Origin: Clostridiaceae bacterium
Lineage (GTDB): Bacteria > Bacillota > Clostridia > CAYPLH01 > DUMO01
Assembly: GCA_012839865.1 (NCBI GenBank)
Contig: DUMO01000019.1
Location: 62,001-126,000 of the forward strand
Length of the DNA stretch: 64,000 nucleotides
Direction of reading: 5' to 3'
The position numbers and the translations under genes were made by a program. Each line of letters starts with the position of its first letter. Position 1 is the stretch's first letter. Below, one piece after another: positions 1-64,000 of the stretch. Under the pieces are notes generated by a model. The model did no database searches. It was not told the origin of the DNA and saw nothing but the letters and a program-made list of their open reading frames with translations.

Positions 1-2325
1 AATTATAAAAAGATAAAAAACATCTCCAGGAATATGTTTGTCAAGATATTTCTTGTTTGTACATCAATCTCTTTTTTTATTGTAACAATTCTTGGCTTTT
101 ATACCCATTATTACATCCTGAAAAACTTCAATGACGAGATTGAAAGATTTGAACAGTTAAAAATCAGTGAAACCCTAAGCAATATAAAAATAATATTCAG
201 CGAGATGGAAAAGATTGTTCTGGATTATGCCATGAACAAGAAATTTATGCAATTTGCACTTCTTCCGCGGGAATATGTCTCGTTGAAGCAGGATGAAATC
301 AGAAATATACAGGACATGATGGCCAGTTCAATAAATTCCAGCAATTATATTAAAAACATTTTTGTTTATTTTGAAGATAATGGCTATATTCTGGATTACA
401 GTGCCCCAATGGATATTGACCAGTATTATGATCTGGGCTGGCTTAATGCTTACAACAGTTTTGACGAGCTTTCGGCAATTCTGGATACCCGCCAGGTAAA
501 AATACGTACTGCGGATGCGAGTGTCAATTATGAAAATATAATAACTATTATTGCATCTATTCCTTATACAAAGGGAGAGGAAAAAAAGGGCGCAATTGTT
601 TTGAATGTGGACGCAAACATTCTTTCCGACCAGTTGCGAAATATTACTCTGGGAAATAATGATTCGCTGGCATTTATGATTAACCATGAGGGGAAAATAG
701 TTGCATCCAGCGAAAATCGTTATATATTGTCAGATATATCAAAAATAATCAATGTGCCCGATTCCATCTACAGTATGGATATTGGAAGCTTTAAGCTGAA
801 ATTCGGGGACAGTGAAATGATTTCTTACTTTGAAAATACCGGGATCAATGATTGGAAGATCCTTTACCTGGTGTCTGAAAACAAGGTATACCAGAAATCC
901 ATACGTTTAAGAAATATCACATTGTTTATTTTCTCCCTGCTGTTTATTCTGGTATCAGGTATTTCATTGCTTCTGTCTATAAAGCTTTATAAACCTATCC
1001 GGAAAATAATCAACAACTTAAGGAAAATTTCAAATTTAAACAATGAAGACAGAACCGACATATCAATGATTCAGGACAGCATAGATATGCTGCTTAGCAA
1101 TAACACCTATCTGGAACAGCAGCTCAGCCAGAATAACTTATTGATGCGTGAAATGTTCTTAAGCAACCTCATTACAGGCAAGTTGTTCAACAGGATCGAG
1201 ATAATGAAAAAGGCAAGCTTCTTTAATATAGACTTCGAGTATGACTTTTTCAAGGTCGCCATCATTCAATATTCATTAAACGGTGCCGCTTATGACCTTC
1301 GGGAAAACCAACTGAAAAACCTCTCAATAATTAATATTATCAAGAAGGTATTTGACACATTGAAAATAGATACCGAATGCACCCAGGACAATGACGATAA
1401 TATACTTATACTTTTTAAATTCTACACAAACAACAACACAAATGAAACACAGGGCATTATTGACCAGTCCCTTGAGGAAATACAGGATATTTTGGTAAAA
1501 CGTCTCAACATGAAAGTTAATATCGGCATTGGTCAGGTATGTGACGATTTGTCAGGTATAGGCGTATCTTACCATGAAGCTCTGAAAGCTCTTCAGTACA
1601 AGTTCATAAAAGACGAACATTCCATAATCAACTATTCGGATATCGGAATAGATGAAAAGGAAGAATTGTATTATCCTGTGGAATATGAACAAAAAATAAT
1701 CACACTGGTAAAGCTTTGCGAATACAATGAAACCATTACTATTATAAATGCAATGATAAGTGATATAATGCAGCATAATAAGAATTTTGAGCATATTGAA
1801 GTATGTCTCAACAATATGGCAGGACTTATTCAAAGATGCGTTTATGAGCTTAATCTAAGCATAAAGGAAGTTTTCAAAGACTGCAATGATTTGAATATCC
1901 CCATTGAAAGCTTCGGAAGCATAACCAGGTTTACAGACTGGCTTGCGGATAAGATAAGAATTATAATAGATTATCTTACAGAACAGCAAAAAGACAGCGC
2001 AAAGAGTTTCACAGCCAAAATAAAGGAATACATTGACAAAAAATACACTGAAGAAATATCCCTTATCAGTGTAGCAGAGGATTTTAATTATAACGCCTCA
2101 TATTTCTGCAAGATTTTTAAAGAAAAGATTGGCGTGAGTTTCTGGGAATATGTCTCAAAAGTACGTATTGAAAAATCAAAACAGTTGTTGCTTGAAACAA
2201 ATGAAAGCATAGAAAAGGTCGCACAAATGGTAGGCTACAACAACAGGTTCAGCTATATCAGAACATTTAAAAAATATGTATCTGTCACTCCCTCCGAGTA
2301 CAGGCTGAAAAACTATTCAACTTAA
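1..2325 (+). CDS. Membrane-bound AraC-family transcriptional regulator (YesS-like), 5' partial
   Basis: A one-protein sensor-regulator. A membrane segment lies just after the first ATG (position 34), followed by an extracytoplasmic region of roughly 270 residues and a second membrane segment near residues 300-320 (rich in FSLLFILVSG-type hydrophobics). A cytoplasmic linker follows, with a C-terminal AraC helix-turn-helix pair in the last 100 residues (ISLISVAEDFNYNASYFCKIFKE, then SIEKVAQMVGY). The frame is open to base 1 and encodes a basic stretch (NYKKIKNISRN) typical of residues preceding the first membrane helix. ATG 34 lacks a good ribosome binding site, so the true start is probably outside the window. 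Proteins of this type usually control nearby carbohydrate or nutrient uptake genes. Here the next genes are a C-S lyase and a ceramidase-like protein, which are possible targets. The ligand is unknown. Confidence 0.85.
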   Translation, partial: NYKKIKNISRNMFVKIFLVCTSISFFIVTILGFYTHYYILKNFNDEIERFEQLKISETLSNIKIIFSEMEKIVLDYAMNKKFMQFALLPREYVSLKQDEIRNIQDMMASSINSSNYIKNIFVYFEDNGYILDYSAPMDIDQYYDLGWLNAYNSFDELSAILDTRQVKIRTADASVNYENIITIIASIPYTKGEEKKGAIVLNVDANILSDQLRNITLGNNDSLAFMINHEGKIVASSENRYILSDISKIINVPDSIYSMDIGSFKLKFGDSEMISYFENTGINDWKILYLVSENKVYQKSIRLRNITLFIFSLLFILVSGISLLLSIKLYKPIRKIINNLRKISNLNNEDRTDISMIQDSIDMLLSNNTYLEQQLSQNNLLMREMFLSNLITGKLFNRIEIMKKASFFNIDFEYDFFKVAIIQYSLNGAAYDLRENQLKNLSIINIIKKVFDTLKIDTECTQDNDDNILILFKFYTNNNTNETQGIIDQSLEEIQDILVKRLNMKVNIGIGQVCDDLSGIGVSYHEALKALQYKFIKDEHSIINYSDIGIDEKEELYYPVEYEQKIITLVKLCEYNETITIINAMISDIMQHNKNFEHIEVCLNNMAGLIQRCVYELNLSIKEVFKDCNDLNIPIESFGSITRFTDWLADKIRIIIDYLTEQQKDSAKSFTAKIKEYIDKKYTEEISLISVAEDFNYNASYFCKIFKEKIGVSFWEYVSKVRIEKSKQLLLETNESIEKVAQMVGYNNRFSYIRTFKKYVSVTPSEYRLKNYST

Positions 2326-2702
2326 CTTTACCGGAGTGCATCTTGCATTGCATGTGGCCGGCAATAGATAATTTACTTATTCAGGGCAGCCTTCACAGGA
2401 GCTTCACATTTTATGGCATGTGTCAGTTTTTGATGTTTGCCTTGAAAAACCTGTTTTTGCAATAAGCGATTACAATCAACTGATTGCCTCAAGTAGCAAA
2501 TTATCACTTTAAACAACCTCATATAAACTCACAATCTCCATTAATATTCGTTATCTTTAAATGTGGTAAAACTTTTAGGGGTGTTGCAATTCCTCGGCAC
2601 TATTTGTTTTAATATTGATTCTGCATTAATTTAAGAGTAAGCTTAAGCTAAAGCATCCGAAAGCATCAATTGTTCAAACGCAAATGGAGGAGTTAATTTT
2701 AT
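2326..2702. other. Intergenic region before patB-like gene
   Basis: 377 bases without a convincing gene. It is AT-rich, ends in a good ribosome binding site (ATGGAGGAG, 2682-2690) for the gene at 2703, and shows no recognised riboswitch. A terminator for the upstream regulator was not obvious, and no promoter could be assigned with confidence. Confidence 0.5.
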
Positions 2703-3881
2703 ATGCATTATGATTTTGACACCGTAATTGAAAGAAGAAATACATGTTCCTTAAAATGGGACAGTACCATAAGAAATTACAAAGACGAAGACATCCTTCC
2801 CATGTGGGTTGCAGATATGGACTTTCAAATACCGCCCGAAGTTTCTCAGGCTATCGAAAACAGAAACAGGCATGGAATTTACGGTTATATGGACGGTAAC
2901 CCGGAATCTTACGGTGAGGCTGTTGCAGACTGGGTTTATAAAAGGCACGGATGGAAAATCCGGAACGATTGGCTGGTATGCACTCCCGGTGTTGTTCCTG
3001 CATTGGGTTTTGCCATTATGGCATTTACAAATGTTGGTGACAAGGTGCTTATTCAAACCCCGGTTTATACTCCTTTTTTCAAAGTTGTCAAAAATAACGG
3101 AAGACAGTTGGTGGAAAACCAACTGGTTTTAAAAGACGGCCGTTATGAAATAGATTTTCAGGACCTGGAAGAGAAGTTTAAATCAGGAGTAAAAATGATG
3201 ATTTTCTGCAGTCCCCATAATCCTGTGGGGCGTGTATGGACACAGGATGAACTCAAAGAGTTGGGAAACCTGTGCATAAAATACAATGTGCTCATAATCT
3301 CAGATGATATCCATTCTGATATTATTTATAAAGGCAATAAACACATTCCGATTTCCACTGTATCTCCGGAACTTTTGCAAAACACGATTACCTGCATAGC
3401 AGCAAGCAAAACTTTCAATCTTGCCGGGCTGTCCACTTCAACAGTAATCATGCCCAAAGAGGACCTGAGAGCACAATATAAAAACTTCATGAGCAATCTG
3501 GGATTGCATTCGTGCAATATTCTGGGCATGGTGGCAACCGAAGCGGCATACAGGTATGGAGAGGAATGGCTGGATCAGCTCATTAATTATCTTGAAGGCA
3601 ATCTGGCTTGTTTGATGAACTACTTCAGTGAAAATATAAGCAAGATTAAAGTGATACAGCCTGAAGGGACCTTTTTGGTATGGCTCGACTGCCGCGAACT
3701 GGGCATGAGCGACGATGAACTTGCCCGATTTTTCCTGCATACGGCAAAAGTAAGGCTGAATGAAGGAAGAAGCTATGGCTCCGGAGGAGAGCAATTTATG
3801 AGAATAAATATTGGCTGCCCAAGGTCCATTTTGATGGAAGGTTTAAAAAGAATAGGAGATTCTCTCAAACAAATTAAATAA
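2703..3881 (+). CDS. patB: PatB/MalY-type PLP-dependent C-S lyase (cystathionine beta-lyase) / aminotransferase
   Basis: A fold-type I PLP enzyme of 392 residues, the usual length for the MalY/PatB family, which cleaves cystathionine or cysteine S-conjugates to a thiol, pyruvate and ammonia. Family landmarks are the N-terminal DxxxxRRxTxSxKWD-like opening, LPMWVADMDF, PHNPVGRVW, ISDDIHSDI and the PLP-lysine motif SKTFNLAGL. The start is supported by GGAGG about 10 bases upstream of ATG 2703. It is followed after 17 bases by the ceramidase-like gene on the same strand, so the two are probably cotranscribed. The pairing suggests handling of an imported sulfur- or amine-containing metabolite, but that is inference. 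Some MalY proteins also act as regulators. Confidence 0.88.
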   Translation: MHYDFDTVIERRNTCSLKWDSTIRNYKDEDILPMWVADMDFQIPPEVSQAIENRNRHGIYGYMDGNPESYGEAVADWVYKRHGWKIRNDWLVCTPGVVPALGFAIMAFTNVGDKVLIQTPVYTPFFKVVKNNGRQLVENQLVLKDGRYEIDFQDLEEKFKSGVKMMIFCSPHNPVGRVWTQDELKELGNLCIKYNVLIISDDIHSDIIYKGNKHIPISTVSPELLQNTITCIAASKTFNLAGLSTSTVIMPKEDLRAQYKNFMSNLGLHSCNILGMVATEAAYRYGEEWLDQLINYLEGNLACLMNYFSENISKIKVIQPEGTFLVWLDCRELGMSDDELARFFLHTAKVRLNEGRSYGSGGEQFMRINIGCPRSILMEGLKRIGDSLKQIK

Positions 3882-3898
3882 AGAAAGGTGAGATTATT

Positions 3899-5260
3899 AT
3901 GGCTACCGGAAAAAATTGCTTTAAATTCTGTGTTGCCCAGGAAATTATCACTCCGCCAAAATCCATGTTCCCGCTGGAACTGAAAGGATTTGCCGCAAGG
4001 CAGGGCCTTTGCAGCGAAGTTTATGATGACATTTATGCAAAGGTTGTATTGCTCAGTGGAGCCAAGGACTTGCTTCTTGTGGTGCTGGACCTGACAATGG
4101 TAAATACCGAAGCCTGCCAGCAGATAAAATCAAAGATAATGGCCAAATACCCGTTATCAGAGGAGCAGATCTGGGTTACAGCCACACATACCCATTCTTC
4201 CATCGGACTTACATCAAGTGTGGAAGGATATCAGGATTATGCCTATGACAAGATAATGAAAGCTGTCGATAAATGCTATGCAAGCCTGGAATCCGGCAGT
4301 ATATACTTTGCAAAAGGTATTTCAAATGTAGGAATCAGCAGAAGACTTAAAACCCCTGACGGCAAAATAAAGTTTGCTCCAAGCTGGGACAATGAAATAG
4401 ATAAGGAAATGTTTATTCTAAAGCTTGAAGATTCAGACAACAATATTAAGTGCATTATATACAATCTCCCATGCCACGGCACGGCTTTAGGACCTTTAAG
4501 CCTTAAAATGTGCAACGACTTTATGGGTTTTGCAAATAAATATGTATCCGAAAGATTCAACGGGGCTGTTTCTATTTATCTTCCCGCCAATGGCGCTGAC
4601 GTCAAGCCAAAGGGAAGCGCAAGGAGAGATCCGGGCGGCGACTTTATGAAAGACAGTTTTATCACATGCACAATTGAGGAAACTGACAGCATTGGAAAAA
4701 GCGTGGCTGATGAAATAACAGATATTATCAACAACGGTAAGTTCTTGAAAGTAGATCCTGATTTCCGCACAAGTTACCAGGATGTTTATTTGTTCGGACC
4801 AAAACCGGATATAAAGGATGCAGAGGAAAAATTCAATGTATTTAAGATAAGACACGATGAAGAATTAAGCAAGAATGGCGAAGTCTCACACATGACGAAT
4901 TACTCCTACAACCGTTTTAAGAGGCATCTGGACAGACTGACATCAGGTGAATACAATGCAACGATACAGGTGCCCTTTGCAGAATGGTATTTGGGTAACG
5001 ATGTGAAGTTAATAGCTATAGCCTGTGAGCCTTCAAGCCAGTTGGGGCTTATGATTAAAAACATATTTAAAGACGACAAAACAATGATTATAGGATACAC
5101 CAATGGGATTATTGGCTATATATGCAACTCGGTACAGCATCTTGAGGGCGGCTATGAAGCTGAGTCCCTTATTAACCGTGGTCTTGCAGGACCTCTTCCT
5201 CCGGAAACTGACAGTGTTATCTGCAATGCGGTAAAAGCACTGCATTTTGATTTGAAATAG
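3899..5260 (+). CDS. Neutral/alkaline non-lysosomal ceramidase N-terminal domain protein
   Basis: 453 residues matching the N-terminal (catalytic) domain of neutral ceramidases, zinc amidases that hydrolyse the N-acyl bond of ceramide. The sequence shows the zinc-site motif THTHSSIGL (two His of the HxH type), a later His in LPCHGTALG, and the NGADVKPKG segment. It is much shorter than classical ceramidases (about 650-750 residues) and lacks their C-terminal immunoglobulin-like domain. No signal peptide is visible, so it is probably cytoplasmic, and ceramide is unlikely to be its real substrate. The start has AAAGGTGAG just upstream. It shares an apparent operon with the PatB-like gene, behind the AraC-type regulator. 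Assignment to the family is firm; the substrate is unknown. Confidence 0.78.
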   Translation: MATGKNCFKFCVAQEIITPPKSMFPLELKGFAARQGLCSEVYDDIYAKVVLLSGAKDLLLVVLDLTMVNTEACQQIKSKIMAKYPLSEEQIWVTATHTHSSIGLTSSVEGYQDYAYDKIMKAVDKCYASLESGSIYFAKGISNVGISRRLKTPDGKIKFAPSWDNEIDKEMFILKLEDSDNNIKCIIYNLPCHGTALGPLSLKMCNDFMGFANKYVSERFNGAVSIYLPANGADVKPKGSARRDPGGDFMKDSFITCTIEETDSIGKSVADEITDIINNGKFLKVDPDFRTSYQDVYLFGPKPDIKDAEEKFNVFKIRHDEELSKNGEVSHMTNYSYNRFKRHLDRLTSGEYNATIQVPFAEWYLGNDVKLIAIACEPSSQLGLMIKNIFKDDKTMIIGYTNGIIGYICNSVQHLEGGYEAESLINRGLAGPLPPETDSVICNAVKALHFDLK

Positions 5261-5363
5261 TTTTTTAAACATAGAACACTTATGCACTATATATGGGTAC
5301 TTCATATATAGTAGTATCCATTGAATCAATAAATTTTATCCCTTTCTTGTATGATATGTTATT

Positions 5364-5400
5364 AAAGCCAGGGGGCTTTCTCGCCCACTGGCTTTCTTGT
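5364..5400 (+). terminator. Rho-independent terminator after ceramidase-like gene
   Basis: Perfect 8-bp arms AAAGCCAG (5364-5371) and CTGGCTTT (5388-5395), extended by an inner GGGC/GCCC pairing, followed by a short pyrimidine-rich tail (CTTGT). It lies about 100 bases after the ceramidase-like gene stop and separates it from the convergent thpR. Confidence 0.7.
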
Positions 5401-5521
5401 ATCTAATCCCAATTGATGGAACTGATTCATGAAACAAGTGCTGAAGAAAATTCATTTGAAACCGCATTTAAGACAATTGGAAAATATTCTTCTTACACCT
5501 TTCAGCTAGTGACTTTACGGA

Positions 5522-6076
5522 TCATACAGCCAATATGTACTCGGAAACCTTTGTATATATCCGTTTATTGTTTATTTGTTCGCTTTTGTATAAATAAATC
5601 CTGTCCACTTTTCCAATTTTATAATCCTTCACCCGGGATTGAAATTCCTTAAGGTCAAAATCCTCCTTAAAGACGATATCCTGTCCAATGGTTACATGGG
5701 GCCTGTATTCTCTCTTTTCTTTCGGAAATCCGATTTTATCAAGTTCCCGGTCTATTTCCTTTTGCAGGGACCGGAGTTTTTCCATTTCACCGGCAATACC
5801 TAGCCAAAGGACCCGGACATAATCTTTCCCGCTGAAGGTGCCAAGGCCGGATAATTTCAGATTGAAGGGTTCTTTTTGGGCACATACTTCCTTCATTATT
5901 TTATTTATCTCATTTTGCTGATAGGAATCTATTTCATTAAGAAACTTAAGGGTAAGATGGAAGTTGTCAACATACTTCCATCTTCCTTTGATTGCAAAGC
6001 TTTTAAGCCTTTGTTGAAGCGTTGATATTTCGTTTTTTAGATTATTATCGAAATCTATTCCAATAAAAGCTCTAAT
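5522..6076 (-). CDS. thpR: RNA 2',3'-cyclic phosphodiesterase ThpR (2'-5' RNA ligase family) with apparent ATT start
   Basis: A two-histidine (2H) phosphoesterase of the ThpR/LigT family. The reading frame continues upstream of the first ATG (5896) without a stop for 60 codons and encodes the family N-terminus (RAFIGIDF...), including the first catalytic HxT motif HLTL (residues 40-43). The second, HVTI, is near residues 127-130. Both motifs are required, so the gene must start near 6076 and gives about 184 residues, the normal family length. At the expected initiator position the codon is ATT (6076-6074), preceded at 9 bases by AAAGGA. An in-frame TGA lies just upstream, with only a CTG between. 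Either a rare ATT (or CTG) start is used, or the start codon has been lost by mutation. The role in bacteria is RNA end processing and is poorly defined. Confidence 0.8.
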   Translation of the reverse strand: MRAFIGIDFDNNLKNEISTLQQRLKSFAIKGRWKYVDNFHLTLKFLNEIDSYQQNEINKIMKEVCAQKEPFNLKLSGLGTFSGKDYVRVLWLGIAGEMEKLRSLQKEIDRELDKIGFPKEKREYRPHVTIGQDIVFKEDFDLKEFQSRVKDYKIGKVDRIYLYKSEQINNKRIYTKVSEYILAV

Positions 6077-6199
6077 TTCCCTCAGTCCTTTTCAAACAAT
6101 CTTAATGTTCTTCGCAACTCAAGTCATGGGCTTTTGGCCAGGTCTTCGCAAATATCATGGTGTGATTGATATTAAGGAAATATTTCCACCTGTTGCCTG

Positions 6200-7888
6200 T
6201 TATCTTGCAACTCTTGCACGATGCAGCTTAGTCACGCTTTTTTCAGGAGCACCGCTAATCTCGTTTTGAGCGGCAACCAGCAAGGCTGCCCCATATTTCT
6301 CCCTCAGCCGTGGCTTTTCAATCTTCCCGGTTGGATTTCGGGGAACGCTGTCAAAGATAACTTTCCGGGGACGTTTATAACGCGGCAAAGAAGAGCAAAA
6401 TTCATTAATCTCCGCTTCAGTGCATGTTAATCCCGGTTTAAGTTCAATAATGGCGGCAGCTATTTCACCGACTCTTTTATCCGGAAGTCCAATTACTGCA
6501 GCATCCTTGATTGCAGGATGAGCCCTGAGAAAATCTTCTATCTGCACTGGATATATATTCTCACCACCGCTGATAATCACATCCTTTTTACGGTCAACCA
6601 GATAAATGAAACCATCATCATCCATTTGTGCCATGTCCCCTGTATACAGCCAGCCATCCTTCAATACTGCCTGGGTTGCCTCCGGGTCTTTGTAGTAGCA
6701 CTTCATGACACCCGGTCCTTTTACTATCAGTTCTCCCACCTGGCCTTTTGATACCGGACGGCCATTTTCATCCACAATCCTGGCTTCCCAATTATATCCG
6801 GGAACACCTATGGCACCGACTTTATGAATATTCTCAACCCCTAAATGCACACATCCGGGACCAATGGACTCACTCAAACCATAATTTGTATCATACAAAT
6901 GATTTGGAAAGTACTTCTTCCAGCGGCGAATCAGACTGGGAGGCACCGGCTGGGCACCGATATGCATCAGTCTCCACTGGGAAAGATTATAATCTTCAAG
7001 CCTTACTTCTCCTCTTTCAATTGCATCCAGTATATCCTGGGCCCAGGGTACCAAAAGCCATACAATGGTAATTTTTTCTTCGGATACGGTTCTTAATATC
7101 CACTCAGGCTTGACTCCCCTGAGCAGTACTGCCTTGCTTCCCGCAAGCAGGCTCCCAAACCAGTGCATTTTGGCACCGGTATGATAAAGCGGCGGAATAC
7201 ACAGGAAGTTGTCTTCACGGGTTTGTCCATGATGTTTTTGCTCGGTAATGCATGCTGTTATCAAACTACGGTGGGTATGCAATATTGCTTTGGGAAACCC
7301 TGTAGTTCCGGAGGAAAAGTATATTGCTGCATCATCATCCTCTGAAATTTCAATTTTTGGTGCTTCCGACGGGCAATTTGCCGTGAGCCGGTCATAACTT
7401 TCAGCAAACAAGGGACGGTTTTCCCCTGCAAAGAACAGCAATTTAATCTTTGGTATATTGGTATAAATCTGTTCCATACGACTTATAAATTCAGGTCCGA
7501 AAACCAAAGCCACAGTATCTGATAATTCCAGGCAATACTTTATTTCTTCTGCTGTATATCGAAAGTTCAAAGGAACGGCAATGGCACCGGTCTTAAGAAT
7601 GCCAAAATAGATTGGCAGCCATTCCAGGCAATTCATTAAAAGAATCGCAACTTTATCTCCTTTTTTTATTCCTCTTTTAATCAGGAGATTCGCAAAACGG
7701 TTTGCTTTCTCGTCGAAAACCTTCCAGGTCATGTCCCGGCGGTATTCCCCCGCAGGGTTGTTTTCGATAAGTTCATACTCCCGCCAGTTAATATTGTGGC
7801 GTTCCTGAAGATCCAGATTTATCTCGGTCAGGCATTTTTCAGACCCATACAATTTTGCATTGCGTGATAACAGATCGGTAATATTCAT
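6200..7888 (-). CDS. AMP-forming acyl-CoA synthetase (long/medium-chain fatty acid CoA ligase family)
   Basis: About 562 residues, of the ANL superfamily that activates a carboxylic acid with ATP to an acyl-adenylate and transfers it to CoA. Signature motifs in order are YFSSGTTGFPKA (AMP/P-loop), YGLSES, YTGDMA, GGENIYP and the C-terminal catalytic lysine region NPTGKIEK. The exact acyl substrate cannot be read; fatty or aryl acids are likely. Two starts are possible. ATG 7888 (MNITDLL) sits 9 bases after GGAAGG and is preferred over ATG 7897, which directly abuts that sequence. It is expressed from its own promoter at 7956-7984 and is followed by thpR on the same strand. No beta-oxidation genes are adjacent. 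Confidence 0.88.
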   Translation of the reverse strand: MNITDLLSRNAKLYGSEKCLTEINLDLQERHNINWREYELIENNPAGEYRRDMTWKVFDEKANRFANLLIKRGIKKGDKVAILLMNCLEWLPIYFGILKTGAIAVPLNFRYTAEEIKYCLELSDTVALVFGPEFISRMEQIYTNIPKIKLLFFAGENRPLFAESYDRLTANCPSEAPKIEISEDDDAAIYFSSGTTGFPKAILHTHRSLITACITEQKHHGQTREDNFLCIPPLYHTGAKMHWFGSLLAGSKAVLLRGVKPEWILRTVSEEKITIVWLLVPWAQDILDAIERGEVRLEDYNLSQWRLMHIGAQPVPPSLIRRWKKYFPNHLYDTNYGLSESIGPGCVHLGVENIHKVGAIGVPGYNWEARIVDENGRPVSKGQVGELIVKGPGVMKCYYKDPEATQAVLKDGWLYTGDMAQMDDDGFIYLVDRKKDVIISGGENIYPVQIEDFLRAHPAIKDAAVIGLPDKRVGEIAAAIIELKPGLTCTEAEINEFCSSLPRYKRPRKVIFDSVPRNPTGKIEKPRLREKYGAALLVAAQNEISGAPEKSVTKLHRARVAR

Positions 7889-7955
7889 TCCAACCATCCT
7901 TCCATTCTACAAGCAGATGTTAAAAATCCGTCCTGCATAAAAAATACTAAATAAA

Positions 7956-7984
7956 TTATAGACTAACAAATAAATATAATCAAC
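7956..7984 (-). promoter_or_regulatory. Sigma-A-type promoter of the acyl-CoA synthetase gene
   Basis: On the minus strand, -35 TTGATT (7984-7979), a 17-base spacer and a perfect -10 TATAAT (7961-7956). It points at the acyl-CoA synthetase start about 65 bases downstream. Confidence 0.7.
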
Positions 7985-8059
7985 ACCTATTTTAAAAGCC
8001 TGCATTTTGTTACTGTTCAGGGGTTATCAATGTAACACAATTTATGAACATTAGCTGCA

Positions 8060-9328
8060 TTATTCTTCCTCTTCTCCATCAGCATGCGGCTCAACAAACA
8101 CTGAAACTCTTTCCACCCGCAGCCCGTCAACGTGAGTGACCGTAACAGTGAGGTTCTTGTACCTGAAGGAGTCATTTGTATTCGGAAAACCGTCCAGGTT
8201 TTCAATCGCCCATCCGCCAACAGTTGTATATTCACTCTCAAAATCCCGGTCATCCAGATCCAGATATCCCAGAAAATCATGGAGAGCCAAATCACCGCTC
8301 ACAAGATAGGTGTTTTCGCCTATACAGATAAAGTCATCCTCAATTTCATCACTTTCATCCCATATATCGCCCACCAGTTCCTCCAAAACGTCCTCCATGG
8401 TAATGCACCCCATGGTACCTCCATACTCATCGGTCACAATTGCCATTTGAAGTTTGCGTTTTTGCAATTCCTGAAAGATAGCCGGAAGTTTCATTGTCTG
8501 ATGTACAAAACAGACATCAATAAGCATTGACCTTATATCAACAGGTCCGTTATCCGCCATCTCCCTTAAAAAATATGCAGTGTGCAGGATACCTATTATA
8601 TTGTCAATAGTGCCTTCATAAACAGGGATTCGTGAATATTGCGATTCCAGGGCAATCCTTACTATATTGTCCATATCGTCGTCAACATCAATGACAACCA
8701 TATCCGGCCGGGGTGTCAGGATCTCCTGGGCGGTAATATTTGAAAACTCCAGGGCGGACTGGAGGAGTTCACTCTGCTCCTCGTCAATCACTCCGTCATC
8801 TGCAACAGTTTCAATTATTGAAACCAGTTCCTCCTCTGTTACTGACGGTTCCTTGGTGTCGCCTTTTTCCCATAGCTCTGAGAATAATGCAATTATCCAT
8901 CCTACAACTATAATTACAGGTTTAAGAATAAACATTAAGATCCTTAAAGGATATGCCACAATAAGAGCAAATTTCTCGTTGTTCTTCTTTGCTATAATTT
9001 TAGGGGAAATTTCGCCAAATATCAGAATAATTACAGTCATAACAAATGTAGATACCGCAGCCCCTGAATCTCCCATCAATCCAATGGCAATCACGGTAGC
9101 AATGGATGCAGCTCCGATATTGACAAGGTTGTTTCCAATCAGAACCGTTGGCAAAGCTTCATCAAAATTCTCAAGTATGTATAAAGAAACCCTGGCAAGC
9201 GAATTTCCCGATTCGGATAATTTTTTAAGCCTTATTTTATTTACAGAGGCGTAAGAAATTTCTGAACCTGAAAAAAATGCTGAAAAACAAATTAAAACTA
9301 TTAATGCTATAAAGGACCATATGTCCAT
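8060..9328 (-). CDS. CNNM/CBS-pair membrane protein of the CorC/HlyC (hemolysin-like) family
   Basis: 422 residues with the standard three-part layout. There is an N-terminal CNNM transmembrane domain (about residues 1-190, several hydrophobic helices including the FSGSEISYAS region), then two CBS domains (about 210-330, with SRIPVYEGTIDNIIGILH and IVTDEYGGTMG), then a C-terminal CorC/HlyC transporter-associated domain. The acidic ITMEDVLEELVGDIWDE segment marks the end of CBS2. Characterised relatives export or sense Mg2+ (or Co2+); the older hemolysin name is historical. It lies 41 bases downstream of a shorter paralogue (9370-10452) and should be cotranscribed with it. The start has GGGGAG about 13 bases upstream. 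Confidence 0.88.
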   Translation of the reverse strand: MDIWSFIALIVLICFSAFFSGSEISYASVNKIRLKKLSESGNSLARVSLYILENFDEALPTVLIGNNLVNIGAASIATVIAIGLMGDSGAAVSTFVMTVIILIFGEISPKIIAKKNNEKFALIVAYPLRILMFILKPVIIVVGWIIALFSELWEKGDTKEPSVTEEELVSIIETVADDGVIDEEQSELLQSALEFSNITAQEILTPRPDMVVIDVDDDMDNIVRIALESQYSRIPVYEGTIDNIIGILHTAYFLREMADNGPVDIRSMLIDVCFVHQTMKLPAIFQELQKRKLQMAIVTDEYGGTMGCITMEDVLEELVGDIWDESDEIEDDFICIGENTYLVSGDLALHDFLGYLDLDDRDFESEYTTVGGWAIENLDGFPNTNDSFRYKNLTVTVTHVDGLRVERVSVFVEPHADGEEEE

Positions 9329-9369
9329 GATTTCAAATCAACTCCCCTGGAAGAAATACTTGGTTAATC

Positions 9370-10452
9370 TTAATTGCATTTTACCGGAACAAACCGGTTT
9401 GCTGCAGGCAAACTGCCATCCTTTTTGTTTTGTGCTTTTGCCAGTCTGACAGTTTCTTGTTTTGCCGCATCTTTTTCATCCCAGATTTCTCCTACCAGCT
9501 CTTCCAGAATGTCTTCCATGGTGACTATACCTAAAGTCCTTCCGCTATCATCATTGACAATGGCCATATGTATTTTTTTACCGCTCATCTCCCTAAGCAA
9601 ATCATCTATAGGAGTTTTTTCACTGATCATGTAAGGTTGCAAAAGCAAGCCTTCAAGATTGAAAGATTCTTGTGTCATATAGGCTTTTAAAAATGTTCTC
9701 ACATGCAGAATACCGATAATGTTGTCAATATTGTCTCTGTACACGGGCATCCTTGAAAACTTCTGTGATTTGATTTTCTGCAATACTTCCTGCCTGGTTG
9801 AGTTTGCATCCAGTGCAACAATATCATTGCGTTTTGTCAATATCTCTCCTGCGGTTTTTACATTAAACTTCAAAGCCGAATTTAAAAGTTCCTGCTTGCC
9901 CCCGTCCAGCACTCCCTCCTCCTGAACCGTTTCAATGATATCATAAAGTTCCTCTTCAGTGATTGCGGGCTCTTTGCTTTCGGGAAAGAATCGGGATATG
10001 AAGCTGCCAATGCGCGAAAAGAAAAAAGACACCGGAGCAAGTATTTTCATTAATCCTTGCAGAGATCCGGCCACCGCAAGGGCATATTTCTCGCTGTGGG
10101 CTTTGGCATAACTTTTGGGAATCATTTCGCTGAACAGAAAAATAAAAACAGCTGTAATCAAGGTAGTGTATTTAACTGCCTGCACGCCCCAAAGCCGGGC
10201 TGCAATTAAGGCCGCCAGTGAACCGAATCCAATATGCGTAATATTGTTGGAAATAAGAAGTGTAGTTAAGGCCTGATCGAAGTTTTCGGAAATTTCCAAT
10301 GCTTTAATAGCTCGTTTGTCTCCATTATCAGCATAATTTTTGATGCGAATTTTATTCAACGCTGCATATGAAATCTCGGTAGCAGCACAATATGCTGCAC
10401 CAAGTGCTAGAACGACGAGAAGGATAACTCGTATCCAACTGTCACTGTCCAT
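9370..10452 (-). CDS. CNNM/CBS-pair membrane protein lacking the C-terminal CorC domain
   Basis: A 360-residue paralogue of the downstream gene. It shares the CNNM membrane domain with the ATEISYAALNKIRIKN motif and both CBS domains (SRMPVYRDNIDNIIGILH and IVNDDSGRTLGIVTMEDILEELVGEIWDE as the two landmarks). The protein ends about 35 residues after CBS2 in a Lys/Gln-rich tail instead of the CorC/HlyC domain of its partner. The stop is clean and no remnant of the missing domain is visible before the next gene. The tandem pair may form a heteromeric Mg2+/metal transporter (inference). Promoter at 10512-10540. The start has AAAGGAG upstream with a long spacing of 11 bases. Confidence 0.87.
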   Translation of the reverse strand: MDSDSWIRVILLVVLALGAAYCAATEISYAALNKIRIKNYADNGDKRAIKALEISENFDQALTTLLISNNITHIGFGSLAALIAARLWGVQAVKYTTLITAVFIFLFSEMIPKSYAKAHSEKYALAVAGSLQGLMKILAPVSFFFSRIGSFISRFFPESKEPAITEEELYDIIETVQEEGVLDGGKQELLNSALKFNVKTAGEILTKRNDIVALDANSTRQEVLQKIKSQKFSRMPVYRDNIDNIIGILHVRTFLKAYMTQESFNLEGLLLQPYMISEKTPIDDLLREMSGKKIHMAIVNDDSGRTLGIVTMEDILEELVGEIWDEKDAAKQETVRLAKAQNKKDGSLPAANRFVPVKCN

Positions 10453-10511
10453 TAAATTACCAACTCCTTTATATAGAGGTTTTGTTTAATTCTTTTCAAA
10501 TTGTAATAATT

Positions 10512-10540
10512 AGTATACTATCAGCATGTGAAATTGTCAA
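10512..10540 (-). promoter_or_regulatory. Sigma-A-type promoter of the CNNM pair
   Basis: Minus strand: consensus -35 TTGACA (10540-10535), a 17-base spacer and -10 TATACT (10517-10512). It drives the CNNM/CBS gene starting at 10452 and presumably its downstream partner. Confidence 0.75.
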
Positions 10541-10550
10541 TATTGCAGAA

Positions 10551-10586
10551 AGGCAGCCATTTGAACATAACTCCTTATAGCTGCCC
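10551..10586 (-). terminator. Possible terminator after the amidase gene
   Basis: Inverted repeat with AGGCAGC (10551-10557) and GCTGCCCT (10580-10587) arms. On the minus strand it is followed by a short TTTC run. The loop is long and the T-tract weak, so termination is only suggested. It lies between the amidase stop (10654) and the CNNM promoter. Confidence 0.4.
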
Positions 10587-10653
10587 TCAGGATGATTTTG
10601 TCTTTTGATTTATCAGCAAAAGCTTTAGCATGCTCCTTTTTTATCATCTGTAT

Positions 10654-12066
10654 TCAATCCGTATTCCTGATGCCCAATGCTATGGCTTCGGCTAGTTGCT
10701 TCCTGAATTCATCGGTTTTCAGCAAATCAAACTCACCAGGATTGGTTATAAATGCCGTTTCAACCAGAACTCCCGGAATTTCGGAGTTTTCCAGCACATA
10801 GAATTCCGCGGTTTTTATTTTCTGGGACTGCCTGTTGACACCTTCAACAACAATTTCATTCAAAGCCTTTTGAATATTTTGAGCCAAAGTTTTCGATTTT
10901 GGAATGTCCGGGTTGTAAAAAACAATTGACCCGGAAACTGACGGATACTCAGAAAGGCTGTTTACATGGATGCTGACAAACATATTCGCCTGGCTTTCAT
11001 TGATGATATTTGTTCTTGCGTTCAAGTCCCTGATTTCCCGGGATGCCTGTATATTTGAAAGATGGTGCAGCGCAGTGTCTGTCTCACGGGTGAGAATTAC
11101 ATTATATCCTTCGGAAACAAGAATATTTTTTAACTTCTTTGATATATCGAGAACGATATCCTTTTCCAAAAGGCCATTCTTTGCTGTTCCGGAGTCAATT
11201 CCTCCGTGGCCCGGGTCTATCACAACGCTGATACCGTTATATCCTCCGGTCATGAGGAGAGAGTCTATTTTGGAAAACGTAAGCAAATCTACTATCCCGG
11301 TTGCCTCAAGATTGTATTTTCCCTGAAATTTCTTCACAGACTCTTCGGTAATATCTCCAAAATTGCCAGTTGGTTCAACTTCAAAAAAACCCAGTTTTTT
11401 TAAATCATTTTGCAATATTGAAACTTCGCTGCCGGACATGCCCTTATTAAGGGTAGGTTTGCCCAGCAGATACTCTAATTTCTCAATTGTTTTCGGACCT
11501 GCAATACCGTCCGGAGTTAATCCATGTTCCCTCTGGAATCTGATTACTGCAGAATGCGTCAAGTCTCCGAAATAACCTGTCGGTCTACTGTTTAACAAGC
11601 AAAGCTTGATTAACTTTTCCTGCAACTTTACGACATCATCATTTTCCATGCCCTTTTTCAAAATCGTTGCATTTAACGGCTTATTATCTTCTTCAGTACC
11701 GGTGTTTTTATTATTTCCTGTATTTTCTGCAGAACCTGTATTCTGGTTGGCTTCCGCAGCGATAGTGCTTTTATTAAGCACATCCTGCAATATTTTCATT
11801 GTCTGAGGACCAACTATGCCATCCTGAGTCAGGTTGTGTTCCTTTTGAAACCTTTTGACCGCATTTTCGGTGATGACTCCAAAATAGCCTGTCGGTTCAG
11901 CTTCAAAATAACCAATTTGTTTTAAATCCCTTTGCAGGCTTAATACCTGGCTGCTTTGCATTCCATTTTTAAGGATTATGCTTCCCTCTGCATAAGTTGC
12001 ATCCTTAAACAATACAATTGACAACAGTAAAAATACAATCACCGGCAGCTTGCTTTTGTGTGTCAT
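10654..12066 (-). CDS. Secreted N-acetylmuramoyl-L-alanine amidase with three peptidoglycan-binding domains
   Basis: About 470 residues. A signal peptide (MTHKSKLPVIVFLLLSIVLF, cleaved near TYA-EGS) is followed by three PG_binding_1 repeats of about 70 residues (each with LQxxLxxLGYF...PTGYFG...AVKRFQ...GxxGPxT) and a C-terminal Amidase_3 zinc hydrolase. Its metal and catalytic motifs are VVIDPGHGG, GLLEKD, SIHVNS and VETAFITN. It should cleave the lactyl-amide bond between MurNAc and the stem peptide during wall turnover or sporulation/germination. The frame is open upstream to 12234, but that stretch does not look like coding sequence. ATG 12066 gives a clean signal peptide and follows AAAAGGGG, so it was chosen. 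The three repeats differ from each other and are intact. Confidence 0.9.
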   Translation of the reverse strand: MTHKSKLPVIVFLLLSIVLFKDATYAEGSIILKNGMQSSQVLSLQRDLKQIGYFEAEPTGYFGVITENAVKRFQKEHNLTQDGIVGPQTMKILQDVLNKSTIAAEANQNTGSAENTGNNKNTGTEEDNKPLNATILKKGMENDDVVKLQEKLIKLCLLNSRPTGYFGDLTHSAVIRFQREHGLTPDGIAGPKTIEKLEYLLGKPTLNKGMSGSEVSILQNDLKKLGFFEVEPTGNFGDITEESVKKFQGKYNLEATGIVDLLTFSKIDSLLMTGGYNGISVVIDPGHGGIDSGTAKNGLLEKDIVLDISKKLKNILVSEGYNVILTRETDTALHHLSNIQASREIRDLNARTNIINESQANMFVSIHVNSLSEYPSVSGSIVFYNPDIPKSKTLAQNIQKALNEIVVEGVNRQSQKIKTAEFYVLENSEIPGVLVETAFITNPGEFDLLKTDEFRKQLAEAIALGIRNTD

Positions 12067-12329
12067 TTGTGTAAATAAACCCCTTTTCAAGTTATAGAAA
12101 TATAAAATCATCCTTCGGAGAAACCATTTAAAGTTTCCGGACCTCAAAACCCGAAGCATCACACCACAACCATTATATGTCGTGAACATATCTCTTAAGC
12201 ATATGACTTTTAAAATTGATATAAAGTTCCCCAATATCCGGAGTGTTTGACCTTATCGCTGACCTGGGTAGCAGGTTGGAAAGTATTCAGACTCAGGGGG
12301 AATAACATTAATGGTTTAAAACAATCGGC

Positions 12330-12962
12330 TCAGGAGTTTTTCATAACAATATTTTCAATATCATTCGCTACATCTTCACATGCATCACAACATTTTTCCA
12401 GGCTTGCGAAAACTTCCTTCCATATTATAAGGTCAATAGGTTCCATTTTGCTTCTGTAAAGCTCTCTTACACCGTTGACATACAGGGCGTCTCCCACTTC
12501 CTCCAGACGGTTTAGTTCTATTATTTCATCGTGGAGTTTTTTGGACTTTCTGAAGTTTTCAAATTCCTTCAAAGCAGAAATCAGAGACCTGCAGCATTTA
12601 ACTATTACTTCTGTAAATTCAATAATTTTTTGAGGAATTGAATTAACATTAAATATGCTGATGTTGAGCAGAACATCTTCAACCGAGTCAGTTACGTCAT
12701 CTATTTTTTCAGACAGGCTCATGATATCCTCTCTTTCAATAGGCGGCAAAAACTCCTTTGCAAGTTTATTGAGAAGCTCATGCCTCTTGTTATCTGCTGT
12801 ATGCTCAATTACGTGCATTTCCCTGATTATGCCGTCCAGTTGGTTCTTATCAAAATCATATAAAGCTTTTATCAGCATTTCAGCTGCCTTTAAAGAGAAT
12901 TCGGATAATTCGACAAATGCCTGAAAATAATTGTAATTCTTTTTGCCTTTTATTATTTTCAT
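12330..12962 (-). CDS. DUF47 / PhoU-like accessory protein of Pit phosphate transporter
   Basis: About 210 residues, all-helical, of the DUF47 (TIGR00153-type) family that is almost always paired with Pit transporters and modulates their activity. Features include repeated E/D-rich helices that could bind metal (IEHTADNKRHEL, LSEKIDDVTDSVED) and the C-terminal CEDVANDIENIVMK helix. It follows the pit gene within a few bases on the same strand, so the two are translated from one message. The start is taken at ATG 12962, 9 bases after AAAGGA. An ATG at 12980 is possible but has no ribosome binding site. Confidence 0.87.
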   Translation of the reverse strand: MKIIKGKKNYNYFQAFVELSEFSLKAAEMLIKALYDFDKNQLDGIIREMHVIEHTADNKRHELLNKLAKEFLPPIEREDIMSLSEKIDDVTDSVEDVLLNISIFNVNSIPQKIIEFTEVIVKCCRSLISALKEFENFRKSKKLHDEIIELNRLEEVGDALYVNGVRELYRSKMEPIDLIIWKEVFASLEKCCDACEDVANDIENIVMKNS

Positions 12963-12983
12963 CCCATCTTTTCCTTTCATTAT

Positions 12984-14036
12984 TTAAAATATCTTTATAA
13001 ATAAGTGTGCCATTAAATAACCTACCAAGCCGCACCCCGGGAACGTCAGAATCCATGCTGCAACCATTTCTCTTACTATTCCCCAGTTAACATTGGACAA
13101 CCTCTTTGCAGCTCCTACACCCATAATTGCAGTTGTCTTGGTATGGGTGGTACTGACAGGAATACCCAATACAGTTGAGATCAATAAGCTGATTGCGCCT
13201 GTCAAATCTGCTGCAAAACCCTGGTAGGTTTCCAGTTTAACCATTCCCATCCCAACGGTTTTTATAATCCGATATCCGCCAATTGATGTACCCAGAGCCA
13301 TAATCATTGAGCAAAGAATCATCAACCATATTGGTATGCTGAAGCTTGTTGCATCGCTTTGCCCTTTGGCAAGAAAAATGCCAAGCATAAAAACACCCAT
13401 AAACTTCTGCCCGTCCTGTGCTCCATGCATAAAAGCCATAGCTGCACCCCCTGCTACCTGTGCATTGACGAAAAAAGGTTTCACTTTACGCTTATCCGCA
13501 TTCCTGAAAATCAGTTCAATAAACTTGACCAGGACAAATCCAAGTCCGAATCCGATAAATGTCGACATGAACAACCCGTAAACAACCTTAATCCACTCAT
13601 TGCCGTTTATTCCTGAGAAGCCGCCCTGCAGAGCTATGGCAGCTCCTGAAATGCCCGCTATCAGGGCATGACTTTCGCTTGTGGGTATCCCAAAGGCCCA
13701 GGCGGCCGTTGCCCAAAGAACTATTGCAAACAATGCAGCGCAAAGAGCTACCAGTGAATCGTGGGAGTTTCCTCTGAAGTCTACCATTTTATAAATTGTA
13801 TGTGCAACTGTGGCATTGAGCACAGACATTACCAGAACACCTAAAAAGTTAAAAACTGCAGCCATTAAAATAGCGTTCCTCGGGTTTATGGACCGGGTTG
13901 AAATACTGGTGGCAATCGCATTTGGTGCATCCGTCCAGCCATTAACCAAAATTACTCCCAATGTAAGCAAAGTTATTACAAATAGTGCAGGGTTTGCTAT
14001 CAATTGCTGCAAAAAATCCATTAAAGTAATTGTCAT
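12984..14036 (-). CDS. pit: Low-affinity inorganic phosphate transporter, Pit family
   Basis: A 350-residue integral membrane protein with about ten hydrophobic helices. The internally duplicated PiT signature appears as GWTDAPNAIATSISTR near the N-terminus and GIPVSTTHTKTTAIMGVG near the C-terminus. It takes up phosphate as a metal-phosphate complex or with protons. The second repeat also shows AGGAAMAFMHGAQDGQKFMG. The start follows CTGGAGG at 7 bases. It is transcribed with the DUF47 partner directly downstream, from the promoter at 14139-14167. Confidence 0.92.
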   Translation of the reverse strand: MTITLMDFLQQLIANPALFVITLLTLGVILVNGWTDAPNAIATSISTRSINPRNAILMAAVFNFLGVLVMSVLNATVAHTIYKMVDFRGNSHDSLVALCAALFAIVLWATAAWAFGIPTSESHALIAGISGAAIALQGGFSGINGNEWIKVVYGLFMSTFIGFGLGFVLVKFIELIFRNADKRKVKPFFVNAQVAGGAAMAFMHGAQDGQKFMGVFMLGIFLAKGQSDATSFSIPIWLMILCSMIMALGTSIGGYRIIKTVGMGMVKLETYQGFAADLTGAISLLISTVLGIPVSTTHTKTTAIMGVGAAKRLSNVNWGIVREMVAAWILTFPGCGLVGYLMAHLFIKIF

Positions 14037-14138
14037 TATTAACCTCCAGGTTTTCTTGAGAAAATTTTATATAAATGCAACTTACCAACGGTTCTCACAA
14101 ATTGGCTTTTTTGGAGTTATTCATATTTTACCATATAG

Positions 14139-14167
14139 ATTCTAACATCATGCAAAAATATTATCAA
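14139..14167 (-). promoter_or_regulatory. Promoter of the pit-DUF47 operon
   Basis: Minus strand: TTGATA (14167-14162), a 17-base spacer and TAGAAT (14144-14139), about 100 bases before the pit start. No Pho-box-like repeats were recognised nearby. Confidence 0.55.
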
Positions 14168-14221
14168 TGTGAAAAATGTATGCTTAAAATTAAAAACCTG
14201 GCAAAACACTCTTACACAGAT

Positions 14222-14258
14222 AAAAAGCCCGGATTGAAATTAATACCCGGGCTTTTTA
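14222..14258 (-). terminator. Terminator after purine permease gene
   Basis: Arms AAAAAGCCCGG (14222-14232) and CCGGGCTTTTT (14247-14257) with a 14-base loop. On the minus strand the second arm runs straight into a T-rich tail, so it should stop transcription of the permease gene. It is nearly symmetrical and could also work for plus-strand transcripts. Confidence 0.75.
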
Positions 14259-14352
14259 TTTAAAATATTAGTTTAGCAAACTTGGGTTCCGTAGCCTTTG
14301 GAGCCGGTCCTGGTGCCCGGGCTTTTTATTTAAAATATTAGTTTAGCAAACT
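14246..14352. repeat. 37-bp perfect direct repeat containing one terminator arm
   Basis: A 37-base segment beginning CCCGGGCTTTTTATTT occurs at 14246-14282 and again, identical, at 14316-14352, offset by 70 bases. The unit contains the right-hand arm and tail of the permease terminator. The second copy has no matching left arm nearby and starts 7 bases beyond the permease stop codon. It looks like a recent local duplication. Confidence 0.85.
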
Positions 14353-14358
14353 GGTTGA

Positions 14359-15783
14359 TTACAGGTTCTTAACAGCCAATAAAATAAAGTTCAGGATAAA
14401 GAGCAGTGTTGATATTGCTAAAATAGGATGAATTTCTTTTGCCTTTCCCTTAATTATCTTTACCAGGCAGTAGAAAACGAAACCTGCTGCAATTCCGTAT
14501 GAAATGCTGTAAACGAATGCCATGAATATTCCTGCAAAGAAAGCCGGGATTGCGTCTTCCAATTCATCCCACTTAATTTCTTTGAAGGATGACAGCATCA
14601 GAACACCGACAATAATCAATGCAGGTGCTGTTGCAGCTGCCGGTACCAAACCTGCAATAGGTGCAATAAGTATGCAGACAAGGAACATCAATGCAGTAAT
14701 GACACTGGTTAATCCGGTGCGGCCGCCGGCTTCGATTCCTGCTGCACTTTCTACATATGTGGTGGTGTTGGAAGTGCCAAATACAGCACCGATAGAAGTT
14801 GCAATGGCATCAGCAAACAAGGCTTTGTCCATTTTTGATTTAAACCCGGAACTGCTGAACATCAATTTTTCATCTTCTGCGCTGAAAATTCCGCTCTTGC
14901 GGCCGGTACCTATGAAAGTGCCTATTGTATCAAATGTATCGGTTAAACTGAAAGCGAAAATAGTTATCAGAACCAGAGGAATTTTTGCCGGATCACTGAA
15001 CAGGGAACCTATTCCCTCTTTACTGAAGGCAGCTCCAAAGGTTGTTCCCAAGTCGGCAAAGGCTTGTCCTATACCGGAAGTTGTGCCGGCTTGTGTGATA
15101 TCAACAACTTTCATGGGTATACCAATTATTGTAGTTATTATAATTCCAAGCAAAATAGCTCCCTTCACTTTCAAGAGAAGCAATATTATTGTTAATACAA
15201 GCCCGATCAAAGCCAAAAGCACAGTAGGATTATTCAGGGATACTAGTGCCGGGACAGCGCTTGCGTCAGCAATTACTGTATCGCCTGGCAAAATAATGTG
15301 TGCGCCTGGGTCTGAAGTAAACTTGAGAAGTCCGGCGTTTTTAATACCGATATATGAGATAAAAATACCGATACCGCCCCCGATGGCATTCTGCAAGCTA
15401 ACCGGAATTGATTTGATTATTGACTTGCGGATTTTAGTAACAGTAATGAGTATGTTTATGATTCCGCAGATAAAAACCATCGCCAGGGCCTGTTTCCAGT
15501 TGAATCCCAAACCGAAACATACGGTATAGGTGAAAAATGCATTTAACCCCATACCCGGAGCCTGGGCATATGGAACATTTGCAACAAGACCCATGACTAA
15601 AGTTCCAACCACCGATGCAAAAATTGTTGCAAGGAAAACTCCGCCCCAGGGTATGCCGGTTTGTGACAGTATTGCCGGATTAACAAAGATAATATAAGCC
15701 ATGGTGAAGAATGTAGTGAGTCCGGCAATGATTTCAGTTGACACATTTGTGCCGTTCTGCTTAAGCTTGAAGTAATTATCCAT
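14359..15783 (-). CDS. NCS2-family purine permease (guanine/hypoxanthine, PbuG/AzgA-like)
   Basis: 474 residues with 12-14 predicted membrane segments, of the AzgA-like branch of NCS2 nucleobase transporters, which import hypoxanthine, guanine or adenine with protons. Landmarks are TEIIAGLTTFFTMAYI at the N-terminus, APGMGLNAFFTY, and the conserved FSLTDTFDTIGTFIGTGRKSG and ESAAGIEAGGRTGLTS segments. The start follows GAGGAGGGG at 6 bases. A guanine-class riboswitch lies directly upstream (15931-15997) with its terminator, which independently supports guanine or hypoxanthine as the substrate. Confidence 0.93.
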   Translation of the reverse strand: MDNYFKLKQNGTNVSTEIIAGLTTFFTMAYIIFVNPAILSQTGIPWGGVFLATIFASVVGTLVMGLVANVPYAQAPGMGLNAFFTYTVCFGLGFNWKQALAMVFICGIINILITVTKIRKSIIKSIPVSLQNAIGGGIGIFISYIGIKNAGLLKFTSDPGAHIILPGDTVIADASAVPALVSLNNPTVLLALIGLVLTIILLLLKVKGAILLGIIITTIIGIPMKVVDITQAGTTSGIGQAFADLGTTFGAAFSKEGIGSLFSDPAKIPLVLITIFAFSLTDTFDTIGTFIGTGRKSGIFSAEDEKLMFSSSGFKSKMDKALFADAIATSIGAVFGTSNTTTYVESAAGIEAGGRTGLTSVITALMFLVCILIAPIAGLVPAAATAPALIIVGVLMLSSFKEIKWDELEDAIPAFFAGIFMAFVYSISYGIAAGFVFYCLVKIIKGKAKEIHPILAISTLLFILNFILLAVKNL

Positions 15784-15861
15784 TTTTTCCCCTCCTCTAA
15801 TTAATATAGGGCCGCTTGCTGCAGACTAGATATTGATTGTTTGACAGCATTCCCACCAAAC

Positions 15862-15889
15862 AAAAAACGATTGGATTCCCCCCCAATCG
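15862..15889 (-). terminator. Riboswitch-controlled intrinsic terminator
   Basis: On the minus strand, CGATTGG (15889-15883), an 8-base G-rich loop, CCAATCG (15874-15868) and six T residues (15867-15862). It lies between the purine aptamer and the permease start, the right place for the expression platform. Confidence 0.88.
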
Positions 15890-15930
15890 CCAAAAAGTCG
15901 ACAGATACCTTCCAAGGTATTCAGGTAAAC

Positions 15931-15997
15931 CCAATAGTCGAACAATTTTCGGTTGTCCGGTAGAAACTTCAGGCCCATATTGCCCAAATTATATTGG
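15931..15997 (-). ncRNA. Purine riboswitch aptamer, guanine/hypoxanthine class
   Basis: All parts of the 67-base aptamer can be read on the minus strand. P1 is CCAATA/TATTGG. P2 is closed by TTTGGGC and GCCTGAA with the AATATGG loop. The invariant GTTTCTACC core follows, then P3 CGGACAA/TTGTTCG with a CCGAAAA loop, and J3/1 GACTAT. The base that pairs with the ligand (equivalent to position 74) is C, which marks guanine/hypoxanthine recognition; U would mean adenine. An intrinsic terminator lies about 40 bases downstream, followed by the purine permease. By analogy with xpt-type switches, ligand binding should promote termination. Confidence 0.95.
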
Positions 15998-16292
15998 TAA
16001 AATATTAAATTTGTTGATTAATGCCCAAAAGTGCAATGCCGTATATTGAAATAACAAGACAACTGATTTTCTCTTGGGACAATAATCCATACAATTTGTA
16101 TTTTAACACTTATAATACACAATATCAAGGGTATTTCAAAAAAAGAGGAGAACAAAAAGGTCTTATACTTTCTGTATTCGGATGGTTCCTTGAGTTGGAA
16201 TTTTATCAAATATTGTTTGCAAATCTATTGCAATTAATCTTGCAAAGGTATACAATTACTTAAGTTGAATTGAAGGTTTTTGTTGCATTTAT

Positions 16293-16310
16293 ACAGGTCT
16301 GAAGACCTGT
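16293..16310 (+). promoter_or_regulatory. Palindromic operator candidate before the GH109-like gene
   Basis: Perfect 8-bp inverted repeat ACAGGTCT-GA-AGACCTGT, immediately followed by TACAAT, a plausible -10 box. It is about 40 bases upstream of the gene start. Its position at the core promoter suggests binding of a repressor; the regulator is not known. Confidence 0.5.
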
Positions 16311-16348
16311 TACAATAAACCATCACTTATGGTGGAATGGAGGTTGTT

Positions 16349-17587
16349 ATGAAGGAGCATATAAAAATTGGAATAATCGGTCTGGGAAAACGTGGTAGAA
16401 TGTTGCTGTCCATAATTGCAAGAATGCATGATGTGACGATTGCTGCTGTTTGTGACCTCTACGAAGACAGGCGGATTGAAGCCGGCAAAGAGGTGGAAAA
16501 AATTGCAGGCAATATTCCCTTTTCAACAGACAACTACAAAGACATTTTGGCAATGGAAGACATTGACGCAGTCATTATAACCGCATCCTGGTCAAGCCAT
16601 GCCAACATAGCTATTGAAGCAATGAAAGGCGGCAAATATGTCGGTTCTGAAGTTGGCGGAGCATACTCTGTTGAAGATTGCTGGGAACTCGTCAAAACAT
16701 ATGAGCAAACCGGCACTCCTTGCATGATGCTTGAGAATTGCTGTTATGGCCGGGAGGAGCTTATGGTCCTCAATATGGTAAGAAAGGGAGTGTTTGGTGA
16801 GGTTGTTCACTGTCAGGGCGGATACCGTCATGATTTGCGCGCGGAAGTCGCCTTTGGGAAGGAAAACCGTCATTACCGCCTTGCCAACTATCAAAACCGC
16901 AATTGCGACAATTATCCCACCCATGCGCTGGGTCCGATAGCCAAGATTCTTGACATCAACCGGGGCAACCGCATGATTTCGCTGGTATCGGTTGCTTCCA
17001 AGGCAGCAGGCTTGAATGAATACATTCTTAATAAAAAAGGTCCGGATTATTACCTGTCAAATTATAAGTTCGTTCAGGGAGACATTGTTACAACAATTAT
17101 AAAATGCTCTCACGGCCAGACTATTACCATTACCCTGGATACCACCCTTCCCAGGGCATACTCGAGAGATTTCCGGGTGCATGGTACAAAAGCCATGTTT
17201 ATGGAAGAAAACAATTCATTGTTTATTGATGATATGCACAATGAGTTTGAGTTCAAATGGAAGGAACAGTGGAATAATGTAGAAAACTTCCGTAAGGAAT
17301 ATGAACATCCGATATGGCAGGATTACAAACCGGAAGAAGATGCAAGCCATGGAGGCATGGACTATCTGGTCCTCAGAGCCTTTTTTGATAGTGTGAAAAG
17401 GCAGGTGCAAACCCCGATTGACGTATATGACATGGCTTCATGGATGTGCATTACTCCATTGTCAGAGCAATCCATAGCATTGGGAGGTCAGCCTGTGCCT
17501 GTTCCCGACTTTACAAACGGGAAGTGGCTTAACCGGGAACCAGCCCCCGGAGGAAAATACTGCCTGGACAGGGTTGCCGGAGAATGA
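16349..17587 (+). CDS. Gfo/Idh/MocA-family oxidoreductase, GH109 (alpha-N-acetylgalactosaminidase)-like
   Basis: About 412 residues. The N-terminal Rossmann fold has GIIGLGKRGRML (NAD-binding GxGxxG), and the protein then follows the GH109 pattern. GGKYVGSEVGGAYSVEDCW and MMLENCCYGREELMVLNMV are typical of that family, which removes alpha-GalNAc through an NAD-dependent redox mechanism. No signal peptide is visible, so it would act on imported glycosides. Plain sugar dehydrogenase activity cannot be excluded. The start at ATG 16349 is 5 bases after GGAATGGAGG; an ATG at 16337 lies inside that sequence. It is a single-gene unit ending in the terminator at 17603-17636, behind a palindromic operator candidate. 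Confidence 0.83.
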   Translation: MKEHIKIGIIGLGKRGRMLLSIIARMHDVTIAAVCDLYEDRRIEAGKEVEKIAGNIPFSTDNYKDILAMEDIDAVIITASWSSHANIAIEAMKGGKYVGSEVGGAYSVEDCWELVKTYEQTGTPCMMLENCCYGREELMVLNMVRKGVFGEVVHCQGGYRHDLRAEVAFGKENRHYRLANYQNRNCDNYPTHALGPIAKILDINRGNRMISLVSVASKAAGLNEYILNKKGPDYYLSNYKFVQGDIVTTIIKCSHGQTITITLDTTLPRAYSRDFRVHGTKAMFMEENNSLFIDDMHNEFEFKWKEQWNNVENFRKEYEHPIWQDYKPEEDASHGGMDYLVLRAFFDSVKRQVQTPIDVYDMASWMCITPLSEQSIALGGQPVPVPDFTNGKWLNREPAPGGKYCLDRVAGE

Positions 17588-17602
17588 TTTAAAAGGTCTT
17601 TG

Positions 17603-17636
17603 GAACGCCTGCTTCAATAAGCAGGCGTTCTGTTTC
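17603..17636 (+). terminator. Rho-independent terminator after GH109-like gene
   Basis: Perfect 12-bp stem GAACGCCTGCTT / AAGCAGGCGTTC (17603-17614 and 17619-17630) with a CAAT loop and a short T-rich tail, 15 bases after the stop codon. Confidence 0.85.
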
Positions 17637-17816
17637 CGATAACCTGGCAATAGCTAAGAATGTGTTCTTTATTCCTTGAAGGAGCAATCTCATGAGCATC
17701 CTCATATTGCAGTGATTTGGGGAAAGGTCCCAAAAACCGGGAAAATATATTGTTGGGTTTTTCATTATGGTATAAAATATTTCCAGTATAAATTTTATCA
17801 GGGAAAGGTGAAGCAA

Positions 17817-18197
17817 ATGAAAAAAATCATATCCACCGAAGGAGCGCCGGCTGCAATCGGCCCATATTCTCAGGCTGTAAAGGCAGGAAACATGATATAT
17901 ACATCCGGAATGCTTCCTATTAATCCGGTTACCGGTGAAATAACAGGCAGCAATATAACAGAACAAACAGAGCAGGTATTGAAAAATCTGGTTGAAGTAT
18001 TCAAGGCTGCTGGCGCTACTTCCGACAATGTAGTAAAAACTACGGTTTTTATAAAGAATATGAATGATTTTGCAGAAATGAATGCAGTATATAAAAAATA
18101 TTTCAAGGAAAATTTTCCTTCCAGGACTTGTGTTGAAGTGGCCAGACTCCCTAAAGATGCTCTGGTTGAAATAGAGTGTGTGCTTTATGTGCAATGA
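17817..18197 (+). CDS. ridA: RidA-family 2-iminobutanoate/2-iminopropanoate deaminase
   Basis: 126 residues, exactly the usual RidA length. The family pattern is complete: IGPYSQAVKAGNMIYTSG near the N-terminus, the ENLxxxLxAAGA-type segment (KNLVEVFKAAGATSDNVVKTTVF) and the C-terminal RTCVEVARLPKDALVEIE, which carries the active-site Arg. It hydrolyses reactive enamine/imine intermediates released by PLP enzymes. The frame is open upstream, but ATG 17817 follows GGGAAAGGTGA and gives the family N-terminus. It stands alone between two terminators. Confidence 0.95.
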   Translation: MKKIISTEGAPAAIGPYSQAVKAGNMIYTSGMLPINPVTGEITGSNITEQTEQVLKNLVEVFKAAGATSDNVVKTTVFIKNMNDFAEMNAVYKKYFKENFPSRTCVEVARLPKDALVEIECVLYVQ

Positions 18198-18353
18198 ATT
18201 TTACAAACAAACAATCACGGAACGCATGACGCAGCTGCAATAGTTTGAATTACAGCCTTTAAAAGGAAGTCAAACCGTTACCGCATGGATATAAGAAGCG
18301 TAACACATGATAATTTGGCAATAGGCTGCTGAATCACTTGTTTATACGGAAAT

Positions 18354-18388
18354 AAGGCGATGTTGAACAAACACCGCCTTTTTTATTT
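18354..18388 (+). terminator. Rho-independent terminator after ridA
   Basis: Stem AAGGCG (18354-18359) with CGCCTT (18375-18380), extended inward by TGTT/AACA across one mismatch, followed by TTTTATTT. It lies about 160 bases after the ridA stop. Confidence 0.75.
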
Positions 18389-18492
18389 GATAAAAATCTG
18401 CTGTTTCCTTATTTACTCCCAGTCTCTTGACTTTCCGCTTCCTGGGTATAACCCGGCCTTTTAGTCACTGCTTCTGATCAGTACCCAGCCTG

Positions 18493-18918
18493 TTAATTTT
18501 CTACTACCCGTATGCCTATCTCTCTTCCGAACTCATGGAATTCAGAACTCACTGTATTGTTTTCGCATATTTTGACAATGGAATAATCCGACAGGCAAAT
18601 TGTTGCATGCCAGGTATTCTTATAAACACACACCGGTTTGTCAAGGAGGAACACTTCATAGTTTTCCGGATCGGCAGGAGGTGCGACAACTATCATAGTA
18701 ACACCTGATACCGGTTCAAAACTTTCCATTGTAGTCGGATGTCTTGCAATTTTCTTCAGGCTTTTATCCACTACCTTGCTTACTGCAATTCTCCAGCCCA
18801 CCTGGCCGGATTCACTTAAAATCACCTGAAAGTTTTCTTTGTTGCCTGCGTCATGCTCAATCACATATCCATAGGGTGAAAATGATTCCCTGGTAATAAT
18901 TTTTATAACTTTGTCCAA
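18493..18918 (-). CDS. Ureidoglycolate lyase (AllA)-like small cupin-fold protein
   Basis: About 141 residues resembling the AllA/ureidoglycolate lyase family: FSPYGYVIE near the N-terminus, then RHPTTMESFEPVSG (the HP...FxP core of the family) and KPVCVYKNTWHATI near the C-terminus. AllA releases urea and glyoxylate from ureidoglycolate in allantoin breakdown, but no other allantoin gene is nearby, so the substrate is uncertain. A TTG at 18918, 8 bases after AGGAG, is a better start than ATG 18936, which overlaps that ribosome binding site. It is a single gene, convergent with ridA and divergent from adhE. Confidence 0.7.
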   Translation of the reverse strand: MDKVIKIITRESFSPYGYVIEHDAGNKENFQVILSESGQVGWRIAVSKVVDKSLKKIARHPTTMESFEPVSGVTMIVVAPPADPENYEVFLLDKPVCVYKNTWHATICLSDYSIVKICENNTVSSEFHEFGREIGIRVVEN

Positions 18919-19230
18919 AATTATCACTCCTGTCATTTCAGCCTTCTCAACGATCGCTCGTCCAGCGGCGGCATTGTGTTTCGTTATTATTATTTCATTC
19001 TATTTTTAATTATAGAAGTTAATTCCTTAGTTAGCAAGGTGAACTGCATATTAAACTGATATGGTAACTTCTCAGATGCTGCTATACAATATTTGAAAAG
19101 GAAGCAGTTAGTTGAAAATGAAATGTATGCCTGGTTTTCTAATATTGTTCTGCTATTTCATTTATATTTGCATCAGGTTGCCTAACAAAATAATTAATCA
19201 ATAAAATTTCTCAAAATTTATTTTTTGCTG

Positions 19231-19259
19231 TTGACAAGAATAAAATCATGTGTTAAATT
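19231..19259 (+). promoter_or_regulatory. adhE promoter
   Basis: Consensus -35 TTGACA (19231-19236), a 17-base spacer and -10 TAAATT (19254-19259), about 125 bases before the adhE start. The first Rex-type operator overlaps the -10 box. The rest of the 18919-19230 divergent gap holds nothing else that could be recognised. Confidence 0.65.
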
Positions 19260-19266
19260 ATTAACA
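19251..19266 (+). promoter_or_regulatory. Rex-type redox operator 1
   Basis: TGTTAA-ATTA-TTAACA is an exact match to the core Rex consensus TGTTAANNNNTTAACA. Rex senses the NADH/NAD+ ratio and represses fermentative alcohol genes in Gram-positives. The site covers the -10 region of the adhE promoter, which suits repression by promoter occlusion. Confidence 0.8.
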
Positions 19267-19292
19267 GAGTTAGATATTTTTTTAACACTATT

Positions 19293-19308
19293 AGTTAAAA
19301 ATTTAACA
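19293..19308 (+). promoter_or_regulatory. Rex-type redox operator 2
   Basis: AGTTAA-AAAT-TTAACA, one base away from the Rex core consensus, lies 26 bases downstream of the first site and before the adhE ribosome binding site. Centre-to-centre spacing is 42 bases, four helical turns, so the two sites face the same side of DNA. Confidence 0.65.
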
Positions 19309-19385
19309 CAATAATTTTCCAGCACCGACTGGAATGCTTTACATAACCGGGATTATTCAATAGCAATATGCAAGGAGGAATCTAT

Positions 19386-22052
19386 ATGAAGGAAAATATG
19401 ACTCAGGATATTGTAGATAATATTGAAAAACTGGATGCAGCAATTGCCCGGGTAAGAAACGCCCAGAAAGTATTTGCCTCTTACAGTCAGGAACAGGTTG
19501 ATAAAATCTTTCTTGCAGCTGCACTGGCTGCAAACAGGGAAAGAATCCGCCTGGCCAGGCTGGCAGTTGAAGAAACCGGAATGGGCGTTGTGGAGGATAA
19601 GGTTATAAAAAACCACTATGCATCAGAGTATATATACAATGCATATAAAAATGTAAAAACATGCGGTGTCCTTTATGAAGACAAAGCCTACGGCATAAAG
19701 AAAATTGCAGAACCTGTAGGACTTATTGCCGCCGTCATACCAACAACAAATCCAACATCAACAGCAATTTTTAAAATACTAATCTCATTGAAAACAAGAA
19801 ACGGTATAATTATCAGCCCTCATCCAAGAGCCAGGAAATGTACAATTGAAGCTGCCAAGATAATTCAAAAGGCAGCAGTGGAAGCAGGCGCACCCGAAGG
19901 AATAATCGGCTGGATTGATGTTCCCTCCCTTGAAGCCACCAACCATCTTATGAAATCTGCGGATTTGATACTGGCTACAGGAGGTCCCGGCATGGTTGCA
20001 GCTGCATATTCATCCGGCAAACCTGCCATAGGCGTCGGTCCCGGCAACACCCCTGCAATTCTTGACGATTCTTGTGACATCCAGCTTGCAGTCAACTCAA
20101 TAATCCATTCAAAAACCTTTGATAATGGAATGATTTGCGCTTCAGAGCAATCAGTAATAGTAATGGATGACATTTACTCAAAGGTAAAAGCGGAATTTAC
20201 GCAGAGGGGCTGCTATTTCCTAAAAGAAGACGAGTTGGAGAAGGTTCGGAAAACCATTTTGATAAACGGGGCTTTAAATGCTAAAATAGTCGGGCAGACA
20301 GCAGAGAAAATCGCGGAACTTGCAGGAATAACAGTACCACAAAATACTAAAATACTTATAGGTGAAGTTGAAAACGTTGATATATCAGAGGAGTTTGCCC
20401 ATGAGAAGCTCTCCCCCGTTCTTGCCATGTACAGGGTAAAAAGCTTTGAAGAAGCTCTGGATAAAGCTGAAAGGCTTGTGGCTGACGGAGGCTTTGGCCA
20501 TACGGCTTCAATATATCTTAATATTCTTACGGCACAGGAAAGACTTCAGGAATTCACCACGAGAATGAAAACATGCCGTATTCTCATAAATACACCTTCC
20601 GCCCAGGGCGGTATTGGAGACATATACAATTTCAAGCTCAAACCTTCCCTTACCCTCGGCTGCGGCACATGGGGAGGAAACTCTGTTTCTGAAAATGTAG
20701 GGGTAAATCACCTTCTAAATATCAAAACCGTCGCTGAAAGAAGGGAAAACATGCTCTGGTTCAGGACTCCTCAAAAAGTTTATATCAAGCGCGGCTGCCT
20801 GCCGGTTGCATTGGATGAACTTAAAAATGTTTTGAACAGGAAAAAGGCATTTATAGTCACCGATTCCTTCCTGTATAAAAACGGTTACACCAAACCGGTA
20901 ACCGACAAACTGGACGAAATGGGAATCAAGTACACAGTATTTTTCGATGTAATGCCGGACCCGACACTTCAATGTGCCAAAGAAGGTGCAAAATCCATGG
21001 CGGCCTTTGAACCGGACATTATAATTGCAATTGGCGGCGGATCTGCAATGGATGCAGCCAAAATCATGTGGGTGCTATATGAACACCCCGAAGCTGATTT
21101 CATGGACATGGCAATGCGGTTTATGGATATTCGAAAACGTGTGTACGCCTTCCCCAAAATGGGTGAGAAAGCTTATTTTGTAGCTATTCCCACCACCTCC
21201 GGTACAGGAAGTGAAGTTACACCTTTTGCAGTAATAACAGATGAAAAGACCGGTGTGAAGTATCCTCTGGCAGACTATGAACTTCTGCCGAACATGGCAA
21301 TAGTGGATGCAGATATGATGATGGACCAGCCTAAAGGACTTACCGCAGCTTCAGGCATAGACGCCCTTACCCACGCCCTGGAAGCCTATGCATCAATGAT
21401 GGCTACAGACTTTACCGACAGTTTGGCACTAAAGGCTGTCAAAATTATATTTGAATATTTGCCCAGGGCTTATAAATACGGTGCAACCGACCCGGAAGCC
21501 AGGGAAAAAATGGCCAACGCTTCCACCATGGCAGGCATGGCCTTTGCAAACGCATTCCTCGGGGTTTGTCATTCCATGGCTCACAAACTTGGCGCATTCC
21601 ACCACCTGCCTCATGGTATAGCCAATGCGCTTATGATTGATGAAGTTTTAAGGTTCAATGCTTCAGATACACCGGCAAAAATGGGGACCTTCCCTCAATA
21701 CGTTTACCCCGGTACTTTATCCAGGTATGCACAAATTGCCGACTACCTTGGCATCAAAGGTGAAACGGACCAGGAAAAGCTGGATACTCTTATTGCAGCA
21801 ATTGAAATTTTGAAAGAAAAGGTTGGTATCAAAAAAACAATCAAGGATTATGGCATAGATGAAGAAATTTTTCTGGCTACATTGGATGAAATGGTTGAGC
21901 AGGCCTTTGATGACCAGTGCACAGGCACCAACCCGAGATACCCCCTGATGAGCGAAATAAGAGAAATGTATCTGGCAGCATACTATGGGAGAAAAAATCC
22001 CGGGCAGACCACCAAAAAATTAGTTCCGGTCAGGGCAAAACAGGCACGGTAA
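19386..22052 (+). CDS. adhE: Bifunctional acetaldehyde-CoA/alcohol dehydrogenase AdhE
   Basis: 888 residues, a fusion of a CoA-acylating aldehyde dehydrogenase (N-terminal, about 1-440; catalytic Cys in NGMICASEQS) and an iron-dependent alcohol dehydrogenase (C-terminal, about 460-870; IAIGGGSAMDAAK nucleotide site, and metal-binding His in DALTHALEAY and GVCHSMAHKLGAFHHLPHG). It converts acetyl-CoA to ethanol with two NADH and works as spirosomes in the cytoplasm. The sequence is very close to the Acetivibrio thermocellus AdhE type. The start at ATG 19386 follows AAGGAGG at 8 bases; the ATG at 19368 is upstream of that ribosome binding site. Two Rex-type operators upstream suggest induction when NADH is high. 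It is monocistronic. Confidence 0.97.
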   Translation: MKENMTQDIVDNIEKLDAAIARVRNAQKVFASYSQEQVDKIFLAAALAANRERIRLARLAVEETGMGVVEDKVIKNHYASEYIYNAYKNVKTCGVLYEDKAYGIKKIAEPVGLIAAVIPTTNPTSTAIFKILISLKTRNGIIISPHPRARKCTIEAAKIIQKAAVEAGAPEGIIGWIDVPSLEATNHLMKSADLILATGGPGMVAAAYSSGKPAIGVGPGNTPAILDDSCDIQLAVNSIIHSKTFDNGMICASEQSVIVMDDIYSKVKAEFTQRGCYFLKEDELEKVRKTILINGALNAKIVGQTAEKIAELAGITVPQNTKILIGEVENVDISEEFAHEKLSPVLAMYRVKSFEEALDKAERLVADGGFGHTASIYLNILTAQERLQEFTTRMKTCRILINTPSAQGGIGDIYNFKLKPSLTLGCGTWGGNSVSENVGVNHLLNIKTVAERRENMLWFRTPQKVYIKRGCLPVALDELKNVLNRKKAFIVTDSFLYKNGYTKPVTDKLDEMGIKYTVFFDVMPDPTLQCAKEGAKSMAAFEPDIIIAIGGGSAMDAAKIMWVLYEHPEADFMDMAMRFMDIRKRVYAFPKMGEKAYFVAIPTTSGTGSEVTPFAVITDEKTGVKYPLADYELLPNMAIVDADMMMDQPKGLTAASGIDALTHALEAYASMMATDFTDSLALKAVKIIFEYLPRAYKYGATDPEAREKMANASTMAGMAFANAFLGVCHSMAHKLGAFHHLPHGIANALMIDEVLRFNASDTPAKMGTFPQYVYPGTLSRYAQIADYLGIKGETDQEKLDTLIAAIEILKEKVGIKKTIKDYGIDEEIFLATLDEMVEQAFDDQCTGTNPRYPLMSEIREMYLAAYYGRKNPGQTTKKLVPVRAKQAR

Positions 22053-22238
22053 CAGGCACCGAATCCTGTTAGAACCAGTTTCACGGACAAACTGCATTAA
22101 TTTTGACAATAGTTTGATCAGAGCATGAAACAAAAGTATTTTAAACAGCAACTTTATGACAAGGCTTGGCATTATTGAAATGCCTGCTCTGAACAACCCG
22201 AATCCTGCTATAAGGTTTATATAGATCCACAAAAGTCT

Positions 22239-22310
22239 GGAGCAAAAAACCTGATTCGTTTGTATGACAAAGCTTAAATAATGCACAATGAGAGTCAGGT
22301 TTTTTGCTCC
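22239..22310. terminator. Long perfect hairpin between adhE and the yesM-like gene
   Basis: Perfect 16-bp arms: GGAGCAAAAAACCTGA (22239-22254) and TCAGGTTTTTTGCTCC (22295-22310), with a 40-base loop. It lies between convergent genes and contains an A6/T6 tract within the stem, so it probably acts as a bidirectional transcription stop. The rest of the 22053-22347 gap shows no gene. Confidence 0.65.
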
Positions 22311-22347
22311 ATTAACTTTTGAGCAATTTACAAAAGCTTAAATACCC

Positions 22348-24132
22348 TTAACTCATACTTGAGCTTTTCGTCTTTATATTGTATGCGGATACTATTTTAG
22401 GGAAGGTTACGGTTACCTGAGTTCCTTTATTTAATTCGCTGTCAATTTTAAGGCCATAATCATCGCCAAAAAGCATTTTTATTCTGGCATTGATATTAGC
22501 CAGGCCAATACTTCTGTTGCTTCGGTTTAAGCTGTTTGTTTCAATTTGTTCATTGATTATCCGGTTAATTTCGTCTACTTCCTCTTTTTTTATTCCGACA
22601 CCGTCGTCCTGTATTGCAAAAACCACCTTGTCCTGTACAACTCCTCCCATAATATAAAGGTTTCCGGAGCCATCTTTTCTTTCGAGACCATGATACACCG
22701 CATTTTCAACAATAGGCTGCAGTATCATTTTAGGTATTTTAAAGTCCAGAATCTCCCTGTCGATTGAATCCTGCATACTAATGCGCCCCATAAAACGTAT
22801 GCTTATAATTCTGAAATATCTTTTTATAATATCAACCTCATCTCTTATTGCAACTATTTCGTCGCTCTTAATGCTGTATCTGAATATATCGGCCATGGCA
22901 CCGGAAATTTCGACCACTTCCTCAACATCATAACTGATGCCTATACTTCTCACGCATTCCAGGGTGTTATACAAAAAATGGGGATTGATTTGATTTTGCA
23001 GCGCAGACAGCTCCGCCTGCTTCTTTAAAATTTCCACCTGGTACAGCTTATCCTGGGTATCAAATACTCTCTTTGCCAATTGCTCTATCCTGTCAAGCAT
23101 TATATTTATATTTTGGGTGATAAATCCCATATCACCGTCAAGCTTTAATTCTATTCTTTCTTTTAAATTTCTCTCTCCAACTTTCTTTATGGCGTCTACT
23201 ATTTTAACCACCGGCGAAGTGATACCAATATTAATCACTACTCCTATCATTATAAGCAGAAGTATGGTTATTGCAGCTGTAATCAGAAAACTGTTCTTAA
23301 AAAAGGACATGTCGTTTTTCACTATTAACGGTACAAAACATTCTATTTTGCAATTAATATCGTCAATATATCGTGTTGTATGAAAATACTCCGAATTGTT
23401 TCCGGAATCCATTCCCTCATTGTCAACGCTGTTTGAGAATAAAACTTTGTCATTGCTGTCTTTCAATATCACTGTTGTATTGGATAGTGAAAGACGCTCT
23501 ATCGGATATGCAAAGCGTTTGATGTCGCATATTATTATCAAGGTTCCTATCCTGCCCTTGTAACGTGGGAGATCTCCGGAATAAAATATTGGAATCAGGT
23601 ATGCAAGGTAATCTTTTTCTTCACGGAGTATATCCACGTCTGTAAAAATTGTAAAAAATGAGTTGCGAAAATTTTCCGACAAGAAATCATATTTTGATTC
23701 AAGCTTATAAATATGTCTGGTGGTTTCAGGTATTTGCTTGAACATAAATAATCTGCCTTCAGAATCTACCAATACCGCTGCCGATATGTACTCACTGTTG
23801 AAGGTAGTATAAAAGAGATCAGTAATGTAGTCGCTCAGCTCTACTTTTCTGTACGAATTATCGACAGTCAGGTAATCATGAAGAAATAGGTTGTAGGAAA
23901 TATCTTTTCCGGAAGTCTTGATGGTATTAATTACACTGCGAATATTAAACTCAATCTGGTTTACCGTATCCTCAGCATATAATCTGACCTGTTCATAAAT
24001 CGTCCGGCTCAGACGGCTGTAAAAAATCCCGTTAAACACCATGATAATGCAAATGGAAAAGCTTATCAGCAAATACAGCCTGTGGCTCAGTTTTAAATTT
24101 CTAAACGAAAGCTTTCTTTTGACACTTTCCAA
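22348..24132 (-). CDS. YesM-type sensor histidine kinase
   Basis: 594 residues. TM1 is near residues 15-36 and TM2 near 280-305. Between them lies an extracytoplasmic sensor region of about 240 residues, and after TM2 come a HAMP linker, the His_kinase (LytS/YesM-type) phosphoacceptor NQINPHFLYNTLE and a HATPase_c domain (IVENAVYHGLER, IQDDGVGI, SIGLANINARI). It is expected to sense an external carbohydrate or its binding protein and phosphorylate the YesN-type regulator encoded 58 bases upstream. The start is TTG 24132, 8 bases after AAGGGG. Its neighbours (LplB/LplC/lipoprotein importer and GH38) suggest that it controls glycan uptake. Confidence 0.9.
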   Translation of the reverse strand: MESVKRKLSFRNLKLSHRLYLLISFSICIIMVFNGIFYSRLSRTIYEQVRLYAEDTVNQIEFNIRSVINTIKTSGKDISYNLFLHDYLTVDNSYRKVELSDYITDLFYTTFNSEYISAAVLVDSEGRLFMFKQIPETTRHIYKLESKYDFLSENFRNSFFTIFTDVDILREEKDYLAYLIPIFYSGDLPRYKGRIGTLIIICDIKRFAYPIERLSLSNTTVILKDSNDKVLFSNSVDNEGMDSGNNSEYFHTTRYIDDINCKIECFVPLIVKNDMSFFKNSFLITAAITILLLIMIGVVINIGITSPVVKIVDAIKKVGERNLKERIELKLDGDMGFITQNINIMLDRIEQLAKRVFDTQDKLYQVEILKKQAELSALQNQINPHFLYNTLECVRSIGISYDVEEVVEISGAMADIFRYSIKSDEIVAIRDEVDIIKRYFRIISIRFMGRISMQDSIDREILDFKIPKMILQPIVENAVYHGLERKDGSGNLYIMGGVVQDKVVFAIQDDGVGIKKEEVDEINRIINEQIETNSLNRSNRSIGLANINARIKMLFGDDYGLKIDSELNKGTQVTVTFPKIVSAYNIKTKSSSMS

Positions 24133-24190
24133 ATGAATTTCCCCTTAATCTACTGAAAAAAAATTAATAGCTGCAATTTGACATTCCATA

Positions 24191-24967
24191 TCAATTCTGC
24201 AGTGCATCTTTTGCCTTGCTCAGCCTGTACTGCAAGGGAGTACAGGAATATAACCTCTTAAAGGTTTTATTGAAATAATAATAATCATTATACCCGCTTT
24301 TTTGTGCAATCTCGGATATTGGCAATGTAGTGCCTTTCAATAGTTTGCAGGCTTTTTCAAGTCTTTTTTGGGTAATATATTCTGAAAATGAAATACCTAT
24401 TATGTTTTTAAACAGATAGCAGCAATAGTTGGGGTTCAGGAAAAATTTTGCCGCAAGGGACTTAAGCTGTAAATTCTGGTCAAAGTTTGCATCAATGTAG
24501 TCAAGAAGCTCCCGAAAACTCTCGTTATAGATTTTATCTCTGTATTCTCCGCTTTCCTTTTGCTCGGAACGGCTTTCCCTATTTTTCATTTTCTTTTCAA
24601 GATGTTTCCTGAGCCTTTCAAGAAGCGAATCTGCAACCTGCCTGTCAAGTGGTTTCAGGCAATACTCAAAAGCCCCGAGGGATATCGCCTTTCTGGCATA
24701 TTCAAACTCGGCAAACCCGCTTATTATCACAAACTCCACATTGTCGAACTTGCTGCGGACCTTTTCCATAAGTTCAATTCCTGAAAACATAGGCATTCTT
24801 ATGTCGGTAAATACAACGTCCGGATGATTTTCAAAAATAACATCAATTGCTTCCTGCGGTCTTGTAGTTTGAAAAATCAGATTAAATCCATATTCTTTCC
24901 ATTTAAAAGTTTTGGAAATTCCCAGAAGTGTCCAGGGCTCGTCCTCCACAAGCACTACTTTATACAT
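24191..24967 (-). CDS. YesN-type response regulator (REC-AraC)
   Basis: About 258 residues: an N-terminal receiver domain (acidic pair VEDEP, phosphoacceptor Asp in VVFTDIRMP, Lys in CLKPLD) and a C-terminal AraC-type helix-turn-helix pair (LKSLAAKFFLNPNYCCYLFK, ISEIAQKSGYNDYYYFNKTFK). It should bind DNA when phosphorylated by the kinase encoded directly downstream. ATG 24967, preceded by GGGTGAT, gives the usual receiver start MYKVVLVEDEP; ATG 24985 has no ribosome binding site. Likely targets are the importer operon and perhaps the GH38 gene. Confidence 0.9.
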   Translation of the reverse strand: MYKVVLVEDEPWTLLGISKTFKWKEYGFNLIFQTTRPQEAIDVIFENHPDVVFTDIRMPMFSGIELMEKVRSKFDNVEFVIISGFAEFEYARKAISLGAFEYCLKPLDRQVADSLLERLRKHLEKKMKNRESRSEQKESGEYRDKIYNESFRELLDYIDANFDQNLQLKSLAAKFFLNPNYCCYLFKNIIGISFSEYITQKRLEKACKLLKGTTLPISEIAQKSGYNDYYYFNKTFKRLYSCTPLQYRLSKAKDALQN

Positions 24968-25314
24968 ACTGATCACCCGATCCATATGATTTTATTTATG
25001 CAATCAGGCTTATGCTGTTGTTCCAAAATTTATTGGTTATCTGCGTAGGTACAGCCTGTAATAATATTTTATATTTCATATACTATAATATCATAAATTT
25101 TTTATTTTTAATACTGTTTTTTCCACAAAAAAGTAAAAAGGTTTGGTACTTTTCAGATACTTTATTATAAACCATGATCCTCATACAGCAGGAAAACACA
25201 GTTGAAAGACCTTGGAATCACAAACAAAGGCCTTTCACTTAAAGTGTTTACTTTTGATTTGATAAAAGGCTGCCATCTTAAAATCAATGGCAGCCTTATA
25301 TCAAATTTTACGAA
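24968..25314 (-). other. Gap between importer operon and yesN, with terminator hairpin
   Basis: 347 bases without a gene. A minus-strand terminator for the importer operon is visible: arms AAGGCTGCCAT (25266-25276) and ATGGCAGCCTT (25287-25297), with a TTTTATC tail on the minus strand. The remaining part before yesN is very AT-rich and should carry its promoter, which could not be assigned. Confidence 0.65.
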
Positions 25315-26940
25315 TTATTTACCAAGCAAACCATCATTGAGTTCCTTGATAACCAAGTCTACCTGTGCTTTCTTGGATTCGAGGAAAGCATTCCATTCTT
25401 TTTCTACATCTTCATATTTTGAATCAATTATAATTTGAATGACCTTATCACTTATATCCCTTGCGAAGCTGCCGTATTTGTCTTTATTCTCTGCTCTGAA
25501 CAATGCTATATTGTAGTCTGTTTCAACAAGTACTCCGTTATCCCTGAGGAATATGCAGTAGTCGTATGCATCCTTACCGGATTTGCAGCCTTCATAATTG
25601 GGATTTATGAAACCGAATCCCTCAGTTACACCGATGGAGAGATATGCATCGCGGCCCAGGTCGAGAGGATAATCTGCGGGACGCTCATACCTCTGGGTTT
25701 CAGAATTGTAAGGCCACAAGTATTTAACTCCGTCGCCTTCAAACTCCCAGTCAATCCCCCTGATACCAATTTGTCTTGTGTAGTAGCCTTCAGGTGAAAG
25801 CATCCAATCCCAGGCCTTCATCAATCTGTCAAACTTGGCATCTGACATTTCTGCGCTGAATACGGATATGCACCAGTATTCGGTGTTCTTAATGCCAACA
25901 AATCTGCCGTTGGGTGATTTAACCTTCATGAACTGAATATCATCATATTCAAAACCTGGAATATTTTCTTTCATAGCTTTTCTGAACCAGGCAAGCTGAT
26001 CCGGGAATACGTTGTCATACAGTATTGCCAATTCACCGGCCAGGAATTTCGAAACTGCTTCATCACCTTTTGCAAGGGGCTGGTCTACCCAGATTATGCC
26101 GGAATCGTACAGCTGTTTGACTATCTTGATTCCTTCCAGATATTCAGGTGCTCTTGCGTTCCATTCATATCCGTTGGCTGTCAGGAAATATCCGTTAGCA
26201 CCTGTTATGCCTCCGGTCATCTGCTCAATTCCCATAGAACTCGGCCATGCCCATGATTGACAGCCCATGCCTGCAATCTTGTTTTTGCCGGCATTGCCAG
26301 GATCCTTTTCAATACACTGTCTTGCAAATTCCACCATCTCATCCCATGTATAAGTGTTGTCGTCTTTAGCAAGGCCAAGCTTTTCAGCCCAGTCTCTTCT
26401 GTATAGGAAACCTCTGTTGGATATGTTGTCAACGATCGTAGCATCACGTGTGCAGGGCCACAGGTATTTCTTGCCATCAACTGCAAGAATGTCGTCCAGT
26501 TTCATTTTTTCCAGCTGCTCATGAACATACTGGTATTTTTCGGTTCCTTTCAACTCTCTGATTAGTCCTGCCTCTACCCATGAATAGTAGTCCTGAGCCA
26601 TGGAGGTTCCGAAATCAATCCATACAATATCAGGAATATCGCCTGATGACATCCATATTCTTACTTTCTGTCCCCAGTCATTCCAGTTTACCGGCAGGAA
26701 GTTGAATTCAATCTTGAACTGTTCTCTCCACCTCTTCAGTTTTTCATCCTTCAGCCATTCCTTCTCCGCTCCAAGGATATTTACACTGTAGACGTAGGTC
26801 TTGGTACCGTCATCAATTGTATCCCCTCTGCTGTCATCTGAATTTGTCTGTTGCGGCTGAACTACGCATCCTGACAACATTGAACCCATAAAACAGATTA
26901 CCAGGATCAGACTGATGATGAGTGTCCATTTTGACTTCAT
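25315..26940 (-). CDS. Extracellular solute-binding lipoprotein of carbohydrate ABC transporter
   Basis: About 541 residues. It has a lipoprotein signal peptide with lipobox MLSGC (acylated Cys at residue 25) followed by a Ser/Thr/Asp-rich linker and a family-1-type solute-binding fold of the large (LplA-like, over 500-residue) class. It should deliver an oligosaccharide to the two permeases encoded upstream. The start is ATG 26940, preceded by AAGGAGG; a longer frame reaches back into the permease gene but lacks support. No ATPase gene is present, as is usual for these clusters, which share a global MsmK/MsiK-type ATPase encoded elsewhere. Confidence 0.9.
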   Translation of the reverse strand: MKSKWTLIISLILVICFMGSMLSGCVVQPQQTNSDDSRGDTIDDGTKTYVYSVNILGAEKEWLKDEKLKRWREQFKIEFNFLPVNWNDWGQKVRIWMSSGDIPDIVWIDFGTSMAQDYYSWVEAGLIRELKGTEKYQYVHEQLEKMKLDDILAVDGKKYLWPCTRDATIVDNISNRGFLYRRDWAEKLGLAKDDNTYTWDEMVEFARQCIEKDPGNAGKNKIAGMGCQSWAWPSSMGIEQMTGGITGANGYFLTANGYEWNARAPEYLEGIKIVKQLYDSGIIWVDQPLAKGDEAVSKFLAGELAILYDNVFPDQLAWFRKAMKENIPGFEYDDIQFMKVKSPNGRFVGIKNTEYWCISVFSAEMSDAKFDRLMKAWDWMLSPEGYYTRQIGIRGIDWEFEGDGVKYLWPYNSETQRYERPADYPLDLGRDAYLSIGVTEGFGFINPNYEGCKSGKDAYDYCIFLRDNGVLVETDYNIALFRAENKDKYGSFARDISDKVIQIIIDSKYEDVEKEWNAFLESKKAQVDLVIKELNDGLLGK

Positions 26941-27007
26941 AAATATATCCTCCTTCTTTTTATTATATTTAAATACCGGCTTTAAAAGCCTGGATAAGCT
27001 AAAGTAA

Positions 27008-27925
27008 TTAAGATTTAACAGCACCTGTTGTAAGGCCTTTTACGAAATATTTCTGCAGGAACGGATATACTGCCATTATCGGGATGGTAGTAACCATAAT
27101 GGTGGCCATCTTCATTCCTTCGGAATATACCCTTTTAGCGATTGTTGCAGGTACATTCGGATTAGCTTTCATATATTCTGTAATTACATCCATCAGTATC
27201 AACTGCAGAGGCCTTTTCCAGGCATCCTGGATGAAAAGCATCCCCAGGTAGTATTCATTCCACCTGTCAACTCCGTAATACAGTCCTATAGTGACCAGCA
27301 ACGGTATGGACAGCGGCAAATAAATTTTAGCAAAAACTGTCATTTCACTGGCACCTTCAATGAGGGCGGACTCCTCAAGTTCCTTAGGAAGGTTGGAAAA
27401 GTAATCACGCATTATTACCATGTAACCAATTCCTATCCCTGTTGGCCATATCATGCTGAATATGCTGTTAACCAGTTTCAGGTTGACCATCAGCAGATAA
27501 AATGGTATTAACCCACCCCCAAAGTACATCGTGACCATAATCCCGAAACTTACAAGCTTTGTTCCGGGGTATTGTTTTGACAAACAATAAGCGAGAGTTG
27601 TTGTAAGAAACAACTGGTAAGCTACACCTACAACCACTACAAATATAGTCACAAGAAAGCCCCGCCACAGGTGGGTCGACGTAAACAACAACTCGTATGC
27701 AAGAAAATCAGGCTTCTTCGGAAACAGCATCAAAGGAGTTCTATAATATTCAAATTCAGTAGCAATAGACACTACAAATGTATTATAAAAGGGGTAGAAT
27801 ACCAAAAACGCAAATATTCCAATCATTATGATTATAATTATGTCAAAAGCTTCGTACTTCTTTATCTTTTTTAGTTCCTTTTCTTTTTTTTCTTTCTGAT
27901 TTAAAATTCTATCAACCAGCTGCAT
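27008..27925 (-). CDS. Carbohydrate ABC transporter permease, LplC/YtcP type (MalG-like)
   Basis: About 305 residues with six predicted membrane helices and the EAA-type cytoplasmic loop motif (ELEESALIEGASEMTVFAKIYLPLS) that contacts the ATPase. The C-terminus KGLTTGAVKS is typical of this subfamily. The start at ATG 27925 follows GAGGAGAGG at 6 bases. It lies between the partner permease and the binding protein in one minus-strand operon. Confidence 0.92.
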   Translation of the reverse strand: MQLVDRILNQKEKKEKELKKIKKYEAFDIIIIIMIGIFAFLVFYPFYNTFVVSIATEFEYYRTPLMLFPKKPDFLAYELLFTSTHLWRGFLVTIFVVVVGVAYQLFLTTTLAYCLSKQYPGTKLVSFGIMVTMYFGGGLIPFYLLMVNLKLVNSIFSMIWPTGIGIGYMVIMRDYFSNLPKELEESALIEGASEMTVFAKIYLPLSIPLLVTIGLYYGVDRWNEYYLGMLFIQDAWKRPLQLILMDVITEYMKANPNVPATIAKRVYSEGMKMATIMVTTIPIMAVYPFLQKYFVKGLTTGAVKS

Positions 27926-28023
27926 TCCAATCCTCTCCTCTTGTTCCACAATGCAGTTCTCCACACCTCTGGCAGGTCACCAGGATATGTTAAGCCGTAC
28001 AAAATTCAGTACCGCCATGCTTT

Positions 28024-29013
28024 TTACAATATACCTCTTCTTTGTCCGCTATATTTACTGGCAAAAGTGTTGGCAGTCATCAACATCACCAGATTTATAA
28101 CTCCCTTAAACAAGCCTACTGCTGTTGTAAAGGAGAAGTCCACGCCTCGTTCGAAAGTAAGCCGGTACACATAAGTGTCTATAATATCACCTGTAGAATA
28201 CACAACCGGATTGTACAGAAAATATACCTGAAGAAAATTACCCTCGATTACGTGGCCTATATTCATTATTAACATGAGCAATACCATGCTCTTCATTCCG
28301 GCCCAGGTTATATGCCACATCTTTTGATACCTGTTGGCTCCGTCCACGGTTGCCGCTTCATATAGTGCCGGGTCTATTGATGTTATGACCGCCAGGTATA
28401 TAATACTCGACCAACCGGCTTCTTTCCAGACACCGCTGTAAACGAGAATATATCGAAAGGAGGCCGGATTCATAAGAAAATTTACTCTATGAAGTCCAAT
28501 CAATTCAAGAAAATTATTTACTGCACCCTGATTGGCCAGAAGGTTGAAAGCTATACCTCCTATTACTATCCACGACAAAAAGTGCGGGAAAGTTAAAACC
28601 GTTTGAATTACCCTTTTATATTTGGTCAAAGAAATTTCATTTATCAGGATCGCCAGAATTATAGGCACCGGAAAACCCAATGCAATTCTCATGAAAGAAA
28701 TAACTATGGTATTTTTGAATGCTCTCCAGAATTCCGGTGCCTCCCACAGATCGTAGAAGTTTTTCAATCCTATCCATTCTCCGCTTGTAAAGGAACCTTG
28801 ATAGGAAAATTTCTTAAAAGCAATCTGTAAACCATAAATCGGTATATACTTAAAGATTATAAAATATAAAATTCCAGGAATCATAAGGAGATAAACGTAT
28901 TTTCCCCTTTTGATGTCTTTAAAAAGCTTTTTGATTTTTTTCTTTCGCTGTTCGGCTTTGTAGATCCTGAATTGTTCTCTGTAATCATTGGTTTGCGCAT
29001 TTTCCTGATACAT
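28024..29013 (-). CDS. Carbohydrate ABC transporter permease, LplB type (MalF-like)
   Basis: About 329 residues with a basic cytoplasmic N-terminus (KKIKKLFKDIKRGKY) and six membrane helices (first: YLLMIPGILYFIIFKYIPIYG). The EAA-like loop is DPALYEAATVDGANRYQKMWHITW. It is the first gene of the importer operon. The start at ATG 29013 follows GAGGAGAT. The family transports oligosaccharides such as alpha-linked or complex glycans; the nearby alpha-mannosidase suggests mannosides here (inference). Confidence 0.92.
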   Translation of the reverse strand: MYQENAQTNDYREQFRIYKAEQRKKKIKKLFKDIKRGKYVYLLMIPGILYFIIFKYIPIYGLQIAFKKFSYQGSFTSGEWIGLKNFYDLWEAPEFWRAFKNTIVISFMRIALGFPVPIILAILINEISLTKYKRVIQTVLTFPHFLSWIVIGGIAFNLLANQGAVNNFLELIGLHRVNFLMNPASFRYILVYSGVWKEAGWSSIIYLAVITSIDPALYEAATVDGANRYQKMWHITWAGMKSMVLLMLIMNIGHVIEGNFLQVYFLYNPVVYSTGDIIDTYVYRLTFERGVDFSFTTAVGLFKGVINLVMLMTANTFASKYSGQRRGIL

Positions 29014-29345
29014 CTTGTATCTCCTCGAATTAATTGGAATTAAATTCAATTTTATTATAGCTATAGAGTACTATAAGAAAAATGCAAAAAACTCAGAAAA
29101 TTTTGTACATAACTCACAATTTCCATCCAAAACAGGTCCGATTTTATGTATATAATGGCAGCTGTTTCCATAAATACTCCGTAAAAACAAAGGGGAGCAT
29201 TTCCAGGCTGCCCCCCTTGGCAATATGTAGTAAATCAAATCAACTGATAGCTTTAAATTTCATATCGTATATATTGTTCAAGTATATTTTTCAATAATTA
29301 TCTGGCGATGCTTATACATCCGTTGAATACCGCCCTGGTCTTGAT
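29014..29345 (-). promoter_or_regulatory. Leader of the importer operon and terminator of the GH38 gene
   Basis: A 332-base gap. A minus-strand terminator for the GH38 gene has AAGGGG-type arms at 29190-29195 and 29213-29218 with an extra GCA/TGC pairing, followed by TTTGTTTTT. Nearer the importer gene a perfect -10 TATAAT (29059-29054) has no good -35 box. Between -35 and -10 lies an interrupted repeat CTATAGAGTACTATAAG. This arrangement fits an activator-dependent promoter, for example under the YesN-type regulator. Confidence 0.5.
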
Positions 29346-32300
29346 TTATTTTTTCAAGGACAGTCTGACTGTCTTGATTTCAAAGGGTCTGAACTCCAAC
29401 GGGATTTTCCCCTCATAGACATCAAGGACTGCTTCCTCCTTCTCAAGCATATTTGTCTGTGAAGCCTTCAAAACCTGGAGTTTAGTCTCAAGGCAGCATC
29501 TTGCATGGGTTCTCAATGACTCATACATTCTTACAATAATATCCTCTGAACCGTCTTCCGCCGGCTTAACCGCTTCAATTACAACTCCCGGGTTATCCAG
29601 GGAAAATATTGATTCCTCTCCTCCGCAGCCCTTAATGCTGATTACCGGGGAATTCAATTCATAAGCTTCCCGGATTACATTGCTTTCAGAAAAGGGCACA
29701 TTCCACAAATAAAAAGCATAGGTAAATTCCTGCAGCCCCTTATCGGCATACATATCGGGAGCAAGGGCTGACTTTAACAAAGTAAGGTTGATGCTGCTGC
29801 CTGCCACGTTGACCCCGTACTTGCTGTCATTCAGCACTGCAAAACCCCGGTTTTCCTCGGTTAAAGCAGTCCACTTGTGGTTGCAGACTTCAAAACGGTC
29901 GGCATCATGCTGCCTGGACTTGTGATTCGGGCGCCTGATATGTCCAAACTGGATTTCATGTATGGCTTCATTGCCATGGATATTAACCGGGAAGGCCACC
30001 TTCAGAAGCTTATGGCTTTCCTGCCAGTCAACCGTAGTCTTAAAATCAACTCTTCTGCTGTTTTTTCTTAAGAAAATTTTCTGGCTCAAAACTGAATTGT
30101 TGATTTTCCTGTCAACCTGAATGCCTGCAACCAGGGGACCTTGGCATATCACCTTGATTTCCGCCTTTTCTGCAAGTTCCACTGGAAGCATGTCATACAT
30201 GCTGTCAATATCCCAGGCGTCAAAAATATTGGTTACATCCTTGTACATCTTAAAGCTGTTGCACAGTCCGGCGGCAAACTCCCAGCCTGTTTCCTTGTCT
30301 GAAATGCTGGTAATCTCGCCTTTATCATTAAATTGTATCCGCAATAAATCATTCTCCAGAAGTCTCTCGTTTACCTTAAAGCAATTGGCAACATCAGGTT
30401 TGTTCACTGAAGGACAAATTGTAGTCCAACCGCATGAGGGCACCTGTACTTCAGCAAGCACCCTGTCTTCAAAATCCTGAACAGGCAGCGGCTCTCCTGA
30501 AGTGGAAGACGGAATATATCCCTTCGGAAGATCAACAAGTTCACGCCTGTTCCAGGACAGAGAATTGAACACAGTAATGCAGGAATCAGTATTATTCCCG
30601 CTACCGGTTCTTTCTGCATTGCCAGTATTGCTGCACAAACCGCAGTCTGCCTTGTTTTCAGGCAAATTGCCGGCTATTTCAAAAACCCTGCTTTTTGCGG
30701 AACGGTCCTTATAATGCCCAACCAATGCTGACACAGCTTCATTAGCAACCTTGCCTGCCCGCTCCAGGATTTCCCTGTAGGATTCTTCTGCTTCCACATA
30801 CACCCTGTTGATTGAAGAGCCTGGCAATATGTCATGGAACTGGTTCAGGAGAACTTTTTTCCAGACAGTATCCATTTCTGCATAGGGGTAATCGAATATG
30901 CCTGCAGCTTTTGCTATGGTACCCCACATCTCAGCTTCTCTCATGGCAAATTCGCTTTTCCTGTTGCCTCTTTTTGTTTTTGCCTGGGATGTATATGTGC
31001 CACGGTGGGAAGCAAAATAGAGTTCTCCTACATATCTGTTTTTGGGCAGGCCTTCCTTCTCCAGGTCCTTGAAATATTCAACCGGATTGCAGATTTTTGT
31101 CCTTGGAACCCCTTCCAGGTCCTTGATTCTTCTTACATATTCAAGGTGATCCCGGGTGGCTCCTCCTCCCCCGTCGCCGTATCCAAAGGGAAAAAGCATT
31201 CCCTTCATGTCATCCTTTTGTACACGATTATTCCAGCGTTTTATCACACTGCCGGGATCGGTATGGGAACAGTAATCAAAATGCAGGCTTGCCAGAATCT
31301 CCGTGCCGTCAATCCCTTCCCAGATGAAGTTGTTGTACGGGAAAGGTTCACATCCTCCGTAAGCCCAGAATATTTTTTGCGTTGAAAAATATTTGATGCC
31401 ACACCCTTTCATTATTTGGGGCAGTGCCCCGGAGTAGCCGAAAACATCCGGCAGCCAGAGAAATTCATTTTCTACACCGAATTCATCCCTGAAAAACCGT
31501 TTTCCATGGATAAACTGTCTAATCAGGCTCTCCCCGCCGGTAATGTTTGTGTCCGCCTCAACCCACATTCCGCCATCGGGGATAAACTGTCCGTTCTTAA
31601 CCTTTTCCCTGATTCTCTCATACAATTTCGGATAATGGTTCTTAACCATCCAGTATAAGTGGGGCTGGCTTTGCAACATCTTGTATTCAGGATACTCTTC
31701 CATTAGAGCAATCTGTGTGGCAAAAGTTCTTGTGCATTTTCTTTCTGTTTCTGCAAGTGGCCAAAGCCAAGCCACATCAATGTGAGAATGCCCGAACATG
31801 TACATGCGGGGAGCAGTGGTTCCATTGACACATTCCAGGAGCGGTTTCAACCTTTTGCGGCCTTCTGCGAAGGTCTTTATCCTTTCCTCATAGGGTAATT
31901 CAAAATCGACTATCAACGTAAAATCCTTCAGTCCCCGGTCAATTTCAGAAACCCGCAACGAGTTTGGATCAAGGTTTTCCCTCACATGATACAACGTGTC
32001 CACATCAAGCCAGAGCTGGTATGCCTCCTCATCCCATATGCCAAAGCTGCTGGCACCCACTTTAACCTGTTTGGGGTCCGGTTCCGGCACAGTCAAACGT
32101 CCCGGAGGTACCGGCGGCGCATGGCAAACCCGGACACCATGTCCGGCATAGCTTTCCACCATTATTTCATATTCTTCACTGCCATTGCTGCATGTGGTAA
32201 GAGTAATCTCATTGTGAAACTCATCTTTGGCCCCGGCGTTTACTCCGTTGACATAGACAGCGCTTTCCCCGCCCACATCAATTGCCATGACAATACGTTT

Positions 32301-32540
32301 TCCTGCCGCTTCCGGAGGAAGTTTCACCTTGCCTTTAAACCAGCCGTATTCCCATTTTGCGCCCCATGGAGTTCCTTCCGGCATAGGCACAAAATCTCCC
32401 TTTGCGGCTTCCTCCACCGACAATTGTTCCTTTGTGACAAATCCAACAAAATCAATTTTCCCAAGAGGGTGATAGAAATGGTTTTTAAGTTCATTTTTCC
32501 AGTTGTTAACCCTGTTTCTCCATTCTTCGTTTAAAGACAT
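29346..32540 (-). CDS. GH38 alpha-mannosidase
   Basis: About 1064 residues, the normal length for bacterial GH38. Order: N-terminal beta domain; GH38 catalytic barrel with zinc-site HSHIDVAWLWPLAETERK and the nucleophile Asp in WLPDVFGYSGALPQ; a middle helical domain (around LLNQFHDILPGSSI); then C-terminal beta-sandwich domains. No signal peptide is visible, so it should work in the cytoplasm on imported mannosides or N-glycan fragments. The frame extends to 32696, but the promoter at 32641-32669 lies inside that extension. ATG 32540 follows GGGAGAG, so it was chosen. It lies upstream of, and on the same strand as, the LplB/LplC importer. Confidence 0.93.
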   Translation of the reverse strand: MSLNEEWRNRVNNWKNELKNHFYHPLGKIDFVGFVTKEQLSVEEAAKGDFVPMPEGTPWGAKWEYGWFKGKVKLPPEAAGKRIVMAIDVGGESAVYVNGVNAGAKDEFHNEITLTTCSNGSEEYEIMVESYAGHGVRVCHAPPVPPGRLTVPEPDPKQVKVGASSFGIWDEEAYQLWLDVDTLYHVRENLDPNSLRVSEIDRGLKDFTLIVDFELPYEERIKTFAEGRKRLKPLLECVNGTTAPRMYMFGHSHIDVAWLWPLAETERKCTRTFATQIALMEEYPEYKMLQSQPHLYWMVKNHYPKLYERIREKVKNGQFIPDGGMWVEADTNITGGESLIRQFIHGKRFFRDEFGVENEFLWLPDVFGYSGALPQIMKGCGIKYFSTQKIFWAYGGCEPFPYNNFIWEGIDGTEILASLHFDYCSHTDPGSVIKRWNNRVQKDDMKGMLFPFGYGDGGGGATRDHLEYVRRIKDLEGVPRTKICNPVEYFKDLEKEGLPKNRYVGELYFASHRGTYTSQAKTKRGNRKSEFAMREAEMWGTIAKAAGIFDYPYAEMDTVWKKVLLNQFHDILPGSSINRVYVEAEESYREILERAGKVANEAVSALVGHYKDRSAKSRVFEIAGNLPENKADCGLCSNTGNAERTGSGNNTDSCITVFNSLSWNRRELVDLPKGYIPSSTSGEPLPVQDFEDRVLAEVQVPSCGWTTICPSVNKPDVANCFKVNERLLENDLLRIQFNDKGEITSISDKETGWEFAAGLCNSFKMYKDVTNIFDAWDIDSMYDMLPVELAEKAEIKVICQGPLVAGIQVDRKINNSVLSQKIFLRKNSRRVDFKTTVDWQESHKLLKVAFPVNIHGNEAIHEIQFGHIRRPNHKSRQHDADRFEVCNHKWTALTEENRGFAVLNDSKYGVNVAGSSINLTLLKSALAPDMYADKGLQEFTYAFYLWNVPFSESNVIREAYELNSPVISIKGCGGEESIFSLDNPGVVIEAVKPAEDGSEDIIVRMYESLRTHARCCLETKLQVLKASQTNMLEKEEAVLDVYEGKIPLEFRPFEIKTVRLSLKK

Positions 32541-32640
32541 GTTCTGTCCACTCTCCCTTTTGTGTATTGTAAAATCCATGCATTTAAATTTCTGATAAAG
32601 GTGCAAGAGTATGTATAATGTTAATTTCTGGGATTGCTTA

Positions 32641-32669
32641 AGTATAGCACAGTCAACAACCCATATCAA
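32641..32669 (-). promoter_or_regulatory. Promoter of the GH38 gene
   Basis: Minus strand: TTGATA (32669-32664), a 17-base spacer and TATACT (32646-32641), giving a leader of about 95 bases before the ATG at 32540. Confidence 0.7.
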
Positions 32670-32706
32670 TGTACGCAAATCACAATTTTCCAACAAAACT
32701 CAGATT

Positions 32707-32934
32707 CAGGGACCAGGGGGACGGCAAGCTATGTGAAAACTTATCCCAAAACATACCAAGCTTTAAAAAAATTCTTTGCTGAAGCTTGTAAGTGGGTATT
32801 AATTATACTATTCATACCCTTTTTCTGCTTGTAGTGGAGGACCATTTTCTAGAATCGGATTTTTCACACAGCCTGACGCTTCTTGTGGTTCCCATCACGG
32901 TGGGTAACCACAAGAACCGTCCCCATGGTCCCTG
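32707..32934. repeat. REP/MITE-like element with GGGACC...GGGGACGG terminal inverted repeats, copy 1
   Basis: A 228-base segment bounded by CAGGGACCAGGGGGACGG (32707-32724) and its near-perfect inverse CCGTCCCCATGGTCCCTG (32917-32934). Inside, next to the right end, is a hairpin with TCTTGTGGTT (32881-32890) and AACCACAAGA (32906-32915) arms. It lies between the divergent GH38 and GH123-like promoters. Related terminal sequences recur at 34802-34887 and 54862-55133. Confidence 0.7.
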
Positions 32935-32944
32935 ATTTTTTCTA

Positions 32945-32973
32945 TTGCAACAATTATTTTAAAGTAGTATATT
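32945..32973 (+). promoter_or_regulatory. Promoter of the GH123-like gene
   Basis: Plus strand: TTGCAA (32945-32950), a 17-base spacer and TATATT (32968-32973), about 150 bases before the ATG at 33127. It starts 10 bases beyond the end of the palindromic element. Confidence 0.6.
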
Positions 32974-33126
32974 GGATATAGTCTTGATTTTCTGCTTTTT
33001 ACCGGTTTGGCACGGCAACATCTTGATAAAAAATATGATTCAATAAATACAGCATTGATTGTTCAAATTAAGTTTGGTACTTCTGACCGGTTTAATCCCA
33101 AAATTATAATTTCAAAGGAGAATACT

Positions 33127-34782
33127 ATGAGTCAGGAAGTTTTTTTGGAAACAAAATTGCTTAGTTCATTGGTCAAAGTTTTCCCGGGCAAGGAATTAAA
33201 CTGCAGAGAGCATACGGAAGGTTCCATGCTTGGGAATGAGGTGTACTCTTTTCAACTGGCTTACAAGTGGAAAGGGCCCTTGGTTAAAAATGTCCGCGTT
33301 CGTATCGAATCCGAGCTTTCACCCTTTATTACCGTAAGAAAGGTCGGGTTGATTCCTTCAGAGATGCCTTGTTACGCAGACCATGACGATAATGTTTTAA
33401 GCACCGAACCCGGGCTGTACCCTGACATATTGCTGCCGGTTGATGGTGAAGGGTTGGTTTTTCTTCCCTACCAGTGGCGTTCGGTATGGATAACCATTGA
33501 GCCCTGCAATCTTGCAAATCCGGGAAGTTACCCCGTGGAGATAATTTTTGAAATCGGATGCGGCGAAGTTTTGGCAAAGAGAACATTCCATGTCAGGATC
33601 ATCAATGCCAATCTGCCAAAACAAACCCTGATACATACCGAATGGTTTCATACGGATTGCCTGTCTACATGGTATAAAGCCGAGGTTTTCGGCAACAGGT
33701 ACTGGGATTTGGTTGACAAATATATTAAAACCGCTGTCCGGCACGGGATAAACATGATTCTCACCCCGCTGTTCACACCTCCCCTGGATACCGAAATAGG
33801 CGGCGAAAGACCCACCGTACAGCTGGTGGATGTTCAAAAGGACGGTTCCTCCTTCAGGTTTGGTTACGACAATCTTAAAAAATGGATCGACATTTGCCTT
33901 AAAAATGGAGTTGAGTATTTTGAAATGTCACACCTTTTCACTCAATGGGGTGCAAGGCATGCTCCGAAAATAATGGCTTGTGAAGACGGGGAATATAAAA
34001 AAATTTTCGGTTGGGAAACAAATGCTTTGGGCAAGGAATACAAATGCTTTTTGGATCAATTCCTTCCCAGTCTGGTGGATTTCATCAGCAAAAACAACCT
34101 GAATGCAAAAACCTGGTTTCATGTATCCGATGAGCCTTTGCTGGAGGACATGGAATATTACAAAAGAGCTTCAATGCTTGTGTCAGGGCATCTGAAGGAT
34201 TTTCCGGTTATTGATGCTTTGTCCGGCTTTGAATTCTACAAGTCTGGTTTGATTAGAAAGCCCATACCCTCACTGGATCATATTGATGCGTTCCTGGAAA
34301 ACAATGTGCAAAATTTGTGGACATATTATTGCTGCGGCCAATATAAAGAAGTTTCTAACAGATTCTTCAATATGCCTTCCGCAAGAAACAGAATACTGGG
34401 CATGCAGTTATACAAATACGGAATAGAAGGATTCCTGCATTGGGGTTACAATTTCTGGTATTCCCAAAAATCCCGCTATCCTGTTGATCCATTCAGTGTA
34501 ACTGACGCAGGGTATGCCTTCCCCTCGGGAGATGCCTTCCTGGTGTATCCAGGAGACAACGGACCCTTGGAATCCTTAAGGATGGAAGTGTTTTTTGAGG
34601 CATTGCAGGATATGCGCGCCCTTTCCCTTCTCGAGCAATTTGCCGGAAAGGCGGAAGTGGTTAAAATGCTTGAAGAAGGCCTTGATTCTCCCATTACATT
34701 CAAAAGGTATCCAAAGGATGCCGACTGGCTCATTAATAAAAGAGAAGAGATAAACAGCAAAATATCTGAATTTTGCCGCTGA
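33127..34782 (+). CDS. GH123-like / DUF4091 domain protein
   Basis: About 551 residues: an N-terminal beta-sandwich (about 1-170) and a C-terminal barrel of the DUF4091/GH123 type. GH123 enzymes are exo-beta-N-acetylgalactosaminidases that use neighbouring Asp-Glu residues. Here the dyad appears in WFHVSDEPL, and the family ending GIEGFLHWGYNFW is present. No signal peptide is visible. The frame is open back to 33007, but ATG 33127 follows AAAGGAGAA and gives the natural start. It is divergent from the GH38 gene. Together with the GH109-like protein at 16.3 kb it suggests use of GalNAc-containing glycans, although DUF4091 proteins have diverse or unknown substrates. Confidence 0.78.
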   Translation: MSQEVFLETKLLSSLVKVFPGKELNCREHTEGSMLGNEVYSFQLAYKWKGPLVKNVRVRIESELSPFITVRKVGLIPSEMPCYADHDDNVLSTEPGLYPDILLPVDGEGLVFLPYQWRSVWITIEPCNLANPGSYPVEIIFEIGCGEVLAKRTFHVRIINANLPKQTLIHTEWFHTDCLSTWYKAEVFGNRYWDLVDKYIKTAVRHGINMILTPLFTPPLDTEIGGERPTVQLVDVQKDGSSFRFGYDNLKKWIDICLKNGVEYFEMSHLFTQWGARHAPKIMACEDGEYKKIFGWETNALGKEYKCFLDQFLPSLVDFISKNNLNAKTWFHVSDEPLLEDMEYYKRASMLVSGHLKDFPVIDALSGFEFYKSGLIRKPIPSLDHIDAFLENNVQNLWTYYCCGQYKEVSNRFFNMPSARNRILGMQLYKYGIEGFLHWGYNFWYSQKSRYPVDPFSVTDAGYAFPSGDAFLVYPGDNGPLESLRMEVFFEALQDMRALSLLEQFAGKAEVVKMLEEGLDSPITFKRYPKDADWLINKREEINSKISEFCR

Positions 34783-34801
34783 TAAGATAAAAGGGGAACC
34801 C

Positions 34802-34887
34802 AAGACAGGGGACGGTTCTGTGTCTCATACCGTGTCTTGCCGGTATGAGACACAGAACCGTCCCCTGTCTTGCCGTCCCCTGTCTTG
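34802..34887. repeat. REP-like element, copy 2: 30-bp perfect hairpin plus a 15-bp tandem repeat
   Basis: A perfect 30-base inverted repeat (34802-34831 and 34842-34871, 10-base loop) whose outer part reads AAGACAGGGGACGGTTCT. The last 15 bases CCGTCCCCTGTCTTG are then repeated head-to-tail (34858-34872 and 34873-34887). It fills almost the whole gap between the convergent GH123-like and UroD-like genes and could double as a terminator, though there is no T-tract. Confidence 0.85.
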
Positions 34888-34899
34888 CTGCCCTGCATC

Positions 34900-35910
34900 T
34901 TACAACATTTCTTTATAAAATTTATCTACTGTGTTGAAAAACGCCTCAATATTCTCCCATTTGGAAAGGGGCGGGATATCACAGCCGGAGGAAATTACAA
35001 AATTGGGATACTTTGAACAGTCTTTCAATAAGTTTAATGTTTCCTCGCTGATAGATTCAACTGTCCCGTTTCTGAATTGCTTCGCAGGAGATATATTACC
35101 CATGGCAACTACATCCGGCGGAATATGAGGCATCATTTGCCGCATGTCAATAGCATCTCCAAAGTGATAAGCAGAACAGTTTGTCCCCAGAATAGAATCT
35201 ATCATATGAATTGTGGCACCGCCGCAATTATGATATACAACAGCAAAATGATCATCTTTGACTCTTTCAACAATCTTTTTTACATACACGGAAGAAAATT
35301 CCTCTGCCAAAGCAGGAGATAAAAGCCCTGCAAGAGGTTCCGCCATAACCACACCATTTGCACCAATAGCTTTATAGGCCTTACAGTACTCTATAATAAA
35401 TTCAGTAACCTTTTCCAGAAGCGTATGTACCATTTCAGGGTCATCATAGCAATAGATCATTGCTTCGGACACATCCATCAGGCGGCCTGCCAAAGAGAAG
35501 GGGCCAATAACACCTGCAAATACAGGTCTGTCTTTTATTAAATCCAACGCAAGTTTAATAGCATCAATATAAATACCGGTTCTTCCGCTGCCTACTTTCG
35601 GAACTATTAACTCCTCTGCCTCCTTTTTGGTTGCCACAATTCCACCGATAACCGTAGGAACTTCATCCTTTGAAAATTTTATATTTGAACCAAAGCATTC
35701 TGCTTCCACTGATAGATCCATCATGCTCAAAGAAGCTGCGGAATTTACTTTTTCTGCAATTAATTTCATGCCATTGGCCTGGTTTTTGCTATCTGAAATA
35801 AGTTCTACGACACTTATGTTTAGCAGCTGAATTGAAGGAAAAGATAAAACAGGCATTGCCTTTTTTGTTTTGGAAGCTATCATCTGCGAAAACCAATTTG
35901 TCATGTTCAT
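34900..35910 (-). CDS. UroD/MtaA-family methyltransferase-like protein
   Basis: About 336 residues of the uroporphyrinogen decarboxylase superfamily, in the MtaA/CmuA-type branch rather than heme-making HemE. The zinc-thiolate ligands of methylcobamide methyltransferases are visible as HNCGG and, near the C-terminus, SSGCDIPP. Such enzymes move methyl groups between a corrinoid protein and a thiol. No corrinoid protein, methyltransferase partner or heme gene lies nearby, so the role is open. The start at ATG 35910 follows AAGGTGG; the frame continues to 35961 without a better start. A palindrome at 35961-35981 lies upstream. Confidence 0.75.
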   Translation of the reverse strand: MNMTNWFSQMIASKTKKAMPVLSFPSIQLLNISVVELISDSKNQANGMKLIAEKVNSAASLSMMDLSVEAECFGSNIKFSKDEVPTVIGGIVATKKEAEELIVPKVGSGRTGIYIDAIKLALDLIKDRPVFAGVIGPFSLAGRLMDVSEAMIYCYDDPEMVHTLLEKVTEFIIEYCKAYKAIGANGVVMAEPLAGLLSPALAEEFSSVYVKKIVERVKDDHFAVVYHNCGGATIHMIDSILGTNCSAYHFGDAIDMRQMMPHIPPDVVAMGNISPAKQFRNGTVESISEETLNLLKDCSKYPNFVISSGCDIPPLSKWENIEAFFNTVDKFYKEML

Positions 35911-36232
35911 AATATATACCACCTTGCACGAATAGAGTTCCAAAAAGCAAGTTGACCCCATATACGGCTTAATACCGTATAATAGCTCAATAAAATTGCC
36001 TTCTGGACATTAATCATGTTATCAAACAGATATGGATAGCTTCTTGTAGATTATTATGAAAAATAAAATTATTTTATTTAGTTTTTTGAGCGCAGTTTAA
36101 ATACAGAACAGTTTGAAATGTTTTAGCATAGCTGTATCAAGGACATTTATACCCTTGATACAGCTACCTTGAGTATATAATCTTCAGGATACTTCCTTCT
36201 TAACCATCGTTTTTTTAGTGGTCCTGGTATTT
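35911..36232. promoter_or_regulatory. Gap with operator-like palindrome and inverted repeat
   Basis: 322 bases. TATACGG (35961-35967) and CCGTATA (35975-35981) form a palindrome with a 7-base spacer just upstream of the UroD-like gene, a candidate operator. Closer to guaA, GCTGTATCAAGG (36131-36142) and CCTTGATACAGC (36153-36164) form a perfect 12-bp stem with a 10-base loop that could terminate guaA transcription, although no T-run follows. Confidence 0.5.
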
Positions 36233-37204
36233 TTACTCCCACTCAATGGCTGCGGGGGGCTTGCTTGTAATATCATACACTACCCTGTTAACGTGCTCAA
36301 CCTCACTTGTTATACGATTGGAAACCTGCTCCAGAACATCGTATGGGATCCTTGCCCAGACTGCCGTCATAAAATCTGTAGTTTTTACGGCTCTTAAGGC
36401 AATCGTATAATTATATGTTCTTGTATCCCTGGTAACACCTACAGTCTTTAAACTGGTCAATATAGCAAAGTACTGGTTGATGTCTGCATTCAACCCTGCT
36501 TTCATTATCTCTTCCCTGAAAATAAAATCACTGTCTTTCAGTATTTTAAGCTTTTCTTCGGTAATCTCCCCCAATACCCTCACTGCCAGGCCGGGTCCGG
36601 GGAACGGTTGTCTCCAAACTATATGGGAAGGCAGTCCCAGGTATTCACCCACTTTTCTCACTTCGTCCTTGTAAAGGTTTCTGATGGGTTCAATAATCTC
36701 CTTGAAATCCACATGCTCAGGAAGCCCTCCTACATTGTGGTGGCTTTTTATAACATTGGCATCATTGGTTCCGCTTTCAACCACATCAGGATAAATGGTT
36801 CCCTGTGCCAGAAAATCCACCTTGCCTATCTTTTTTGCTTCCTCTTCAAAAACCCGGATAAACTCTTCTCCAATTATTTTGCGCTTCTTTTCAGGGTCGG
36901 TGACGCCTGCCAGCTTGTCTAGGAACCTTTTAACCGCATCCACCTTGATAAGATTCAGATCAAACTGTTCGGTGAATACCCGTTCCACTTCTTCCGGCTC
37001 ATTCTTTCTCAAAAGGCCATGGTCAACAAAAATACATATGAGCTGCTTTCCGACAGCCTTGCTTATAAGCGCTGCGCAAACCGAAGAGTCAACGCCTCCG
37101 GATAAAGCCAGGAGCACTTTCTTGTCTTTTACCTTTTCTTTTATGGTTTTTACAGAATCCTCAACAAATGAAGATACATCAAATTGAGTAGTTTCCCTTT
37201 TCAT
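36233..37204 (-). CDS. guaA: GMP synthase ATP-pyrophosphatase/dimerisation subunit (stand-alone, no glutaminase domain)
   Basis: About 323 residues covering only the C-terminal two-thirds of a normal GMP synthase. The PP-loop ATP pyrophosphatase domain has SGGVDSSV, and the GMP-synthetase C-terminal domain has [17 protein letters not shown] and the terminal PPAAIEWE. The N-terminal class I glutamine amidotransferase (about 190 residues) is absent. ATG 37204 follows GGGAGG, and no frame upstream encodes a glutaminase. This is the split GuaA-B arrangement best known from archaea; it needs a separate GuaA-A glutaminase elsewhere or must use free ammonia. It converts XMP to GMP. Confidence 0.88.
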
Positions 37205-37461
37205 AAAAATCCTCCCGTAAACGATTATCATAAACTTTCGCATGCAATAATCTGCTGCAATAAAACCGGTTCGCTTTCAAACCATACATAAAGTTGATGC
37301 AATAAACTTTTTATGGCATTTATAATATTTATTTATTATACCCAATTAAAATACATGCAACAAGAGTATATCCATACTGATTTGCAGTTTTTATACCATA
37401 TTTCCTGCCACTACTTGTGTCTGGTTGATTCCAGGATAATCCGCAGCCCCTGCCCCCGGCA

Positions 37462-38238
37462 TCACGAACCTGTTGATTTATATCGCCGCAGGCCAATACG
37501 AAAAAAGGCATAGCTTGGTATTAAAAAAAGCAGAGAGATAACCGGTGTGAAGATGTAAAACGGATTTTTAACCCTGTCCAGCAAATATAAAAGCGGGTAA
37601 TACTGAATAAGTGCCAGTGGAACCACATAAGTCAGAAGCTTCAGTATCCGCTTGCCATAAATTGAATAGGGATATCGGCCGAACTCACGTCCCCCATATG
37701 TCAGAATGTTCATAAATTCCAGACCCTCGGTTGTAAAAAAAGCAAAGGATGCGTATATGATATATAAACTAAAAAATACTGCACCACCGCAGGAAATCAT
37801 TAAAAATAGAGTTAAGATTTTGTCCCAGGTCCATACCACACCGCTTCCGGGTATGGCATAGCACAATACAGCCACAGCTTGTATGAATATTCCAAGACGT
37901 ATAAATTCAATGTGGGATGCCAGAACCTGAAAAATTACTCTCCGTGGTCTTACAAGAATGCGGTCAAATTCACCGTTGCCAAGCAGCCGTGGAAAAATGT
38001 CAAATCCCCGGGCAAACACCTCAGACAGGGAGAAAGCCATTGTCACAATTGAAGTGCACAGTAATGTCTGGCTGACAGTGAATCCTTCGATCTCGTTAAA
38101 GCGTACCATCATAAATAACACACTCGCTACAGTTGCAAAGGACATTACAATTCTTCCGAAGATATTCAGGATAAAAGTAGCTTTATACTGCATCTGGCTT
38201 TTAAATTGTATGGAAAAATATTTCATGTACAATTTCAC
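37462..38238 (-). CDS. ABC-2 type (DUF990-like) exporter permease B
   Basis: 258 residues with six predicted membrane segments, of the ABC-2/DUF990 type that occurs as a pair with the next permease and a single ATPase. Landmarks are MKYFSIQFKSQMQYKATFI at the N-terminus and a basic tail RRYKSTGS. The start is GTG 38238, 8 bases after GGGAGG. It is the third gene of the operon, separated from permease A by 140 bases, which is unusually wide. Substrate unknown; relatives are annotated as multidrug or viologen exporters. Confidence 0.82.
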   Translation of the reverse strand: MKLYMKYFSIQFKSQMQYKATFILNIFGRIVMSFATVASVLFMMVRFNEIEGFTVSQTLLCTSIVTMAFSLSEVFARGFDIFPRLLGNGEFDRILVRPRRVIFQVLASHIEFIRLGIFIQAVAVLCYAIPGSGVVWTWDKILTLFLMISCGGAVFFSLYIIYASFAFFTTEGLEFMNILTYGGREFGRYPYSIYGKRILKLLTYVVPLALIQYYPLLYLLDRVKNPFYIFTPVISLLFLIPSYAFFRIGLRRYKSTGS

Positions 38239-38378
38239 AGCATCAACCTCCCTGGGCTACAGCATTGCCATGCACCTGTAAACTTATGGTATGAGAGTAC
38301 AATTGAGAAACATCAGCCTCTTGCGCGATGCATCATTGACAACCAGCAGCCTTCATATTGCACCGGATGCTTAAAATT

Positions 38379-39176
38379 TCATCCTCCCTGGGTTATAACC
38401 CGCTTCAACGAGTGTCTCATATGCAGTTTCCCAAATGCAAGCAGCACCGCAAACCAAAACAGCTGCAATACTATTCCGTAAGCTGCATCCCTGCCGGCCA
38501 TGTCACCGCTGTAAATCCTTAAAGGCATATTCTGCATGGCTGCAAAGGGCAAAATCTCGGCAATTCTTCTGAAAGGTTCCGGGAAAAACGGAACAGGTAT
38601 GTATCCTCCTGCAAGAAAGTCTGCAAGAATTACAAAAATTGCATTATAACGACTCATGGTGTAAAACGTTGACATATGGTCTATAAGGCAATATGCAGTA
38701 ACTGTAAACATAGCCAGCGGTGCAGAGACAAGAAACAAAGAAAACTGAAATAAATCAGAAGGCAATACCATTTTAAATGGCGGTGGCAAAATAAATGCCA
38801 CAATTAAAATTGGCAAGCACCTTAGGGTTGCTTTTGACACCCTGTCTGCTATAGCTTCAGAAAACCAGCGATTGTAAATATCCATAGGCCGGGCCAAATC
38901 ATAAGAAATATTTCCGCTGACAATGGTGTCGACAACGTTTCCTCCAACACCCCAGGGCGCAAAAAGAGCCAGGAAAGCCTGCTGTATCCATATGTAAGAT
39001 ACAAGGTGGGAAAACTCCATCGGGAAAGCACCGGGATTTGCACGGTAAAATGCCGAATAAGCCAATATCTGCATGAATCCCCATGCAAACTGTGTAGACA
39101 ATCCCGCCAGCGCTGCTGCGCGGTATTGCAAACCATTTATAAAGCGTATCCTAAACAGTGCAAAATATTTCTTCAT
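38379..39176 (-). CDS. ABC-2 type (DUF990-like) exporter permease A
   Basis: 265 residues with six membrane segments and the family opening KKYFALFRIRFINGLQYRAAALAG. It overlaps the upstream ATPase gene by four bases (ATGA), so translation is coupled. It should form a heterodimeric channel with permease B encoded downstream. Confidence 0.84.
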   Translation of the reverse strand: MKKYFALFRIRFINGLQYRAAALAGLSTQFAWGFMQILAYSAFYRANPGAFPMEFSHLVSYIWIQQAFLALFAPWGVGGNVVDTIVSGNISYDLARPMDIYNRWFSEAIADRVSKATLRCLPILIVAFILPPPFKMVLPSDLFQFSLFLVSAPLAMFTVTAYCLIDHMSTFYTMSRYNAIFVILADFLAGGYIPVPFFPEPFRRIAEILPFAAMQNMPLRIYSGDMAGRDAAYGIVLQLFWFAVLLAFGKLHMRHSLKRVITQGG

Positions 39177-40147
39177 AATTGATACTCCTTGTATAGCTCG
39201 GCGACCATTTCCTCTGCCGTTATTCCGGACACCGATACATCAATCAGCTCCGTCTTTCCTGCAAGATATGCTATAGCATCCGATACCGGCAAGACTTCCG
39301 GGTCAAGAGTAATTATAAGGTGCCCGTTTTTCTTTTCCTTCAAGGTCATACCTTCTGTAATTTCAGGTGCAGCACCGGTATATTCAATGGTAAGGGTTTT
39401 CCGTCTTGATGAGTGCTTTTTGAGTTCGGCAAGGCTGCCGTCGAACAATATTCTGCCTTTCCCTATAAACAATATTCGTTCTGTCAAAGCTTCAATGTCC
39501 TGCATGTCATGTGTTGTCAAAATAACTGTTGTACCACGCTCGGAATTCAGTTTTTTTATGAACTGGCGCACTGCAATTTTTGAAACTGCGTCAAGTCCAA
39601 TGGTAGGTTCATCGAGAAACAAAACTTTGGGAGAATGCAGCAAGGAAGCGGCAATTTCACAGCGCATACGCTGGCCGAGGCTCAGGCTTCGGGCCGGTGT
39701 TTTGAGAATCTCACCCAAATCAAGAAGCTCAGTCAGTTCTTCAAGATTGTATTTATATGTTTTTTCATCTGTTTTGTAAATGTCACGTATCAATTCAAAG
39801 CTGTCAATGACAGGAACATCCCACCAAAGTTGACTTCTCTGACCAAAAACGACACCGATTTTACTTACGTGGGCAATACGCTCACGCCATGGTATGCGCC
39901 CGTCTATTTCACACAATCCGCTGTCCGGTGTCAGGATTCCGCACATGATTTTAATTGTGGTGCTTTTTCCTGCGCCATTAGGTCCGATATATCCAACCAT
40001 TTCGCCATCTTTGATTGTAAAGCTTACATCCCTCAAGGCATGAACAAGTTCGTATTCCCGCGAGAACAAAGCCTTCACAGCCCGCCCGAACCCTGCCTGC
40101 CGCCTGGCAACACGAAAAGTCTTATTGATGTTGGAAAGGGTAATCAT
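39173..40147 (-). CDS. ABC transporter ATP-binding protein (ABC-2 exporter)
   Basis: 324 residues. Walker A is GYIGPNGAGKST (about residues 52-63), the signature is SLGQRMRCEIA (LSLGQ in place of LSGGQ), Walker B is VLFLDEPTIGLD, and the switch His lies in TTHDMQD. A C-terminal extension of about 90 residues follows the nucleotide-binding domain, as in drug and polysaccharide exporters. The characteristic IGVVFGQRSQLWWDVP Q-loop region places it with ATPases that pair with DUF990 permeases. It is the first gene of a three-gene export operon. The start follows AAAGGAGG. Confidence 0.9.
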   Translation of the reverse strand: MITLSNINKTFRVARRQAGFGRAVKALFSREYELVHALRDVSFTIKDGEMVGYIGPNGAGKSTTIKIMCGILTPDSGLCEIDGRIPWRERIAHVSKIGVVFGQRSQLWWDVPVIDSFELIRDIYKTDEKTYKYNLEELTELLDLGEILKTPARSLSLGQRMRCEIAASLLHSPKVLFLDEPTIGLDAVSKIAVRQFIKKLNSERGTTVILTTHDMQDIEALTERILFIGKGRILFDGSLAELKKHSSRRKTLTIEYTGAAPEITEGMTLKEKKNGHLIITLDPEVLPVSDAIAYLAGKTELIDVSVSGITAEEMVAELYKEYQL

Positions 40148-40446
40148 ATATCCTCCTTTGCAATTATCCGGTATCTATTGATATAATTGATATGAATAAG
40201 TTTATCAGTAAATCTGTCAGCTGACATGCAAGGAATTCATCCACCACACTTTTCCAATGCAAGAATTTGTATTATAGCAAATAGTTTATAAGAAATCAAG
40301 CATTATTTTATTTTCATATTTAGTACACCTGTACGCCTAAGTGGAAAAAGTAAATTCCACCCCAAAATTACTCGACAATCCGTCTGACATCCCACATGGA
40401 AAATCTACTCTTAAACAGTATATTTCACTTACTTTACAAGTCAATT

Positions 40447-40615
40447 ACAATTATTGAAGAGAATGAACCACTCTGATATTATAGAAAGTGAAGTTTCCCT
40501 CTCAGCTTATCAGCAGGGTAGCAGGTGCAAAGCCGCAAATAAGGCTTCCATTTGTGATGGCAAAACTGATGGATACAAACAATCCACTACCGGTGCAAAG
40601 TCAAAAACCAGGCTT
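40447..40615 (+). ncRNA. Candidate structured 5' leader RNA, class not recognised
   Basis: Upstream of the large secreted protein, several helices can be read in order: GGTAG (40514-40518), AAGCC/GGCTT, CCAT/ATGG, TGGAT/ATCCA, then CTACC pairing back to GGTAG. This makes a three-hairpin junction closed by one stem. An imperfect direct repeat GGTGCAAAG(C/T)C...AGGCTT(C/T)C brackets the 3' half. It resembles riboswitch architecture but matches none of the classes that could be checked by eye. The rest of the 40148-40638 gap shows nothing else. Confidence 0.4.
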
Positions 40616-40638
40616 TCACGTACATATTTGGAGGAACT

Positions 40639-43608
40639 ATGAAAAAGTTTTCAAAGCTTTTAATTATTTTTATTATAATATTATTTATTTCTGCATCCAA
40701 CATCAGTAATGTCAATTCATCGGAACCTGTCAGAGTGTTCTATAATGGAGAAATATATCCACTTGAGTATGCGCCTTTGCTGGATGACGGCAAATATTAC
40801 TTTGATGCCAGTGCATTATACGATATACTGGATTTGAGGTATTATGTAGACAGCACAATACAGACTGTTTACATAGAATACGGCAATATAAGGGACATAT
40901 TCAGAATAGATAATCTGAAGAATTCACCTAAATATATTAACAACCAGCTTTATATACCCTTTGATTTCTTAACAGAGAAATTCGGTTTATCAGTTAAGAC
41001 AACCAACAACAACACTGCAATTTACATTTTGCAGCAGGATGTTATAGACAGTTCCATGTCTTCAGTTTTTCGCAATATATCATGCAATTACAGTATAAAC
41101 ATTCCAACCCATATAACCATAGATTTGGCAAAAGAGGATCCGTTCCAGGATGAAGTAATATATATCACCGATAAAAATAACCTATATGAAGCCGTAATAT
41201 CCTGTGAAATAGTGGATGAAACCTCTCTGATAGCCATGAGAAGCTATCTTAACGACTTTGCATCAACCGATGAAGAAATATTCGACGAATTGATTAATTA
41301 TAAAAAAAGTTATTTTCGGGCAATGCAGGAATACTTTAAAAATAACTTTCTTTTTGGTGGAACACCTCCTTTTTACAGTGAATCAAACATGAAGATATTT
41401 GCTGAATATGATGATGTTTTTTCAGGACAGAAGGCTGCCGTAACTCTTTACAATATTATACATTCAACCAGGGACGGATCTTCGGAAGAAGTTCATATCA
41501 GCATTTTCCTGCCGGTTAACTCAACCAAATCAATCTATACCATTGAGTTTACAACAGATACAGAAAGGTTGAATCATACAACCTTGAAAAGAATGTCCGA
41601 ACTGGTTGATTCAATTGAAATAACCGGATTGCCGGTTTCAAAAAATGAGCTTAAGGTTTTTTCAGACCAGCCTTCAATTAATGATGCAAAGCGTGGAATT
41701 TATCCTACCCTTCCGGATGTTAACATCGGCTATACCGCCCTGGTTAACACTCAATCAGGTTATAGGGTAATTTACCCATCCTCTGCCATACCGTACATGC
41801 ATAATAATATCATTGAGCCCTATGACTATAGAAGTTTCAAGCTGAGCTATAATGATTGCTTTTCAGTCGCCGTGGAACCTCAAGGGAAAGGAAATCCGGT
41901 GGAAAACAGGCTGCATGTTCTTGAACTTGCTTACAAAGACAAGATTTCAGACATTGAAACGTACAAGGTTAATCTCTCGGGCAAGGTCTTTGACCGGTTG
42001 CTCTATACAATAGAAAGTGACAATATAAACGAATATGTTGATTCTTTCATTACGGTACATAATGAAAAAGTCTACACCATACAGTTGGACAGCAGATTCA
42101 GGGAACCTGAAAGAGATATAAAGGAGGAATTTGCAAAAATAGCCGCTTCCCTTGAGTTTATAAAAACCGATGCAAAAGTTGAACCCGATAGTTACTCCTT
42201 TATTAAATATGTTGACCCCGAGCATGGATATACCGTCTCCTATCCAAATAAATGGCTTATTCAGGAAACTTATAATGACAATTTCCAAAACACCAAAATA
42301 AGCAATCCTGATTACTCCGGCCCCCTTAACATATCCCTGTCGGAAGCTAAAATCAATCCGGACTACTCCAGAGAGGATATTCTGGAGTGCCTGACCTCAA
42401 ACTCACCGGAACAGATAAATGAATTTCTTTCAGGTTACAGCGCACCTTTCCTCGAAAGCATAAGCTCCAGGCTGCTGAAGTTAAGCGCAAGGGAAGACAA
42501 AAATGCACTTTTCATATACAGGCTTATAAATTATCTTGACTATGGCGAGCAAAACAAACTATGCTATTCAGTAGATATTATAAAAGATGATAATGTTTAT
42601 TCCCTGTTTATTACCGTAAGTCAATACCTGACTTTAGACGGTGTTGTGTATGACAATGAGTTGAAATCCATCCTGAAGGGGATTGGCAGCACCTATGGAA
42701 TGGTTGACCCTGAAAGCATGATTAAAAATCAAATTACAGGAGAAGCCGCCAGGAATGTCATTGAAGCTGTGCAGACTTATTTCAAAAGAATCCTGCGTCT
42801 TGATGCGGAAGTTAAAAATCCCGCATATATCGATTCCTCCAAGGAAAGTATAATGGTTCAGGTGGACGGCATACCCGACAGCGGTTATTATATCATAGCT
42901 ACAAAATATGATCCAAGCGGCAATCTTTTTTTAATGGACAGGATACTGAACAGGGACATTCTTGACGAAGCTGTTTCGGTGCTTAAGCGAAGGTATAGTG
43001 AGAAGGATGTCTGGCAGATTGAAACAGATGATGAGGAAATGACCTTGAAAATAACCTACCGGGACGATCCGGAAGCTGAATTTGTTAAGAAAAACTACCG
43101 TGTTTCGGTGGACAGAAGCCATAGCAATTTTAACTGGAAACTTGAAAGAATTGACTACTCCAATACTCTTGCGGATTATTGCGAAATATACCTTGAAAAC
43201 TTTCTTTCAAAGGCTGTAAACGTCTATTTTCAGGCATCTGATGAGGAACTGGGCAACTCCATATATAAGGACTTTACCGAAAAACAATATGTCTCTCTTT
43301 ATACCGAGTTTGGAAATTCTTCAGGATATTTTATTCTTGGAATCGACCCTGATGCTGAAAGTATCGAAGCTGTTTCATACACACCGGTTAATTTTCTTGA
43401 TGAACAGCTGAAATCAATTTATACGGAACTTTATCCCGGGTTTGAAATACTAAATTATACCGCAAGCGATGAGGACAAGTTTAAAATTAATGTTTTCATG
43501 CGCGCTCAACCGAGCCGTACGGTAAGCATGTTCCGGGTAAATAAAGCCAGGGTTGTTTTTGATAAGAACAGGCTGATTCTCACCCTGATAGATGAAACCT
43601 CCAGGTAG
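40639..43608 (+). CDS. Large secreted protein with copper-amine-oxidase-like N-terminal domain, function unknown
   Basis: 989 residues. A signal peptide (MKKFSKLLIIFIIILFISAS) is followed by an N-terminal domain of about 100 residues resembling the copper amine oxidase N-terminal-like (wall-associated) fold (YPLEYAPLLDDGKYYFDASALYDIL, then YIPFDFLTEKFGLSVKTTNN). The remaining 850 residues contain repeated, weakly similar blocks of the form GYTVSYPNKW / GYRVIYPSS, each followed by segments ending in a helical I(A/K)ASLEFI-type motif. This suggests two or three copies of an alpha/beta domain. No enzyme motif, LPxTG, SLH or dockerin was seen. The start follows TTGGAGG. It is probably a cell-surface or wall-associated protein. 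Confidence 0.7.
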   Translation: MKKFSKLLIIFIIILFISASNISNVNSSEPVRVFYNGEIYPLEYAPLLDDGKYYFDASALYDILDLRYYVDSTIQTVYIEYGNIRDIFRIDNLKNSPKYINNQLYIPFDFLTEKFGLSVKTTNNNTAIYILQQDVIDSSMSSVFRNISCNYSINIPTHITIDLAKEDPFQDEVIYITDKNNLYEAVISCEIVDETSLIAMRSYLNDFASTDEEIFDELINYKKSYFRAMQEYFKNNFLFGGTPPFYSESNMKIFAEYDDVFSGQKAAVTLYNIIHSTRDGSSEEVHISIFLPVNSTKSIYTIEFTTDTERLNHTTLKRMSELVDSIEITGLPVSKNELKVFSDQPSINDAKRGIYPTLPDVNIGYTALVNTQSGYRVIYPSSAIPYMHNNIIEPYDYRSFKLSYNDCFSVAVEPQGKGNPVENRLHVLELAYKDKISDIETYKVNLSGKVFDRLLYTIESDNINEYVDSFITVHNEKVYTIQLDSRFREPERDIKEEFAKIAASLEFIKTDAKVEPDSYSFIKYVDPEHGYTVSYPNKWLIQETYNDNFQNTKISNPDYSGPLNISLSEAKINPDYSREDILECLTSNSPEQINEFLSGYSAPFLESISSRLLKLSAREDKNALFIYRLINYLDYGEQNKLCYSVDIIKDDNVYSLFITVSQYLTLDGVVYDNELKSILKGIGSTYGMVDPESMIKNQITGEAARNVIEAVQTYFKRILRLDAEVKNPAYIDSSKESIMVQVDGIPDSGYYIIATKYDPSGNLFLMDRILNRDILDEAVSVLKRRYSEKDVWQIETDDEEMTLKITYRDDPEAEFVKKNYRVSVDRSHSNFNWKLERIDYSNTLADYCEIYLENFLSKAVNVYFQASDEELGNSIYKDFTEKQYVSLYTEFGNSSGYFILGIDPDAESIEAVSYTPVNFLDEQLKSIYTELYPGFEILNYTASDEDKFKINVFMRAQPSRTVSMFRVNKARVVFDKNRLILTLIDETSR

Positions 43609-43772
43609 GTCATGATTGATGAACCCCTCAGGCAGACTACTATTTTGATTCAACCTGCCTGCCGGTGTCGTACAGGTTTTGGTATTGTGCCATCCAAAGC
43701 TTTTTCTCCATTTTTAAAACAATCAGCTCCAATGCAGCATACAGTACATGAAATTAGAGAAAAGTCTGAAAT

Positions 43773-43823
43773 AAATGAAATGTGTGCAGAAAAATGACAA
43801 TTGTCAATGCACACATTTCATTT
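43773..43823. terminator. Bidirectional terminator between secreted protein and prfB
   Basis: Perfect 16-bp stem AAATGAAATGTGTGCA (43773-43788) with TGCACACATTTCATTT (43808-43823), with a second small palindrome TGACAATTGTCA in the loop. It lies between convergent genes; the T-rich ends make it usable in both directions. Confidence 0.75.
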
Positions 43824-43912
43824 GGATTATATTTCCATTAAGCCTTACTCTAAATACCTTCACTGGATCTGATAATTCATACAAACGCACCTTAAAAGTA
43901 TCGCAGGGTATG

Positions 43913-45017
43913 TTATTTCATCTTTGACGAAAGGTACGCATTTATAAAACCGTCCAGGTCTCCATCCATTACCCCGTTTACATTTCCCTGCTCATAATTT
44001 GTCCTGTGGTCCTTTACAAGGGTATAGGGGCAGAAAACATACGAGCGAATCTGATTTCCCCAGGCTATTTCAGTCTGGATGCCCTTAAGGTCCTCTATCT
44101 TTTCCTTTTGCTCCTGTTCCTTTAATTGAATGAGCTTTGACTTCAGCATTTTCATTGCGGTATCCCTGTTCTGATGTTGCGACCTTTCGGATTGGCAGGC
44201 AACTACAATACCGGTAGGTATATGAGTTATTCTAATTGCGGATTCGGTCTTGTTGACATGCTGTCCTCCGGCACCGCTGGAGCGGTAGGTATCAACGCGA
44301 AGATCAGCAGGGTTTATATCCACTTCAATATCATTGTCAAGCTCAGGCATGACATCCAATGAGGCAAAGGATGTATGTCTTCTTCCGGATGCATCAAAGG
44401 GGGAAATCCTTACGAGTCTGTGGACACCTTTCTCGGATTTTAAATAACCATATGCAAACTCACCGCTGACTTCAAGGGTTACGCTTTTAATCCCTGCCTC
44501 TTCCCCTTCCAGTATATCAAGGATTTTCACGTTATATCCTCTATTCTCAGCCCATCTTGTATACATCCTGAGCAGCATTTCAACCCAGTCCTGGGCTTCA
44601 GTTCCTCCTGCCCCCGCATGCAATGTCAGTATTGCATCATTCCGGTCATAAGGTCCTGAAAGCATTGTTTCTATTTTGAAGGCTGCAATCCTGCTTTTCA
44701 GTGTTTCCAGTTCGCTTCCGGCTTCTGCGGCAATACTGTCATCCTGTTCCTCAAGACCCAATTCAACAAGCACTTCAAGATCATTTGCCAGTGAAACCAG
44801 TTTGCTGTACCTTTCCAGTTTGTCCTTCAATACCTTTGTTCTCTGGAGCACCTTCTGAGAGTTTTCCAGATCAGTCCAGAAAGAAGGATCGCTTGCCTGC
44901 TGTTCCAACTCCCCGATTTCTTTTTTCAGACCGGCAATGTCAAAGTGAAGCCCCCATTTCATTGAGTTCTTCTTTTATTGCCCGGACTTCATACTTATAT
45001 TGTTCAAGCTCTATCAT
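43913..45017 (-). CDS. prfB: Peptide chain release factor 2 with programmed +1 frameshift
   Basis: RF2 recognises UGA and UAA stop codons. The gene starts at ATG 45017 (after CGGGAG) and encodes 25 residues (MIELEQYKYEV...MGAS-L) before an in-frame TGA at 44942-44940. The slippery site CTT-TGA-C (44945-44939), preceded by GGGGG as internal Shine-Dalgarno, shifts the ribosome +1 into the main frame (..DIAGLKKEIGELE). This gives a product of about 367 residues. The TGA is codon 26, as in Escherichia coli prfB. The main part shows the GGQ motif (SGAGGQHVNKTESAIR) and the RF2 tripeptide region (SPFDASGRRHTSF). Low RF2 raises frameshifting, so the gene is autoregulated. Confidence 0.95.
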
Positions 45018-45235
45018 CTCATCAACTCCCGAATAAATTTTATTTTGCTGGTTTAGCCAAACAACACTATCGCTAATTATAATTTGGCACATGGATATTG
45101 TCAAATTGGCTGCTGTATCAAAAGCACCACCACTTGCAGCAGTAAAAGTTTCTTACAAACAAACCCCTGCATGAAAACCCGCCTGCATAAGCGTTTTTAC
45201 GGTAAACTCACAAAAATCGGCCCTGACACGGCTGT

Positions 45236-46423
45236 TTATGAAGCACAGGCATTTTTCTCCTTGTGCCTTTCCACAAAATTCTTAACCCTCTTCATGGCTT
45301 CGGATATATTTTCCACTGATGCTGCATAGCAAGCCCTGACAAAGCCCTCGCCACACTCACCAAAAGCATTTCCAGGAACAACAGCCACCTTCTCCTCAAT
45401 CAGGAGCTTCTCGCAAAACTCATTTGAGGTCATGCCTGTTGATTTAATGCACGGAAATACATAAAAGGCTCCAAGGGGTTCAAAACATTCAAGACCTGCA
45501 TTCCTGAACCCGTCCAGCATAAGCCTTCTCCTTCTGTTGTACTCTTCGGTCATCATCCGGATTTCTTCGTCACAATTTCTCAGGGCTTCAATAGCTGCAT
45601 ACTGGGCAGTGGTGGGAGCACACATTATTCCATACTGGTGAATTTTATACATCACCCCTATAAGGTCGGGATGTCCGCATGCATATCCCAGCCTCCAGCC
45701 TGTCATTGCATATGTTTTGGAAAAACCGTTGATAACAACCGTCCTCTCCTTCATTCCGGGGAATGAGGCAATGGAAACATGCTTCCCTTCATAGGTCAGT
45801 TCGGCATATATCTCGTCGGATATAACCGCAATATCCTTATCCTTTATCACTTCAACAATTTTTCCAACATCCTCATATGTCATTATTGCGCCTGTAGGAT
45901 TGTTGGGGAAAGGCAATATCAACACCTTGGTCTTTTTTGTTATTGCCTTCTCCAGAAGGTCAGGGGTGAGCCTGAACTGGTCCTCCGCCTTTAAGTTGAC
46001 TATTACAGGTGTTCCCCTGGATAAAATTGTAAGGGGTTTATAAGCTACAAAACTTGGTTCAGGTATAATAACTTCATCCCCCGATTCCACCAGAGCCCTG
46101 AGGGCCAGGTCTATACCCTCGCTTCCGCCTACAGTGACAATAACCTCCATTTTGGGGTCATACTGCAGATTGAATCGTTTCCCCATGTAATTGCATATTT
46201 CCTGTCTCAACTGAAACAGGCCTGAATTCGGTGAATAATGCGTATGCCCTTTCTCCAGTGAGTAAATACCCTCTTCCCTTATCTTCCACGGAGTTACAAA
46301 GCTGGGCTCTCCAATACTCAGAGATATTACATCCTTGATTTCGTTTGCCAGGTCAAAAAACTTTCTGATTCCCGATGAAGGAAGATTTTTTACGGATTGT
46401 GACACCATATCAGCCATTTTCAT
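45236..46423 (-). CDS. alaT: Class I/II aminotransferase, probable alanine transaminase AlaT
   Basis: 395 residues, fold-type I PLP enzyme: SIGEPSF near the N-terminus, PNNPTGAIM, SDEIYAEL, the PLP-lysine motif NGFSKTYAMTGWRLGY, and the C-terminal carboxylate-binding Arg in FVRACYAAS. It overlaps the Lrp-type regulator by four bases. This regulator-aminotransferase pair matches the alaR-alaT (yugG-yugH) arrangement of Bacillus subtilis, in which the enzyme makes alanine from pyruvate. A T-box leader that reads best as an alanine codon lies in front of the operon and supports the assignment. Aspartate transaminase activity is the main alternative. Confidence 0.78.
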   Translation of the reverse strand: MKMADMVSQSVKNLPSSGIRKFFDLANEIKDVISLSIGEPSFVTPWKIREEGIYSLEKGHTHYSPNSGLFQLRQEICNYMGKRFNLQYDPKMEVIVTVGGSEGIDLALRALVESGDEVIIPEPSFVAYKPLTILSRGTPVIVNLKAEDQFRLTPDLLEKAITKKTKVLILPFPNNPTGAIMTYEDVGKIVEVIKDKDIAVISDEIYAELTYEGKHVSIASFPGMKERTVVINGFSKTYAMTGWRLGYACGHPDLIGVMYKIHQYGIMCAPTTAQYAAIEALRNCDEEIRMMTEEYNRRRRLMLDGFRNAGLECFEPLGAFYVFPCIKSTGMTSNEFCEKLLIEEKVAVVPGNAFGECGEGFVRACYAASVENISEAMKRVKNFVERHKEKNACAS

Positions 46424-46905
46424 AAAACAACAACCTCCCTGTCATCTTTTTCTTCCTGTGCGAAAATGGTACCGTAATCTTTATATTTCTTCAAAACAAA
46501 ATGTGTTGACGTACTGATCACGGAATCCAGCACAGCCAGCTTTTCAGCGACAAACAACGCTACTTCTTTCAATGTCTTCTCCTCTATTATTACTGTCAGG
46601 TCAAATCCTCCGGACATTAAAAAACATGATTTTACCTCGGGAAATCTGCTGATTCTTTCTGCAATTTTTTCGAAGCCTTCTCCTCTCTGGGGTGTCACCT
46701 TGACTTCAATCAATGCCGTAACAGCATCACGGTCGGTTTTCTCCCAATCTATCAGTGTTTTGTAACCAATAATCACTTTTTCATCTTCAAGTTTTTTAAT
46801 AGCCGCTTTTATTTCCTCAGTACTTTTACCAAGCATCACCGCCAGCTGTTCGACATCATAACGACTGTTTTTTTCAAGCAAACCAAGTAATTCTTTCATG
46901 TTCAC
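46420..46905 (-). CDS. alaR: Lrp/AsnC-family transcriptional regulator, AlaR-like
   Basis: 161 residues: an N-terminal winged helix-turn-helix (YDVEQLAVMLGKSTEEIKAAIKKLEDEKVI) and a C-terminal RAM/AsnC ligand-binding domain (VTALIEVKVTPQRGEGFEKIAERI, then GGFDLTVIIEEKTLKEVALFV). It binds an amino acid and controls its partner. The stop overlaps the start of the aminotransferase gene (ATGA), giving coupled translation. It is the first gene after the T-box leader, 150 bases downstream of the leader terminator. Confidence 0.88.
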   Translation of the reverse strand: MNMKELLGLLEKNSRYDVEQLAVMLGKSTEEIKAAIKKLEDEKVIIGYKTLIDWEKTDRDAVTALIEVKVTPQRGEGFEKIAERISRFPEVKSCFLMSGGFDLTVIIEEKTLKEVALFVAEKLAVLDSVISTSTHFVLKKYKDYGTIFAQEEKDDREVVVL

Positions 46906-47059
46906 TACCTCCTGATTACCGTCTTTACAGTATTATTTATTTCAACAGTGAAAACCCTTGGGGAAATAATGCTTCATAGTATAGTCCCGGCCATACATTT
47001 CTCAGGTATTCATTATATGATTATTCCCCCGTAAGGTACGTTGAATGAGCCAATAAAAT

Positions 47060-47352
47060 AGAAAACTCCTTGCGCCCACCATAGGGACGAAGGAGTATTT
47101 TTCCGCGGTACCACCCTTATTAACGCTTTTATGCGTTCACTCTGCCAGTACAAACATACTGTATCCAAAATAACGCAGGATATGCGTTCACCCCTAATAT
47201 CAACCTTTCCACAAGGCCAATGTTCTCAGGGAGAAAACTCAAAGGCTGCCTTCCATGCTTTCATCATACCGGATTTCCACCTTTATGCCGGCTCTCTTGA
47301 ATGATTCCAACATGTACTCTTCCCCGTCATCGTTTCTAGTTTAATTAAGTTG
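47060..47352 (-). ncRNA. T-box leader (tRNA-sensing riboswitch), probably tRNA-Ala
   Basis: Minus strand. The T-box sequence AGGGTGGTACCGCGG is at 47117-47103. A terminator follows it: ACTCCTT/AAGGAGT arms (47096-47065) and a T-rich tail. Stem I has AGAGAG followed by the GGTGGAAATCCGG distal loop. The specifier loop reads GGAAGGCAGCC; the codon is GCA (Ala, 47249-47247) or GGC (Gly, 47250-47248). The antiterminator bulge is TGGT, which pairs with an ACCA tRNA end. That fits tRNA-Ala (discriminator A) better than tRNA-Gly. Uncharged tRNA should permit read-through into alaR-alaT. Confidence 0.95.
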
Positions 47353-47358
47353 TTCATA

Positions 47359-47387
47359 ATTATACTGAACTTTGTTTGCTATTGCAA
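47359..47387 (-). promoter_or_regulatory. Promoter of the T-box / alaR-alaT transcript
   Basis: Minus strand: -35 TTGCAA (47387-47382), a 17-base spacer and a perfect -10 TATAAT (47364-47359), placing the transcript start near 47352. Confidence 0.75.
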
Positions 47388-47412
47388 CAACTTTTTTGTG
47401 AGGCTTCACAAA

Positions 47413-47919
47413 TTAATCAACAAATTCGCTTTCGGCTGCAGCTGCCTCTTTTCTGGAGCTTTCCTCAATAATATCACTGTCTTCCGTCTTTTCAATTATT
47501 TTGCCAATCTCGGCATCATAGTTTTTCAACACGTTCAAAACTTCGGCCTTGAGATGCTTCAAATTCTCTCTTATATCTACAAGCTTTTCCTTTTCCTGCT
47601 CTACAATGCCTTCGATGCTCTTTTTCTCTTCAATTGCCTGAACTCTTGCATTTTCAATAATTTTATCCGCCGTCTCCCGGGCATTGATTATGGCTGAGGC
47701 AATTTTATCCCTTTCAGCCTCAATTTCCTTCTCCTTGACAGCAAGCGCTTCGTATCTGGAGCTCAATTGTTTATATTGATCCTTCAGGGTGGAAATCTCC
47801 TTGTCTTTTTCCCTGAACCTCTCTTCAAACTCTCTTAAAATCCTTTCAATATATGCATTGACATCTGCCTTGTTAAATCCGCCTAAAATCGACGTTCTGA
47901 ATCTTTTTTCCCCTGCCAT
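47413..47919 (-). CDS. DivIVA-domain-like coiled-coil protein
   Basis: About 168 residues. The N-terminal FRTSILGGFNKADVNAYIERI resembles the lipid-binding DivIVA domain (GYNxxEVDxFL pattern). It is followed by an almost continuous coiled coil rich in Glu, Lys and Arg to about residue 140 and an acidic C-terminal tail (EDSDIIEESS). DivIVA-type proteins mark curved membranes at poles and septa and organise division or wall growth. The start at ATG 47919 follows GGAGGGG at 7 bases; the longer frame to 47967 reads through that site. It is a single gene. Confidence 0.7.
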   Translation of the reverse strand: MAGEKRFRTSILGGFNKADVNAYIERILREFEERFREKDKEISTLKDQYKQLSSRYEALAVKEKEIEAERDKIASAIINARETADKIIENARVQAIEEKKSIEGIVEQEKEKLVDIRENLKHLKAEVLNVLKNYDAEIGKIIEKTEDSDIIEESSRKEAAAAESEFVD

Positions 47920-48127
47920 ATGGCAACCCCTCCGCAAACAACAAATTGTATCTTTTATATATTCCATATTGCCATAAAAATTCCTCTTTCCTTTGACATT
48001 TTTTTAATTTTAACAACAACCGTTCCAGTTTAGGTGTATACAAAAATATGTGTTCATACTTTTAAAATAAAAAAAATACTGTATAATTAAATAAGAAAAA
48101 ATAAGTCGCAAAGGATGGTCAAAACCA

Positions 48128-49246
48128 GTGAGGGTTCAGGCCGGTAACAAACAACACAAAAGAAACAGCAGAAGACACTCAATGCGTAAATCCGGGATAT
48201 TATCCTCTATAAAAAATATAAAGGAAAAGAGCGGAAAGCGCAAAAGAGTGGCGACCACGCGGGGTTATTCTGCGATTAAAAAACTTAAACAAATACCCTG
48301 GAAAAACGTAGCAAAATTCATTGTCTTTCAAGTGGTGTTTGCCATGTTCACCATGCCTTTTATGGTATTCTACGGCCCCTTTGAAAACGTAAAAACAGCC
48401 ATTGTCGGAACTTCCTGGGCAACCTGGAGGCATCAGTACATTGCAAAATTTTTCCTGTCCGACGAGGCCATAACACGAATTGTGGGCAACGAATTCGGCG
48501 AAGACCTTGGAGAGGACATCAAGGATATCAATATTGATCCAAATCCTACTAATAGAATAGAAGTCATAGATATTAAAGGTGATTTTATTTCAGGCAAGCT
48601 CATTAAGGTTTATGACCCAAAAAGGCTGCGGGTGGGCTTTTCAAGCAAACTGCCGGAGGAAGGTGAACCTACCAGCGTCATTGCCAAAAGATTTGGCGCT
48701 GTTGCAGCCATTAATGCCGGAGGCCTTATTGACAAAAACTGGACCGGTGTAGGTGTCCCCTATGGAATAATTATGCATGAAGGAAATGTAATATTCAATG
48801 ACACTAAACCCGGTGAGAGAGTGGAAATTGTAGGATTCCGGGACAACGGGATGCTTGTGGTGGGAAAATACACCCTTGAGTCCCTAAAGGAAATGGGAGT
48901 CAGGGAAGCAATAACTTTCGGGCCAACCCTTATCCTAAACGGTAAGCCGGCTATAACAGGAAATAATGACGGAGGATGGGGGATCGCCCCGAGAACGGCC
49001 ATTGGCCAAACCATTGACGGAGTAGTTCTGCTGTTGGTTATAGACGGAAGGACGCTGCAGTCGGGGTTTGGTGCAACTCTGAGGGATGTGCAGGACATAC
49101 TCCTTGAAAACGGCGCTTACAATGCGGCAAACCTGGACGGCGGTTCATCAACCACAATGTATTATAACGGAAAAGTAATTAACAATCCCAGCGACAGCCT
49201 GGGTGAGCGCAGTGTTCCATCAATTTTCATGGTTTTGCCGGATTAG
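48128..49246 (+). CDS. Membrane-anchored phosphodiester glycosidase (NAGPA) family protein
   Basis: 372 residues: a basic cytoplasmic N-terminus (many Arg/Lys in the first 55 residues), one membrane helix (VAKFIVFQVVFAMFTMPFMVFYG), then an external NAGPA domain (INAGGLIDKNW, GPTLILNGK, APRTAIGQT, LLVIDGR, NLDGGSSTTMYYNG). The domain is named for the mammalian uncovering enzyme; bacterial members are linked to exopolysaccharide or wall-polymer modification. The start is GTG 48128, 9 bases after AAAGGATGG. A perfect -10 TATAAT at 48082-48087 may belong to its promoter. The next gene begins 11 bases downstream, so they form an operon. Confidence 0.83.
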   Translation: MRVQAGNKQHKRNSRRHSMRKSGILSSIKNIKEKSGKRKRVATTRGYSAIKKLKQIPWKNVAKFIVFQVVFAMFTMPFMVFYGPFENVKTAIVGTSWATWRHQYIAKFFLSDEAITRIVGNEFGEDLGEDIKDINIDPNPTNRIEVIDIKGDFISGKLIKVYDPKRLRVGFSSKLPEEGEPTSVIAKRFGAVAAINAGGLIDKNWTGVGVPYGIIMHEGNVIFNDTKPGERVEIVGFRDNGMLVVGKYTLESLKEMGVREAITFGPTLILNGKPAITGNNDGGWGIAPRTAIGQTIDGVVLLLVIDGRTLQSGFGATLRDVQDILLENGAYNAANLDGGSSTTMYYNGKVINNPSDSLGERSVPSIFMVLPD

Positions 49247-49257
49247 GAGGAAAGTAC

Positions 49258-50370
49258 TTGAAAATGATTAACTTCTTCAAAAGAATAAGTAAAATATACA
49301 AATGGATACTAATATCAATTATTTTCCAATTTCTTTTACTCCTCTTTATAAATAATGTCTGGCTGGACAGAAAAATTGACAAGGCTAATTTGAAGATGAC
49401 AAATTATGAAGATGGTTCTGAAGGAGTAAGCACGCTTCAAAAGGGAAAGTCCCTGAGGCTTGAGCTTCCTGAGGGCACCGTGTCAGGCAGTGTGTCATTC
49501 GATGGAAATTATTTGGCATACTTGAAAGACAATAAAATTGAAATTGTCGATTTAAACAAAAATCAAAAAGTTCACACCATAGACGGCAGCTTTATAGTAG
49601 TTGACCGCATTAAGGACAGGGAGTCATTTGATGCGGTAATTTCCTATTTTGAATGGCTTAATGACAGGAACACCCTGATTTTTTCAGTCAGAGCTCCCGA
49701 CGGTCAGGAAGGAGTTGTCCAACTGGCTACCTACAATGTTGAAAGCGGCGAAACCCACGGGTTCCCGCCCGCCATGTACAAGCTGCCGGCAGGCAGTGAA
49801 GCTGTGGAAATTGAATATTCCACAAAAACCAATGTAATATATGTCAAGGTAAAAGTAAGGGCTGACGGTGCAGATATATACAGGTACAACATATTGGACC
49901 AGATTTCATATGTATTCAGCACCGATATAGGCATCATCTATTACAAGCTTAGTCTGACGGATAATTTTGTTTTTCAGGATAAAAAGAACAAACTTGCAGT
50001 CTGGAATGGTGAAAAATCGGAAATAATCCCGATACCCGTGGAGAAAAATGTCATACTTCTGGGAATCGGAGCAGGTGACACTGTTCTTGTGGGTGAACTT
50101 AACAATGACTACATAGAACGAATATATTACGGCAAAATCGACCAGGACTTTTTGGAATGGAACAGCATCGATACGGGAAGTCCTGTCTTGCCAAAAGATA
50201 TTGTAGTATCTCCGGATGGAAAGATTTATAAAAAAGATTCCGAAGCTCATACCCTGACTGAGATTCCCACAGGCGGCAAACTGAATTATAATGGTAAATT
50301 TCTGCAGATAACCGATAATTATATAATCAGTACCGACGGCAACTTTTTAATTATACACCGTTATCATTAA
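49258..50370 (+). CDS. Membrane-anchored beta-propeller-like protein, function unknown
   Basis: 370 residues. An N-terminal membrane anchor (WILISIIFQFLLLLFINNVWL) is followed by an external region rich in short beta-strand repeats (GNYLAYLKDNKIEIVDLNKNQKVHTI, DRNTLIFSVRAPDG, STDGNFLIIHR) that look like the blades of a WD40/dipeptidyl-peptidase N-terminal-like propeller. No catalytic motif was recognised. The start is probably TTG 49258, 7 bases after AGGAGG; ATG 49264 is possible with longer spacing. It lies 11 bases after the NAGPA gene and probably works with it at the cell surface. Confidence 0.65.
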   Translation: MKMINFFKRISKIYKWILISIIFQFLLLLFINNVWLDRKIDKANLKMTNYEDGSEGVSTLQKGKSLRLELPEGTVSGSVSFDGNYLAYLKDNKIEIVDLNKNQKVHTIDGSFIVVDRIKDRESFDAVISYFEWLNDRNTLIFSVRAPDGQEGVVQLATYNVESGETHGFPPAMYKLPAGSEAVEIEYSTKTNVIYVKVKVRADGADIYRYNILDQISYVFSTDIGIIYYKLSLTDNFVFQDKKNKLAVWNGEKSEIIPIPVEKNVILLGIGAGDTVLVGELNNDYIERIYYGKIDQDFLEWNSIDTGSPVLPKDIVVSPDGKIYKKDSEAHTLTEIPTGGKLNYNGKFLQITDNYIISTDGNFLIIHRYH

Positions 50371-50573
50371 AACAGGTTAAGTTGACCAGGGCATAAAGGT
50401 CATTTTATAGCGCTATTTTACAGCATGTACTTTTTGCGAAGCTGGTTTAGCCAGGTTATTGGGAATAATTATAAAAAGTATGTTATATTTTATTATTTAA
50501 GGGTAAATATATTATAAAATTTATACAATACTAACTAAATAGGGAATATTCCGTAATTACAGGAGGTTTTGGT

Positions 50574-50906
50574 ATGGCAAGCGAAAAAGTAAAAATAATA
50601 ACCGGAGAAAACTTTGACGGAGTGGTTTTAAATTCAGACAAACCTGTCCTGGTTGATTTTTGGGCTGAATGGTGTGGTCCCTGCAGAGCAGTTTCTCCAA
50701 TAATAGACGAATTGGCTGCAGATTTCGACGGCAAAGCCATAATCGGAAAAGTAAACATTGAAGAGGAAAACGACCTGGCTACAAGAAGGTTCAGAATTAT
50801 GAGCATACCAACAATTATGCTGTTTAAAGATGGTCAGGTGGTTGAAAAGGTTGTTGGCGCAAGACCTAAACATGAACTGGCGGAGATGATCCAGAAACAC
50901 CTGTAA
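50574..50906 (+). CDS. trxA: Thioredoxin
   Basis: 110 residues with the thioredoxin fold and the redox-active WCGPC motif (Cys34 and Cys37), VLVDFWAEW before it, and the cis-Pro loop MSIPTIMLFKDG. It is a cytoplasmic disulfide reductant fed by thioredoxin reductase, which is not encoded nearby. The start follows AGGAGG at 9 bases. Confidence 0.97.
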   Translation: MASEKVKIITGENFDGVVLNSDKPVLVDFWAEWCGPCRAVSPIIDELAADFDGKAIIGKVNIEEENDLATRRFRIMSIPTIMLFKDGQVVEKVVGARPKHELAEMIQKHL

Positions 50907-51344
50907 GGGAAAATGCTTGAATGCTCCGTTTTTTTGTAGGGAGATACAGCCGGTTTTTCTCCAAAACTGTATTTACCAAAGTATTGTTTCATGAACAACA
51001 TCTCTTAAGCTGCAACAAGGTCCGGTATGGAAAAACGCCACAGCAGCAACAGGGATGTTTGTTCATGAAATTGCAGTTGCATGGTTTTTTTATTTTACTT
51101 TGCAGATATTTTTCTGTCTGCATGCACTTCTTTTTTAACCAATATTTCATGCTGTCCCGTATATCATTTTATAAAAAGCAAATTATATGATTAACGGCTA
51201 AAAAGAATATTAGCTGAATTTTCCTTGCATTATATATTACATTTTCTGCAGTATATATTTATATTTCTTTAATTAACTATTTGGAGAAGTATGAAAATTA
51301 ATATGTTATGTCTGAAATTTTGAGTCTTTTAACTGGAGGTAAGC
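50907..51344. other. Gap between trxA and the glucan phosphorylase gene
   Basis: 438 bases in which no gene is supported. A short open frame at 50921-51190 has no ribosome binding site and an unnatural composition. The 3' part is AT-rich and ends in ACTGGAGG before the phosphorylase. No terminator or riboswitch could be assigned. Confidence 0.5.
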
Positions 51345-53903
51345 ATGTTTCTTTTAGGGAAAATCAAAGTTAAACCGGTAATACCGGAGAGGCTGTCCAG
51401 GCTTTATGACATTGCCTATAATCTATGGTGGTCCTGGAATCAAGAAGCAATAGATTTATTCCGGGAACTGGATGAAGAACTGTGGACAAAAGTGGAATCC
51501 AACCCGGTGAGGTTCATACAGGAGGCAAGTTACGAAAGGCTTCTTGAAAAAATGGCGGATCCCGGATATATGGATAAATATCATAAAGTTGTTGCGGATT
51601 TTGACTCTTACATGAATAAATCAAATACATGGTTTGAGAGGTTATATCCGGATAAAACAGGAGAAATCGCATACTTTTCAGCTGAATACGGATTAAGTGA
51701 GGTATTGCCCATATATTCAGGCGGATTGGGGGTTCTGTCCGGTGATCACTGCAAATCGGCCAGCGACCTTGGCTTGCCCTTCACCGCTGTTGGTCTTTTT
51801 TACAAGCATGGTTACTTTCACCAGCATATAAACCTGGACGGCTGGCAGGAGACCATTTACCCGCATCTTGATCCATCCCGGCTGCCTATACGGAAGGCCA
51901 CCGGTAAAGATGGCAATGAAGTAAAAATAAGTGTGGAGCTTCCCGGTCGAATGCTGTTTCTAAAGGTGTGGAAAGTGTCTGTCGGAAGAATAAATCTATA
52001 TCTTTTGGATTCGGATGTTGACGAAAACAGTGCCTCCGACCGCTCATTAACAGGCATTCTATACGGAGGTGACCAGGAGACCAGGATACAACAGGAAATA
52101 ATTCTGGGTATCGGAGGATACAGGGCTCTCAAAGCCTTGGGAATCAACCCGGATGTCTATCACATGAATGAAGGCCATTCGGCTTTTTTAGGTCTGGAAC
52201 TAATAAAATCCTTCATGAGGGAAAAAGGGTTTACATTCCGTGAAGCAAGGGAAGCCGTGGCTTCCTGCCTGGTGTTTACAACACATACTTCGGTGCCTGC
52301 CGGCAATGATGTTTTCCCCTATGCGATGATAGATAAATATTTCCACAATTATTGGGACTCACTGGGTATCAGTAGGCATGAATTTTTGGATTTAGGCGCA
52401 AAACCCGGGGACCATTATAATTTTAACATGACAATACTGGCCCTGAAACTTGCAGGAAGAAGAAATGGTGTAAGTGAATTGCATGGTGCCGTTTCAAGGA
52501 ATATTTTCTGCAGCACATGGAACAACATGCCTGAAGATGAAGTTCCAATCGGACATATCACAAATGGAGTCCACACATTCACATGGCTGAACAGGGACCT
52601 TCGAAATTTATTTGACAAATACCTTGACGGGGATTGGAAAGAAAAAGCATTCCTTCCTGAGACGTGGAATGACGTAGAAAACATACCCAATTCGGAACTA
52701 TGGACCATGCACTTAAGATGCAAAAAGGATATGATTGACTATCTTCGGGGAATGCTTAAACTGCAGCGCATGAAAAATGCTGAATCTTCCGAAAGCATGA
52801 GAGAAGCAGATAAAATATTGAATCCCGATGTTCTTACCATTGGCTTTGCCAGAAGATTCGCAACTTATAAAAGGGCGGACCTCATATTCAAAGATATCGA
52901 CCGCATAAGAAAAATACTGAACAACCCGGACAGGCCTGTGCAAGTCATATTTGCGGGGAAGGCGCATCCTGCCGACCGTCCTGCCCATGAAATTATTAAA
53001 CAGATAAATGATATTTCAAGGCTGGAGGGTTTCAAAGGAAAGATATTGCTGCTGGAAAACTACAACATGCAAATGGCCCGCAAGCTTATTTCAGGTGTTG
53101 ACGTCTGGCTGAACAACCCGAGAAGACCCCTTGAGGCCAGCGGTACCAGCGGACAGAAGGCTGCTGTAAACGGCATTTTAAATTTCAGTGTGCTGGATGG
53201 CTGGTGGTGTGAAGGCTACAATGGAAAGAACGGCTGGATTATCGGCAGTGACATGGTCTATGACGATGATTGCCGGCAGGATTATGAGGACAGTCTCTCT
53301 TTATATGAAGTCCTGGAAAATGAAATCATACCCCTTTATTATTGCCGGGATGAACAGGGAATTCCTCAAATGTGGATAGAAAAAATGAAAGAGTCCGTAA
53401 AAACCACTGCATATCGCTACAGCACCCACAGAATGGTCATCGATTACACCAATAAAATGTATATTCCTTCCATTGATCGAATAAGATATGTTTTGGAACA
53501 AAAAGGACTAATAAAAGAATTGTCCGAATGGAAGCAGTTTGTGGAAAAGAACTGGGCCTCTGTCAGCATTGAGGCCGAAAAAACCATGGACAAACTTTCC
53601 TATAAGGAAGTTGAAAGCGGCAATTCCGTAAAACTTACAGCTGTTGTCCACCTGGGAGACATTCCTCCTGCATACGTCAAAGTGGAAACCTACTATGGCA
53701 AAATTCAGGATGACAATACAATTGAAGATTCCAGGACCGCTGAAATGAATATGATTGAGGAAACCTCACAGGGAATATATAAATACTCGACTGATATTGC
53801 AATAAAAGAGGGCGGTGAATACGGTTATACCTTCAGAGTCATACCCCACCATCCCAATCTGATAAATAAATTCGAAACAGGCCTTATAAGGTGGGTTGTG
53901 TAG
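51345..53903 (+). CDS. glgP: Alpha-glucan phosphorylase (GlgP, GT35), short bacterial type
   Basis: 852 residues of the TIGR02094-type alpha-glucan phosphorylases, with an N-terminal DUF3417 region (ERLSRLYDIAYNLWWSWNQEA). The catalytic core shows YFSAEYGL, SGGLGVLSGDH, HMNEGHSAF and the PLP-lysine motif GTSGQKAAVNG followed by NFSVLDGWWCEGY. It releases glucose-1-phosphate from glycogen, maltodextrin or cellodextrin-like alpha-glucans by phosphorolysis. The C-terminal 110 residues form an extra beta-rich domain. The start follows ACTGGAGG. It is monocistronic. Confidence 0.94.
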   Translation: MFLLGKIKVKPVIPERLSRLYDIAYNLWWSWNQEAIDLFRELDEELWTKVESNPVRFIQEASYERLLEKMADPGYMDKYHKVVADFDSYMNKSNTWFERLYPDKTGEIAYFSAEYGLSEVLPIYSGGLGVLSGDHCKSASDLGLPFTAVGLFYKHGYFHQHINLDGWQETIYPHLDPSRLPIRKATGKDGNEVKISVELPGRMLFLKVWKVSVGRINLYLLDSDVDENSASDRSLTGILYGGDQETRIQQEIILGIGGYRALKALGINPDVYHMNEGHSAFLGLELIKSFMREKGFTFREAREAVASCLVFTTHTSVPAGNDVFPYAMIDKYFHNYWDSLGISRHEFLDLGAKPGDHYNFNMTILALKLAGRRNGVSELHGAVSRNIFCSTWNNMPEDEVPIGHITNGVHTFTWLNRDLRNLFDKYLDGDWKEKAFLPETWNDVENIPNSELWTMHLRCKKDMIDYLRGMLKLQRMKNAESSESMREADKILNPDVLTIGFARRFATYKRADLIFKDIDRIRKILNNPDRPVQVIFAGKAHPADRPAHEIIKQINDISRLEGFKGKILLLENYNMQMARKLISGVDVWLNNPRRPLEASGTSGQKAAVNGILNFSVLDGWWCEGYNGKNGWIIGSDMVYDDDCRQDYEDSLSLYEVLENEIIPLYYCRDEQGIPQMWIEKMKESVKTTAYRYSTHRMVIDYTNKMYIPSIDRIRYVLEQKGLIKELSEWKQFVEKNWASVSIEAEKTMDKLSYKEVESGNSVKLTAVVHLGDIPPAYVKVETYYGKIQDDNTIEDSRTAEMNMIEETSQGIYKYSTDIAIKEGGEYGYTFRVIPHHPNLINKFETGLIRWVV

Positions 53904-54053
53904 GAGGACCAAAACCCGGTTATTCATCATGAACTGCCCAGGTGTTGCAGATCCATTGTTTTAAGCCTTATTGGAGCCAATGACTCATAAAGCAAAATGT
54001 GTGAACAGCAACACTTGTACCAGACTGCATGAAGTCAAATTGTCCAAGGTGGG

Positions 54054-54863
54054 TTGTCCAAGGTGTATAAAATTCTTGTAAAGCTGTACAACAGGTTTAT
54101 TGAGGATGAGGTTCCGGCATTATCGGCTCAACTGAGCTATTCACTTATTTTTGCCTTTTTTCCGTTTCTGATTTTCCTTCTGACCCTGGCGGGCTACACT
54201 CCCCTAACCAGTGAGGGGGTTCTTAACGACCTTGCATTAATTCTGCCTGAATCGACATATGACCTTGTTATTGAAATAGCGCGGGATATTGTGAAAAAAA
54301 GAAGCGGTACCCTGCTTTCCTTCAGTATGCTGGGAACTTTATGGGCGTCCTCCAATGGATTGTCCGCACTTTTGAGAGCATTCAACCGGGCTTACAACCA
54401 CAGGGAAAGCCGGCCTTTTTTTCTGGTAAAGGCATTAACCCTGGTTTATACTATCGGGCTTGCACTGGTTATATTGATCATTTTTTCGTTTATTATTTTC
54501 GGTGAAATAATTGGAAGATACTTATTTGAAGCAGCCGGCTATTCAGACTATTTCATTAAAATCTGGGATATAGCCAGATATGTAATTTCCCTGTTTTCCA
54601 TTCTTATGGTAATTTTCCTGCTCTATTACATTCTTCCAAACAAAAAAATGAAGTTTTCCGAAATTGTACCCGGTTCAATATTTGCAACTGTTGCCTGGAT
54701 TTCCATATCCCTTGGCTTTTCCTTTTATGTGAACAATTTTACAAGCTACTCAACCACATACGGGAGCATTGGCGGTGTAATTGTCCTCTTATTGTGGTTG
54801 TACTGGAGCAGCGTTATTCTGATTATGGGAGCAGAGTTGAATGCAGTACTGGCCAGCAGCTAA
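54054..54863 (+). CDS. YihY/BrkB-family integral membrane protein
   Basis: 269 residues with six or seven membrane helices and the family landmarks EDEVPALSAQLSYSLIFAFFPFLIFLL, LGTLWASSNGLSALLRAFNRAY and YGSIGGVIVLLLWLYWSSVILIMGAELNA. The family was once called ribonuclease BN by mistake; the function is unknown, possibly an exporter or envelope protein. The start is uncertain. TTG 54054 and GTG 54063 both lie in a duplicated TTGTCCAAGGTG sequence, and GTG 54063 has the better spacing from AAGGTGG. Confidence 0.85.
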   Translation: MSKVYKILVKLYNRFIEDEVPALSAQLSYSLIFAFFPFLIFLLTLAGYTPLTSEGVLNDLALILPESTYDLVIEIARDIVKKRSGTLLSFSMLGTLWASSNGLSALLRAFNRAYNHRESRPFFLVKALTLVYTIGLALVILIIFSFIIFGEIIGRYLFEAAGYSDYFIKIWDIARYVISLFSILMVIFLLYYILPNKKMKFSEIVPGSIFATVAWISISLGFSFYVNNFTSYSTTYGSIGGVIVLLLWLYWSSVILIMGAELNAVLASS

Positions 54864-55133
54864 ACCAGGGACCAAGGGGACAGTTCTCTTGATTCCCTCA
54901 AAAGAGAAATCCGGGATGAACCAGGGTAAACCAGGGGGACTAGGGACTGCCCCGGGAAAGCAAAGGGTGTCCCCCCAGAAAGACCAGGAGGACGGTTCCT
55001 TTGGTTCCCTCATAGTAGAAATCCGGGATGAACCAGGGTAAGCCAGGAGGACCTGGGACAGCTCCGGAAAACCAAGGGAACCCCCAAAGGAGGGAACCGG
55101 AAGAACCGTCCCCCTGGTCCCCTGTCCCCTCCC
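54862..55133. repeat. REP/MITE-like element, copy 3, with two internal 112-bp tandem units
   Basis: About 270 bases. The left end AGGGACCAAGGGGACAGTTCT is matched by an imperfect inverse at the right end (AGAACCGTCCCCCTGGTCCCCT). Inside, ATCCGGGATGAACCAGGGTAA occurs at 54909 and again at 55021, marking two diverged units 112 bases apart. The composition is strongly G-rich on the plus strand and unlike the surroundings. The right end stops just before the -35 box (TTGACA, 55134) of the ATPase transcript. Confidence 0.75.
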
Positions 55134-55162
55134 TTGACATTTTAGTTCTTACATGGTAAATT
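55134..55162 (+). promoter_or_regulatory. Promoter of the Mn riboswitch / P-type ATPase transcript
   Basis: TTGACA (55134-55139), a 17-base spacer and TAAATT (55157-55162), just upstream of the riboswitch. The -35 box abuts the end of the palindromic element. Confidence 0.6.
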
Positions 55163-55169
55163 ATACTTG

Positions 55170-55256
55170 TTAGAGGGGAGTAGCTTCTAGTTATAAAACC
55201 AACAACCGGCCAAAAGCCTGGTTTTATAATCCGTAAATGGAAAGCGAGACTTTTAA
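55170..55256 (+). ncRNA. Manganese riboswitch aptamer (yybP-ykoY)
   Basis: The two conserved internal-loop strands are present. AGAGGGGAGTAGC lies at the 5' side. CCGTAAATGG and GCGAGAC lie at the 3' side. They are separated by a long hairpin, TTATAAAACCA paired with TGGTTTTATAA. P1 can form between TTAGAGG and CTTTTAA. The 3' strand of P1 is also the 5' arm of the downstream terminator, so Mn2+ binding should prevent termination and turn expression on. This class commonly controls P-type cation ATPases and Mn exporters. Confidence 0.93.
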
Positions 55257-55292
55257 CATAGTTCTTCGGAATTATGTTGAAAGTCTTTTTTA
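55248..55292 (+). terminator. Riboswitch-controlled terminator
   Basis: GACTTTTAACATA (55248-55260) pairs with TATGTTGAAAGTC (55273-55285) with one G-U pair, followed by six T residues. It overlaps the 3' strand of the aptamer P1. Confidence 0.88.
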
Positions 55293-55572
55293 AATTGTAC
55301 ACATTTGTCTTACATTTATTAAACCTGACATCCTGGAAGGCTTTCAACTGCGCTTTCCATACGGCAACCACATTGAAGAGGTTTTACTTCGACTTTTATT
55401 TAATCCAGTGTTAATTCAAATACTATTTGGGTAACAATCAGATTATTGGATTTTGGAACGTAGAATTTAATTTATTGAAGTATAGCCCGAAATTTTTATA
55501 AATATCTATAGAGTGTTACATGTATTTAATCAACGTTTTTTTGTCAGACTAAATTTGGAAAGGAGAAAAAAA

Positions 55573-58236
55573 ATGGATAAAGAAAACTTACAGCCAACCA
55601 AACCTTACCACACCTTGACTGTAGATGAAACCTATGAAGCTCTGAATACAAACCCCGCTGGCCTGGACGAGAAGGATACCCGGGGAAGAATTTCTGTTTA
55701 TGGTCCAAATGAACTGAAGGAAGAAAAAGGCCGCTCATTATTCGCTAAATTTCTGGACCAGTTTAAAGATATAATGATAATAATTCTTCTTATAGCTGCC
55801 GGCATTTCAGGCTTCATGGGGGAAATTACCGATACCGTTATAATTCTTGCAGTGGTTCTAATCAATGCAGTTCTCGGGGTAATGCAGGAAAGCAAGGCTG
55901 AAAAAGCGCTGGCAGCTTTAAAAAAGATGTCAGCCCCCTTTGCAAAAGTTAAAAGAAACGGTGATGTAAAGCATATAAAAGCATCCGAGATTGTACCCGG
56001 TGACATTGTAATCCTTGAAGCCGGCGATTATGTGCCGGCGGATCTGAGGCTTATCGAATCCTCCAACCTGAAAATTGAAGAAGCTTCCTTAACAGGAGAA
56101 TCAGTACCTGTTGAAAAATCGACAGGCAAAATAGATAAGGAGGATGTTGTTATTGGTGACAGGCATAATATGGCCTACGCCGGAAGCGTTGTCACCTATG
56201 GCCGGGGAAGCGGCATAGCAGTCGGAACAGGCATAAATACCGAGGTCGGTAAGATAGCAGGATACCTTTCAGCCAGGGAAACCGAACAAACCCCCTTGCA
56301 GCAAAAGCTGGCGGAACTGGGGAAATACCTTACCATTGCAATTCTTGCAGTAGCCGTTGTTATATTCATAGTGGGGGTAGTTGGCGGAAGGCCATATCTT
56401 GACATGTTCCTCACAGCTGTCAGCCTGGCGGTTGCAGCCATACCGGAAGGTTTACCTGCCGTTGTAACAATTGTCCTGGCATTGGGCGTTCAGAGAATGG
56501 CCAAAAGAAACACCATAGTTCGAAAACTGCCTGCCGTTGAGACTTTGGGAAGCACCCAGATAATATGTTCAGATAAAACTGGAACCCTAACACAAAACAA
56601 GATGACTGTAAGGCAAATCTATGTTGATGAAAATATTGTGGACGAAAATGAATTCAAAACTGACAGCAGAAGTTCCCAAATATTAATGCAGGTCTTAACT
56701 CTTTGCAACGATTCAAAGCTTGAACATGGCTCTGCCAGGGTTCTTGGAGATCCCACGGAAACAGCCCTGGTGTCATTTGCCCTTGACAAAGGCTATAATA
56801 AGAACGAAATGGACGAAAAGCACCCTCGCAAGAACGAAATACCTTTTGATTCCGACCGGAAATTAATGACGACATTGAATTTAACTGAAGAAGGATACCG
56901 GGTACTTACAAAAGGAGCTCCCGACGTGCTTATTGAACGTTGCAGCCATGTGCTTGCCGGGGATGAAGTCAAACCATTAACAAAAGAGTTTATTTCCGCC
57001 TTCCAGAAAGCCAATTCCAAAATGGCAGGCAATGCTCTTCGCGTCCTTGCAGTTGCATACAAGGATATTGAAAACTATCCGGAGGTGCTTACAACTGAAG
57101 AAACGGAAAATGGCCTGACTCTTGTGGCACTGGTGGGTATGATCGATCCTCCGAGGCCGGAGGTCAGGGATGCTGTGGAGGTCTGCAAAAAAGCAGGAAT
57201 CAGGCCAATAATGATTACCGGAGACCACAGGGATACTGCCGTTGCGATTGCCGGAGAGCTTGAAATTTTGAGTTCCGGGGATGAGGTGATAACCGGCCGC
57301 GAGCTTAACGCAATCAGCGAGGAAGAGTTTGAAAACAATGTGGAAAAATACTCGGTTTATGCCAGGGTTTCTCCTGAGCACAAGGTAAGAATTGTAAAGG
57401 CGTGGAAGAAAAAAGGCAAGACCGTAGCCATGACGGGAGACGGAGTCAATGATGCCCCTGCCCTAAAAATAGCAGACATAGGAGTCGGTATGGGAATAAC
57501 CGGTACCGATGTTGCAAAGGGAGTGTCGGACATGGTACTGACGGATGACAACTTTGCCACAATAGTTGAGGCGGTTAAGGAAGGCAGGACAATTTACAGC
57601 AATATAAGAAAAGTAGTCCAGTACCTTTTGTCAGCAAACACCGGTGAGATAATAACCCTGTTCCTTGCAACCATGTTCCATTGGAAAATACTCTATCCGA
57701 TTCATATACTTTGGATAAACCTTGTTACAGATACATTTCCCGCCCTTGCCCTGGGTGTTGAAAAGCCTGACAGGGATGTTATGACAGAAAAACCCCGGCC
57801 GGCAAGCCAAAGCGTTTTTTCTGAAGGATTTGGCATAAATATTGTATATCAAGGTATACTGGAAGGCATTACAACTTTGGTAACCTACTATATCAGCCTT
57901 GTGAATTATGGCCCGGATGTAGCGGTTACAATGGCTTTCGCCACCCTTGGGCTCATTCAGCTGGTGCATGTATTCAATGTTCGCACCGGAAACAATTCAG
58001 TTGCCACCAAAGGCCTTTTTTCCAACATGTATCTGATTGGAGCCATACTACTGGCGGGGCTTTTGCAGATAATAGTCATTTTGATGCCGCAGCTTAACAC
58101 AATTTTCAAAGTGCAACATCTGAATTTGGAGCAATGGGTTATCGTAATAATAGCTTCCTTTTCCATAATACCAATAGTTGAGGTTATAAAGTCCATAAGA
58201 AATTTTATTGCACGCAAAAAGCAGCATAAAAATTGA
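55573..58236 (+). CDS. P-type cation-transporting ATPase (PacL/SERCA type; Ca2+ and/or Mn2+)
   Basis: About 887 residues with the full P2A ATPase layout: N-terminal cation-ATPase domain, actuator motif LTGES, the ion-binding M4 motif PEGLPA, the phosphorylation site CSDKTGTLTQNK, the nucleotide-domain KGAPDVL, the hinge TGDGVNDAPALK, and M6 with NLVTDTFPALALG. The membrane helices carry the Asn/Asp and Glu ligands typical of Ca2+ transport. The yybP-ykoY riboswitch upstream indicates that Mn2+ is sensed, so Mn2+ export (or Ca2+/Mn2+) is likely. ATG 55573 follows AAAGGAG at 7 bases. A longer frame from 55513 covers the ribosome binding site and is rejected. Confidence 0.92.
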   Translation: MDKENLQPTKPYHTLTVDETYEALNTNPAGLDEKDTRGRISVYGPNELKEEKGRSLFAKFLDQFKDIMIIILLIAAGISGFMGEITDTVIILAVVLINAVLGVMQESKAEKALAALKKMSAPFAKVKRNGDVKHIKASEIVPGDIVILEAGDYVPADLRLIESSNLKIEEASLTGESVPVEKSTGKIDKEDVVIGDRHNMAYAGSVVTYGRGSGIAVGTGINTEVGKIAGYLSARETEQTPLQQKLAELGKYLTIAILAVAVVIFIVGVVGGRPYLDMFLTAVSLAVAAIPEGLPAVVTIVLALGVQRMAKRNTIVRKLPAVETLGSTQIICSDKTGTLTQNKMTVRQIYVDENIVDENEFKTDSRSSQILMQVLTLCNDSKLEHGSARVLGDPTETALVSFALDKGYNKNEMDEKHPRKNEIPFDSDRKLMTTLNLTEEGYRVLTKGAPDVLIERCSHVLAGDEVKPLTKEFISAFQKANSKMAGNALRVLAVAYKDIENYPEVLTTEETENGLTLVALVGMIDPPRPEVRDAVEVCKKAGIRPIMITGDHRDTAVAIAGELEILSSGDEVITGRELNAISEEEFENNVEKYSVYARVSPEHKVRIVKAWKKKGKTVAMTGDGVNDAPALKIADIGVGMGITGTDVAKGVSDMVLTDDNFATIVEAVKEGRTIYSNIRKVVQYLLSANTGEIITLFLATMFHWKILYPIHILWINLVTDTFPALALGVEKPDRDVMTEKPRPASQSVFSEGFGINIVYQGILEGITTLVTYYISLVNYGPDVAVTMAFATLGLIQLVHVFNVRTGNNSVATKGLFSNMYLIGAILLAGLLQIIVILMPQLNTIFKVQHLNLEQWVIVIIASFSIIPIVEVIKSIRNFIARKKQHKN

Positions 58237-58509
58237 AAAACTTAAAATAGCTGAATTAAATTAACTGTTTACAGTCGCAAAGTGTCCGGACATAAATCAG
58301 GCAAAAGTAAAACCATTTTGGTCAATTGTTGCTTAAGACAGCTTTTTTATGTACAATAATAATTGACAGTAAATATTTTTAAAGACATCATTTAAACGCA
58401 TATTATAAACCTTGATGAGAATTTGGAAATGTCCCAAAGCCAAGACTTTCTGGCAGGAAAACGGATTGGGCACCGGTTGAAGGTTAGATTGGCTTTTTAC
58501 GGAGGTATC

Positions 58510-59826
58510 ATGTTAAAAGAATTTGAGAGCACGCCAACCGCCTCTTTTATAAATAAAATATTCCGCGCAGGGAATAAACTTAATACGAGCAGTTTATTAG
58601 CATATATAATGTTGGCCTTTTTTTGCCTGTCCTTATTGCCCATGAATGTCTTCGCCCTTGACAATCCGCCTGAAGTCAGTGCAGTTTCCGCTATTTTGAT
58701 GGAGGCAAGGCGGGGACAGATTTTGTATGAAAAAGAGGTAGACAGGAAACTTCATATTTCAATTGCCAATAAAATAATGACCGCATTGCTTGTCGTAGAA
58801 AACGGCAATCTTGATTCTGATGTTACAATAAGCAAAGAGGCGGCCTCTACCGAAGGTTCCTTGCTATGGCTGAAAGTTGGAGAAAAATACAATGTCCGGC
58901 AACTGGTTTGCGCCATTTTAATCACTTCTGCCAATGATGCCGCCCAAGCCCTTGCCGAGCACGTTGGAGGCAGCACCAAAAAATTCACTGAAATGATGAA
59001 TAATAAGGCAAAAGAGCTGGGTTTGCAGAATACGCATTTTGAAAACCCTACAGGCCTTTTGGATGAAAACCAGTATACCACCGCCCGTGACCTGGCGGTT
59101 CTTGTCCGGTATGCAATATCAAACCCCACTTTCAGCTCCATGTTTGCATACAGGGGAATGACCTGGATAGACGGAGCTAATTATGATTATTTTATTAACG
59201 GCAATGAGATGTTCCAGCGTTACGAACCTACAGAAGGGGGAAAAATAGGTTTTAACGATCCGTCAAAGCACTCGATTGTAACCACAGCAAGAAAAAGCAA
59301 CCAGAGGCTGATTTGCATTGTCCTGGATACCCCTCCCGGGAAACTGTATGATGATTCAATAAAAATCCTCGAATATGGTTTTAACAACTATACTTCGGAC
59401 ATATTGGTGTTTAACGGTCAAGCTGTCAATAAGACTTTAAAGATCGGTGATACCGAGGTGAATCTTGTAAGCAACAGTGACGTCATCTACTCCCGGCCCA
59501 CCGATGATTTTATTGACTTGATAAAAAGCATATCTTTCAATATACCGGAACACATATCCCCTCCTGTTACAAAATCAACTGTTGTAGGTACTGCAAATTA
59601 TATACTCTTTGACGGAACTGTAATAAACGTACCTCTTTACCCTGACAGGGATGTACCGTTGCCTAAAACTGCGTCATCACTTTTTATTAACAAATTAACC
59701 GAAAACAAGGAGCTTCTTTACCTGCTGCTAATACTTTTGGGCATTGAGGGTTTATTGATATTATTCAACATATTGCGGGCCGTTAAAAAACTATTCACCC
59801 GCAACAGGCAGCAGATAAAAGGTTGA
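58510..59826 (+). CDS. D-alanyl-D-alanine carboxypeptidase (peptidase S11) homologue with altered catalytic motifs
   Basis: 438 residues: an N-terminal hydrophobic segment (TM or signal, about 27-50), a DacA/DacF-like domain, a C-terminal beta domain and a C-terminal membrane helix (LLYLLLILLGIEGLLILFNIL). Peptidase S11 enzymes trim the terminal D-Ala from peptidoglycan. The SxN motif is intact (SAN, 140-142). The SxxK motif reads I-A-N-K (85-88), with Ser one position too early (Ser84), and the KTG motif is KIG (245-247). Activity is therefore doubtful. ATG 58510 follows CGGAGG at 5 bases; a frame from TTG 58423 is less likely. The C-terminal helix differs from the usual amphipathic anchor. 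Confidence 0.85.
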   Translation: MLKEFESTPTASFINKIFRAGNKLNTSSLLAYIMLAFFCLSLLPMNVFALDNPPEVSAVSAILMEARRGQILYEKEVDRKLHISIANKIMTALLVVENGNLDSDVTISKEAASTEGSLLWLKVGEKYNVRQLVCAILITSANDAAQALAEHVGGSTKKFTEMMNNKAKELGLQNTHFENPTGLLDENQYTTARDLAVLVRYAISNPTFSSMFAYRGMTWIDGANYDYFINGNEMFQRYEPTEGGKIGFNDPSKHSIVTTARKSNQRLICIVLDTPPGKLYDDSIKILEYGFNNYTSDILVFNGQAVNKTLKIGDTEVNLVSNSDVIYSRPTDDFIDLIKSISFNIPEHISPPVTKSTVVGTANYILFDGTVINVPLYPDRDVPLPKTASSLFINKLTENKELLYLLLILLGIEGLLILFNILRAVKKLFTRNRQQIKG

Positions 59827-59978
59827 TTGATTCATCCCTGCATATTATTTTCTTCATTCCAACAGTGGACTTGCAAAGCAGCAAACCTGAATACTCAAGC
59901 CAGCTGAAAGCCAGCCAGGACAGTCGCCGGGATGAAGGTGCATCCTGGCCTGACTCTACTGTTTCAAAGCTTTGATTT

Positions 59979-61202
59979 TCAATTGCATATTTCAAATATT
60001 TCCCCTTGCCAGTTTCTGAATACTGCCCTGCCATTTCCTATATACAGCAGATAATTGGGCAATATCGGCGTTTTCCCGAGTCCCTGGGGTCCATTTACAA
60101 TATAAGTAGGAATTGCCATGCCCGAGGTGCATCCTCTCAGACTTTCCATAATCTCAAGACCTTCCTGTATGCTGCACCAGAAATGGCTGGTTCCCTTCAC
60201 ACTCTTCGGATGGAAGATATAATAGGGCTTTACTCTTATTTTCAAAAGTGCCTGGTTCAGCTTTCTAACAACATACTTGTCATTATTTATCCCTTTTAGC
60301 AGCACCATCTGGTTTCCAAGGGGAATACCCGCATCAGCCAGCATGCCACAGGCTTTTTGCGCTTCAGGGGTTATTTCCATGGGATGATTGAAATGCACAT
60401 TTACATAAATCGGGTGGTATTTTTTCAGTATACCCACCAGATTCGGTGTTATCCTTTGGGGAAGAGTAACCGGGGTCCTTGTGCCAAACCGGATAACCTC
60501 CACATGCTCTATTTTCCGAAGCTCCGCCAGCAGCCATTCTATCATTTCATCAGGCAGCATGAAAGAATCTCCGCCGGTTATAAGAACATCCCTTATCTCA
60601 TGGTTAAGCTTGACATAATTAACTGCGCGTTTGAGTTTCTCCTGGGAGACGCTTGTGTCAAATTCACCGATTAATCTTCTTCTCTGGCAAAATCTGCAAA
60701 ACATTCCGCATATGTTTGTCACCTTTATTATCAACTTGTCGGGATACCTTCTTGTTATAATTTCCTCAACCGACGAAGCCTTTTCATTCATGGGGTCCAG
60801 CTCCCCAATGTCGTTCAATTCATCAATTGAAGGGATGCATTGCTTCATAATCGGGCAATCCTCATTCTCAGGGTCCACAAGAGAAAGATAGTAGGGTGAT
60901 ACTGCAAACCTGTATTTTTTAGCTATAGTGTTTATATTTTCAATACGTTCAGTTGGTATATCAATTATTTCTGCTATGTCAGCAGCATTTGTAAACCTGT
61001 TTTCAAGCTGCCATATATAATCATTCCAATCCTTCATTGATGCGCCCAGATGCTTCATTATTTTCTTTCTTTGGTGTTTGATCCTTTCTTCATCCTCAAT
61101 GCCTGTTTTTATGCTGTCTTTAACTTCAAGGTAGTCTGTAATATTATCTTTAAGAATCTGAAACCTTTCATTATTTTCTTTCCTTACCACTTCATTCATC
61201 AT
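59979..61202 (-). CDS. eam: Glutamate 2,3-aminomutase (radical SAM, KamA family)
   Basis: About 407 residues, a radical SAM/PLP enzyme of the lysine 2,3-aminomutase family. The CxxxCxxC iron-sulfur motif is CGMFCRFC (Cys165, 169, 172), and the PLP lysine lies in GLGKTPILPN. The two Asp that bind the side-chain amine in lysine aminomutase are replaced. The first is Lys333, in HPKSV, where the lysine enzyme has a DLS motif. The second is Asn370, in VNGPQG, where it has VDAPGG. This is the substitution pattern described for Clostridioides difficile glutamate 2,3-aminomutase, which makes beta-glutamate, an osmolyte. The start ATG 61202 follows AGGAGG at 8 bases. A c-di-AMP riboswitch lies upstream. 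Confidence 0.87.
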   Translation of the reverse strand: MMNEVVRKENNERFQILKDNITDYLEVKDSIKTGIEDEERIKHQRKKIMKHLGASMKDWNDYIWQLENRFTNAADIAEIIDIPTERIENINTIAKKYRFAVSPYYLSLVDPENEDCPIMKQCIPSIDELNDIGELDPMNEKASSVEEIITRRYPDKLIIKVTNICGMFCRFCQRRRLIGEFDTSVSQEKLKRAVNYVKLNHEIRDVLITGGDSFMLPDEMIEWLLAELRKIEHVEVIRFGTRTPVTLPQRITPNLVGILKKYHPIYVNVHFNHPMEITPEAQKACGMLADAGIPLGNQMVLLKGINNDKYVVRKLNQALLKIRVKPYYIFHPKSVKGTSHFWCSIQEGLEIMESLRGCTSGMAIPTYIVNGPQGLGKTPILPNYLLYIGNGRAVFRNWQGEIFEICN

Positions 61203-61369
61203 AAAAAGCACCTCCTGAAAATTTTTAACCTTTCAACCTGATTCAATAAACGCTCAAGTCCCTAAGCAAGCTAAACTTTTGGCTTTTACGCTTTTCCTTC
61301 GCATTTTTTCAGAGTTTTCCCGCAAATTTATAGCCTGTTCTTTCACTCTGCAAATTTGCCCTAACAAAA

Positions 61370-61457
61370 TAAAAAGCGACTTTAAATCCATCAGGCAGCA
61401 TTAAAATCAACCGGACAATCAGGCTGAAATAAAGCTGAATGGAACTTTTCAGTCGCT
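61370..61457 (-). terminator. Long-loop terminator downstream of the c-di-AMP aptamer
   Basis: Minus strand: AGCGACT (61457-61451) pairs with AGTCGCT (61381-61375), followed by five T residues and further A/T. The 69-base interior may fold further. It sits between the aptamer and eam, as expected for an expression platform. Confidence 0.6.
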
Positions 61458-61488
61458 CAAAAAAGGCATATTTATTTTTTCCTTTTTC

Positions 61489-61653
61489 AAAGCTTCCGAG
61501 GTTAGCTGACGGGTTCGGACCGAAAAAGCATTAGCCCTACTGAATATATTCAGATTCACCCCAAATTCAAAAGCACCGGTGCCGGAAATAATATTGCAAG
61601 TACCGACCTCTGCAATGGTTCCCCCGTATTCTGGTTAACAGAAATTCAGCTTT
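61489..61653 (-). ncRNA. c-di-AMP riboswitch (ydaO-yuaA)
   Basis: On the minus strand the conserved blocks occur in the right order. P1 is formed by AAAGCT and AGCTTT. CGGGGGAACC follows, then TTTGGGGTGAATC, GTAGGG, and finally CCGAACCCGTCAGCTAACCTCGG. These are the hallmark sequences of the ydaO class, which binds two c-di-AMP molecules and normally lowers expression. The leader continues for about 290 bases to the glutamate 2,3-aminomutase gene. The region 61654-61896, upstream of the aptamer, must hold its promoter but no clear boxes were found. Confidence 0.95.
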
Positions 61654-61896
61654 ATTTTCATACCAATTTGTTGGTATTTCCCATTGGGCTTATACCATGG
61701 GATTCCACATGGTCTCAACAAGGCCGACAATACACCTGTTGCATGTCAAATTTAACATGCGGTTATTACCTATAATGGATAAAAGACGTCTACAAACCCC
61801 GTTGAAGATCCGGTTAAGGGATAAAGAAATAATCAAATATTTCATTTAATATGTTTTATGCCATATAGTATAACACATTTGCATTTAATTGTCAAA

Positions 61897-63520
61897 TTAA
61901 TTTTGGAGAGTTTTTGGAATTGTAATATTTCTCACGGCTTGTGATACAATATTGAAATCATTTGTCAGAATCGTATCAATCCCCATTTTTAAAAAGTTTA
62001 CAGCTTCCACAGGGTCATCAGACCAAAATACGTTGCATATTATGCCGTGTTTATGCGCCTTATCTATCATTTCCTGGTTGAAGTAAGGTTTATAAAGCTG
62101 CACCTTTTTACAGCCATATTTTATTGCCCTGTCAACAATTCCCCAGGGGTCTTTTCCGGCACCACAGCAAAGGCACAGATCAGGAGCCATTTCCCCTGCC
62201 ATTTTCAGTACATTATTATTTACGCACATTAAATATACATAATTTCGACAATCATATTTATCGATTAAATGAACAATTTTGTTAAAGACATCCTTTTTCA
62301 TACTCACATGTATTATCTATTGTTTTTATGTGTATATTCATCACGGTATGACAGGCAAATTTCTTAAGAATATCCTCAAATCTGAGAATTTTCAACCCCT
62401 TAAATTTTTCTCCGAATTTTATACCGAAGTCATACTTAAGCAATTCTTCATAAGTATATTCATACACCTTTCCAATGCCGTCTGAAACGCGCTCCAGAGT
62501 GCTGTCGTGAATAGATACAATTTCTTTGTCTTTGGTATACCATAAGTCAAATTCTATTTCATCAGTACCCATGGCAACTGCCGCACCAAATGCAGGCATG
62601 CTGTTTTCGGGCGCAATTGTACTAAACCCTCTATGTGCACAAACTCTCGGATAAGGCATGATACTGTCAGGCAAAATAATTGCGCTTCCGGCCTGGCGAT
62701 ATTTCCATGGGCGGCGGCCTTTTTCAACATATTCATAATGGGCAGAATGCGGTTTCCCGAAACCCGCAGGTTTATAATATTTTTCACTAATGTCAATATC
62801 AACAGTTTCAATACCAACACGGCTGTACATATTTACAAGAACTTCTCCCCTGGGTGAAACCACCATACTGCCACCGCCAATATGGCTGTTTTCATCCATG
62901 GAAACTGAAGAACGAATCACATAGGCATTTGTATTATATGCCAAAAATTGCGTCATGATCTTGATTGCCTCATGAGTATCAGATCTTTGGTGAGAGCATA
63001 CAATTACAACATCTATATTTCTGCGTGCGATATTTGAAAAAGCTTCGTAAAAATAAGAGTCATAACAGGTAAGGAATGCAAACCGAACCCCTTCAATATC
63101 CATTGTCACAGGTTCAGAATACTCAAAAGAATACCCGCCATCCAGATGCATTTTTGAAACTTCATCAGGAGTCAGATGCTGTTTAAAGTATTTTCCAATA
63201 ATTTTTCCTGTCCTGTCAAAAGCGTAAGTAGTGTTACGATAACCTTTTTCCGTCTCAAATCTTGCATTTACAAACAACAGGGCATTGCATCTCTTTGCTG
63301 TTTGAGAAGCCTTTTCCAAAAGAATTTTGTTAAACTTTTTTACACTTGCTTCGCTTTCGGATTTGGTTGAAGCAAAGCAGGGTATGTCGCAGGATTCAGG
63401 CATGACAATTATGTCCATGGAATCATCGCATTTATCCATCAATCGGAGCAGTTCCGCAAACAGCTCCTCCGACATGCTATAGTCAGTTGAATACTTAGGT
63501 TGAATAATACATATTTTCAT
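61897..63520 (-). pseudogene. Nitrilase-GDPD fusion gene split by a +1 frameshift
   Basis: One gene read in two frames. The first part (63520-62282) encodes a carbon-nitrogen hydrolase domain (Glu42 in IIVMPES, Lys113 in GKYFKQH, Cys152 in FLTCYDS) and then a glycerophosphodiester phosphodiesterase domain beginning CAHRGFSTIAPEN (about residue 294), with EFDLW and SIHDS. This frame ends at a TAA (62284-62282), mid-domain. The rest of the GDPD domain (DVFNKIVHLIDKYDC to the end) continues in the +1 frame from about 62298 to 61897. Removing one A from the A5 run (T5 at 62294-62298 on the plus strand) restores a single protein of about 540 residues. It may be a mutation, an assembly error or slippage. 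The start follows GGAGG. Confidence 0.8.
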
Positions 63521-63598
63521 TTTTCTACCTCCAGTTCAATTCTACCAACTGTATTATAACTCGAGTGAATTGAAATAGCATATTCTGTAAAGAGAGTA

Positions 63599-63739
63599 TT
63601 ATTGTGAATCCGCAGCATAAACCAGGCGCATTATGCTGTGCGGAGGCATTTCAAATTCTTTATTTATATCAATATCAACAGGACGATCAATTATACATAG
63701 AGGTTCTTCGAAGGTATTCTGACTGCGTACGTTTGTAAA
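63599..63739 (-). pseudogene. C-terminal remnant, possibly of a GH51-type arabinofuranosidase
   Basis: About 46 codons in frame (TNVRSQNTFEEPLCIIDRP, then EFEMPPHSIMRLVYA) up to a TAA at 63601-63599. The pattern of N-x-F-x-x-P followed by PPHS near the C-terminus resembles the end of GH51 arabinofuranosidases. There is no start codon; the upstream part is replaced by the IS-like end at 63740. Identification is tentative because the segment is short. Confidence 0.45.
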
Positions 63740-63790
63740 TGTCAATAAAAATTTAGGCCAGTTACCGGAGTAAAATTAGGCCACCAATTC
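63740..63790. mobile_element. Possible IS end (IS21-like) with direct repeats
   Basis: The sequence begins TGTCAATAAAAATTTAGGCC and contains AAATTTAGGCCA and AAATTAGGCCA in tandem about 25 bases apart, separated by GTTACCGGAGT. A TG... terminus with repeated internal binding sites is typical of IS21-family ends. No transposase is present. It separates two truncated genes, so it looks like the scar of an insertion followed by a deletion. Confidence 0.4.
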
Positions 63791-63803
63791 ATAAAAAATT
63801 AAC

Positions 63804-64000
63804 CTACATCTGATTGCTTTGAAAGAGCCTGCTTAAACCTACCATTCCGCGAATACATTCCAGATTATTGTATAAGAAGTGCGGATTAATCTGCGCCTGC
63901 AAGAATACTATCTTTTCCTGCAGATAGTCCAACTGGGCTTTTGTATATTCCTGATTAACTCTCTCAATCCTTAAAACCATTTCATTAATGGAATTTGTAA
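63804..64000 (-). pseudogene. Truncated YesM/LytS-type sensor histidine kinase (also cut by window end)
   Basis: About 65 codons, open to the window edge, encode the linker and phosphoacceptor region of a YesM-type kinase (YTKAQLDYLQEKIVFLQAQ, then INPHFLYNNLECIRGM). The frame stops at 63806-63804 about 12 residues after that motif, and the whole ATPase domain is missing. The junction falls next to the IS-like end, so the gene was probably broken by the insertion. Confidence 0.7.

What the first reader, a model, noticed from the sequence alone, without database searches (positions are those of the whole stretch)
5522..6076. thpR lacks any ATG at its start: apparent ATT initiation
The first catalytic HxT motif lies upstream of the first ATG, so the protein must begin near 6076. 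There the family-conserved initiator position is ATT, with AAAGGA 9 bases upstream and an in-frame TGA just before. ATT starts are very rare (infC is the known example) and usually mean regulated or weak translation. Alternatively it is a start-loss mutation making a silent gene.
Basis: partly seen in the sequence, partly recalled or inferred. Interest (0 to 1): 0.55.

Follow-up and report, generated by a model that had tools for sequence, protein, structure and literature searches.

The report
Conserved AUU/AUC/AUA start of thpR
The gene for a small RNA-end-processing enzyme appears to begin at AUU instead of AUG, and relatives in several bacterial families begin at AUU, AUC or AUA, which points to a kept, weak start like that of the initiation factor IF3 gene rather than to a broken gene.

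Summary
Minus-strand thpR (TIGR02258, E 2.1e-43) has no ATG, GTG or TTG before codon 61. Its initiator position is ATT (6076-6074), 9 nt after AAAGGA. Of 103 distinct thpR loci read (the nearest, not the whole family), 83 have ATG/GTG/TTG there, 19 ATT/ATC/ATA (ATH), 1 GAA. In 15 of the 19, from 14 genomes and five families, the Shine-Dalgarno register fits ATH (-16 to -14; 68 of 83 ordinary starts lie at -18 to -12). Three of these have no upstream in-frame NTG. The other four are ambiguous (2) or fit an upstream start better (2). infC in these genomes has the same layout (29 of 29 placed); coaD (28/28) and dtd (25/25 placed) do not. Main rival: a start 3 codons upstream (CTG here), which would abut the SD. 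Against: the window's sister gene in the trees has ATG, so its ATT may be a separate gain. Best reading: a weak start that keeps ThpR low, probably under IF3 discrimination, as for infC, cvfC1 and ccpN. Initiation at ATT is inferred, not measured; IF3 control is a hypothesis.

The parts
5522..6076 (-). thpR (RNA 2',3'-cyclic phosphodiesterase / 2'-5' RNA ligase family, 184 codons + TGA)
   Evidence: TIGR02258 148.3 bits over cut-off 65.7; LigT_PEase Pfam hit
6074..6076 (-). proposed initiation codon ATT, at TIGR02258 position 1
6086..6091 (-). Shine-Dalgarno AAAGGA, 9 nt before ATT (register -15)
   Evidence: anti-SD sequence typed from general knowledge
6083..6085 (-). in-frame CTG at codon -3, rival start; abuts the SD with no spacer (register -6)
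6092..6094 (-). in-frame TGA that bounds any upstream start
5951..5959 (-). first catalytic motif HLT (codons 40-42), upstream of the first ATG
5894..5896 (-). first ATG in frame (codon 61)
5690..5698 (-). second catalytic motif HVT
6200..7897 (-). upstream co-directional gene, AMP-binding enzyme (565 aa); 123 nt gap to the ATT, so no stop-start overlap

Best explanation
Translation of thpR starts at the ATT at 6076-6074, decoded by initiator fMet-tRNA, guided by the SD AAAGGA placed at the normal distance. A group of related thpR genes keeps AUU/AUC/AUA (AUH) at this codon instead of AUG. Because AUH codons are discriminated against by IF3, the start gives weak initiation and probably makes ThpR output depend on IF3 level or activity, as for infC. 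Shown by sequence: the codon, the SD register, the recurrence in relatives, the absence from two control genes. Inferred: initiation at the codon, low output. Hypothesis: IF3 control.
For: 15 distinct loci in 14 genomes of five families have ATC 8, ATT 4, ATA 3 at the family Met position; SD register -16 to -14 in 15 of 15, inside the range of ordinary thpR starts (68 of 83 at -18 to -12). L061, L028 and L059 have no in-frame ATG/GTG/TTG/CTG between the upstream stop and the ATH codon (16, 12, 30 codons). The codon changes among ATT/ATC/ATA inside well-supported subclades (f63: ATC, ATA, ATA, ATC, ATC; f54: ATC and three ATT). The 15 fall on one side of a starred branch (99/95) with 7 NTG rows, in a 74-row tree made with residue 1 masked. 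infC, searched in 30 genomes including these 14 (hits in 28 of 30; none in G418 and G397, both in the ATH group): 29 of 30 fetched loci placed, ATT 24 / ATC 5, SD register -16/-17, and 11 of 29 also carry an in-frame GTG at -3 that is part of the SD. Controls in the same 30 genomes: coaD 28 of 28 read and dtd 25 of 25 placed start ATG/GTG/TTG. Both HxT motifs in all 19 ATH loci. Literature: AUU, AUA, AUC and CUG gave 5-20% of AUG in C. butyricum and 7-17% in C. sporogenes with one promoter-leader (PMC9680021, passages); S. aureus non-canonical AUU/AUA starts gave about 10% of AUG in poor medium (PMC13009471, passages); IF3 represses starts other than ATG/GTG/TTG (PMC5472188, passages).
Against: No expression data. 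The window's sister gene in both trees (L023 = L121, 56-57% identical) has an ordinary ATG, and the window, that sister and L086 (TTG) lie nearest the ordinary NTG genes (94/84, not starred), so the window's ATT may be a separate change from ATG rather than inherited with the other ATH starts. Nine of the 15 have an NTG exactly at -3 (CTG here), a possible start of very poor spacing; in family f63 the string ATG-ATT/ATC-CAT before ATH is kept in 4 of 5, and in L082 the ATG at -3 has an SD at register -10, at the edge of the ordinary range (3 of 83 at -11 to -9). Four further loci have ATA/ATC at this position but are ambiguous (L122, L144) or fit an upstream start better (L143 ATG at -4 with a strong SD; L124 GTG at -4), so Ile here does not by itself prove a start. 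Ile at positions 5 and 7 is about as invariant (14 and 15 of 15). The window's SD is only moderate (-9.6 on the script's scale against -17.1 in the strongest relatives).
Confidence: 0.75

Rival explanations
1. The start has moved three codons upstream: CTG at 6085 here, ATG or GTG in eight relatives. Ile 1 is then an internal residue of a protein longer by three residues.
For: 9 of 15 ATH loci have an NTG exactly at -3 (6 ATG, 2 GTG, 1 CTG). Upstream starts with Ile at position 1 do seem to exist in the family (L143, probably L124). In L082 the ATG at -3 has an SD at register -10. ATG is an intrinsically stronger codon than ATH.
Against: With overlapping SDs allowed, five of the nine (L001, L029, L002, L069, L065) would have their SD at register -5 to -8, where 0 of 83 ordinary thpR starts lie; three (L066, L068, L032) have only a weak SD (-7.6 to -7.7) at registers -33 to -22; one (L082) is at -10. 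6 of 15 have no NTG at -3, three of them none in frame up to the stop. infC, an established AUU gene, shows the same GTG at -3 in 11 of 29 loci. In the window the codon would be CTG, itself near-cognate, so nothing is gained.
Confidence: 0.15
2. Start-loss mutation: a silent gene or one on the way to decay.
For: The sister gene has ATG.
Against: Intact 184-codon frame with both HxT motifs at 56-57% identity to that sister; SD kept at the normal register; the same class of codon in many relatives.
Confidence: 0.04
3. Sequencing or assembly error at 6074-6076.
For: Draft assembly, 89 contigs; reads not available; the sister gene has ATG.
Against: Same class of codon in 13 other genomes, including a one-contig (G277) and a three-contig (G329) assembly.
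Confidence: 0.02
4. The AUH start is real but kept only to set a low constant ThpR level, with no useful IF3-dependent regulation. (A variant of the best explanation, so its odds overlap with it.)
For: [quoted passage not shown] coli (PMC5283653 introduction, passages); AUH lowers output in clostridia.
Against: IF3 discriminates against such starts in general (PMC5472188, passages), so some dependence is expected; not tested here.
Confidence: 0.4

Closest known systems
infC (IF3) with AUU/AUC/AUA start, autoregulated
   Same: AUH codon, SD at register -16/-17, same layout in these genomes, including a GTG at -3 inside the SD in 11 of 29
   Different: infC encodes the factor that discriminates the codon; thpR would be a target, not an autoregulator. 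infC is ATT/ATC in 29 of 29 placed loci, thpR in only part of the family
S. aureus cvfC1 (AUU) and ccpN (AUA) (PMC13009471, passages read)
   Same: conserved non-canonical AUH start with a clear SD, outside infC
   Different: unrelated proteins; those were mapped by Ribo-RET and reporters, thpR is inferred from sequence; the thpR codon varies among ATT/ATC/ATA and is ATG or TTG in some close relatives
Streptomyces sigR (GTC start, repressed by IF3; PMC5472188, passages read)
   Same: non-canonical start that keeps a product low through IF3
   Different: different codon; translation and IF3 repression were shown by experiment there, only proposed here
Ordinary thpR/ligT genes (TIGR02258)
   Same: same protein family, both HxT motifs
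   Different: 83 of 103 loci read start at ATG, GTG or TTG

Membership tests
ThpR / LigT 2H phosphoesterase (TIGR02258) | score over the curated cut-off across the whole model | tested here: met
   148.3 bits against 65.7, residues 1-180 on model 1-178 of 180
ThpR / LigT 2H phosphoesterase (TIGR02258) | two HxT/S motifs | tested here: met
   HLT and HVT
ThpR / LigT 2H phosphoesterase (TIGR02258) | phosphodiesterase or ligase activity | not testable with these tools
   no assay
Genes with a conserved non-canonical AUH start | no ATG/GTG/TTG usable at the start | tested here: met
   first is codon 61, beyond the first catalytic motif; CTG at -3 noted
Genes with a conserved non-canonical AUH start | SD at normal distance from the AUH codon | tested here: met
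   register -15; 15 of 15 in the group at -16 to -14
Genes with a conserved non-canonical AUH start | codon conserved in relatives | tested here: met
   15 distinct loci, five families; not universal, the window's sister gene has ATG
Genes with a conserved non-canonical AUH start | initiation observed at the codon | not testable with these tools
   needs Ribo-RET, toeprinting or N-terminal peptides
IF3-controlled genes (infC, sigR) | output changes with IF3 level or fidelity | not testable with these tools
   needs reporters in infC mutants

The most novel reading that the evidence does not exclude
In a broad group of Clostridia and relatives thpR is kept under an AUH start in order to be an IF3-sensed gene: when IF3 falls short of 30S subunits, or initiation fidelity drops, an RNA-end-processing enzyme is raised together with IF3 itself, tying RNA repair or turnover to the state of translation initiation.
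Probability: 0.25. Interest if true: 0.68.

Novelty: new member of a known kind. Interest (0 to 1): 0.52.

Why it matters
Very few non-canonical starts have been characterised by experiment (so PMC5472188, passages). A case seen in five families, in a gene whose biological function is unknown in E. coli (PMC5283653, passages), gives a handle on that function: why must it be kept low, or tied to IF3? Annotation that admits only ATG/GTG/TTG would truncate the window's protein past its first catalytic motif (inference). It also suggests a search for other genes of this kind by SD register plus orthologue alignment.

Tried and rejected
Start at ATG codon 61: rejected, it removes the first HxT motif. 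Start at CTG -3: kept as the main rival. Translational coupling to the upstream gene: rejected for the window, 123 nt gap; among the 14 ATH loci where an upstream frame was listed it lies 11 to 587 nt away, on either strand (mechanical frames), so coupling is possible only in a case such as L032 (11 nt). Structure around the start: mean fold energy of -30..+20 is about the same in the 19 ATH loci (-5.4) and the NTG loci (-5.6), not informative. 'Only Ile is found, hence a start': dropped as an argument. One origin of the ATH trait: not rejected but not shown (AU test p 0.08; least number of changes 4 on the tree, 5 on that, where four outlying ATH rows were added, two of them on very long branches, and the bootstrap had not settled). 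L089/L027, with GAA at the position, was not resolved and is counted as 'other'. infC starts were picked among ATH codons by SD register, so their register is not independent evidence; the raw codons are.

Limits of the counts. At most 30 loci of each thpR genome search were fetched (matches in 123 of 391 class genomes, 46 of 58 order genomes, 300 of 398 phylum genomes), so the counts describe the relatives nearest to the window. Sixteen of 119 placed loci were dropped as duplicates (same 180 nt about the start). L057 was left out of both trees as short; the tree took only loci at 42% identity or more plus L122, L124, L143 and L144. Controls: seven further infC matches listed were not fetched, one of 30 fetched (L117) was not placed; 2 sub-cut-off coaD loci (L178, L179) were not read; 3 of 28 dtd loci (L187, L197, L207) did not match my motif; coaD codons were read by eye. 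The anti-SD was typed, not read from this genome.

Full report
What is there. On the minus strand, 6076-5522, lies a 184-codon gene of the ThpR/LigT family (TIGR02258 148.3 bits, E 2.1e-43, aligned from model position 1 to residue 1; Pfam LigT_PEase E 3.5e-24). Its frame reads TGA AAA GGA CTG AGG GAA ATT AGA GCT TTT ATT GGA. The first ATG/GTG/TTG is the ATG of codon 61 (5896), beyond the first catalytic HxT at 5959-5951. Of 43 frames of 120 codons or more that I took from the window, the other 42 have an ATG, GTG or TTG within 23 codons of the preceding stop (or the window edge); thpR has none for 65 codons. One match was found in its genome.

Relatives. The window's genome is the only one held for its order, so relatives come from the same class and phylum. 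I fetched the best loci of several searches and read the codon at the family initiator position: 119 placed loci, 103 distinct: ATG 72, TTG 6, GTG 5, ATC 9, ATA 6, ATT 4, GAA 1. In the first batch of 75 distinct loci (74 from genomes of the window's class, the window's own included, plus L023), 15 had ATH: ATC 8, ATT 4, ATA 3. They come from 14 genomes (one has two copies) of five families (f1, f21, f54, f63, f91), among them assemblies of one contig (G277) and three contigs (G329); the other 14 are 47-58% identical to the window's protein. Three (L061, L028, L059) have no in-frame ATG, GTG, TTG or CTG between the preceding stop and the ATH codon, so for them an AUH start is hard to avoid.

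Where the ribosome is placed. For each locus I scored pairing with the anti-SD core (typed from general knowledge; the 16S end of this genome was not read). The mean profile peaks at about the same distance from codon 1 in 15 ATH loci (-15) and 59 NTG loci (-13). In a register scan of the 83 NTG and 19 ATH loci, 68 of 83 NTG loci fall at -18 to -12; the 15 ATH loci all fall at -16 to -14. If the nine with an NTG three codons upstream started there, five would have the SD at register -5 to -8, where 0 of 83 ordinary starts lie even with overlaps allowed; three would have only a weak SD at registers -33 to -22; and one, L082, would be at -10, at the edge of the ordinary range. The method can also give the opposite answer: in L143 the SD sits at register -14 of an ATG four codons upstream, and L124 also favours an upstream GTG; L122 and L144 are ambiguous. 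So the family shows both routes, and the window and its 14 companions fall on the AUH side.

Internal positive control. infC is the classical AUU gene. I searched it in 30 genomes: the 14 of the ATH group and 16 others. It was found in 28 (not in G418 and G397); 30 loci were fetched, 29 placed, and these have ATT (24) or ATC (5) after GGAGGTG-type SDs. In 11 of 29 the SD itself supplies an in-frame GTG at -3, the same accident that I propose for thpR, which weakens the upstream-start rival. Negative controls: coaD, 28 of 28 read, and dtd, 25 of 25 placed, start with ATG, GTG or TTG in these genomes.

History. In a 74-row tree with residue 1 masked, the 15 ATH rows lie on one side of a supported branch (99/95) together with 7 NTG rows; ATH needs 4 changes, and 0 of 500 label shuffles do as well. 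Codon 1 moves among ATT, ATC and ATA inside subclades. In a second tree of 56 rows with four outlying ATH loci added the count is 5, and one clade for the 15 is not rejected (p 0.08). There the window pairs with L121 (the same gene as L023, start ATG; 97/80), and these two with L086 (TTG) lie nearest the ordinary genes (94/84, not starred). So ATG and ATH have interchanged near the window, and its ATT may be a separate gain.

How it most likely works. Shown by sequence: an AUH codon with a normally placed SD in place of AUG, in five families, in an intact gene. Inferred: fMet-tRNA initiates there, weakly; in clostridial reporters AUU, AUA, AUC and CUG gave 5-20% of AUG (PMC9680021, passages). 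[quoted passage not shown] A reason to keep it low is suggested by E. coli LigT, whose loss had no obvious effect but whose overproduction gave sensitivity to elevated temperature; its biological function is unknown (PMC5283653, passages).

Known or new. Conserved AUU/AUA starts outside infC are in print for S. aureus cvfC1 and ccpN (PMC13009471, passages; its main text holds no mention of thpR, ligT or Clostridi-). I saw no report of an AUH start for thpR in the listings, which cover only open-licence PubMed Central papers and of which only named thpR or LigT; (thpR with start codon) gave two papers, seen in the listing only. I file it as a new member of a known kind.

Noticed in passing
L102 (own genome) and 28 further infC loci among L091-L120: infC in these genomes starts at ATT or ATC after a GGAGGTG-type SD; in 11 of 29 an in-frame GTG inside the SD sits three codons upstream and could mislead annotation.
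   Followed up: yes
L143 (G607) and L124 (G769): thpR with ATA at the old initiator position but an SD better placed for an ATG or GTG four codons upstream: likely upstream shifts of the start within the same family. L124's congener L123 keeps ATG.
   Followed up: partly
L058 and L082 (G396): One genome holds two thpR copies, both with ATH starts (ATT and ATC), from different subclades; second copy or mixed bin.
   Followed up: no
L089 / L027: thpR with GAA at the initiator position and a TGA a few codons above; no ATG, GTG, TTG or CTG in frame between, possible frameshift or assembly error.
   Followed up: no
window 3899-5260 (+): Convergent neighbour of thpR with a match to the neutral/alkaline ceramidase N-terminal domain (Pfam, E 7.2e-12).
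   Followed up: no
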